Source: Blautia sp. BIOML-A1 (lineage in GTDB: Bacteria > Bacillota > Clostridia > Lachnospirales > Lachnospiraceae). From it: a DNA stretch of 30,489 nt. Each line of letters opens with the position of its first letter. Position 1 is the first letter of the stretch. The stretch spans positions 1-30,489 of the forward strand of contig NZ_WWVR01000036.1 of NCBI RefSeq assembly GCF_009883055.1. Direction: 5' to 3'. Made by a program: the position numbers and the translations under genes. Below the pieces are notes generated by a model, which was not told where the DNA came from, searched no databases, and saw nothing but the letters and a program-made list of their open reading frames with translations. Positions 1 to 30,489 of the stretch are shown here, piece by piece.

Positions 1-71
1 AAGTGTTCTTTTTTATTTTTTGCAATTCATCTCCCACCTGTAGAGGAAGGAGAATTCTTGCTATATATTAT
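1..71. mobile_element. IS200/IS605-type element end (partial)
   Basis: The segment contains a short imperfect hairpin (CTCCCACCTGTAGAGG and the facing AAGGAG) framed by GCAATTCAT on one side and AATTCTTGC on the other. This arrangement is typical of the ends of IS200/IS605 TnpB-type elements. It replaces the expected continuation of the Uma2 gene exactly after a TTTAAC sequence on the minus strand (72-77), as expected for insertion next to a TTTA-like target. The body of the element would lie left of the window. Which end this is, and whether tnpB is still present, cannot be decided here. A second end with the same GCAAGAA-hairpin layout closes the window at 30.3 kb. Confidence 0.5.
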
Positions 72-446
72 GTTAAACAGCTTAGTATAATAGTCCATCT
101 GTCTGCTGCCCGGAGAAACAATCTCGATAATCCAATCCGGCGCACCTTTACATCCTTTGTCATCCAGTTTATCAGGATCACAGATGACTGATATATCCGG
201 CTCTACATAGGTATCTGTTTTTTCATCGAGATACACTGCAAATGGAGCTGCATATACTTTGCATTTTCCGGCATGTGAGCGAATATAATCTTTTATTGCA
301 CTAGATAATTCCACCGAAATATCCTGATGCTTTCTGCTTGGCGGTGCCATGTAGTAAATATGCCCGTCAATCAGTTCCGCCCTTTTGCCGTCCGGCAGGG
401 CATAAATATCTTCTATAGTATAAGTTTCTTCTTTTAATAAAGGCAT
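27..446 (-). pseudogene. Uma2-family (DUF820) endonuclease, 3' truncated
   Basis: This encodes a PD-(D/E)XK-like Uma2 family protein. The N-terminal half is well preserved: the YTIEDIYALPDGKRAELIDG opening, then the core motifs YVEPDISVICD and APDWIIEIVSPGS that carry the acidic catalytic residues of the family. Family members run to about 180-190 residues. Here similarity stops at about residue 121 (KLFN), where the usual KYR.AGVREYWIVD stretch should follow; the last ~18 codons come from the insertion-element end. The start at 446 has AAGGA 8 nt upstream. No partner gene is visible beside it. Uma2 proteins are abundant, mostly uncharacterised, and often found as mobile, decaying copies. I read it as inactive because the C-terminal half of the nuclease fold is missing. 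Confidence 0.75.
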
Positions 447-466
447 GCAATCATTCCTTTCTCGAA

Positions 467-508
467 AAAATAAGCTGTTACCTTATAACTATAGTAACAG
501 CTTATTTT
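467..508 (-). terminator. Rho-independent terminator after integrase remnant
   Basis: A 13-bp perfect stem (AATAAGCTGTTAC at 469-481 with GTAACAGCTTATT at 494-506) is flanked by A and T runs, so on the minus strand the hairpin is followed by TTTTTT. It lies 18 nt past the integrase stop and just before the Uma2 start. Because of the flanking runs it could work in both directions. Confidence 0.75.
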
Positions 509-525
509 CTTTGTGGCAAGCCACA

Positions 526-1327
526 TTACGCCAGTTTTATTATTTTGCTATTTGGATCAGGCTTGTCGATTTCGTCCAGTCCAATTGTATCCTCCAGTAA
601 CTGTATATCGTCAATTTTCTTTTTGTCCATTACAGAGGTATACAGATCCATGGTCATCTGCAGAGTTGCATGCCCCAGATATGTCTGGACGGTTTTTGGT
701 GGAATATCAGCTTCAAAGCATCGGGTAACAAATGTATGTCGGAAGCAGTGTCCAGAAAATTTCTCCATAGTCTCCAACGGATCCCTGCTGTAATTAATTT
801 CCTTAACAATCCGGGCTATAGCGTCTGCATAAATCTGCGAGCATAGAGGAGTTCCGTAAATCGTGCAAAAAATATAATTTGTGCGCTCCCCTTTCAGTTT
901 CGGAGAGTTATTTATAACCATTTTATGTAGGACAATCTGCCTCTGCAGTGCCTCCTCACAATATTTATTCATCGGTACTGTTCATCGACTCGAAAATGTT
1001 TTTGGATCGTTTTCGTGGAAGGTCTTCCCAGTGTCGCCCTCCAATTTTTGGTATAACAATGTTTTTTCAACACGTATTTCTTTCTTGCTAAAATCAAGAT
1101 TATCCTCTGTTAGAGCAAAAAGCTCCCCTGGACGAAGACCAGTGCTAACCGCTACTCGGAACAGATTATCGTAAAATGTTCCGCTGCTACACTGAAAGAA
1201 TACCTGCTGATCTTCCTTTTCTTTCAGTTTGTTCAAAACATCTGTTACCATCAGTCGCGTAATCTCTGTCAATTTCGGGTTTCCGATGTATGGCTGTATA
1301 TTATGTTCAAAAACATATTTTGCAACA
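526..1327 (-). pseudogene. Tyrosine-type recombinase/integrase, broken
   Basis: The remnant of a phage or ICE-type tyrosine integrase covers the end of the core-binding region (HNIQPYIGNPKLTEITRL) and the whole catalytic domain. Visible catalytic motifs are the first Arg in TGLRPGE, HCFRH (HxxR), YLGHA and the nucleophile Tyr in MDLYTS. Two lesions are clear. An in-frame TGA at 982-984 interrupts the expected DPKTFSSR-TVPMNKY strand, with no change of frame, so one base change from an Arg CGA would explain it. Second, the N-terminal arm-binding half is absent: upstream of about 1327 the frame runs straight into the stop codon of the DUF6092-like gene. No xis, att site or other element genes are visible. 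It is likely a leftover of an excised or eroded element. Confidence 0.85.
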
Positions 1328-1344
1328 GCCCCTTTTATGTTATT

Positions 1345-1611
1345 TTACAGACAGTCCACCAATATTTCAGATGCTTTTTCAAGCATGGCTGAAAAACGTT
1401 CCGGTTCTGTCAGGGCTTTTCCCTTATCAGTTTCAATACAGTTAAGAAGTTCACAATATGTTTTATTATCAGGGTCATTATTGCATATAATCTGACACAG
1501 TCTGGAAGCAGCTTCAGCAAGTCTGATTGAGCCGTAACTTGCCGGCTCTTCTGGAAGCGCTCTGGCACTGGTGATCAGATATACCAGTAATTCGAATTCA
1601 GGATTATTCAT
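1345..1611 (-). CDS. Small DUF6092-like protein
   Basis: A protein of 88 residues, mainly helical and soluble, with no signal peptide or membrane segment. The sequence FELLVYLITSARALPEEPASYG followed by RLAEAASRLCQII resembles the DUF6092 family, whose function is unknown; this assignment is from memory of the pattern and only moderately sure. I chose the ATG at 1611 because GAGGAG lies 8 nt upstream; an in-frame start at 1641 would lie deeper inside the preceding gene. It overlaps the 3' end of the nitroreductase gene by 8 nt, so the two are probably translationally coupled and act together. It is the last gene of the block, and its stop codon abuts the integrase remnant. Confidence 0.65.
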   Translation of the reverse strand: MNNPEFELLVYLITSARALPEEPASYGSIRLAEAASRLCQIICNNDPDNKTYCELLNCIETDKGKALTEPERFSAMLEKASEILVDCL

Positions 1612-2143
1612 CAATTCTCTCCTCTTCCTCAATATGATCAAAATAGCATATCTGTTCTACCGGAGGACGCTTCGGGCAACGAGGGGTACCATCTGGATAA
1701 CCTATAGAGATAAGCATCTCAATACGATATCTGTCTGGAAGTTCCAATATTTTACGAACCGCTGTATCATTGTATGATTTGATTGCACATGTTCCAAGCC
1801 CTAATTCAGTAGCTTTTAGCATGAGATTCTCAGCAGCCATTGATGCATCCATAAGGCATCCGTACACTTCAGAATTTTTACCACCCTTTCTTGATGCCTT
1901 CTCCATATCTGAGCAGACTACAAGGATGACTGGTGGTTTGCCAGAAAGCCCCGGACTAAAAAGATCTACTTTTTCTTTAAGCTGTGGATCTGTAATAAAC
2001 AGAAATCTCCAAGCCTGCAGATTACTGGCCGAAGGTGCCTGTTGAGCCGCATCTGCCAAAGTAAACAGCAACGCTCTGTCTACAGGATCAGGATGAAAAG
2101 ACCGTGTGCTGTGACGGCTCAGAATAGCTTCATTTAATAACAT
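1604..2143 (-). CDS. Nitroreductase family protein
   Basis: An FMN-dependent oxidoreductase of the NADH oxidase/nitroreductase fold, 179 residues, close to the short end of the family. Typical features in order: the N-terminal RHSTRSFHPDPVD (FMN phosphate-binding Arg/Ser region), AAQQAPSASNLQAWRF (the second FMN contact block), AAENLMLKATELGLGTCAI in the helix packing against the flavin, and ISIGYPDG at the C-terminus. The last 20 residues are acidic. AAAGG lies about 10 nt before the ATG. It follows the racemase-like gene by 52 nt and overlaps the DUF6092-like gene. In this setting it could reduce an unsaturated or nitro/imine-type intermediate of the block's pathway, but the substrate of such proteins cannot be predicted from sequence. 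Confidence 0.85.
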   Translation of the reverse strand: MLLNEAILSRHSTRSFHPDPVDRALLFTLADAAQQAPSASNLQAWRFLFITDPQLKEKVDLFSPGLSGKPPVILVVCSDMEKASRKGGKNSEVYGCLMDASMAAENLMLKATELGLGTCAIKSYNDTAVRKILELPDRYRIEMLISIGYPDGTPRCPKRPPVEQICYFDHIEEEERIDE

Positions 2144-2195
2144 ATCTTTGCTACCTTTCTGACAGCATATAGCTGATCGTTATGAACTTGTATTA

Positions 2196-2849
2196 TTATT
2201 TTTTTCTGAGATATTCGAAATAAGCGAACAATCCCTCTGCCATAACCGGGTCAATAACAGGAAGTCCTGTTTCGTTTTCCAGATCTTTGGCTATACCAAT
2301 CGTTGCAAGACCAGTGCAGGCAAGTGCAATTACTTCTGCGCCTTGTTCTTTTAACTTCAAGCCAAGTTTCAGCACACTTTCTTTTCCTTCTGGTGTCATC
2401 AGATCCAGTGTGCTATGTACACCTTCAGGTCTGCCTAGTATCATCTGATCAGGAATCATTCTCCTATATGCCTGAGGTGCATAGTCTGTGATTCCAAGCA
2501 CACCAATCTTGCTGCCATATTTAAGAGCAAGTGCTACAGTTGTCTCGCCGCCGCCAGTAACAGGAATGTCCGAGAGAACTTTACGAATCTCCGCAACACC
2601 CGGATCATCCGCACAGCTTACGATAATCATATCAACATCCGTGAAGGATTGAGCTGTTTTAACAATTTTGGGGATAGCCAGTTCACCGAGTTCAGGACTG
2701 TGTATTCCCTCATACTGGTCCGGAATACATTTAGTTTCGACCTGAAGTTCAGGGAAATATGACATAATCTGTTTGCCATGTGCGGAAAGCACCTCTTCAT
2801 CTTCTGTTGTAAGGACTCTAATCAGACCTACTTTAAATTTTTTATCCAT
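2196..2849 (-). CDS. Asp/Glu/hydantoin racemase family protein
   Basis: A protein of 217 residues with the two-Cys layout of the Asp/Glu/hydantoin racemase superfamily: Cys79 in IIVSCADDPG and Cys178 in IALACTGLATIG, each at the end of a beta strand of one half-domain. The GGGETTVALALKYGSKIGVLG segment between them is typical of the hydantoin racemase branch. Such enzymes abstract and return a proton at the alpha carbon without cofactor; some relatives are decarboxylases or isomerases. The ATG at 2849 is preferred because GGAG lies 9 nt upstream; a TTG two codons earlier is too close to it. It lies 29 nt after the M29-like gene and in the same block as AroM, DUF1177 and DUF917 genes, which fits a role in handling a chiral amide or hydantoin-like intermediate (inference). 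Confidence 0.8.
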   Translation of the reverse strand: MDKKFKVGLIRVLTTEDEEVLSAHGKQIMSYFPELQVETKCIPDQYEGIHSPELGELAIPKIVKTAQSFTDVDMIIVSCADDPGVAEIRKVLSDIPVTGGGETTVALALKYGSKIGVLGITDYAPQAYRRMIPDQMILGRPEGVHSTLDLMTPEGKESVLKLGLKLKEQGAEVIALACTGLATIGIAKDLENETGLPVIDPVMAEGLFAYFEYLRKK

Positions 2850-2878
2850 TTTCAATTTCTCCTTTATATCGTAAAAAA

Positions 2879-3823
2879 TCAGATAAGAAAAACACCATTT
2901 TCGATAACTTTAATATCATCCAGATATAATGTCGGACGCAGGACAATTCCGTCCATATGACATTCCGCTTTATTTACACCACCAAATGACGTATTGGTTC
3001 CGAAAGCAATGTGTACGGTTCCATATACTTTTTCATCTTCAAGAATGATTCCATTCAGTATAGCTGCTTCGTTAGTTCCGATTCCAAGTTCACAGAGTGT
3101 TCCGTTGGTCTCGTTTTTAAGAAGGATATCAAGATTTTCGCTCTTATCTCCTTTTACTGAACAAAGCTTTCCTCCTGAAATTGTCATATGTAAAGGACTT
3201 GCCAGTTTTCCAATACCGACCATAGATCCATCAATAATCATCTCGCCATCGGAACCATCTTCTAGCGGAGCAATATAGGCTTCTCCGGAAGGAAGATTTC
3301 CACATTTTCCGGATTCTTTATATACTCCAGGACTTGGAACACCATCCCTGCCATCGAGATTGATCGTAAGAACCTTCCCATCTTTTTCGATGCGTGCCTT
3401 GGAGGCGTTGGTGAGCATTTCTGTTACTTTTGCAGTTAATTCTTCTACTTTGCTGTAGTCGGCAGTCATGGCACCCTGTGAAAACATCTCTTTGGTAATA
3501 CCAGGCATTGTTGCTACTCTTGTACCTGCTTTCGCTGCTTCAATTCTGGCGTTCGTATGAGTGAGTGACTGGGCAGTCGGAGCAATTACAACATCAGCAG
3601 CTTTCATAGCTTCGGCAATTGCTTTAGGCGGTTCCTGTCCACTAACTTCCCTTTCTTTCATAACCATAAGGATTTTTTCGCATCCAAGATTTCCAGCTGC
3701 CTCATAGATTGCTTCGCCAATTTCTTTACGACTGTCATCTGTAATAACCAGAATTTCTTCGCCCGGTTTTACAGCCAGACATGAAGTAAGAACTCCCTCT
3801 GCTATCTTAACTAAATTTTCCAT
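2879..3823 (-). CDS. M29 aminopeptidase-like metalloprotein
   Basis: A protein of 314 residues, shorter than classical AmpS/AmpT aminopeptidases (about 410), but with all five metal-ligand motifs of the M29 fold: Glu181 in GEAYIAP, Glu245 in CELGIGTNE, His271 in HIAFGTN, and His289 plus Asp291 in ECHMDG. The N-terminal half (ILVITDDSRKEIGEAIYEAA) matches the family's Rossmann-like domain. M29 relatives include leucyl aminopeptidases and the ring-cleaving NicX-type dioxygenases, so peptidase activity is only one option. Start: the second of two close ATGs, with AGGGG 8 nt ahead; the first leaves too little room. It is separated from AroM by 126 nt containing a terminator-like hairpin, so it heads a second, possibly lower-level part of the block. 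Probably cytoplasmic, as no signal peptide is seen. Confidence 0.75.
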   Translation of the reverse strand: MENLVKIAEGVLTSCLAVKPGEEILVITDDSRKEIGEAIYEAAGNLGCEKILMVMKEREVSGQEPPKAIAEAMKAADVVIAPTAQSLTHTNARIEAAKAGTRVATMPGITKEMFSQGAMTADYSKVEELTAKVTEMLTNASKARIEKDGKVLTINLDGRDGVPSPGVYKESGKCGNLPSGEAYIAPLEDGSDGEMIIDGSMVGIGKLASPLHMTISGGKLCSVKGDKSENLDILLKNETNGTLCELGIGTNEAAILNGIILEDEKVYGTVHIAFGTNTSFGGVNKAECHMDGIVLRPTLYLDDIKVIENGVFLI

Positions 3824-3866
3824 TATCATTTCCCCTTTTCGTTATCTTTTTAATTTTTGTTATAAA

Positions 3867-3915
3867 GTAAAAAACGGACATTCCGCCGGACTTTGATGGA
3901 CCTGCGAAATGTCCG
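3867..3915 (-). terminator. Terminator-like hairpin between aroM-like and M29-like genes
   Basis: CGGACATT (3875-3882) pairs with AATGTCCG (3908-3915), with further partial pairing inside (GTCC with GGAC). On the minus strand it is followed directly by TTTTTT. It sits inside the colinear block, 34 nt after the AroM stop, so it should lower or condition expression of the four downstream genes unless they have their own start site, which I could not identify. Confidence 0.7.
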
Positions 3916-3949
3916 GAAAATACTGAATATATATAATTTATATGTCTAT

Positions 3950-4624
3950 TCAGATGTCAGTTAATTCAGAGACAACTCTGGCCAGAAGTGTTCTTGGAAG
4001 AACAACTTTCTTACCGGTTTTTTCTGCAAACATTTTTTTCATTTCCTGTGTATAACCTATACAGTCAAGAACAATCAGATCCGCATCAAGATCTTTAATC
4101 TCTTCAGCTGCCTTTTCGAGTGCATCCCAGTCGCCATATGGTGAAGCCGCAATTGCTGTTACATGATCAACATAGTTTTTCCATTTTTCTTCACATTGTT
4201 CTGTCTGAAGTGGTGATGGAGTCATGCAGATTATGCTTGATTTCTTAGTCATCAGCGGAACAAGGCGATTGAGCAGCTCACATGGATAGATCATAGGAAT
4301 ATTCTTGGCTGAAAGTGTCTCCGGAAAACTTCCGGTACAGAACATCATGATAAGACTGCATCCCTCATCTTCCATGTGGTTAATAGCATCCTGAAGTCTT
4401 GGCAGGATATGACGCTCGGCAAATGTCACAGAACTCCCATCTGTCAATCTGGAGACAAGGACATAATCATCCTTGCCGGGAGCAAACTCAGCAATCTCTT
4501 CTTTTGTAAGTCCATCCAGACCGCCTGCCTGGACAAGTTCCAGTGAATCATCAAAGATTCTTAGAATGTCTGCTGTTACATCAGTTCGCGGAGCCTGACC
4601 GATGGTAATTGCACCTATTTTCAT
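3950..4624 (-). CDS. AroM family protein
   Basis: A 224-residue protein of the AroM family. The family mark is the N-terminal IGAITIGQAPRTDVTADI, followed by the AGGLDGLTKEEI segment, VLVSRLTDGSSVTFAERHI, and a Cys-bearing MMFCTGSFP strand. A second half-domain ends in LIVLDCIGYTQ. The fold is related to the Asp/Glu racemase superfamily, with Cys95-like (FCTG) and LDCIGY cysteines in equivalent places. The E. coli namesake is adjacent to aroL but its function is not established. Here it lies 12 nt after the DUF1177 gene and before the hairpin, and AroM, DUF1177 and DUF917 genes are known to travel together in other bacteria. With the separate racemase-like gene the block carries two different members of this superfamily. 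Confidence 0.85.
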   Translation of the reverse strand: MKIGAITIGQAPRTDVTADILRIFDDSLELVQAGGLDGLTKEEIAEFAPGKDDYVLVSRLTDGSSVTFAERHILPRLQDAINHMEDEGCSLIMMFCTGSFPETLSAKNIPMIYPCELLNRLVPLMTKKSSIICMTPSPLQTEQCEEKWKNYVDHVTAIAASPYGDWDALEKAAEEIKDLDADLIVLDCIGYTQEMKKMFAEKTGKKVVLPRTLLARVVSELTDI

Positions 4625-4636
4625 ACCAAAACCTCC

Positions 4637-5575
4637 TTATTCGTTTCCGAGAGTCTGAAGATGTTTCATGCTTCCATATAATTTCTGGAGACGTGCATAT
4701 TCATCAGCATCATAGAAACTACACTGTTTTCTTCCATATGCTTTGGCAACTTCTAACATAAATCTTGCAGCTTCCTCTACGTCTGTAGCATGAGTAGCGC
4801 CTGTAGCGCATCCAGGTACCATTGTCTCTGCTGTGATAGCTACACCAACAACAGGTGCATCTGTAGCTGTACATGGCTGAAGAATACTATTTAAGTGGTG
4901 CACATCATTTCCGTAAGGTGTGATATCCTGGGTAGCCAGTGGGAATACATATGGAAGACGTCCTGTAGTGATCTGCATCAGATCAAGAAGATCTTCAGAA
5001 GTTCTTAATACATATCCCTCTTTTACTGTTGGAGAAATAGCAAAACCTCTTGTGTTAATCACACGGTTGCCTTTTGTTGTGTCAACAACAAGTAAAGCAT
5101 CAAGATCCGGAGACACTTCTTCTTTGTTTACCTGTGCCATTTCTACTGGTGAACCCATGAAAGGAACCGGATCATGCGGAGCTGTCGGAGCATGCGGACA
5201 GATATGTGTAGAAATAAACACATCACCGTCAAGATAGTCTCCTTTGTTTTGCATATCAAGCAGTTTTGCAGCGAGAGCTACCGCGCAGAGTGCGCCATCA
5301 CCGTCAGATACAAAGCCAATACGTTCCGGACGTGCGCCAATTCCGCCAAGTCTGCCAAGGAGTCCGATTGTAGGAGCATCTCCACCATTTGTCTTGCCGT
5401 TTTTACCAGGAATACGCACTTTAAGCATATCTGTGCTTCCCTTAGGGCCTACCAGTTCATAGACTTCTACATTGGCATCGGCTTTGATCCCGAGAAGATA
5501 TTTTTTAACTTCTTCTCCTGTTACAAATGAACTGTCAAGTACATCATAAGCAGCAATAATTTCTTTCATTAACAT
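4637..5575 (-). CDS. DUF1177 family protein
   Basis: A 312-residue soluble protein that I recognise as DUF1177. Conserved stretches include the N-terminal LDSSFVTGEEV, GLLGRLGGIGARPERIGFVSDGDGA, ISTHICPHAPTAPHDPVPFMGSP and VDTTKGNRVINTRGFAISPTVKEGYVL. The His- and Asp-rich middle (STHICPHAPTAPHDP) and the GDGA segment look like metal-site material, reminiscent of M20/M28-like hydrolases, but no family member has an established activity that I know of. Start at 5575: GGAGG lies 9 nt upstream. It follows DUF917 by 17 nt and precedes AroM by 12 nt, a tight operon. A role as amidohydrolase or deacylase on the imported compound is a guess only. Confidence 0.85.
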   Translation of the reverse strand: MLMKEIIAAYDVLDSSFVTGEEVKKYLLGIKADANVEVYELVGPKGSTDMLKVRIPGKNGKTNGGDAPTIGLLGRLGGIGARPERIGFVSDGDGALCAVALAAKLLDMQNKGDYLDGDVFISTHICPHAPTAPHDPVPFMGSPVEMAQVNKEEVSPDLDALLVVDTTKGNRVINTRGFAISPTVKEGYVLRTSEDLLDLMQITTGRLPYVFPLATQDITPYGNDVHHLNSILQPCTATDAPVVGVAITAETMVPGCATGATHATDVEEAARFMLEVAKAYGRKQCSFYDADEYARLQKLYGSMKHLQTLGNE

Positions 5576-5592
5576 GTTATTATTCCTCCCGA

Positions 5593-6675
5593 CTATTTAC
5601 TCAGATGACTGATTAAGTCTTTTTTAATTACATCTTCGGTTGCTTTCAGCAATTCCGGCGCATACATGGTCGGCGAAAGCTTCAGATTCTTTTTGTCTGT
5701 GGCAATTACATAAACATCAAGTCCCTCTTCCATCATGGCAGTTGTAACAGGCTCTCCTGTTTTGGCATTGATCGTCATAATTAGATCCGGGAAAGTTGCA
5801 AGACGCTCGCCATCTTTTTCGGCAGTAGCATATTCATTCCAGAATGTCATTTCACAGCCGTCAACAGCAGCATAACCTACATCGAAGCCACCAGTTGTCT
5901 CGATAGAAAAATTCTGTACCGGTCCCCTTGCAAGGACACGGCCATTCAGGAAAGTACATACACCGTTAACTGCATCCTCAACGGAAGATTCCAGTCCTTT
6001 TAAGAACGCTTTTCCTGTATCGATTGCATAACTTACACCACCAAGGGCACAGTTTTCACGGGCATAAGACACTTTTACCGGATTTCGTGCTACTGCGACC
6101 AGTCCACCTGCTTCAATAGAGGCAAGACGCACCATCTTGGACGTATGATCGATCGTTCCTTCAAAGAAGCATTCGATATGGTTTCCAGTATCTGGATTAC
6201 CGCCGACACAGGCCTGTACTGTTGTATAATCTGCAAGTCTGTGAAGATTCATGCTTCCCATTACACCTGTTGGATGAGCTCGTCCGTTACAAGGGGCATC
6301 AACAACCGGAAGTCCTGTAACAGCAGCCTGAAGCCAGCCATTTACTGTTGCTTCTCCGCCCTGTTCGTTGGTAATAATTCCGCCAATATTAAAATCACAG
6401 TTTTTCTGAAGGATTTCAACAGTTTTTGCGATATCCTTCGGAGTCATGAACTGGGCTGGCGCATTTGGTGCACCTACCAGAGAAGCTGTCAATAGTACAT
6501 CATTTTCATCCAGTTCATCGATTGTAATAAGTCTGAGATCGGTATAATCAACTGCAATCTCAGCGTATTTTCTGCCTTTTTTCGGATCGCCGCCGCCACC
6601 GCCGCCGAGGATGGTTCCTCCGGTGAGTGCAGCATCAAGGACATCTTTTGTAAGACGGATTCCTTTAGTTTTCAT
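5593..6675 (-). CDS. DUF917 / S-methyl-thiohydantoin desulfurase-like protein
   Basis: A protein of about 360 residues of the DUF917 family, now described in Pfam as S-Me-THD N and C domains (S-methyl thiohydantoin desulfurase). The family signature is the N-terminal GGTILGGGGGGDP, followed by VLLTASLVGAPNAP, NIGGIITNEQGGEATVNG, PVVDAPCNGRAHPTGVMGSM and, near the C-terminus, PDLIMTINAKTGEPVTT. Relatives are also related to the hydantoinase A/hydantoin-utilization proteins. Start: GGGAG overlaps an ATG at 6687, leaving no spacing, so the ATG at 6675 (MKTKGIRL) is preferred. It lies about 20 nt after the OPT gene. The likely task is cleavage or sulfur removal on a hydantoin-like ring brought in by the transporter; this is inference from the family name and the setting. 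Confidence 0.8.
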   Translation of the reverse strand: MKTKGIRLTKDVLDAALTGGTILGGGGGGDPKKGRKYAEIAVDYTDLRLITIDELDENDVLLTASLVGAPNAPAQFMTPKDIAKTVEILQKNCDFNIGGIITNEQGGEATVNGWLQAAVTGLPVVDAPCNGRAHPTGVMGSMNLHRLADYTTVQACVGGNPDTGNHIECFFEGTIDHTSKMVRLASIEAGGLVAVARNPVKVSYARENCALGGVSYAIDTGKAFLKGLESSVEDAVNGVCTFLNGRVLARGPVQNFSIETTGGFDVGYAAVDGCEMTFWNEYATAEKDGERLATFPDLIMTINAKTGEPVTTAMMEEGLDVYVIATDKKNLKLSPTMYAPELLKATEDVIKKDLISHLSK

Positions 6676-6696
6676 TTTATTAATCATCTCCCGTTA

Positions 6697-8373
6697 TTAT
6701 TTCTTTTTACCAAGTGATAATGTAGCCGTAAAGAAACTGTACAGAGCTGCTCCGGCAAGTGAACCGGCACCCATAATATTGAGGGTCTGCTCGTTTTCTT
6801 TGTCCTTTTTAACAAGAATGTAGCGAATAAGCAATGCGATCAGAATTGTCAGACCGTTAATAGTGGAACCAACAAGAAGACCAGTTGCAAAAAGAATACC
6901 AACCTGTCTGGATCCGCCAAGGAACTGGATGATTGCTCCCGGAATTGCCCAGATAAGCAGCCATTTAGCTACATCTCCGCCTGCGCCAGCTTCAATCGTT
7001 GCTGCAAAAGTAGCATCAACCGGTGCAAAGAGCCCCTGCGCAAAGTACTGTTTTGCCATAATTGCCACAAGTATAAAAGCTACCACAAAACCTACAATTT
7101 CACTGATATACTGCTGTTTTCTTCCTTCGAGCTCAAGTTCCTGATCTTTCCCGCATCCACGAAGGATGTAACCGCATTTAAGATCATATGCCATATCAGA
7201 GAAAGCAGGACCGGTTGCAGAAGTATAAGCAACAAGGATTCCAAGTGGAAGTGATGGGAATCCGATCAACATTCCAACAATCAGGAAAATAAGAGCTGTC
7301 GCAAATCCCGGAAACCATCCTGAGTACATTGCTGAAATACCAACAATCAGTTCAGAAGCAATAGCTGCAAAAGCTGAGAAGATAATCCAAATAATCAGCT
7401 GAACAACACCCATTTCTGACCAGATGCCTGTAATTATTGCCAATAAAATTGCTACTACCAGATATGCAACATATCCACCACCAAGGGCTTTTTTCATATT
7501 TGCCATGCTGGAGGTAAACTTACCTGCTGCACTGTCTCCGTCACCTTTCTTGAAAAGCATACGGCCGCATTGGATAAGGGACACAAGACCTGCTCCGATC
7601 ATAATACCATGGGGCATGTATTTGAACATGTTTGAAGCCATCAGATCAGCACCTTCACCGAAGATGTTTGTAATGATTGGAAAGCTACGGCCGAAGATAT
7701 CAATAATAAATCCATTTGTCTTAATGATACCGATCACAATTGATCCTACGCCAAGAGCTGTCATCGCTGCAAAATCGCCGAACCAGGAAACACCAAGAAG
7801 ATCCGTAGGAATACCGATCATTTTACCACCAACACCGATGACCATACCTACAATGAGCAAAAAAGCTTTCTTTCCCTTTTCTACAACTGCAAGGATAGAT
7901 TCTGCAGATGCAACTCCTGGAGGCCATGCTCCTTCTGCCGGAAACATTTCGCTGTCAAATGTCTTATAAAGAATTGTTGCATCAATAATGGTTGCAAGAA
8001 ATACACCAACAAGCATAGGATACATAAGATCCATTCTGCCCATAATAACCGGAATACCAATCGGAAGCAGGAAGCAGTTTGCTGCTGAGAATGTTGCTCC
8101 CGAAATTGATGTCTGAATCATATTCTGGCAGTGAATACTCTGATATTTCTTTAAAAATGCGATAGGCAGACGTGAAATGATGATTGCAAATAACGCTCCT
8201 ACGATAGATGTGTTTGGTGCGACACCCGTACGCACGATCAATTCAAGACCGATGATAGCACCAAGGACGCTCATCACAATATTCAGAATAAGAATATACG
8301 GTGAATACGCTTTTGGATGTTCTGATGCTTTGATATGCATCTGTGTGTAATCTTTCTTTGTGTTACTAACCAT
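6697..8373 (-). CDS. OPT family oligopeptide transporter
   Basis: A polytopic membrane protein of 558 residues with roughly 14 hydrophobic spans, matching the OPT superfamily. Recognisable segments are the first span LNIVMSVLGAIIGLELIVRTG, the MIQTSISGATFSAANCFLLP stretch, EGAWPPGVASAESILAVVEKG, and IIQFLGGSRQVGILFATGLLVGS near the C-terminus. OPT proteins are proton-coupled importers of small peptides, metal-nicotianamine or siderophore-type ligands and glutathione-like compounds. The start is the ATG at 8373, with GGAGGAG 5 nt upstream; a longer in-frame reading to 8439 would run through the leader. It is the first gene after its own promoter and leader hairpin, and leads the DUF917-DUF1177-AroM run, so it probably sets the substrate supply for the pathway. 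Confidence 0.9.
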   Translation of the reverse strand: MVSNTKKDYTQMHIKASEHPKAYSPYILILNIVMSVLGAIIGLELIVRTGVAPNTSIVGALFAIIISRLPIAFLKKYQSIHCQNMIQTSISGATFSAANCFLLPIGIPVIMGRMDLMYPMLVGVFLATIIDATILYKTFDSEMFPAEGAWPPGVASAESILAVVEKGKKAFLLIVGMVIGVGGKMIGIPTDLLGVSWFGDFAAMTALGVGSIVIGIIKTNGFIIDIFGRSFPIITNIFGEGADLMASNMFKYMPHGIMIGAGLVSLIQCGRMLFKKGDGDSAAGKFTSSMANMKKALGGGYVAYLVVAILLAIITGIWSEMGVVQLIIWIIFSAFAAIASELIVGISAMYSGWFPGFATALIFLIVGMLIGFPSLPLGILVAYTSATGPAFSDMAYDLKCGYILRGCGKDQELELEGRKQQYISEIVGFVVAFILVAIMAKQYFAQGLFAPVDATFAATIEAGAGGDVAKWLLIWAIPGAIIQFLGGSRQVGILFATGLLVGSTINGLTILIALLIRYILVKKDKENEQTLNIMGAGSLAGAALYSFFTATLSLGKKK

Positions 8374-8444
8374 GTTATCTCCTCCATTTCCTATAAAATA
8401 TATGTGCTCGTATCCGGTTGACAGCAGGCCAGAGTACAAAATTA

Positions 8445-8470
8445 GCCGATGTAGGAACGCCTACATCGGC
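8445..8470 (-). promoter_or_regulatory. Leader hairpin of the OPT operon
   Basis: An 11-bp perfect stem, GCCGATGTAGG (8445-8455) with CCTACATCGGC (8460-8470), and a 4-nt loop. It begins about 13 nt downstream of the predicted transcript start and 70 nt before the OPT start codon. On the minus strand it is followed by TAATTTTG, a weak U tract, so it may be a poor terminator or attenuator, an mRNA stabiliser, or a binding site. If it stops transcripts it would also end the pucR transcript. Confidence 0.6.
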
Positions 8471-8489
8471 TTCACATATGTTGTTTTGT

Positions 8490-8518
8490 ATTATATCACT
8501 TTAATTCGCTAAAAGCAT
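8490..8518 (-). promoter_or_regulatory. Predicted promoter of the OPT operon
   Basis: On the minus strand a perfect -10 box, TATAAT (8490-8495), lies about 119 nt upstream of the OPT start. At 17-nt spacing the -35 position reads ATGCTT, a poor match to TTGACA, which is what one expects of a promoter that needs an activator. The PucR-type regulator gene ends just upstream and is the obvious candidate. Confidence 0.5.
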
Positions 8519-8549
8519 TGGTGGTAACACACTTTTTTTAATTAAATAT

Positions 8550-8564
8550 TGTGCATGGTGCACA
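8550..8564. promoter_or_regulatory. Palindrome TGTGCA-TGG-TGCACA, candidate operator
   Basis: A perfect 6-3-6 inverted repeat lies about 67-81 nt upstream of the predicted OPT transcript start, just past the pucR stop codon. Position and symmetry suit a dimeric activator. It does not match the purine-box motif I know for B. subtilis PucR, and no second copy was noticed elsewhere in the window. Confidence 0.35.
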
Positions 8565-8571
8565 TTTGTTT

Positions 8572-9783
8572 TTAATGTATATACATTTTTAATTTTATAG
8601 CAAATTCTAATTTATCCATCATATCTGGATCCTCCAGACTGCAATGTAGTATTTCTTCTATCTTGCTGATTCTGTGTGCCATGGTATTTCGATGCAGAAA
8701 CAGTGCCTCTGCTGCCAGTTTACGTGAACAATTATTATGAATAAATGCTTCAAGAGTATCAAGAAGTTTTGTGCCGTGTACACGGTCATAGGTTACCAGT
8801 GGACCCAGCTTCTTTTTGATAAATGCCAGTGCTTCCTTATCAGCAGACATGAGTAACATAATACGATCATATTGAAGATTAGATAAAAAAACCTGAGACC
8901 ATTGCTGTTTTCTTATATTACGAACCAAAAATCCCTCTTTTATCTGCTGATAGGTATTGGGAAGCGCCAGATAATCTTCTACTATATCGCTGATGATCGC
9001 AGAGCACATACAGTTATTGATTTCGCATGTCTTTTGAATCATATCTTCTGTCATTTTCTTGATCATGGACTCATTTATTGAAGAAATTGTGATCGCATAA
9101 CATATTTCTTTACCGCATATAACTACATTTTTGATGTGATGATTATTAAGAACTCGGGATATACCCTTTATCTGGGATTCCTTCTTTATTTCCAAAAGAA
9201 AAGAATTCTCTGATATTTCCAGAGAAAGGGCAATCACACGAAATGGTTCAGATGGCCACTGAAGAGAAGCGATTCTATATTCTACTTCCTCGGTCTGTGT
9301 AACTTTTCCATTAATAATATCAAAAAATAGTTTTCGATCCAGTTCAGATTTATTCTGACGTCCGATCTGATAACGGGTATCAAGTGCAACATTGCTTCTG
9401 GATTCCACAATTGCAGTCATTATTGGAAAGGTAAGTTCTGTAAAGCCCGCATTATTGTTGAGAAAGAACAGCGGAAGTTTTAATTCATCTGCCAGCTGAA
9501 GAGCTTCCTTGGGAAAATCATCAAAAAAACGTGTTTTTATTGCAAGAGCTGACGCATTCGCATCGTTCATATCTCTTATAATCTGAAGAAGAGCCTCTTT
9601 ATCATTTCGTATCACATATCCAGTGGTTATCAAAATCAAATGTTCTCTGAGCCACGGTTTGATATTTGGCTGCTCCATCATATCAAATACTTCAACCTTA
9701 CGTAAAATACCTTCTTTTCCTGCAACAAGCGAAGCGTCTCCATTATTCCAAATTTTAACTATATCTTTAACAAGTAAATCCAT
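8572..9783 (-). CDS. PucR family transcriptional regulator
   Basis: A 403-residue regulator with the standard PucR layout. The N-terminal ligand-sensing PucR domain spans about residues 1-125 (DIVKIWNNGDASLVAGKEG, then the LILITTGY strand). A middle CdaR-type domain spans about 130-290. The C-terminal HTH_30 domain (about 340-400) contains LEAFIHNNCSRKLAAEALFLHRNTMAHRI, where the LHRNTM-RI helix contacts DNA. Members activate purine, amino-acid or other catabolic genes when they bind the inducer. AGGAG lies 6 nt before the ATG; it starts 9 nt after the AEC gene stop, so it is cotranscribed with that carrier. The OPT operon follows in the same direction behind a weak -35 promoter and a palindrome, making it the likely target. 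Confidence 0.9.
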   Translation of the reverse strand: MDLLVKDIVKIWNNGDASLVAGKEGILRKVEVFDMMEQPNIKPWLREHLILITTGYVIRNDKEALLQIIRDMNDANASALAIKTRFFDDFPKEALQLADELKLPLFFLNNNAGFTELTFPIMTAIVESRSNVALDTRYQIGRQNKSELDRKLFFDIINGKVTQTEEVEYRIASLQWPSEPFRVIALSLEISENSFLLEIKKESQIKGISRVLNNHHIKNVVICGKEICYAITISSINESMIKKMTEDMIQKTCEINNCMCSAIISDIVEDYLALPNTYQQIKEGFLVRNIRKQQWSQVFLSNLQYDRIMLLMSADKEALAFIKKKLGPLVTYDRVHGTKLLDTLEAFIHNNCSRKLAAEALFLHRNTMAHRISKIEEILHCSLEDPDMMDKLEFAIKLKMYIH

Positions 9784-9792
9784 TTTTCTCTC

Positions 9793-10725
9793 CTATAATG
9801 ATATCAGACAGAACAGCAGCGGTATGATCAACATACAAAGCAAAGTTGTCGTTACCACAGCTGTAGAGGCATATTCTCCGTCCAGATTATATTGTTCTGC
9901 AATCATACTGGAAGTTGTCATTGCTGGTGCTGCACAGATCAGCATAAGGATCATACTTTCAATTTCTGAAAGAAAATGACGAGAAATGAAGTATATTATC
10001 AGTGGGAGTGCAAATGATTTTGTGAAAAACAGGACCAGTATGGACTTATACTTAAAAATATTGGTAAGTTTCATAAATCCAAGACTGCATCCAAGGTAAA
10101 CCAGCCCCCAACTGTAGCAGGTATTGCCAACAGAACCAATGGTACTCAAAATTATGTCCGGAACAGAAATATGAAAACTAGTCAGACATAAACCCAGTAG
10201 GATTGAAAGGAAAATTGGATTCATAATGATCTTTTTCCAGGAATTCTCTTTTAGTCCGATTCCATTTGTAAATAATGTAACACCCAGAGTCCAGACCAGA
10301 GTCGTATCAATAACGGAACATATAGGAATATATACATTGCCGCCCTGATCACCAAACAGTGTCATGATCAGAGGAATCACCAAAAAGCCATAATTGCCAC
10401 CTACAGAACATCCACAATGAACATTGGCTGTAGTTCCTTTAAGATGACAAATGTGGCTTCCAAGGATTCCTCCTGCTGCCATAACAAAATACATAAGAAT
10501 CTGTGATAAGACCATTTTTCCATATTGAGTCATTGTCTGAAAGGTGGTCTGATTTTCAAGGATCAGACCAATCGTCAGTGCCGGTAGCGCAATCCTAAGT
10601 AAAAATCCGGAAATAGAGGGCATTGCTTCTTTTTTTATTATACCTGTGCGTGAAGCAGTAAAGCCTATGAGAACAAGTAAAAGGAAACCACCCATTTTAG
10701 GCAGAATCGCCATCATATAATTCAT
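9793..10725 (-). CDS. AEC family transporter (auxin-efflux-carrier type)
   Basis: A 310-residue membrane protein with about ten hydrophobic spans, the size and shape of bacterial AEC carriers. Typical pieces are the first span GGFLLLVLIGFTASRTGIIKKEAMP, LLRIALPALTIGLIL, the GGNYGFLVIPLIMTLFGDQGG half-repeat motif and CAAPAMTTSSMIAEQYNLDG near the C-terminus, which carries the conserved P-A. AEC members export or exchange small organic anions such as malate, or auxin in plants. The ATG has AGGAGG 5 nt upstream. It shares a promoter with pucR, which follows 9 nt later. In the setting of the OPT block it could export a product, or take up an acidic intermediate; direction cannot be told from sequence. 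Confidence 0.85.
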   Translation of the reverse strand: MNYMMAILPKMGGFLLLVLIGFTASRTGIIKKEAMPSISGFLLRIALPALTIGLILENQTTFQTMTQYGKMVLSQILMYFVMAAGGILGSHICHLKGTTANVHCGCSVGGNYGFLVIPLIMTLFGDQGGNVYIPICSVIDTTLVWTLGVTLFTNGIGLKENSWKKIIMNPIFLSILLGLCLTSFHISVPDIILSTIGSVGNTCYSWGLVYLGCSLGFMKLTNIFKYKSILVLFFTKSFALPLIIYFISRHFLSEIESMILMLICAAPAMTTSSMIAEQYNLDGEYASTAVVTTTLLCMLIIPLLFCLISL

Positions 10726-10788
10726 AAAGTCCTCCTGTGACCCGTTAGTATCCTGTTAATAAGAATAACAGAATCAATTACTTATGTT

Positions 10789-10817
10789 ATTATACGAGTC
10801 TGATTTTTCTTTTTCAA
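10789..10817 (-). promoter_or_regulatory. Predicted promoter of the AEC-pucR operon
   Basis: On the minus strand TTGAAA (10812-10817) and TATAAT (10789-10794) are separated by exactly 17 nt, a near-consensus sigma-A promoter. The expected start is about 10782, leaving a leader of roughly 57 nt before the AEC start codon. The strong match suggests constitutive expression of the regulator, in contrast to the weak -35 of the OPT promoter. Confidence 0.75.
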
Positions 10818-10898
10818 CTCTGTGTAGAATTTCATTACAACAAATATCGTAATGCAGGCAATCAGTGACTGTGAACTTGGATAACTGCTACTTCTCCT

Positions 10899-10917
10899 CA
10901 CGCAATTAATTTGCGTG
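10899..10917. repeat. Short inverted repeat
   Basis: CACGCAA (10899-10905) pairs with TTGCGTG (10911-10917) around TTAAT. It lies between the 3' end of the PBECR4 relic and the AEC promoter. No T run follows on either strand, so a normal terminator is not supported. The rest of 10820-10955 shows nothing recognisable. Confidence 0.4.
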
Positions 10918-10955
10918 GGCAATTTGAAGTTTCAAATAAATTACATAGAAGATTC

Positions 10956-11408
10956 CTATTGTAATAAGATCCCTTCCTGATATCCAAGTGCAAAGAAAAG
11001 CGTACCAATATTCAAGTGCTGTCCCTGCGACATTTCCGGAATTAGTTTTTCAACCTCGACATATAACATGGCTCCTGCTGCAAACCGTGCTAAAAGCAAC
11101 CTGTCCTTTCTTGCATGCAGTCGTTTCAAACATGGCAATTTCTTTTTCGCATTTGCATATGGATGCCTTGCATTAAAGTAAAACTGATTATTTGAGAGCG
11201 TGGCCTTTTTAGCATTTTTATAAAAATCTTTTGCTGAAAGTCTCGTCTCTACTCCTGTTAAATGTAAAAAATGATCTATCGGAAATGAAACTTCAAAATA
11301 TTCATTATACATACAAATAAGTCTTACCTGCCAAATTCTGACTATACATGCTTGCCGAATCTATAATATTTTCCGTATTGCATTTTTCTTATCTGTCTTT
11401 GTTGCCAT
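10956..11408 (-). pseudogene. PBECR4-type nuclease (phage-Barnase/ColicinE5-RelE-like), frameshifted
   Basis: The downstream part (from an ATG at 11312, 118 residues) reads YNEYFEVSFPIDHFLHLTGV, LSAKDFYKNAKKA, FYFNARHPYANAKKKLPCL and ends IGTLFFALGYQEGILLQ, which resembles the PBECR4 domain, one of the small toxin-like RNase folds of phage and mobile proteins. The true start seems to be the ATG at 11408 (MATKTDKKNAIRK, GAGG 5 nt upstream). That frame meets TAG after 15 codons. The next stretch (DSASMYSQNLAGKTYLYV) is open in another frame, and the original frame resumes at YNEYFEV. Two small losses that together equal three bases would explain this. So the gene is likely dead, unless the 118-residue piece is used. 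No antitoxin is seen next to it. Confidence 0.6.
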
Positions 11409-11425
11409 TCGCACCTCATACGCAA

Positions 11426-11456
11426 AGAGGAGTGTGATGCTTAACCACACTCCTCT
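11426..11456 (-). terminator. Hairpin, probable metA terminator
   Basis: An 11-bp perfect stem AGAGGAGTGTG (11426-11436) with CACACTCCTCT (11446-11456). On the minus strand only TTTGCG follows, a weak U tract; A's flank both arms, so function in either direction is possible. It is 258 nt past the metA stop and 18 nt before the PBECR4 start codon, in a gene-free stretch of about 300 nt that otherwise holds only the degenerate repeats at 11495-11601. Confidence 0.5.
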
Positions 11457-11494
11457 AAAACTTTCTTTTGAAAAAGAGTTTTCTGCTGGTTGTC

Positions 11495-11601
11495 AGCCTC
11501 GGTACCCAGTTAAGATACCCTAAATGACGTGGAAATCATTAAGTCCCCCACATGGACTACAGCTTTATCCAAGCTGCCAGGCTCGATGCCCAGTTAAGAC
11601 A
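11495..11601. repeat. Two imperfect 23-bp direct repeats
   Basis: The segments at 11495-11517 and 11579-11601 share the layout aG-CTCG-T-CCCAGTTAAGA with about 5 mismatches in 23, at a distance of 84 nt. No longer unit or third copy was found. The stretch 11461-11713 contains no convincing gene on either strand, so the repeats look like remains of eroded accessory DNA. Confidence 0.4.
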
Positions 11602-11713
11602 TCTGAAATCTTCACTACTCCATCGACCACCCCATTTTCCACTCCATTTTTAGACCACATTATGTCTAACTACGCCATTTTATGCCATTTCAGGCAATTT
11701 CTCCAAACCTGCA

Positions 11714-12655
11714 TTAATCCAGGTTAATACTGTCAAAATCAGGTGTTCCATAGAGGTCGAACGGTGTACTCTGATATACGTAATAATTCAGCCAGTTCGT
11801 ATACAGATTATTCGCATGGGCTCTCCACATAAGCAGCGGTTTGTTTGTCGGATCATCCTCTCGATAATAATTTTCCGGAATTTCGATCGGAAGTCCTTTG
11901 CTCATATCACGTTTATACTCTCCATCCAGTGTAACCCTGTCATATTCCGGATGTCCCATGACAAAAATCTTTCTTCCGCCTTCCGCCATTGCAAGGAAAA
12001 GCCCGGCCTCCTCAGATTCCGCCAGAATTGTAATGTCTTTGCAGGCACGGATATCTTCGATCGGCACCTCTGTATGTCTGGAGTGTGGTGCAAGGAACAT
12101 ATCATCAAACCCCCTTACCAGCGGGATTTTGCGATTCAGTACTTTGTGCCAGAATAATCCAAACATTTTATGGTCAAGCTGACGTTTCTTAAGTCCGTAA
12201 AAATGATACAGACCTGCCTGTGCTGCCCAGCACAGGAAAATTGTCGAAGTCACATGGCTTTCGGTCCAGTCCATAATCACCTGAAGCTCGTTCCAGTAAT
12301 CCACTTTCTCAAATTCCATCTGCTCTACCGGTGCTCCTGTTATGATCATTCCATCAAAACGCTTCTCTTTCAGTTCAGAAAAAGTTTCATAAAATTTATT
12401 CAGGTGGCTGAGAGACGTATTTTTCGCCTCATGACTTGCCACCGCCATAAATGTCACATCAACCTGAAGCGGTGTATTGGAAAGAGAACGAAGAAGCTGA
12501 AGTTCTGTTTCCTCCTTAAGCGGCATCAGGTTCAGGATCAGAATCTGAATCGGACGGATATCCTGATGCACAGCCCTTGTCTCGTCCATAACAAATATGT
12601 TTTCTCTTTCCAGAATTTCCTTTACCGGCAATTCTCCCTGTATCTTGATAGGCAT
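11714..12655 (-). CDS. metA: MetA-type homoserine O-acyltransferase, predicted acetyl-CoA user
   Basis: This catalyses the first committed step of methionine synthesis, acylation of L-homoserine, in the cytoplasm. Its 313 residues carry the MetA catalytic set at the standard numbers: Cys142 in FLCWAAQAG, His235 and Glu237 in VMGHPEYD. Residue 111 is Glu (TGAPVE). In characterised MetA enzymes Gly111 goes with succinyl-CoA and Glu111 with acetyl-CoA (B. cereus type), so this should be a homoserine O-acetyltransferase (MetAA) despite the usual succinyltransferase label. The start is the ATG at 12655 (MPIKIQGELP) with GAGGAGG 9 nt upstream; an ATG 17 codons earlier lies inside an inverted repeat and lacks a site. 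It follows ligA by 92 nt. No SAM riboswitch is seen in that gap. Confidence 0.95.
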   Translation of the reverse strand: MPIKIQGELPVKEILERENIFVMDETRAVHQDIRPIQILILNLMPLKEETELQLLRSLSNTPLQVDVTFMAVASHEAKNTSLSHLNKFYETFSELKEKRFDGMIITGAPVEQMEFEKVDYWNELQVIMDWTESHVTSTIFLCWAAQAGLYHFYGLKKRQLDHKMFGLFWHKVLNRKIPLVRGFDDMFLAPHSRHTEVPIEDIRACKDITILAESEEAGLFLAMAEGGRKIFVMGHPEYDRVTLDGEYKRDMSKGLPIEIPENYYREDDPTNKPLLMWRAHANNLYTNWLNYYVYQSTPFDLYGTPDFDSINLD

Positions 12656-12701
12656 TTTCCCATTCCTCCTCGTGTATATCTTTCTGTTTTGTTCGTCACT
12701 G

Positions 12702-12741
12702 TTCATGGCAAAACACCTCGCGGAATATTACCTGTGAACAG
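12702..12741 (-). repeat. 40-bp inverted repeat, copy A (upstream of metA)
   Basis: Read on the minus strand this copy begins CTGTTCACAGGTAATATT and ends TTTTGCCATGAA. It matches the plus strand at 15531-15570 at 39 of 40 positions. The copy itself has short inverted ends (CTGTTCA and TGAACAG, 12699-12741), so it could also fold as a hairpin in the ligA-metA gap. Confidence 0.85.
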
Positions 12742-12747
12742 TTACTT

Positions 12748-14706
12748 TTATTCTTCTGTCATTTTGAGAAAATCCGTTTCTGACAAAATCGGAATTCCAA
12801 GTTCTCTCGCTTTTTTGTTTTTTGATGAATTGGAAGCTGTATCATTGTTAATCAGATAATTCGTCTTTCCTGTTACACTTCCTGTTACCTTTCCGCCAAG
12901 AGATTCTATCAGATTCTTGGCTTCTCCGCGGTTGCTGAAATGCTCCAGACTTCCTGTGATAACAAAATTCATTCCAGCCAGAGTCTGATTCTTTGAGATT
13001 TCTTCTTTATTAATATGAAGATATCTGAGCAGATGATCCAGTCTGCGGTTATTATCCGGGTCTTCAAAGTATTTTGTAAGACTTCTCGCAATTACCGGAC
13101 CAATGCCATCAATCGCACCGACTTCCTCTTCCTTTGCATTCCGGATCTGTGCCAGATCATCCTCGAAATGCCGGCAGATGACCTTCGCATTGGAAAGTCC
13201 GATGTTTGCAATGCCAAGACTGTAAAGCACTTTTGCCGGCACTGTCTCCTTTGCTTTCTCTATGCTGGTCATCAGGTTATCAAAGGACTTCTCCCCAAAT
13301 CCATCCATTTCTACGATCTCATCACGATATTTCGCAATTTCAAAAATATCACCAAAATCATGAATAAATCCTTTGGCAATAAACTTCTCCAGTGTTGCCT
13401 CGGACAAACCATCTATGTTCATGGCATCCCTGCTTACAAAAAGCGTAAATGCTTTGATTTTTTTTGCAACACAATCCGGATTCATGCAGTAAAGAGACTC
13501 CACCTCATTCTCCTGAATGATCCTTGCTTCCTGTCCGCAGACCGGACAGATATGCGGAATTTCCAGTTTACCGCTTTTTGTCAGATTTTCTGCAATCTGT
13601 GGGATGATCATATTTGCCTTGTAGACCTGAATTGTATCACCAATTCCAAGCTGTAACTCTTTTACAATGCTCACATTATGAACACTGGCACGGCTGACTG
13701 TCGTTCCCTCCAATTCCACCGAATCAAAAACGGCAATCGGATTGATCAGTCCTGTCCTGGACGGACTCCATTCGATCTCCCGCAGTATCGTTTCCCGGAT
13801 CTCGTCTGCCCATTTAAAGGCAAAGGCATTTCGCGGGAATTTTGCTGTGCTTCCAAGCGAATCTCCATAAGCAATGTCATCATAGAGTGCAACCAAACCA
13901 TCCGACGGAAAATCATTGTGCTCAATTGCATGAGAAAAATAATCCATTGCTTCATCCAGCGTCTCGCCCGTAACCATCCGATATTCTACCACCTCAAATC
14001 CCTGAGATTTAAGCCACTGCATCTGATAAGCTCTGGAATTATGCATATCAACATCCTGCGCAGACACCAGTGCGAAAGCATAAAATCTTACATTTCTCCG
14101 GGCTGTGATCTGATTATTCAGCTGTCTGACTGATCCACTGCAGAGATTTCGAGGATTTTTATATTTTGCATCCACATCCTCAATCGTTGCATTGATCCTC
14201 TCAAAATCAGAATACGTAATGATTGCTTCTCCTCTCAGTACCAGTCTTCCCTGATATGCGATCTTAAGCGGAATATTCTTGAAGGTTCTGGCATTGTTGG
14301 TAATAACCTCTCCTACAATACCATTTCCACGGGTAACTGCCTTCACCAGTTCTCCATGATCATAAGTCAGAACAATCGTAAGTCCGTCCATTTTCCAGGA
14401 AAGCAGAGATGGATGTGTTCCGATAAAAGCTCTCAGGGTTTCTCTGTCCTTTGTTTTATCCAGAGAAAGCATGGGCGATTCATGGGTTTCTTTCGGCAGT
14501 GCATCCACTGCTTCATATCCTACATTAACAGTTGGACTATCTGCCAGAACGATGCCTGTTTCCGCCTCCATGCTTTCCAGCTGATCGTACAGATCGTCGT
14601 ACTCTCTGTTGCTCATGATCTCCCGGTCTTCCTGATAGTAAGCCTTTGCTGCCTCGTTCAGTTTTTTTACCAGTTCTTTCATTTGGTTTACGGCTGATAT
14701 TTCCAT
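12748..14706 (-). CDS. ligA: NAD-dependent DNA ligase LigA, divergent type
   Basis: This seals nicks in DNA during replication and repair using NAD. Its 652 residues show the full order: N-terminal Ia-like helices with the REYDDLYDQL motif, adenylation domain with nucleophile Lys105 in SWKMDGLT, OB fold, a four-Cys zinc finger (Cys387, 390, 407, 412), helix-hairpin-helix repeats (about 430-570) and a C-terminal BRCT domain (about 575-652). Several core motifs differ from textbook LigA: KMDG replaces KIDG, TRGNG replaces TRGDG, and VGEVITNN replaces TGEDVT. AGGAGG stands 5 nt before the ATG. The first 170 nt overlap the reading frame of the pseudouridine synthase. Whether this is the cell's only ligase or a second copy is not visible here. 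Confidence 0.93.
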   Translation of the reverse strand: MEISAVNQMKELVKKLNEAAKAYYQEDREIMSNREYDDLYDQLESMEAETGIVLADSPTVNVGYEAVDALPKETHESPMLSLDKTKDRETLRAFIGTHPSLLSWKMDGLTIVLTYDHGELVKAVTRGNGIVGEVITNNARTFKNIPLKIAYQGRLVLRGEAIITYSDFERINATIEDVDAKYKNPRNLCSGSVRQLNNQITARRNVRFYAFALVSAQDVDMHNSRAYQMQWLKSQGFEVVEYRMVTGETLDEAMDYFSHAIEHNDFPSDGLVALYDDIAYGDSLGSTAKFPRNAFAFKWADEIRETILREIEWSPSRTGLINPIAVFDSVELEGTTVSRASVHNVSIVKELQLGIGDTIQVYKANMIIPQIAENLTKSGKLEIPHICPVCGQEARIIQENEVESLYCMNPDCVAKKIKAFTLFVSRDAMNIDGLSEATLEKFIAKGFIHDFGDIFEIAKYRDEIVEMDGFGEKSFDNLMTSIEKAKETVPAKVLYSLGIANIGLSNAKVICRHFEDDLAQIRNAKEEEVGAIDGIGPVIARSLTKYFEDPDNNRRLDHLLRYLHINKEEISKNQTLAGMNFVITGSLEHFSNRGEAKNLIESLGGKVTGSVTGKTNYLINNDTASNSSKNKKARELGIPILSETDFLKMTEE

Positions 14707-15439
14707 TGTGTCCTCCTGTTTCTTTGATTGTTTCGCTGGATGAATTCCTGATCCGGCTGTTTAACTCCACCCTTTCTTCAGCCCTTATATCGCGATATTC
14801 TCCAGGTTTCAGTCCGTCAAGAGTCAGATTCATGATCCGCACCCTCTTAAGCGTCTGTACCTGATATCCGAAATATTCACACATTCGGCGTATCTGTCGG
14901 TTCAATCCCTGTGTCAAAATGATCTGAAAACTTCTCTTTCCTGTTTTTCTCACAGTGCAGGGTCTTGTCACTGTATCCAGGATTGGAACACCGTTTCGCA
15001 TTCCCCGTAGAAATTCTTCGTTGATTTCTTTATCTACTGTTACAGCATATTCCTTCTCATGGTAATTTCCGGCACGCATGATACGATTTACCAGATCTCC
15101 CTGATTTGTAAGAAGAAGCAGTCCTTCGGAATCTTTGTCCAGCCTTCCCACCGGATATATCCGAAGAGGATAATTCAGATATTCTGTCACCGTAGTCTCA
15201 TTGCGCTGCTTCCTTGTACTGCAGACAATTCCTCTTGGCTTATAAAAAAGCAGAACAACCTTCTTCTCTTCTTTTATAACCGGTCTGCCGTCCAGACAGA
15301 CAACTGCATCCGCCGGAATTTTCTCACCGGTTTTTATCATCCGGCCATCAAGTGTAACTCTTCCGCCATCCGTAAACTGATCGGCATCCCGTCTTGAGCA
15401 TACTCCTGCATTGCTTAAGTATTTATTTATTCTGATCAT
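14537..15439 (-). CDS. rluF: RluF/RluB-type 23S rRNA pseudouridine synthase with extended tail
   Basis: This isomerises uridine in 23S rRNA. It has an S4 RNA-binding domain at the N-terminus (RINKYLSNAGVCSRRDAD) and a RsuA/RluB-type catalytic domain with the catalytic Asp in VGRLDKDSEGLLLLTN, then LTQGLNRQIRRMCEYFGY. The GRLDKDSEG form fits the RluF branch. I start it at the ATG at 15439: a promoter (15479-15507) places the transcript start near 15472, so the upstream GTG (15502) and ATG (15472) starts are unlikely. The ribosome site is weak. The C-terminus is odd: after LKPGEYRDIRAEERVEL the frame stays open for 170 nt inside ligA, adding an Arg/Lys/Gly-rich tail of about 57 residues. A lost stop codon or frameshift could explain that. 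Confidence 0.88.
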   Translation of the reverse strand: MIRINKYLSNAGVCSRRDADQFTDGGRVTLDGRMIKTGEKIPADAVVCLDGRPVIKEEKKVVLLFYKPRGIVCSTRKQRNETTVTEYLNYPLRIYPVGRLDKDSEGLLLLTNQGDLVNRIMRAGNYHEKEYAVTVDKEINEEFLRGMRNGVPILDTVTRPCTVRKTGKRSFQIILTQGLNRQIRRMCEYFGYQVQTLKRVRIMNLTLDGLKPGEYRDIRAEERVELNSRIRNSSSETIKETGGHNGNISRKPNERTGKKTERGSKGLLSGRPGDHEQQRVRRSVRSAGKHGGGNRHRSGR

Positions 15440-15478
15440 TTCTGTGTTTTCTGTTTTATTTTTTTTGTCCATTGCTCT

Positions 15479-15507
15479 ATTATATAATTTTTTCTTTTTC
15501 ACCGCAA
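15479..15507 (-). promoter_or_regulatory. Predicted promoter of rluF-ligA
   Basis: Minus strand: TTGCGG (15502-15507), 17 nt, TATAAT (15479-15484). The expected start near 15472 leaves about 33 nt before the chosen rluF ATG. With ligA overlapping and metA only 92 nt further on, the unit may read rluF-ligA-metA. Confidence 0.7.
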
Positions 15508-15530
15508 GAAAGAGTTTCTAATTATAGCAG

Positions 15531-15570
15531 CTGTTCACAGGTAATATTCCGCGAAGTGTTTTGCCATGAA
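15531..15570 (+). repeat. 40-bp inverted repeat, copy B (upstream of deacetylase)
   Basis: Partner of the repeat at 12702-12741, in opposite orientation, with one mismatch in 40. It lies between the divergent promoters of rluF and the deacetylase gene. Each copy is oriented the same way relative to the gene reading away from the ligA-rluF segment. Confidence 0.85.
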
Positions 15571-15592
15571 TGTGGCAAAATCTGTCGAACTC

Positions 15593-15621
15593 TTGTATTT
15601 TTGTGTCAGTTATTGTATCAT
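15593..15621 (+). promoter_or_regulatory. Predicted promoter of the deacetylase gene
   Basis: Plus strand: TTGTAT (15593-15598), 17 nt, TATCAT (15616-15621), about 70 nt before the start codon. It lies just downstream of repeat copy B. Confidence 0.55.
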
Positions 15622-15689
15622 GTATAAAGTCTGGAATTTTCGTTTCACGAAACCCGGTATTATTTTAACAAATGTTAGGAGGAAACGGC

Positions 15690-16949
15690 ATGCCAAGCCG
15701 CAAAAAACATACAAATCCGTTTCTGCTGCTCATCGCCATTGCACTGTGTCTCGTTCTTGGTGTCACACTCAGACAGTCCACTGCTGATTTTTCCGTTCTT
15801 GAGGAAACTTCTTCCAGTATGACCGCCTCTTCTGACAGCCAGAAACAAGATAAGACAGATTCTGACCAGAAGGAAAATTCTACCCCTTCTGCAACAGCCT
15901 CGCCAACTCCTGCCAAAAAGCCATCAGATTCTAAACGTAAGGTTTCTGATGAAGCAGCTTCAGGCGTGTGGACTTCCAGTGGAAGCAACTGGCTCTTTAT
16001 GGTAGATGGCAAAGCACATACCGGATGGCTCACTGATACAGATGGCAAAACCTACTACTTCAACCAGGATGGCATCATGCAGACCGGTTGGGTGGATGCA
16101 GACGGGAAACGTTATTATATGGATCTGGATGGCATTATGCAGACCGGCATCATCACCGTCGATGGTAAGAGCTATGAGCTTCAAAGTGATGGTTCACTGA
16201 AGGGCTACTCGCCAAAAGAATCCACTCCAACATCCAAGCCGGAATCAGATTCATCTAACAGCAAAGAAAACAATAAGAAAGATTCTGATAAAAAAAATTC
16301 AGGTAAGAAAGATTCCGGTAAAAAAGATTCCAAATCACAGAAGCCTTCTGTCAAATATGCAGCTCTGACATTTGATGACGGTCCGAGTTCTTTTACCGAC
16401 AGACTTCTTGACTGTCTGGAATCCAACAATGCCAAAGCCACTTTTTTTATGGTAGGAAAGGAAATCGACAGTTTTCCTGATGAGGTGAAACGTATGGAGG
16501 CACTGGGCTGTGAACTCGGAAACCATACTTACTCACATGCAGATCTTACAACACTCTCACCGGAAGATATGTCCGCAGAGATTGCCGGCGTAGATGAATC
16601 TCTCGTCAATCTGGTTGGACATGGTGCTACTGTACTTCGTCCTCCTTATGGATCGATCAATGATTCCGTAAGATCAACGGTTGGTACTCCTATGATTCTC
16701 TGGTCAATTGATACGTTGGACTGGGAAACACAGGATGCGCAGAAGACTGTTGATACCGTTATGTCTCAGGTTCAGGATGGTTCTATTATCCTGATGCACG
16801 ACATCTTCAGTACCTCTGTTGATGCCGCTGAAATTTTTATTCCAAAACTGATTGAAGAAGGCTATCAGCTGGTCACGATCCACGAGCTCGCCAAGATCAA
16901 AGGAACTGAATTACAAACCGGCATTGCATACGGTGATTTTACCGGATAA
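15690..16949 (+). CDS. Polysaccharide deacetylase with choline-binding-type repeats
   Basis: A cell-surface NodB-type (CE4) deacetylase of 419 residues, expected to remove acetyl groups from peptidoglycan or another wall glycan. Order: short basic N-terminus and one membrane segment (about 11-27), a Ser/Thr/Lys-rich linker, two to three cell-wall-binding repeats (about 100-170; HTGWLTDTDGKTYYFNQDG and QTGWVDADGKRYYMDLDG), a Lys-Asp-Ser repeat linker (about 195-216), then the NodB domain. Catalytic motifs are complete: Asp229-Asp230 in TFDDGP, His279 and His283 in GNHTYSH, RPPYGS at 317-322, WSIDTLDW at 338-345 and His370 in ILMHD. AGGAGG lies 7 nt before the ATG at 15690, favouring it over one six codons earlier. 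It is the only clear plus-strand gene in the window. Confidence 0.93.
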   Translation: MPSRKKHTNPFLLLIAIALCLVLGVTLRQSTADFSVLEETSSSMTASSDSQKQDKTDSDQKENSTPSATASPTPAKKPSDSKRKVSDEAASGVWTSSGSNWLFMVDGKAHTGWLTDTDGKTYYFNQDGIMQTGWVDADGKRYYMDLDGIMQTGIITVDGKSYELQSDGSLKGYSPKESTPTSKPESDSSNSKENNKKDSDKKNSGKKDSGKKDSKSQKPSVKYAALTFDDGPSSFTDRLLDCLESNNAKATFFMVGKEIDSFPDEVKRMEALGCELGNHTYSHADLTTLSPEDMSAEIAGVDESLVNLVGHGATVLRPPYGSINDSVRSTVGTPMILWSIDTLDWETQDAQKTVDTVMSQVQDGSIILMHDIFSTSVDAAEIFIPKLIEEGYQLVTIHELAKIKGTELQTGIAYGDFTG

Positions 16950-16964
16950 ACCCAAGTCATAAAC

Positions 16965-17001
16965 AGCAGCAGATTCCTTAGAATATAAGGATCCTGCTGC
17001 T
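16965..17001 (+). terminator. Hairpin after deacetylase gene
   Basis: AGCAGCAG (16965-16972) pairs with CTGCTGCT (16994-17001), and the stem continues inward with two interruptions (CCTTA with TAAGG). Only ATTTAC follows, so it is a moderate terminator. It lies 15 nt after the stop codon. Confidence 0.6.
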
Positions 17002-17015
17002 ATTTACATACAGCA

Positions 17016-17042
17016 AAAGGCACAGAAACCCTCTGTGCCTTT
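17016..17042. terminator. Bidirectional terminator between converging genes
   Basis: A 10-bp stem AAAGGCACAG (17016-17025) with CTGTGCCTTT (17033-17042). Both strands end in a short U tract. It lies 8 nt past the stop of the minus-strand SH3 gene and serves mainly that gene, with backup for the deacetylase. Confidence 0.75.
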
Positions 17043-17050
17043 GTCTTACG

Positions 17051-17974
17051 TTACTGAAGCAATCCACTGTATACATATCCAGTCTGCCCGTCATATTCAA
17101 TTTGAATCCAGTCACCTTCCTGACCAAGAACCTGTACTACATCGCCCTCATCCAGTCCACCAATGATGTTGTCATCATAACCATCGGCCTCAGATCGCAC
17201 ATTACATCCCTCTGTAACCGTCATAGTTGTCCCTTCCGATTCCTGAGTTGCTGTAGTAGAATCCACTTCCTCGCCCAGTCCGTTCAAAAATGCGGCAAGT
17301 GCGGAGTCATTCTTCTGTGCCTGCTCATAGGCTGTCTGTACTTCTGATGTAAGTTTCTTAATATCCTCATCAGATTTCAATGAATCCATATAATCAGAAA
17401 CTTCTTTGTTCTGTTCCAGGTCTCCCAGAATCCTGTAACTGCCATCACTTTCCTTCACTATATAAGAACTCCATAATGAAGGCGCCGGCGTATCTATCCC
17501 CTTACAAATAAGACTTCCGCGCGTATATACTACATAGGAATCCTCATCCAGACCTTTCTTTTCATATACATTATCGACCTGATATCCTTCTATATAATCT
17601 TTGGCATTTGTAATTCGAGACTCATCAGAAGGCGTCAGATTACTGACCAGTGTTTTTAGTGTGGTAATATCTCTTTCCCCTAAAGCCTGATAATAGCTCT
17701 TCATAAGTGCAGTGATCTCAGCACTGCCTTCTTCCAAGGGATTCGTGTCTTCTTCTTTCTTCCCGTCGTTTGTCTCCCCATCATCTTCCGGAGAAGAAGG
17801 ATCATTTCCCTGGCTGTTGTCCTGCACTGTATTCTGTTCTTTATCTGAAGTACCCTTCCCACTTCCGATACAGGCGCGAACGCCAAAGAACAATACAGCC
17901 ACGATTAACAGAATTGCTCCGCCAAGCATAAAATAGCGAAGGTTATCTGATAACCATTCTCTGAAATTATCCAA
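17051..17974 (-). CDS. Membrane-anchored SH3-domain protein
   Basis: A 307-residue protein with one N-terminal membrane anchor (about 16-34, FMLGGAILLIVAVLFFGVRA) and no lipobox, so it should face outward on an uncleaved anchor. A low-complexity acidic linker follows (about 38-85, rich in Asp, Glu, Ser, Asn). The middle (about 85-215, ITALMKSYYQALGERDITTLKTL and WSSYIVKESDGSYRILGD) looks like an NTF2-like fold. The C-terminal 55 residues form a bacterial SH3 domain (GCNVRSEADG, EGDVVQVLGQEGDWIQIEYDGQTGYVYSGLL), the usual peptidoglycan-contacting module. It is a single gene between terminator and tRNA. Role inferred: wall sensing or scaffolding; no enzyme domain is present. Confidence 0.85.
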   Translation of the reverse strand: MDNFREWLSDNLRYFMLGGAILLIVAVLFFGVRACIGSGKGTSDKEQNTVQDNSQGNDPSSPEDDGETNDGKKEEDTNPLEEGSAEITALMKSYYQALGERDITTLKTLVSNLTPSDESRITNAKDYIEGYQVDNVYEKKGLDEDSYVVYTRGSLICKGIDTPAPSLWSSYIVKESDGSYRILGDLEQNKEVSDYMDSLKSDEDIKKLTSEVQTAYEQAQKNDSALAAFLNGLGEEVDSTTATQESEGTTMTVTEGCNVRSEADGYDDNIIGGLDEGDVVQVLGQEGDWIQIEYDGQTGYVYSGLLQ

Positions 17975-18029
17975 GTTCTTGTCCTCCTTAAATCACAACG
18001 CACCGAGGCAGACCCATTACCCAGTGCAA

Positions 18030-18101
18030 CACACCTGAAGGGAATCGAACCCCCGCACATGGTACCGGAAACCACTGCTCTATCCACTGAGCTACAGGTG
18101 C
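18030..18101 (-). tRNA. tRNA-Arg (anticodon CCG)
   Basis: The minus strand folds as a cloverleaf of 72 nt: acceptor GCACCTG with CAGGTGT (first pair G-U), D arm GCTC-AGTGGATA-GAGC, anticodon stem GTGGT/ACCAT around the loop TTCCGGT (anticodon CCG, reading CGG), and T loop TTCGATT. The T stem contains two G-U pairs, and CCA is not encoded. It lies between the SH3 gene and the DUF6077-like gene. Confidence 0.92.
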
Positions 18102-18103
18102 AA

Positions 18104-18133
18104 ATGTGTTAAGACGTAATATTCCTAACACAT
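18104..18133 (-). other. Hairpin in the tRNA-Arg precursor leader
   Basis: ATGTGTTA (18104-18111) pairs with TAACACAT (18126-18133), placed between the tRNA promoter and the mature 5' end. It may shape the precursor for RNase P; it contains no U tract on the transcribed side. Confidence 0.4.
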
Positions 18134-18136
18134 GAT

Positions 18137-18165
18137 ATATTATCACATCTTATGTGAAAAGTAAA
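18137..18165 (-). promoter_or_regulatory. Predicted promoter of tRNA-Arg
   Basis: Minus strand: TTTACT (18160-18165), 17 nt, TAATAT (18137-18142), about 36 nt before the mature tRNA end. The spacer holds a TCACAT-CTT-ATGTGA inverted repeat (18143-18157). Confidence 0.5.
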
Positions 18166-18203
18166 GTTTTTTATTTTATATACACAATTAGGTGAAATTG
18201 TAG

Positions 18204-19013
18204 TTACGATTCCACATCAAGAAGCGGGCTCCTGTATTCTTGCACAGAATCACCCAGACGATAAACGCTGTACTCTCCTATCACTCCAAGCTCCTGATAA
18301 CGACAGGCTTCCAGTTCTTTTTTCTGCTGTTCGTTCGGGATCTTTACCACAAGATAATTGCATCTGTTCCTTTTCGCATACTTCGCAATACTTGTATAAT
18401 TAAATGACGGTGCATTGATTTCAAAATACAACTGTCTTCTCGTTCCTATCGCTCCGCCAGATCCTCTTCTTCCAAACGGCAGATAAATGGACGGATCGTA
18501 AACACGAATATAGGAGCTGACGTATTCATCTGCAACCAGAAGAAATTTCTCTCCGCCTGCGTCCTGCTTTGCCAGTTCACAGATTCCTGCAACCACGTCC
18601 GGAACCTGCTGGTAATTATTTACCTTATGATAATATCCTTCTGTATAAAACTCTTTGCCCCCAAGAGCGATCACTGCTGTACAGAGCACCAGAAGAACCG
18701 GCTGCAAAACTGCCTTTCTTCCCCGGATAAACTCTGTCATTGCCAGGGCGATCACCGGTGTGGACGGTACAAGCCACAAAACCCGCCAGTAGACATTTTC
18801 TCCAATGCATTTCTGTATGATTTTGGCCGTATAGGGAAAAAAGAACAGAAACAATGCCAGAAAAACATATCCCAGCACATATCGGGTTGTTTTTTTCTTA
18901 CGCTTAAATATCAGCAGGTAAAGAAGTGCGATTGCCAGAAGATAAGGAAAAACGCTGTCTCCCCAGTAATTATTCCAGAATCCCAAAGATTTTTTGATCA
19001 TTTCTTTCATCAT
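18204..19013 (-). CDS. Membrane protein, second half of DUF6077-like pair
   Basis: A 269-residue protein with about four hydrophobic spans in the first 120 residues (LLAIALLYLLIF, YVFLALFLFFFPYTA, VLWLVPSTPVIALAMTEF, VLLVLCTAVIALG). A soluble C-terminal domain of about 140 residues follows, containing FLLVADEYVSSYIRVYDPSIYLPFG and NYLVVKIPNEQQKKEL. This C-terminal part resembles the outward domain that follows the membrane part of some glycosyltransferase-like proteins, and the ENVYWRVLWLVP segment appears in large membrane glycosyltransferases. It starts 12 nt after the preceding membrane protein, and the two read like one ancestral gene split in two; neither piece shows a frameshift scar at the joint. 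DUF6077 is my best family name, with moderate confidence. Substrate unknown. Confidence 0.6.
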   Translation of the reverse strand: MMKEMIKKSLGFWNNYWGDSVFPYLLAIALLYLLIFKRKKKTTRYVLGYVFLALFLFFFPYTAKIIQKCIGENVYWRVLWLVPSTPVIALAMTEFIRGRKAVLQPVLLVLCTAVIALGGKEFYTEGYYHKVNNYQQVPDVVAGICELAKQDAGGEKFLLVADEYVSSYIRVYDPSIYLPFGRRGSGGAIGTRRQLYFEINAPSFNYTSIAKYAKRNRCNYLVVKIPNEQQKKELEACRYQELGVIGEYSVYRLGDSVQEYRSPLLDVES

Positions 19014-19025
19014 AAATTCTTACCT

Positions 19026-20057
19026 TCATACAATCAAAATGTAAAAAACTCCAAGTACCATAGAAGGGATACAGCAGGCAAGAGCTTTCAGAAAAGCTTT
19101 CCAGTCTCTTCGAAATACCAGACAGAGCAGCAAAAAAATCCCTATCATCAGCGTTCCCAGAATAATCCCCATCGATGACAAGAGACAGCAGCTCAGATCA
19201 GCCATAGCCAGCAGCATCCATGGATACTCCGCTTTTTTGGAAAACAGCACCGACTGACAGATATAAAACAAAAACGGCAAAAGGGCTGATGCAAGCAATG
19301 CTTTACCCTGCCAGAGCCGAACCATCTGAAAGCTTCCGGAATTATACACAGAATATGCCGAAAAGCTGCTGATACACGCTGCGAAAAACAGGTACATTCC
19401 CTGTGCCTGCCTGTCATCCGGAAACCACTTTTTTCCAAGAAGATACTGAATACCGTACACAAATGGGAGAAAAACTGCCGGATAGATCATGTGTGCCATA
19501 ATCGCCGGGTGAAGTCCTCCGCTGAGGTTACTCACCACAGCAAGAAATACCGGGAACGGAGAAAGAATATATCTGCTCGCTATCCCGTAATACTTCTGTC
19601 CGGTATATGGTATGATCTCAAAAATAGTATCTGTCTGCACACCCGAGGTTGCCTGTGCCACATAAAATGCATCATCCGCATCCATATGTGCAAGCAGAAC
19701 ACACATTGCTATCTGTGCCAGAATCAGTATCATTGCCAGCCACAGACAGATATTTTCTTTCCATGAAGTATCTGGCCGACAAAACCTGTCCTTCTGTCTC
19801 ACTGTCACAAAGATGCCGCCGGCTGCCAGGAGCAGGATTGCCGCGCCATATGAAATCGTCAACACATGCAGAGGCATTTTCAGAAATATCATAGGCAGTG
19901 CCAGAATCTCCATAAGAGAAAAAAGTATCAGATAACCGACAAGAAATCTTTCCAGCAAGAGAGGCTGCCGCCTTTTGATAAAAGGCAGCCTCCCCACAGC
20001 GATCGGCACAAGAACAAGCCAGAAGACAGCCAGAATTCCCTTTACCGCAATTTCCAT
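19026..20057 (-). CDS. Membrane protein, first half of DUF6077-like pair
   Basis: A 343-residue polytopic protein with about nine hydrophobic spans. An extracellular-type acidic motif, MDADDAFYVAQA (about 125-136), sits after the third or fourth span; Asp-rich motifs at this place are typical of GT-C fold glycosyltransferases and DUF6077-type proteins. Further on are YILSPFPVFLAVVSNLSGG, SVYNSGSFQMVRLWQGKA and a run of C-terminal helices ending VLGVFYILIV. It begins one nucleotide after the stop of the molybdopterin subunit gene, whose last codons supply its ribosome site (GGAG), so the two are translationally coupled. This is an odd partner for a cytoplasmic molybdenum enzyme and is discussed in the findings. 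Confidence 0.65.
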   Translation of the reverse strand: MEIAVKGILAVFWLVLVPIAVGRLPFIKRRQPLLLERFLVGYLILFSLMEILALPMIFLKMPLHVLTISYGAAILLLAAGGIFVTVRQKDRFCRPDTSWKENICLWLAMILILAQIAMCVLLAHMDADDAFYVAQATSGVQTDTIFEIIPYTGQKYYGIASRYILSPFPVFLAVVSNLSGGLHPAIMAHMIYPAVFLPFVYGIQYLLGKKWFPDDRQAQGMYLFFAACISSFSAYSVYNSGSFQMVRLWQGKALLASALLPFLFYICQSVLFSKKAEYPWMLLAMADLSCCLLSSMGIILGTLMIGIFLLLCLVFRRDWKAFLKALACCIPSMVLGVFYILIV

Positions 20058-20058
20058 A

Positions 20059-22353
20059 TTATTTCTCCAGATTCTTCTTCAGGATTCCCATCGCAATTTT
20101 TTCCGGAGTGATCGGAAGTTCACGTACCCGGACTCCTGTCGCATTATAAATTGCCTCTGCAATTGCCGGACACGGAGTATCGATCACAAGCTCGCCGATG
20201 GATTTGGCTCCAAACGGACCACTCTCCTCATAACTGCTCTCAAAATCCACGCGGATATTTCCGATATCCTGTCTGGTCGGAATCTTATACTGCATGAACG
20301 AATTGTTTCGGATTTTTCCCTTATCCGTGTACTGTACATCTTCAAACAATGCCATTCCGATGCCCTGTGCAATTCCACCCTCAGTCTGCACTCTGGCAAG
20401 ATTCGGGTTGATCGGAGTTCCACAATCCACAACAGCAACATAATCCAGTACGTCCACACTTCCGGTTTCCTTATCGACTTCTACTTCTGCCATTCCAACC
20501 ATGAAAGGCGGAGGAGACAGCGGTGAAGAATGCTGTTTTACAACCTGAAGTTCTCTGTTATTAAAGAATGTACTCTTGATTCCTATCTCCTCAAGAGATA
20601 CTTTTTTGCCTTCATCTTCGCTACAGAACACATAATTTCCATCAAAGTCAACGCTCTTTGGATCTGTTTCCAGCATATCGGCCCCGAATTCACAGATTTT
20701 TCTGCGCAGTTCGTTGCAGGCTTTTACCACTGCCATACCTGTTGTATAGGTTGTTGCTGATGCATAGGAACCGGAATCGTATGGTGAGATATCGGTATCT
20801 ACGCTGAATACGACAATATTTTCCATAGGTGTTTCCAGACAGTCTGCTGCCATCTGTGCCAGAACTGTATCACATCCCGTTCCCATATCAGTACAGCCAA
20901 GCGCCAGCGTATAGGAGCCATCTTCATTCAGTTTAATATCTGCACCGCCGACATCAACACCAGCAATCGAAGATCCCTGCATCGCCATTGCGACACCGAC
21001 ACCACGGACCTTTCCATTTCCCATATCACGGAACGGATATTTGGAATCCCAGTTCATCATTTCTTTTGCTTTGGCCATGCAGCGATCCATCGCACAGCTC
21101 TGTGCATAAGGAACATCCGGATATCCTGGAAGAGGTCCGCCCTCGATCGGCATATTCAGTTCCTTGATCTTTACCGGATCCATTCCCATCTTATGTGCCA
21201 GCTCATTAACCGCAGATTCTACAGCAAAAATACCCTGCGTTGCACCATATCCACGGTAGGCACCTGCTGACTGAACATTTGTATACACAACATCGAAAGC
21301 AAAACGATGTGCTTCTGTATGTCTGTAAAGTCCAATGGATTTATGCCCGCTCAGACCTACCGTCGTGGAACTGTGTTCGCCATATGCACCTGTATTTGAT
21401 AAGGTATAAACGTCCAGTGCACGGATGATACCATTCTCGTCTGCACCGGCACGCACCGTGATCTCCATCTCATGACGCGGAGTAGAACAGATCATGGATT
21501 CATAGCGGGAATAAATCATCTTGGAAGGCCGTCCGGTCTTCCAGGTTACAATTGCCGGATAGATCTCACTGATCGAAGTCTGCTTCGCACCAAAGCCTCC
21601 GCCAATTCTTGGTTTGATAACGCGAACTTTTGATGCAGGAATATCCAGGGCACGACCTACGATTCTTCTGACATGGAACGGGATCTGTGTCGAAGAAAGC
21701 ACGATCAGTCTTCCGGTATGATCCAGATAACATGCAGTTCTGAAGGTCTCCATCATAGTCTGCTGATTTGCTCTGGTATGATATGTATGTTCTACTGTAT
21801 ATTTACATTCACTGAGTACCTTCTCTACATCACCATGCTCTTCTACCGCTGACGCGCACAGGTTTCTCTTATTATCACCGCCAAGTGGGATTTTGAGTTT
21901 CCAGTCTTCCTCCGGATGTACCAGGATCGGATTATCCTTTGCAGTATGAATATCAAAAACCGGCGTCTCCACCTGGTATTTCACACGAATCCTCTTAAGT
22001 GCCAGATCAACTGCTACCTCTGTCTCACCTGCAACGATCGCAACAGCATCTCCGACAAAACGGACATGACGGTCAAGAATCAGTCTGTCATCCGGGCTCA
22101 TCTCCGGGGCAGTCTGTCCTGCAAGCGTAAAACGCTTCTGCGGAACATCCTCATAGGTAAGAACACAGACAATTCCCGGAACCTTCATTGCATTCTCTGT
22201 CTTAATGGTGTCCACCCACGCATTTGCATGAGGACTTCTTAACACCTTGACAATCAGAGAATCCTTCGGAGCCAGATCATCTGTATACACAGGTTTTCCT
22301 GTTACCAGTGCCATCGCATCTGTTTTCTGTACAGGCTGATTTACATATTTCAT
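20059..22353 (-). CDS. Xanthine dehydrogenase-family molybdopterin-binding subunit
   Basis: The large catalytic subunit (764 residues) of a molybdenum hydroxylase (XdhA-like in E. coli naming), cytoplasmic, acting with the FAD and Fe-S subunits encoded just upstream. Cofactor motifs in order: PRIGGGFGAKQ (about 250-260), SAGAYRGYGATQ (about 360-370), GCTDMGTGCDTVLAQ (about 490-505) and, near the C-terminus, SGPFGAKSIGELVIDTP, whose Glu is the base that activates the Mo-bound water. The substrate pocket (ANQQTMMETF) differs from that of bovine xanthine oxidase, so xanthine is not certain; hypoxanthine, nicotinate or an aldehyde are alternatives. The ATG is one base after the Fe-S stop and has AGGAGG upstream. 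No xdhC-like maturation or molybdenum-cofactor gene lies in the window. Confidence 0.9.
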   Translation of the reverse strand: MKYVNQPVQKTDAMALVTGKPVYTDDLAPKDSLIVKVLRSPHANAWVDTIKTENAMKVPGIVCVLTYEDVPQKRFTLAGQTAPEMSPDDRLILDRHVRFVGDAVAIVAGETEVAVDLALKRIRVKYQVETPVFDIHTAKDNPILVHPEEDWKLKIPLGGDNKRNLCASAVEEHGDVEKVLSECKYTVEHTYHTRANQQTMMETFRTACYLDHTGRLIVLSSTQIPFHVRRIVGRALDIPASKVRVIKPRIGGGFGAKQTSISEIYPAIVTWKTGRPSKMIYSRYESMICSTPRHEMEITVRAGADENGIIRALDVYTLSNTGAYGEHSSTTVGLSGHKSIGLYRHTEAHRFAFDVVYTNVQSAGAYRGYGATQGIFAVESAVNELAHKMGMDPVKIKELNMPIEGGPLPGYPDVPYAQSCAMDRCMAKAKEMMNWDSKYPFRDMGNGKVRGVGVAMAMQGSSIAGVDVGGADIKLNEDGSYTLALGCTDMGTGCDTVLAQMAADCLETPMENIVVFSVDTDISPYDSGSYASATTYTTGMAVVKACNELRRKICEFGADMLETDPKSVDFDGNYVFCSEDEGKKVSLEEIGIKSTFFNNRELQVVKQHSSPLSPPPFMVGMAEVEVDKETGSVDVLDYVAVVDCGTPINPNLARVQTEGGIAQGIGMALFEDVQYTDKGKIRNNSFMQYKIPTRQDIGNIRVDFESSYEESGPFGAKSIGELVIDTPCPAIAEAIYNATGVRVRELPITPEKIAMGILKKNLEK

Positions 22354-22354
22354 T

Positions 22355-22822
22355 TTATGATTCCTCCTGTGTTTTTTTATAGTTCAGATATTTCAGAATG
22401 CTTGCTGTCTGAGAGACAAAACCGGAGCATCTGCACAGATTTCCTGCCAGATATTCCTTGATCTGCTCTTCGTCCGGCTCTTCAAGCTCACGAAGCATTG
22501 CGATCACATTCATGATGAATCCCGGATTACAGAAGCCGCACTGTTCAGCTCCTTCATTCGCAAGGAAATCACCAAACTCCTCAGCCTCTTTCTGCAGTCC
22601 CTCCAGGGTCACGATCTTCTTTCCGTCAATCCTTGCTGCGAGCATGGAACAAGAAAGAATCGGTTTTTCATCCATCAGCACCGTGCAAAGTCCGCAATTT
22701 GCCGTTTCACAGCCTCTCTTGACACTGTAACATCCCTTTTCTCTCAGGAAATCAATCAGAAGCATTCCCGGATCGATTTCTTCCTGACGCTGTATCCCAT
22801 TCAGCCAGAATTTAATATTCAT
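22355..22822 (-). CDS. Xanthine dehydrogenase-family 2Fe-2S subunit
   Basis: The small electron-transfer subunit (155 residues) of the same enzyme (XdhC-like in E. coli naming). The N-terminal ferredoxin-like cluster uses Cys38, Cys43, Cys46 and Cys58 (RGCETANCGLC and LSCSM). The C-terminal four-helix cluster domain uses Cys95, Cys98, Cys130 and Cys132 (QCGFCNPG and NLCRCSG). All eight expected ligands are present; the first motif has ETAN where most relatives have a Gly-rich EGECG loop. The gene overlaps the end of the FAD subunit gene by 11 nt and its stop is one base before the molybdopterin subunit start, so the three are tightly coupled. Confidence 0.93.
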   Translation of the reverse strand: MNIKFWLNGIQRQEEIDPGMLLIDFLREKGCYSVKRGCETANCGLCTVLMDEKPILSCSMLAARIDGKKIVTLEGLQKEAEEFGDFLANEGAEQCGFCNPGFIMNVIAMLRELEEPDEEQIKEYLAGNLCRCSGFVSQTASILKYLNYKKTQEES

Positions 22823-23630
22823 CCTTCATTCCTCCTACCGTCTCCCATGCTCTTCTTGTCAGCACCTCAACAAGAAGTGTTCTGTATTCTTTAGATCCTC
22901 TCATATTTCCGGATGTTGAAACATGCTCTGCTGCATATCCGGCAAATTTCCGGATTGCCTCTTTCTGTTCTTCTTCGCTTTTTTCTGCAAAATTCTCCAG
23001 GATATGCTCCGGATCCTCTGCGATCACTGCCCTGGCAGATCTTGCACCTATTACCGTTCTTGCCTCATTTCCGATCAGAGATGCACATAAGGTCAGTACC
23101 GGAAAATCTGTCTTGGTATTTCTCTGACTCATATAACAGACACGAAGCGGCTGTTTCCTGACAATGATGTTTACCAGAATGTCATTGTCTTTCTTTCTGT
23201 TTACAAACTCTGTCAGAGGGATTTTGCCGGCATTATAAAGTTCCACCCAGGTATCCATTCCAAGAAACATCGTCAGTACATCAGAAAAACCATAGCGGCC
23301 CCAGATACTTCCTCCTACTGTCGCACAGTTTCGAAACTGCACTCCTACAATATGACGGACACTCTCCCGAATGGCCCCCTGTGTATATTCATTCAATCTC
23401 TTATCTGTTTCAAGCGCTCTCAGAGATGTCATACATCCGATTACAAATTCATCGTCTGTCTCCTGAATTCCCTCAAGTCCAAGTCCGGAGAGGTCAATGG
23501 CTGTGGAAATATTTCGGTTTCCCATCTTGAGCCATACCATTCCTCCAAGCACACAGGCTGTTTTTTTCTGATTCAGCTCGTACGCTTCTGCAATGCTGTT
23601 TACTTTCACATAGCTTTTGATCTTTAGCAT
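22812..23630 (-). CDS. Xanthine dehydrogenase-family FAD-binding subunit
   Basis: The flavin subunit (272 residues) of the molybdenum hydroxylase (XdhB-like). The N-terminal FAD-binding part has CVLGGMVWLKMG (AGGT-type loop, about 26-38) and NCATVGGSIWGRYGFSDVL (about 100-118), the TVGG loop that binds the flavin pyrophosphate. The C-terminal third matches the CO dehydrogenase flavoprotein C-terminal domain (TRRAWETVGG at the end). It passes electrons from the Fe-S centres to NAD or another acceptor. It is the first gene of the transcript. The ribosome site (AAAGGA) is about 11-13 nt from the ATG, rather far, and I found no clear promoter in the 200 nt upstream. Confidence 0.88.
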   Translation of the reverse strand: MLKIKSYVKVNSIAEAYELNQKKTACVLGGMVWLKMGNRNISTAIDLSGLGLEGIQETDDEFVIGCMTSLRALETDKRLNEYTQGAIRESVRHIVGVQFRNCATVGGSIWGRYGFSDVLTMFLGMDTWVELYNAGKIPLTEFVNRKKDNDILVNIIVRKQPLRVCYMSQRNTKTDFPVLTLCASLIGNEARTVIGARSARAVIAEDPEHILENFAEKSEEEQKEAIRKFAGYAAEHVSTSGNMRGSKEYRTLLVEVLTRRAWETVGGMKDEY

Positions 23631-23763
23631 CTGTGCATCGATTCCTTTCTTTCATCCATACTTTTATATATAAAGGCATACATATTTTTAGTTTAGCAGA
23701 ATTTTTTTGAAATTTCCAGAGAAACAATTTTTTCTGTGAAACATGCATAAAAATGCCCCTTCC

Positions 23764-23796
23764 CTTTCGACAGTTTTAAAAACAACTGTTGAAAAG
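23764..23796 (-). terminator. Probable leuA terminator
   Basis: CTTTCGACAGTT (23764-23775) pairs with AACTGTTGAAAAG (23784-23796) with one mismatch. On the minus strand GGGGCATTTTTATGC follows, so the U tract starts late. It lies 42 nt after the leuA stop, in the 207-nt gap before the FAD subunit gene, which is otherwise A/T-rich and without a gene. Confidence 0.45.
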
Positions 23797-23837
23797 AAAG
23801 AGGCTGTAAAAATTCAAATGTTTATCCTGTGATTATT

Positions 23838-25493
23838 TTATCGATTATTGATTGCTGTTACAAGTGCGTCAATGGATGCACGGATGATGTCCGGGTCGAC
23901 GCCGGCACCCCAGGAAAGGGTTCCGTCTGGTTTCTGAATTCCCACATAGGCAATCGCTTTGGAACTGGAGCTCTTCTCAAGCGCATGCTCCTGATAGGTA
24001 ACCAGGTTAAATTTCAGTTCATACGCTTTCTTAAGTGCATTGCTGACAGCATCCAGACGACCATTACCAGCTGCTTCTGTGGTGATTGTCGTTCCATTAA
24101 AAGTAGAGGTTACCTGAGTAACAATTCCTCCGTCTTTCTGCTGGAAATGAACCTCATTGATGCTGTACGGACTGACAACATTTTCGAATGTAGATTTAAA
24201 CAGACTGAAAATCTCATCCGGATGAAGTTCCTTGTGACTGTGGTCAGATACTGCCTTTGCTGCATATCCCATAGCTTCACGCATCTTAGGCGGCAGGTTC
24301 AGACCATATTTGGTCTCCAGGATATATCCTACCCCGCCCTTTCCGGACTGGCTGTTGATACGGATAACATCTGCATCGTAGTTTCTTCCGACATCCTTCG
24401 GGTCAATAGGAAGATATGGAACTGTCCAGCGGTTCGGATCTTTTTCTTCTCTCCAGTGCATACCCTTGGCAATCGCATCCTGATGTGATCCGGAGAAGGC
24501 TGCAAATACAAGTGCACCACTGTACGGACTTCTTTCATCTACTTTCATTCCGGTACATTCCTCGTACACTTCACATACATGCGGCATATCAGAGAAATCA
24601 AGCTGCGGATCCACACCCTGAGAGAACATATTCATTGCCAGTGTAACGATGTCCACGTTTCCTGTACGTTCACCGTTTCCAAATAAAGTTCCCTCGATTC
24701 TGTCCGCACCTGCCAGAAGACCCATCTCAGAATCGGCAACACCACATCCACGGTCATTATGTGGATGAAGAGAAACGATAACATTTTCACGATACTTCAT
24801 ATTTTCGCACATATATTCTACCTGGCTTGCATACACATGCGGCATAGAATGCTGTACTGTGACAGGAAGATTGATAATTGCTTTGTTATCCGGAGTCGGT
24901 TTCCATACATCCAGAACCGCATTGCAGACTTCCAGTGCATATTCCGGCTCTGTTCCTGTAAAGCTCTCCGGACTGTATTCAAACTGGAAGTTTCCTTCCG
25001 TCTGATCTGCCAGTTCCTTCAGAAGTGCCGCTCCATCTACTGCGATCTTCAGAATTTCCTCTTTTGATTTCTTAAACACCTGCTCGCGCTGTGCTACGGA
25101 AGTAGAATTATATACATGAACAATTGCCTTAGGTGCACCCTTAACCGCTTCAAATGTCTTTCGGATAATATGCTCTCTCGCCTGAGTCAGTACCTGAATC
25201 GTAACATCATCTGGAATCAGATTCTGCTCGATCAGGGTACGGATAAACGTATATTCCGTCTCAGATGCCGCCGGAAAACCAACTTCGATCTCTTTAAATC
25301 CTATTTTGACAAGCAGTTTAAAGAACTCAATCTTCTGCTCCAGGCTCATCGGAATGACCAGTGCCTGGTTTCCGTCACGAAGGTCAACACTACACCAGAT
25401 CGGTGCCTTATCTACATATTCTTTTTCAGTCCATTTCATACATTTCACTGGCGGCATAAAATACTGTCTCTGATATTTTGTTACGTTTTTCAT
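23838..25493 (-). CDS. leuA: 2-isopropylmalate synthase, long form
   Basis: This condenses acetyl-CoA with 2-oxoisovalerate, the first step of leucine synthesis, in the cytoplasm. Its 551 residues with the N-terminal YQRQYFMPPVKCMKW and APIWCSVDLRDGNQAL mark the long (type 2, LeuA2) form also found in actinobacteria and yeast. Catalytic pieces are DLRDGNQ (Arg and metal-binding Asp), SLHPHNDRG (metal-binding His pair) and GNGERTGNVD. The C-terminal LeuA regulatory domain (about 430-551, GRLDAVSNALKKA) is complete, so leucine feedback is expected. The ATG at 25493 has GGAGG 6 nt upstream; the longer frame to 25559 runs through the leader. It is regulated by the leucine T-box in front of it. 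Confidence 0.95.
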   Translation of the reverse strand: MKNVTKYQRQYFMPPVKCMKWTEKEYVDKAPIWCSVDLRDGNQALVIPMSLEQKIEFFKLLVKIGFKEIEVGFPAASETEYTFIRTLIEQNLIPDDVTIQVLTQAREHIIRKTFEAVKGAPKAIVHVYNSTSVAQREQVFKKSKEEILKIAVDGAALLKELADQTEGNFQFEYSPESFTGTEPEYALEVCNAVLDVWKPTPDNKAIINLPVTVQHSMPHVYASQVEYMCENMKYRENVIVSLHPHNDRGCGVADSEMGLLAGADRIEGTLFGNGERTGNVDIVTLAMNMFSQGVDPQLDFSDMPHVCEVYEECTGMKVDERSPYSGALVFAAFSGSHQDAIAKGMHWREEKDPNRWTVPYLPIDPKDVGRNYDADVIRINSQSGKGGVGYILETKYGLNLPPKMREAMGYAAKAVSDHSHKELHPDEIFSLFKSTFENVVSPYSINEVHFQQKDGGIVTQVTSTFNGTTITTEAAGNGRLDAVSNALKKAYELKFNLVTYQEHALEKSSSSKAIAYVGIQKPDGTLSWGAGVDPDIIRASIDALVTAINNR

Positions 25494-25570
25494 AATTTTC
25501 CTCCATTTTCTGTAAGAATCGTTACTGTGCACAGCAATCTGAGCAAAGGAATAAAGCAAAAAAAATCTTC

Positions 25571-25857
25571 CATCTCTACAGACTACTGTAAGAGACGAAA
25601 GACAACAACTCTCGCGGTACCACTCTTATTTATGAACGGTTTCATACACTCACGGGATACGGAATCATCTGATCCTTATATCCTCTCCATATAACGGTGG
25701 ATACCGTCTGCGTCTACTCTCCTTATCAGGATTTCGGACAGATGCTCAAAGGCGAGTTCTATGTTTCCCTTCCGCTGTCTCGCACCAACCGACAGTTCTC
25801 TGTGCTCCAGTCCGCATATACTATTCCTTGTCAAAGCATTTCTCTTAATTAACTGAT
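25571..25857 (-). promoter_or_regulatory. Leucine T-box riboswitch of leuA
   Basis: The conserved T-box element reads AGAGTGGTACCGCG on the minus strand (25613-25626) and includes the TGG that pairs with the uncharged tRNA end. The likely specifier is CTC (Leu) at 25754-25756, inside GAACTCGCC on the 3' side of stem I. The leader ends with a terminator hairpin, CGTCTCTTACAG with CTGTAGAGATG (25571-25597), and a run of T's. Uncharged tRNA-Leu would favour readthrough into leuA. Confidence 0.92.
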
Positions 25858-25863
25858 GGTTAA

Positions 25864-25892
25864 AGCCTACCATGTAAGTAGTTTTTTGTCAA
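25864..25892 (-). promoter_or_regulatory. Promoter of the leuA T-box leader
   Basis: Minus strand: TTGACA (25887-25892), 17 nt, TAGGCT (25864-25869). The perfect -35 box and spacing suggest steady initiation, leaving control to the T-box. The start falls near 25857. Confidence 0.8.
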
Positions 25893-25910
25893 GAGCCAAT
25901 TTCAAAAACT

Positions 25911-25944
25911 ATATACCGGATTTCCATAAAGAAATCCGGTATAT
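25911..25944 (-). terminator. Terminator of the MBOAT-SGNH operon
   Basis: A 14-bp perfect stem ATATACCGGATTTC (25911-25924) with GAAATCCGGTATAT (25931-25944), followed on the minus strand by AGTTTTTG. It begins 3 nt after the SGNH stop and insulates the leuA promoter next to it. Confidence 0.9.
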
Positions 25945-25946
25945 GC

Positions 25947-26915
25947 TTATTTCTTATCCAGAATTTCTGCCAGAATTCTCGAATACTGTCTGGCGGCATC
26001 GCCATTCATATGGCCATCATAATCCGTATATGCCTTCAGATCATGTGTAAATGCCTTAAAATACTGCGTATTAAAGTTCAGGTATTCTACCCCCTGTTCT
26101 TCAAAAAACTTACCAAAATATTTCCACGCCGCATTATAATTATCACTGTAATCCTTTAGTGTAGCGATCGGAATCGGTGCTGTTACCGCCACAAAATCAA
26201 TATCATTCTTTTTGCAGTATGCGATCAGCTTCTCTATATATTCCATATTCTGATGATTTAGTTTATCTTCTTCAAACAGCTTCGGTTCTGATTTTTTTAA
26301 TTTTCTGACATCTACCGGATATCTTTCGATAAATCCACTCTCATGATATTCCTGCGAATCACTCTTCAGCCCGTCAATACTGTAATCCTTTTTGACTTTC
26401 TGAAAAAAGGTTTCCTTTATTTTCGGAATTTCATAGCTGAGAGAATATTCATACCACGGAAACAGAACCGTACGGAAATTACATTTCAGGATCGAATTCC
26501 AGAAATATTCTGCCTTCGCCTTTGACAGCGGAAATTCGTGATAAAACAGCAGATAATTATTTCCCTCTTCTTTTTCCGTAACAAAATATCCCGGATCCAC
26601 TTCATAAATAATCCGTTTCGGCTGCTGTTTTTCACAGATCAGCTTTGTAAGATAATATGCATCGATCCCATATTCGCCGCCTACACAGAGGTTATGTCCG
26701 CTGCGTCCATTCACCTCTTCCATGGTTTCCGGATCAATATCCATTTTGCCATGTGAAGTTCCCACAATAATATCGTCAAACTCCTGCGTTGCAACCGTAT
26801 GTACATCGTTTCTCATAAAAGTACAGGGATAGAGTGCTGTATCCAACAGTATGAGTATTGCTGTACACACTGCAATCACAAGAACTGCCTTCGAAACTTT
26901 CTTAAAACTGTGCAT
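25947..26915 (-). CDS. SGNH/DHHW-type O-acyltransferase partner protein
   Basis: A 322-residue protein with one N-terminal membrane segment (about 9-28) and an extracytoplasmic domain. VGTSHGKMDIDP (Ser54 in GTSH) is the block I nucleophile motif of SGNH/AlgJ-AlgX-DltD-like proteins, and YTDYDGHMNGDAARQYS near the end supplies the Asp/His pair (Asp300, His302). RIIYEVDPGYF and DFVAVTAPIP are typical strands of the fold. Such proteins receive acyl groups exported by an MBOAT partner and pass them to a wall or capsule polymer. Its start overlaps the MBOAT gene end by 14 nt, with AAGGGG 8 nt ahead. Which polymer is modified cannot be told; no dlt or alginate genes are near. Confidence 0.78.
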   Translation of the reverse strand: MHSFKKVSKAVLVIAVCTAILILLDTALYPCTFMRNDVHTVATQEFDDIIVGTSHGKMDIDPETMEEVNGRSGHNLCVGGEYGIDAYYLTKLICEKQQPKRIIYEVDPGYFVTEKEEGNNYLLFYHEFPLSKAKAEYFWNSILKCNFRTVLFPWYEYSLSYEIPKIKETFFQKVKKDYSIDGLKSDSQEYHESGFIERYPVDVRKLKKSEPKLFEEDKLNHQNMEYIEKLIAYCKKNDIDFVAVTAPIPIATLKDYSDNYNAAWKYFGKFFEEQGVEYLNFNTQYFKAFTHDLKAYTDYDGHMNGDAARQYSRILAEILDKK

Positions 26916-28413
26916 AGATAAATCCCCTTACTGCTGCTGTCGATCCAAAAAATCCTATAGATAACAGCAGGCAAAAATAAACTGCTACTGTGACTGGTAA
27001 ACTGCATCTGGAGAGAGATTCTCTGATCCTGACTCCACGTTCCTGAAGAACACTGACAACAAACAAGATCACACATCCAACGGCAAGGATCAGCAAAGCA
27101 TATGGTGTAAATGCCGTTCCTTCCCTGCCCGCCGGTATCAGAAGCAGTTCAGACGGTGTAAATCGCGTCACTGCCAGCTTCATCATATGAAAGGCCTGGC
27201 CAACGGTATCTGCCCTGTCAAAAAACCAGCTGATATTTACCAGCACAAAGCTCCTGATGATCATAAATATATAATACCAGTTTTCCTTCCCTGTGATGTT
27301 GAGCTTCTTTTTCCATTCTTTGTAGTTTCCTGCCATAAGTCCACTGAACGCAATGATAATACCATTATACATACCGTATATAATGTATTTCCATGCTGCG
27401 CCGTGCCATACACCGACTACAAAGAATACGATCAGGTTCGACAGACAGATCGGCAGTGTACGTCCTGTCTTTTTTCCAAAAACCTTTTTGGCCCATCGTC
27501 CGAAATTTTTCATCCAGCCGGAAAGAGTCACAGGATAAAAAACATAGTCTTTCATCCAGGTACCAAGTGTGATATGCCAACGGTGCCAGAAATCGGTGAT
27601 GGAAGTTGCAAAAAACGGGCGGGTAAAGTTCTCATCCAGTTCAATTCCAAACATAGACGCAATACCGATCACGACATCCATTCCACCCGAAAAATCCGCA
27701 TACAGCTGTATTGTATAAAATAATACGCCAAAAATGGCCAGTCCTGCATACTGATCCGGATTATCAAAGATTGCATCGACAAAAACGGCAGACCAGTCTG
27801 CAAGGATCATCTTCTTGAAAAATCCCCATAAAATCCGTTCCAGTCCTCTGGTAATATTTCTGCTTTCAAACTTATGGCTGTCATAAAGCTGATGTGCCAG
27901 ACGACTGTACCTTCCGATCGGTCCCTGAAGGATCTGTGGAAAGAATGATACAAACAATGCATATTTCAGAGGATTGTGTTCCGCTTTGCAGCGTTTCCAG
28001 TATACATCCAGAATATATCCTGAAGACTGAAAAGTATAAAAAGAAATTCCCAGTGGAAGCAGGATCTCCATTCCCCTCAAATTCATATGAAACAGTGCAT
28101 TCAGATTCTCAACAGCAAAATTCGTGTATTTTATGAGACCAAGCATCCCAAAATTAAGGATCAGTCCCAGAATCACAAATTTCCTCGCCCTCTTATGCTT
28201 TCCTGCTGTCTCCTCTTTTTCTATAAGAAGAGCGATCATCCAGGTTACAAGCGTAGAAAAAAGCAGGAATCCCACATATTTAATGCCTCCTGCTATGTAA
28301 TAAATATAACTGAAGCCCAAAAGCACAAGCCACTGCCATCTGGCAGGTACCAAATAATAGACAATGACCGCCGCCGCTACAAAAAGTAAAAATAGATTCG
28401 ATACTAAAGACAT
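26902..28413 (-). CDS. MBOAT family O-acyltransferase
   Basis: An integral membrane acyltransferase (503 residues, about 10-12 spans) of the DltB/AlgI branch, moving acyl groups from a cytoplasmic donor across the membrane. Motifs: YIYYIAGGIKYVGFLLFST near the N-terminus, LPLGISFYTFQSSGYILDVY (about 119-138), FFPQILQGPIGRY (about 157-169), ITDFWHRWHITLGTWMKDY (about 272-290) and catalytic His337 in VVGVWHGAAWKY. The start at 28413 has GGAG 9 nt upstream; a longer reading to 28452 runs into the terminator of the gene before. It overlaps the SGNH gene, a two-gene operon for O-acylation of a surface polysaccharide. Confidence 0.93.
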   Translation of the reverse strand: MSLVSNLFLLFVAAAVIVYYLVPARWQWLVLLGFSYIYYIAGGIKYVGFLLFSTLVTWMIALLIEKEETAGKHKRARKFVILGLILNFGMLGLIKYTNFAVENLNALFHMNLRGMEILLPLGISFYTFQSSGYILDVYWKRCKAEHNPLKYALFVSFFPQILQGPIGRYSRLAHQLYDSHKFESRNITRGLERILWGFFKKMILADWSAVFVDAIFDNPDQYAGLAIFGVLFYTIQLYADFSGGMDVVIGIASMFGIELDENFTRPFFATSITDFWHRWHITLGTWMKDYVFYPVTLSGWMKNFGRWAKKVFGKKTGRTLPICLSNLIVFFVVGVWHGAAWKYIIYGMYNGIIIAFSGLMAGNYKEWKKKLNITGKENWYYIFMIIRSFVLVNISWFFDRADTVGQAFHMMKLAVTRFTPSELLLIPAGREGTAFTPYALLILAVGCVILFVVSVLQERGVRIRESLSRCSLPVTVAVYFCLLLSIGFFGSTAAVRGFIYAQF

Positions 28414-28442
28414 GATATTTTCTCCTGCACAAGTCAAAATAA

Positions 28443-28472
28443 GGCACTGCACTAATCACTTAATGCAGTGCC
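28443..28472 (-). terminator. Terminator after secreted acidic protein
   Basis: A 9-bp stem GGCACTGCA (28443-28451) with TGCAGTGCC (28464-28472); the minus strand then reads TTATTTTG. It is 10 nt after the stop codon and only 30 nt before the MBOAT start, so the MBOAT promoter must overlap it or the MBOAT depends on readthrough. Confidence 0.75.
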
Positions 28473-28481
28473 CTGCTCTTT

Positions 28482-29291
28482 TTAGTTTAAAATTGCATTA
28501 TCCAGGCATCCATCGTCGCCACCTTCGGCAGCAGAATCTCCGGAATCATCATAATCCCCATCGTCACCTTCGTCATAGCTGTAATCATAGTCATAGTCTT
28601 CATCATAATCATAGCTGTAATCTTCTGAACTGTCATAGCTGTAATCCTCTGTCTGTGAAGAACTCTGCTGTACCGGTGCTTCTGTCGGCTTTGGTGCCAG
28701 TGCCTGTTCTGTCTCTTTTGTATTGACAGATTTCTTCAGATCCTTGCTGTCAAATATAATATATGCAACGTCTCCCTCCAGATGAAGTTCTGCCTCTTCT
28801 GTATCACCAAATGGCAGAGTATGCAGTGTTGCTGTTGTTTCATCTTCAAATGTGATCTGCATATCATATTTCTGGACTTCTTCTGCTGCCTCAGTTCCTT
28901 TATCTTCTGCCGTATCCGTATTTGCTGCTTCATCCTTCGCTGCATTTGGATCGAACCAGAGTGTTCTTTCTTCGTCTGCCGCAAATTTATCGTCCTTCTC
29001 AAGGAAGTTATCTGGGTATTTCTCGTCTTTCTCATTCTTAACAGTTACACCTGTGATCACCTTACCTGTGAGGTTCTTGAATTTCAGACTGAAAACACCC
29101 TCGGCATCTTTATCTGTTTCCGGTTTTTTGCCGATTGTCTTTTCTTCAATTTCATCAGAAGCTTTATCTTCATCTGTCTTGGTTTCTGCTGCAGTCTCTG
29201 TTGTTGTTTCTGCTGCCATGACTGTCTGTCCGGCCAGCATACTGGTTCCAATTGCTGCTGTCATTAAGACTGTGACGATTTTTTTCTTCAT
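28482..29291 (-). CDS. Secreted protein with Tyr/Asp-rich tail, function unknown
   Basis: A 269-residue protein with a clear signal peptide (MKKKIVTVLMTAAIGTSMLA, cleavage probably after VMA near residue 26). An acidic Thr/Glu/Lys linker follows, then two beta-rich parts (about 65-115, FSLKFKNLTGKVITGVTVKN; and about 145-185, YDMQITFEDETTATLHTLPFG). The tail (about 215-258) is almost only Asp, Tyr, Ser and Glu in DYSYD-like units and ends with GGDDGCLDNAILN, including the only Cys of the mature protein. I do not recognise a named family. It shares an operon with the transglutaminase-like gene 21 nt upstream. Ideas such as metal binding or cross-linking through Tyr are speculative. The tail is coded by short repeats and may vary in length between strains. 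Confidence 0.75.
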   Translation of the reverse strand: MKKKIVTVLMTAAIGTSMLAGQTVMAAETTTETAAETKTDEDKASDEIEEKTIGKKPETDKDAEGVFSLKFKNLTGKVITGVTVKNEKDEKYPDNFLEKDDKFAADEERTLWFDPNAAKDEAANTDTAEDKGTEAAEEVQKYDMQITFEDETTATLHTLPFGDTEEAELHLEGDVAYIIFDSKDLKKSVNTKETEQALAPKPTEAPVQQSSSQTEDYSYDSSEDYSYDYDEDYDYDYSYDEGDDGDYDDSGDSAAEGGDDGCLDNAILN

Positions 29292-29312
29292 TCTGTTATC
29301 CTGCCTCTCTTT

Positions 29313-30035
29313 TTAGTAAACTTTCTTTTTGATATACTTCAGTGTACCTTTCTGGCCATATCTGATCGCATATCCAGTATAACCTTTTGGACCAAATTCC
29401 TTCTGAAAGTTCGGATCATACACATAAGTTTTGTTTTTGGTTTTGATCTCAACCCATGCATGAGGTCCTTTGGTTTTGCCTTTATTTACATAACCTGTTA
29501 CATAATGTGCATTATATCCTGCTACTTTGGCCATCCAGTAAAATGTACTTGCCATCACATAGCAGTCACCGCTTCCTGTACGGAAACCATAGATTCCATA
29601 ATTCGTATGATTTTTCTTTGCCACTCTGTAGTTTCCATTATAACGGAGAGACGCTGACCATTTAAATGCCTTCTTTAAGTTACCGCCACATTTCTGAAGG
29701 CGGATTGCTGCCAGTGTTTCAACCTGAGACAGTTTACTGGCACGTCCCTTTGCATCAATTTTATAATAAGTCTTTCCGTACTTGTAATATTTTTTATTTT
29801 TGACCAGAACACCTTTGGAATCAAAAATATAGGTGTATTTTCCAATTTTACGAAGCCCTTTTACCTTCTTGCCTTTATTGTCATAATAATATTTATGATC
29901 TTTACTCCAGGTATTCTTCTGAACTGCCACCTTGGTTGTTGTCGCTGCTGATACAGTCTGTACATTCATGACCGGGGTCGCCGGCATTGCAGCGAGCACC
30001 AGACTCAGAACAAGTGCTGTTAATTTTTTCTTCAT
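29313..30035 (-). CDS. Secreted transglutaminase-like protein with wall-binding repeats
   Basis: A 240-residue exported protein: signal peptide (about 1-30, ending VSAA), then two to three choline-binding-type repeats (about 45-95, KYYYDNKGKKVKG, YTYIFDSKGVLVKN, KYGKTYYKIDAKG), then a transglutaminase/protease-like domain with the complete triad Cys158 (GSGDCYVMAS), His192 (GPHAWVEI) and Asp207 (YVYDPNF). The domain may be a peptidase or a cross-linking enzyme at the cell wall. GGAGG lies 8 nt before the ATG. The acidic Tyr-rich protein follows 21 nt later and could be a substrate or partner (inference). The gene upstream is an interrupted remnant. Confidence 0.88.
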   Translation of the reverse strand: MKKKLTALVLSLVLAAMPATPVMNVQTVSAATTTKVAVQKNTWSKDHKYYYDNKGKKVKGLRKIGKYTYIFDSKGVLVKNKKYYKYGKTYYKIDAKGRASKLSQVETLAAIRLQKCGGNLKKAFKWSASLRYNGNYRVAKKNHTNYGIYGFRTGSGDCYVMASTFYWMAKVAGYNAHYVTGYVNKGKTKGPHAWVEIKTKNKTYVYDPNFQKEFGPKGYTGYAIRYGQKGTLKYIKKKVY

Positions 30036-30061
30036 ATTGAAATCCTCCCTCTTTCTTCCTG

Positions 30062-30310
30062 TTTAGTAACGTGCAACAAGACTTTCTACAACGTCATATT
30101 TATAGTTTTTGCCCTTCGGACGAAATACAGATAATTCTACAGTATCATACGTATAAGTGATATCTACTCCATTTCCATTCATAAAACAGCTGTTTTTGGA
30201 AATTCTGTATTTTCTGCATTTTCCAAGCATCTTCTTGATCGTTGCTGCCTTTTTGTTTGTTTTGGAAGCGGTTCTCAGCTGTGCTGTTCTTTTCTTGTTG
30301 TAAGTACCAT
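30062..30310 (-). pseudogene. 3' remnant of a secreted-type protein gene, cut by an insertion
   Basis: The minus-strand frame ending in TAA at 30062 is open back to the element end and reads SNGTYNKKRTAQLRTASK, MLGKCRKYRISKNSCFMNG and ends VVESLVARY, about 80 codons. It has no start codon or ribosome site of its own. The sequence is basic and of no family I recognise. It lies 26 nt before the transglutaminase-like gene and was probably part of the same operon. The upstream portion is separated by the IS200/IS605 element, whose body lies beyond the window. Confidence 0.65.
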
Positions 30311-30489
30311 TTGAGGTGACATGCTCCTACCACTTAAATCATAGATTTTGAAGTGGGGGCTTCTTGCTCAATGGCTCTACTGAGCCAAGTATCTACAAGC
30401 TATCCTCGCGTGCCCCGCGATTTTTATAAGTCCGGATACGGACTTTTTATTGTGCTGTCATGCACATTCTGTAAAGATTCTTTTTCCCT
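30311..30489 (-). mobile_element. IS200/IS605 TnpB-type element right end with omegaRNA-like scaffold
   Basis: Read on the minus strand the segment contains, in order, a GTCCG-CGGAC hairpin (30427-30445 area), a GC-rich GCGGGGCACGCGAGGATAGC stretch, GGCTCAGTAGAGCC (hairpin), GCAAGAAGCCCCCACTTC and the pairing TTTAAGTGG, then AGGAGCATGTCAC. This is the layout of the 3' end of TnpB-linked omegaRNA, whose last bases would be a guide taken from the flanking gene remnant (about 30290-30312). The tnpB gene would be to the right of the window. The exact element boundary is uncertain by several bases. Confidence 0.65.

Follow-up and report, generated by a model that had tools for sequence, protein, structure and literature searches.

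A conserved PucR-linked gene block of Blautia: a candidate system for the catabolism of cyclic dipeptides

Which compound is handled by a block of ten genes in Blautia sp. BIOML-A1 that joins a peptide-type importer and a PucR-family regulator to DUF917, DUF1177, AroM, racemase-type, M29-like and nitroreductase-fold proteins? The window (the whole stretch of DNA analysed; 30,489 nucleotides) carries ten ORFs on the minus strand from 10725 to 1345, all with a Pfam match above the gathering score (10/10), as the sequence-only reading of ten colinear genes had it. In our favoured explanation, to which we give about an even chance of being right, the block imports and degrades 2,5-diketopiperazines (DKPs) or near relatives under the control of PucR.

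Chocolate and kimchi are among the foods in which DKPs are reported. In a study of 2013, the peptidases tested did not hydrolyse DKPs, and the responsible enzymes were called unclear (PMC3852281). Published work leaves open which role cyclodipeptide oxidase (CDO)-like enzymes play outside cyclodipeptide synthase (CDPS) clusters, and how anaerobes could operate one in the absence of oxygen (PMC11055893). In the literature covered by our search, which leaves aside preprints and most subscription journals, names of DKP-hydrolase-type enzymes and at least three thiohydantoin/ergothioneine terms were found nowhere, DUF917 and DUF1177 were not mentioned jointly, and DUF1177 was mentioned only in an unrelated context. 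The operon is a small, regulated and testable gene set for DKP breakdown and for a CDO role outside CDPS clusters, and suggests what DUF1177, AroM and this branch of DUF917 may do.

Architecture and control elements of the block

The block begins with genes for an auxin efflux carrier-type (AEC) transporter (9793..10725, minus strand; Pfam Mem_trans, 1.2e-28) and a regulator with a PucR domain and a C-terminal HTH_30 domain in Pfam (8572..9783, minus strand). The two were said to have a strong promoter, and TTGAAA-17-TATAAT was found with 11/12 consensus matches; such a match alone is weak, because the promoter scan gave 38 sites versus 29 expected. The comparison set consists of 77 DUF1177 loci from clostridia to haloarchaea, with homologues below 50 bits dropped. 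PucR homologues occur at 30 of these loci and AEC homologues at only six, so AEC is regarded as accessory.

The promoter and palindrome previously noticed upstream of the gene for the OPT-family oligopeptide-type transporter (6697..8373, minus strand; Pfam OPT, 6.2e-22) are both present. The palindrome, TGTGCA-N3-TGCACA (8550..8564), is perfect and is a candidate PucR operator. Across the 1.38 Mb of the 77 loci, it occurs with at most one mismatch at 12 sites, 11 of which lie directly after pucR and ahead of the first structural gene; the twelfth (L049) lies ahead of DUF1177. Downstream of it lies the OPT promoter, of the extended -10 type (TGATATAAT, 8490..8498, minus strand). Of the 22 loci examined in which pucR precedes a structural gene, 15 have this motif after pucR, one of them (L055) apparently by chance, within a hairpin. 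A 12-pair leader hairpin with a U-rich tail (8444..8471, minus strand; z -4.1) is a candidate attenuator of OPT; 97.2% of its alignment cells are paired, and three pairs show changes on both sides (12 distinct sequences). The conserved palindrome and leader hairpin ahead of OPT are new in the present analysis. The probable OPT start is ATG 8373 rather than TTG 8439.

The short gaps and overlaps ascribed to the block hold for most junctions (9-52 bp, with an overlap of the nitroreductase and DUF6092 genes), and fail at two: about 200 bp lie ahead of OPT and 120 bp between AroM and the M29-like gene, where a terminator-like 12-pair hairpin is followed by UUUUUU (3875..3915, minus strand; z -4.0). 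Because of these two gaps and this hairpin, a single unbroken transcript is not assured.

Conservation of the gene set and exchange of the importer

The gene-neighbourhood comparison proposed in the sequence-only reading bears out a conserved set. At the 77 loci, AroM occurs 60 times, the M29-like protein 46, the racemase-family protein (Race) 42, OPT 42 and DUF917 40, absences being upper bounds because many loci are cut off by the edge of a contig; some genes are masked by shadow ORFs where the GC content is high, for example DUF1177 in L069 and L072. Neighbours at most 1.5 kb apart are almost always on one strand (DUF1177-AroM, 53/53; AroM-M29, 43/43; M29-Race, 35/35; DUF917-DUF1177, 27/29), which argues against a chance arrangement.

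In the phylum sample, regions were taken from 31 of 46 DUF1177 genomes, with G001 (= L001) in addition and 14 left out. Among 40 regions, the 31 loci with a DUF1177 profile match include AroM at 25, Race at 23, PucR at 19, DUF917 at 18, the M29-like protein at 17, OPT at 14 and Dpp-type permeases at nine. Across 398 genomes, taken as one set for all families from equal counts and handles, DUF1177 and AroM co-occur in 36 (4.7 expected; AroM matches weaker than 1e-10, in G113, G149, G260 and G286, left out) and CDOB, the DUF6092 subunit described below, and DUF917 in nine (1.8 expected). The association of DUF1177, AroM and this DUF917 branch is seen repeatedly, in several phyla as well as in archaea; Haloferax volcanii, among the control genomes, has all three families.

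Elsewhere OPT is exchanged for dipeptide ABC transporters, an exchange that is new in the present analysis, and M20 and other peptidase-type proteins are found near DUF1177. At L030-L033, a TAXI-type binding protein takes the place of the peptide importer.

Predicted enzymes of the block

The last two genes, described earlier as a nitroreductase and DUF6092, are by sequence a cyclodipeptide oxidase-type pair, CDOA and CDOB. CDOA (1604..2143, minus strand; Pfam Nitroreductase, 8.6e-31) matches the PDB chains 9exv_A (6.3e-24) and 8uc3_A (1.5e-21); this match alone is not decisive because an ordinary nitroreductase, 4dn2, is third, close behind these CDOA chains (1.5e-20). CDOB (1345..1611, minus strand; DUF6092, Pfam 8.9e-22) has its best PDB matches in 8uc3_D (3.1e-4) and 9exv_C (1.2e-3), subunits of the solved oxidases, and its probable start at ATG 1611 gives an 8-nt overlap with CDOA. 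Its family, PF19585, is the published CDOB family, and the active-site residues compared are those named for it (PMC11055893): Glu-Pro-x-x-Tyr-x-x-x-Arg with the catalytic Tyr is kept in all 11 DUF6092 sequences aligned (window and 10 relatives) and also in L003, where both CDO domains are fused in one protein of the same operon. Searching with DUF6092 returned 57 homologous proteins. Since the nitroreductase pairs with CDOB, it is better read as an FMN dehydrogenase/oxidase acting on cyclic dipeptides than as an enzyme of reduction, the role previously assigned to it.

In pairwise alignment, which does not extend to R175, CDOA keeps R24, R28, S54, N55 and S139 (AlbA numbers). C135 is also kept, with Ala, Ile and Lys in place of P136, V137 and G138; C135-P136-V137 on the flavin is called conserved in CDOAs and is not a defining feature. 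Cys115, for covalent FMN, is Asp in the same alignment. This Cys is described only in CDPS-associated CDOAs and Asp in most non-CDPS types (PMC11055893); we therefore class the pair in the window with the non-CDPS type.

A CDO is present at 11 of the 77 DUF1177 loci (10 pairs and one fusion), in two arrangements: downstream of Race (L001, L003 and L017; L013 with one gene between), or beside OPT and divergent from DUF1177 (L019-L022 and L052; L016 and L057 with AEC between). Haloarchaeal nitroreductases at L069 and L071 were rejected as CDOs, having no DUF6092 domain. Around the 11 CDOB matches of the phylum sample (G001 left out), the M29-like protein occurs within about 9 kb in eight cases, DUF917, PucR, SBP5, DppB and DppC in seven each, M20 in four and Race in three. 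DUF1177 and CDOB share four of the 398 genomes (1.27 expected, p 0.028; co-occurrence p-values ignore shared ancestry).

The DUF1177 protein (4637..5575, minus strand; Pfam DUF1177) has no sequence match in PDB at E up to 1; its structure model has the fold of M42/M28/M20 zinc exopeptidases. Profile alignments with M42 and M28 (three and five proteins) gave none usable, and a weak one with M20 (P ~0.001-0.002) places Pro127-His128 of the window protein opposite the Glu-Glu pair of those enzymes. The active site is probably altered relative to these exopeptidases. The predicted fold, with this probable alteration, is new in the present analysis.

Both racemase-superfamily members are borne out by conserved cysteine pairs. 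AroM (3950..4624, minus strand; Pfam, 1.6e-86) keeps Cys 96 and 188 in 59/59 aligned sequences, window included, and has only a chance-level match in PDB. Race (2196..2855, minus strand; Pfam Asp/Glu/hydantoin racemase family, 2.4e-25) keeps Cys 81 and 180 in 41/41, window included, and its best structure is 2eq5 (4.3e-60), named a hydantoin racemase by its depositors.

The M29-like protein (2879..3829, minus strand; Pfam Peptidase_M29, 4.2e-12, profile positions 183-352 of 406) has NicX 7cn3 as best PDB match (1.5e-7). Its metal site, previously called intact, is so in alignment with the full-length M29 proteins L172 and L173: it keeps Glu, Glu, Glu, His, His and Asp, which we take to be the metal-binding residues of M29. 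Among 25 relatives, one (L050) is without several of these.

The DUF917 protein (5593..6687, minus strand) has both S-Me-THD domains, N and C, in Pfam. Its structure model (pLDDT 93.6) finds only two chains of 2o3i, an entry without assigned function, in a Foldseek search against PDB at E <= 0.001. It is homologous over nearly its full length to thiohydantoin and S-methyl thiohydantoin desulfurases (NF058529 and NF058532); its scores are far below both NCBIfam cut-offs (286 versus 440 and 270 versus 450 bits), so it is not the same equivalog.

Cyclic dipeptide catabolism, its rivals and known systems

For DKPs, the following scheme would connect the genes, its order of steps being guesswork and all enzyme functions predicted. 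PucR would bind TGTGCA-N3-TGCACA and activate OPT transcription from the extended -10 promoter, with the leader hairpin as a possible second layer of control. The substrate would be imported by OPT, or by the dipeptide-type ABC transporter that replaces it at other loci. Race and/or AroM might invert alpha-carbons by a two-cysteine mechanism, action on DKPs being proposed by analogy to NozR. By homology, CDOA-CDOB would dehydrogenate a Calpha-Cbeta bond with FMN, passing electrons to some acceptor; DUF1177 and/or DUF917 might open the ring, and the M29-like metalloprotein might split the linear product. Where CDO is absent, the core probably still acts on substrates of the same kind, and CDO would be an add-on widening the range. 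The core may instead act on something else, given that CDO is present at 11/77 DUF1177 loci and that DUF1177 and CDOB share only four genomes.

DKPs are favoured by the CDO identity of the last two genes, the two arrangements of CDO with the core, the importer and breakdown genes around CDOB and DUF1177, the lack of a CDPS match in the CDO genomes (control genomes were also silent), the precedent of NozR and the co-occurrences in the 398 genomes. Several observations count against DKPs as the substrate. Characterised CDOs need oxygen (PMC11760959) and Blautia is an anaerobe (PMC11055893). The Asp in place of the FMN-binding Cys, the Ala-Ile-Lys substitution, the score of 4dn2 and the TAXI-type loci are further such points, as is the occurrence of Hydantoinase_A within 10 kb of CDOB in 3/11 genomes (G275, G341 and G410).

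These Hydantoinase_A genes fit another explanation, catabolism of five-membered rings of the hydantoin, thiohydantoin or allantoin kind, in which DUF917 would open or desulfurate the ring, Race and AroM would be hydantoin-type racemases, PucR would sense a ureide and the CDO-like enzyme would dehydrogenate the ring. It is also favoured by the S-Me-THD family membership of DUF917, the closeness of Race to 2eq5 and the proposal of this substrate class in PMC11055893. Against it, the desulfurase scores are low, and Hydantoinase_A has no match in G001, the nearest genome examined, and is found at most 10 kb from DUF1177 in just 1/46 genomes (G275; contig ends limit this count). Importers are mostly of the oligopeptide type, and M29 and M20 peptidase-type partners are ill-suited to a ureide. 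Amidohydro_1 tells little because it is present in 53/53 genomes among the matches listed. The (thio)hydantoin explanation is weaker than that by DKPs, and we consider it unlikely.

The peptide importers, together with the M20 and further peptidase-type neighbours of DUF1177 and its exopeptidase-like fold, also accord with linear odd peptides (D-residue, isoaspartyl or dehydro). These would be imported by OPT or ABC transporters and cleaved by DUF1177 and M29-like peptidases, with the two racemase-type proteins recycling D-residues and the CDO-like enzyme acting on a dehydro-residue. This leaves DUF917 and the CDO pair unexplained, and the sole usable alignment, a weak one, shows DUF1177 without the Glu-Glu pair that these enzymes have; this explanation is improbable to the same degree. 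Biosynthesis or tailoring of secondary metabolites, as for the CDOs investigated so far, which come from biosynthetic CDPS clusters (PMC11055893), is very improbable, since many CDO pairs lie among genes for importers, PucR and peptidase-type proteins and no CDPS match was found in 11/11 CDO genomes, a result that is not proof of absence because control genomes were also silent.

Of the sequence-only reading, a PucR-linked block of catabolic appearance with an importer of the peptide type is supported, and the block is conserved; reduction by the nitroreductase and thiohydantoin desulfuration by DUF917 are not supported. More tentatively, and with less confidence than in the substrate class itself, the block could represent the first genetic system for bacterial DKP catabolism, from gut clostridia to haloarchaea, with an interchangeable importer for peptides, paired racemases, an O2-independent anaerobic cyclodipeptide dehydrogenase and, in DUF1177, a new ring-opening hydrolase of exopeptidase fold and different active site.

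The remark that the combination is not a known pathway holds for the pathway; the gene company was partly described in 2024. Andreas and Giessen reported CDO pairs in Blautia and non-CDPS clusters that share with the present block CDOA and CDOB, a hydantoin-racemase, DUF917, AroM and OPT or ABC dipeptide transporters (PMC11055893). Their paper leaves the role open and gives no pathway, suggesting purine/hydantoin or secondary metabolism, and its main text has neither DUF1177 nor M29. With M42/M28/M20 zinc exopeptidases, DUF1177 shares the modelled fold, and differs in PDB sequence match and in the weakly aligned Glu-Glu pair. AlbAB and NdasCDO (8uc3 and 9exv) share with the window pair overlapping genes, a nitroreductase-fold A subunit, a PF19585 B subunit and the catalytic Ser/Tyr, whereas the window pair has no CDPS gene found with it, Asp for the covalent-flavin Cys and an anaerobic host. 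NozR, an Asp/Glu racemase homologue, is reported to isomerise DKPs (D/L) through a Cys pair (PMC10156859); it is likened to Race and AroM by superfamily and by two catalytic Cys, and is biosynthetic, unlike the catabolic role proposed here for Race and AroM.

The gene block and its conserved core

Between 10725 and 1345, the minus strand carries all ten ORFs named in the sequence-only reading. Each has a Pfam match above the gathering score (10/10), in the order AEC, PucR, OPT, DUF917 (S-Me-THD N and C), DUF1177, AroM, M29, Asp/Glu racemase, nitroreductase and DUF6092. The probable starts of OPT (ATG 8373) and DUF6092 (ATG 1611), as read from the sequence, are not those of the longest ORFs. 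Cysteine pairs and M29 residues are observed in proteins of the block, and the fold of DUF1177 is predicted. A strong terminator-like hairpin (3875-3915, minus strand; z -4.0) separates AroM from the M29-like gene and may split the operon.

Directly downstream of the block, tyrosine integrase fragments (526-1272, minus strand) lie in one frame with an in-frame stop between ORFs 1272-982 and 972-526; both have Phage_integrase matches, the first slightly under the cut-off, and they are apparently a mobile-element remnant. The minus strand also carries a Uma2-family putative nuclease (27-446), an ORF upstream of AEC with a PBECR4 domain (phage Barnase-EndoU-ColicinE5/D-RelE-like nuclease; 10956-11312) and a T-box leader (Rfam RF00230; 25588-25843) directly upstream of ORF 25559-23838.

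The gene set is conserved. At a locus of Blautia sp. Marseille-P3087 (L001), homologues of all ten occur in the same order with 97-100% identity; among the genomes searched, the one nearest to the window (G001; 32% of sampled words in common) has a DUF1177 gene with coordinates identical to those in the L001 record. Scanning of genome contigs with DUF1177 yielded 77 loci, many on contigs ending inside the stretch, at which homologues above 50 bits were counted for DUF1177 (76), AroM (60), M29-like (46), OPT (42), the racemase-family protein (Race; 42), DUF917 (40), PucR (30), nitroreductase (12), DUF6092 (10) and AEC (6). DUF1177, AroM, M29 and Race occur together at 37 of the 77 loci, with DUF917 at 32, and with DUF917 and OPT at 24. 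Parts of this core are seen in Lachnospiraceae, Moorella, Clostridium ljungdahlii, Actinopolymorpha, Streptomyces and Haloferax/Natronosalvus; Serratia/Pantoea have the OPT-DUF1177 part, mostly with AroM added. Two loci (L042 and L045) each have two DUF917 genes.

Dipeptide-type ABC genes (SBP_bac_5, BPD permeases and ABC ATPases, by Pfam of representatives) were recognised in the place of OPT at six of eight haloarchaeal loci (L067-L071 and L075). The same kind of ABC genes, with M20 peptidases, accompany DUF1177 and AroM at Lacrimispora-type loci (L024-L027 and L029). The importer class is therefore exchangeable and mostly peptide-type. At L030-L033, a TAXI-type binding protein (NMT1_3) is encoded upstream of DUF1177. 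The gene order DUF917-DUF1177-AroM-M29-nitroreductase-Race is found at L066, L068, L070, L071 and L076. All eight haloarchaeal loci (L066-L071, L075 and L076) have a nitroreductase at the corresponding operon place, and no DUF6092 domain was found in the two scanned (L069 and L071; ~289 aa).

Candidate regulatory elements upstream of OPT

The palindrome TGTGCA-N3-TGCACA at 8550-8564 (0 mismatches) is the sole exact match in the window. Across the 77 loci (1.38 Mb), 12 sites fit it with at most one mismatch, 11 of them directly after pucR and ahead of the first structural gene (including L001, which is almost the same as the window); the 12th lies upstream of DUF1177 in L049. Below the palindrome is an extended -10 element, TGATATAAT (8498-8490, minus strand), and directly behind this OPT promoter is a 12-pair leader hairpin with a U-rich tail (8430-8480, minus strand), seen in the OPT leaders at Blautia-type loci and read as a candidate attenuator or 5' stabiliser of OPT.

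An alignment of 14 sequences (12 distinct) shows the hairpin to be conserved: 97.2% of cells are paired, and three pairs have changed on both sides. Shuffle controls were mixed: cells paired and covariation score exceeded all 500 shuffles, pairs with both-sided change were matched by 14/500, and further pair types by 331/500. A covariance model scored strongly in 15 of 42 sources, 14 of which are its building set, and always between pucR and OPT (window, L001-L006, L008, L010, L012-L015, L017 and L018); of 60 genomes from the genus, 11 also gave matches, some being the same loci, with places checked in part. The model gave no match in L009, where DUF1177 directly follows pucR, and a weak match only (E 0.0069) in L011, where DUF917 does. 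Rfam gave no match at the hairpin at the gathering threshold.

The cyclodipeptide oxidase pair and its company

As described in a 2024 paper on cyclodipeptide oxidase (CDO) clusters, CDO consists of a nitroreductase-fold A subunit (CDOA) and a PF19585 (DUF6092) B subunit (CDOB), whose genes often overlap (PMC11055893). By sequence, the window pair belongs to this family. The two best PDB matches of the nitroreductase are CDO A subunits (9exv_A, 6.3e-24; 8uc3_A, 1.5e-21), another nitroreductase, 4dn2, scoring nearly as well (1.5e-20), and those of the DUF6092 protein are CDO B subunits (8uc3_D, 3.1e-4; 9exv_C, 1.2e-3). The active-site residues named in that paper (PMC11055893) are largely retained: Glu-Pro-x-x-Tyr-x-x-x-Arg is kept in the B subunit and in 10/10 aligned relatives, and pairwise alignment with AlbA, the CDOA of AlbAB, shows R24, R28, S54, N55, C135 and S139 retained and P136, V137 and G138 replaced by Ala, Ile and Lys.

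At the 77 loci, CDO is an add-on to the core, present as 10 pairs and one fusion, in two arrangements. The fusion (L003) is a single 286-aa ORF with both domains, in the position that the pair has in this operon; a 360-aa frame in G232 may be a second. At L016, L019-L022 and L052, which bear CDO, the sole DUF917 seen is diverged (38-41% to that of the window) and lies close to the CDO pair, not adjoining DUF1177.

Of 398 genomes sampled from the phylum, 11 have CDOB, 46 have DUF1177 and 64 have DUF917; AroM occurs in 41, after removal of four weak matches from the 45 at E 0.001. In co-occurrence tests, which ignore shared ancestry, DUF1177-AroM is shared by 36 genomes (expected 4.7), DUF1177-DUF917 by 24 (7.4), AroM-DUF917 by 24 (6.6), CDOB-DUF917 by nine (1.8; <10 kb apart in eight), DUF1177-CDOB by four (1.27, p 0.028; <10 kb in three) and AroM-CDOB by four (1.1, p 0.019; <10 kb in two). 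Around 11 CDOB matches from 10 genomes (G215 has two; that of G001 is left aside), M29-like genes are found at 8/11, DUF917, PucR and the dipeptide-type transporter genes SBP5, DppB and DppC at 7/11 each, M20 at 4/11, Race at 3/11, DUF1177 at 2/11, and AroM and OPT at 1/11 each. Genes for an importer, a regulator and breakdown-type proteins therefore accompany the CDO pair, while DUF1177 is mostly absent.

The proposed substrate and known systems

The substrate of the operon would be a 2,5-diketopiperazine (DKP; cyclic dipeptide), mainly because of CDO, the peptide importers and NozR, a DKP isomerase of the racemase superfamily. OPT would import it, and isomerase, dehydrogenase, ring opening and peptide cleavage would act in this order, with PucR binding and an electron acceptor also taking part. 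A hydantoin substrate is suggested instead by the DUF917 and racemase names and by three CDO loci with Hydantoinase_A. This gene lies within 10 kb of CDOB in G275, G341 and G410, and of DUF1177 in G275, which counts against a DKP; no Hydantoinase_A was found in G001. Among the matches listed, one Amidohydro_1 lies ~3 kb from CDOB in G410, a family too common to inform. One contig, G275:C50 (L118), carries a possible mixed cluster: a CDO pair together with Hydantoinase_A, PucR, genes of an ABC peptide transporter and a DUF1177 whose matched frame contains stops.

No pathway for this gene company was found in the literature searched, and PMC11055893 already places CDO alongside racemase, DUF917, AroM and OPT. 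No cyclodipeptide synthase (CDPS) was found in the 11/11 CDO genomes, though control genomes gave no match either. According to that paper, the covalent-flavin cysteine is found only in CDPS-associated types (PMC11055893); AlbA has this cysteine, whereas the window CDOA has Asp in its place.
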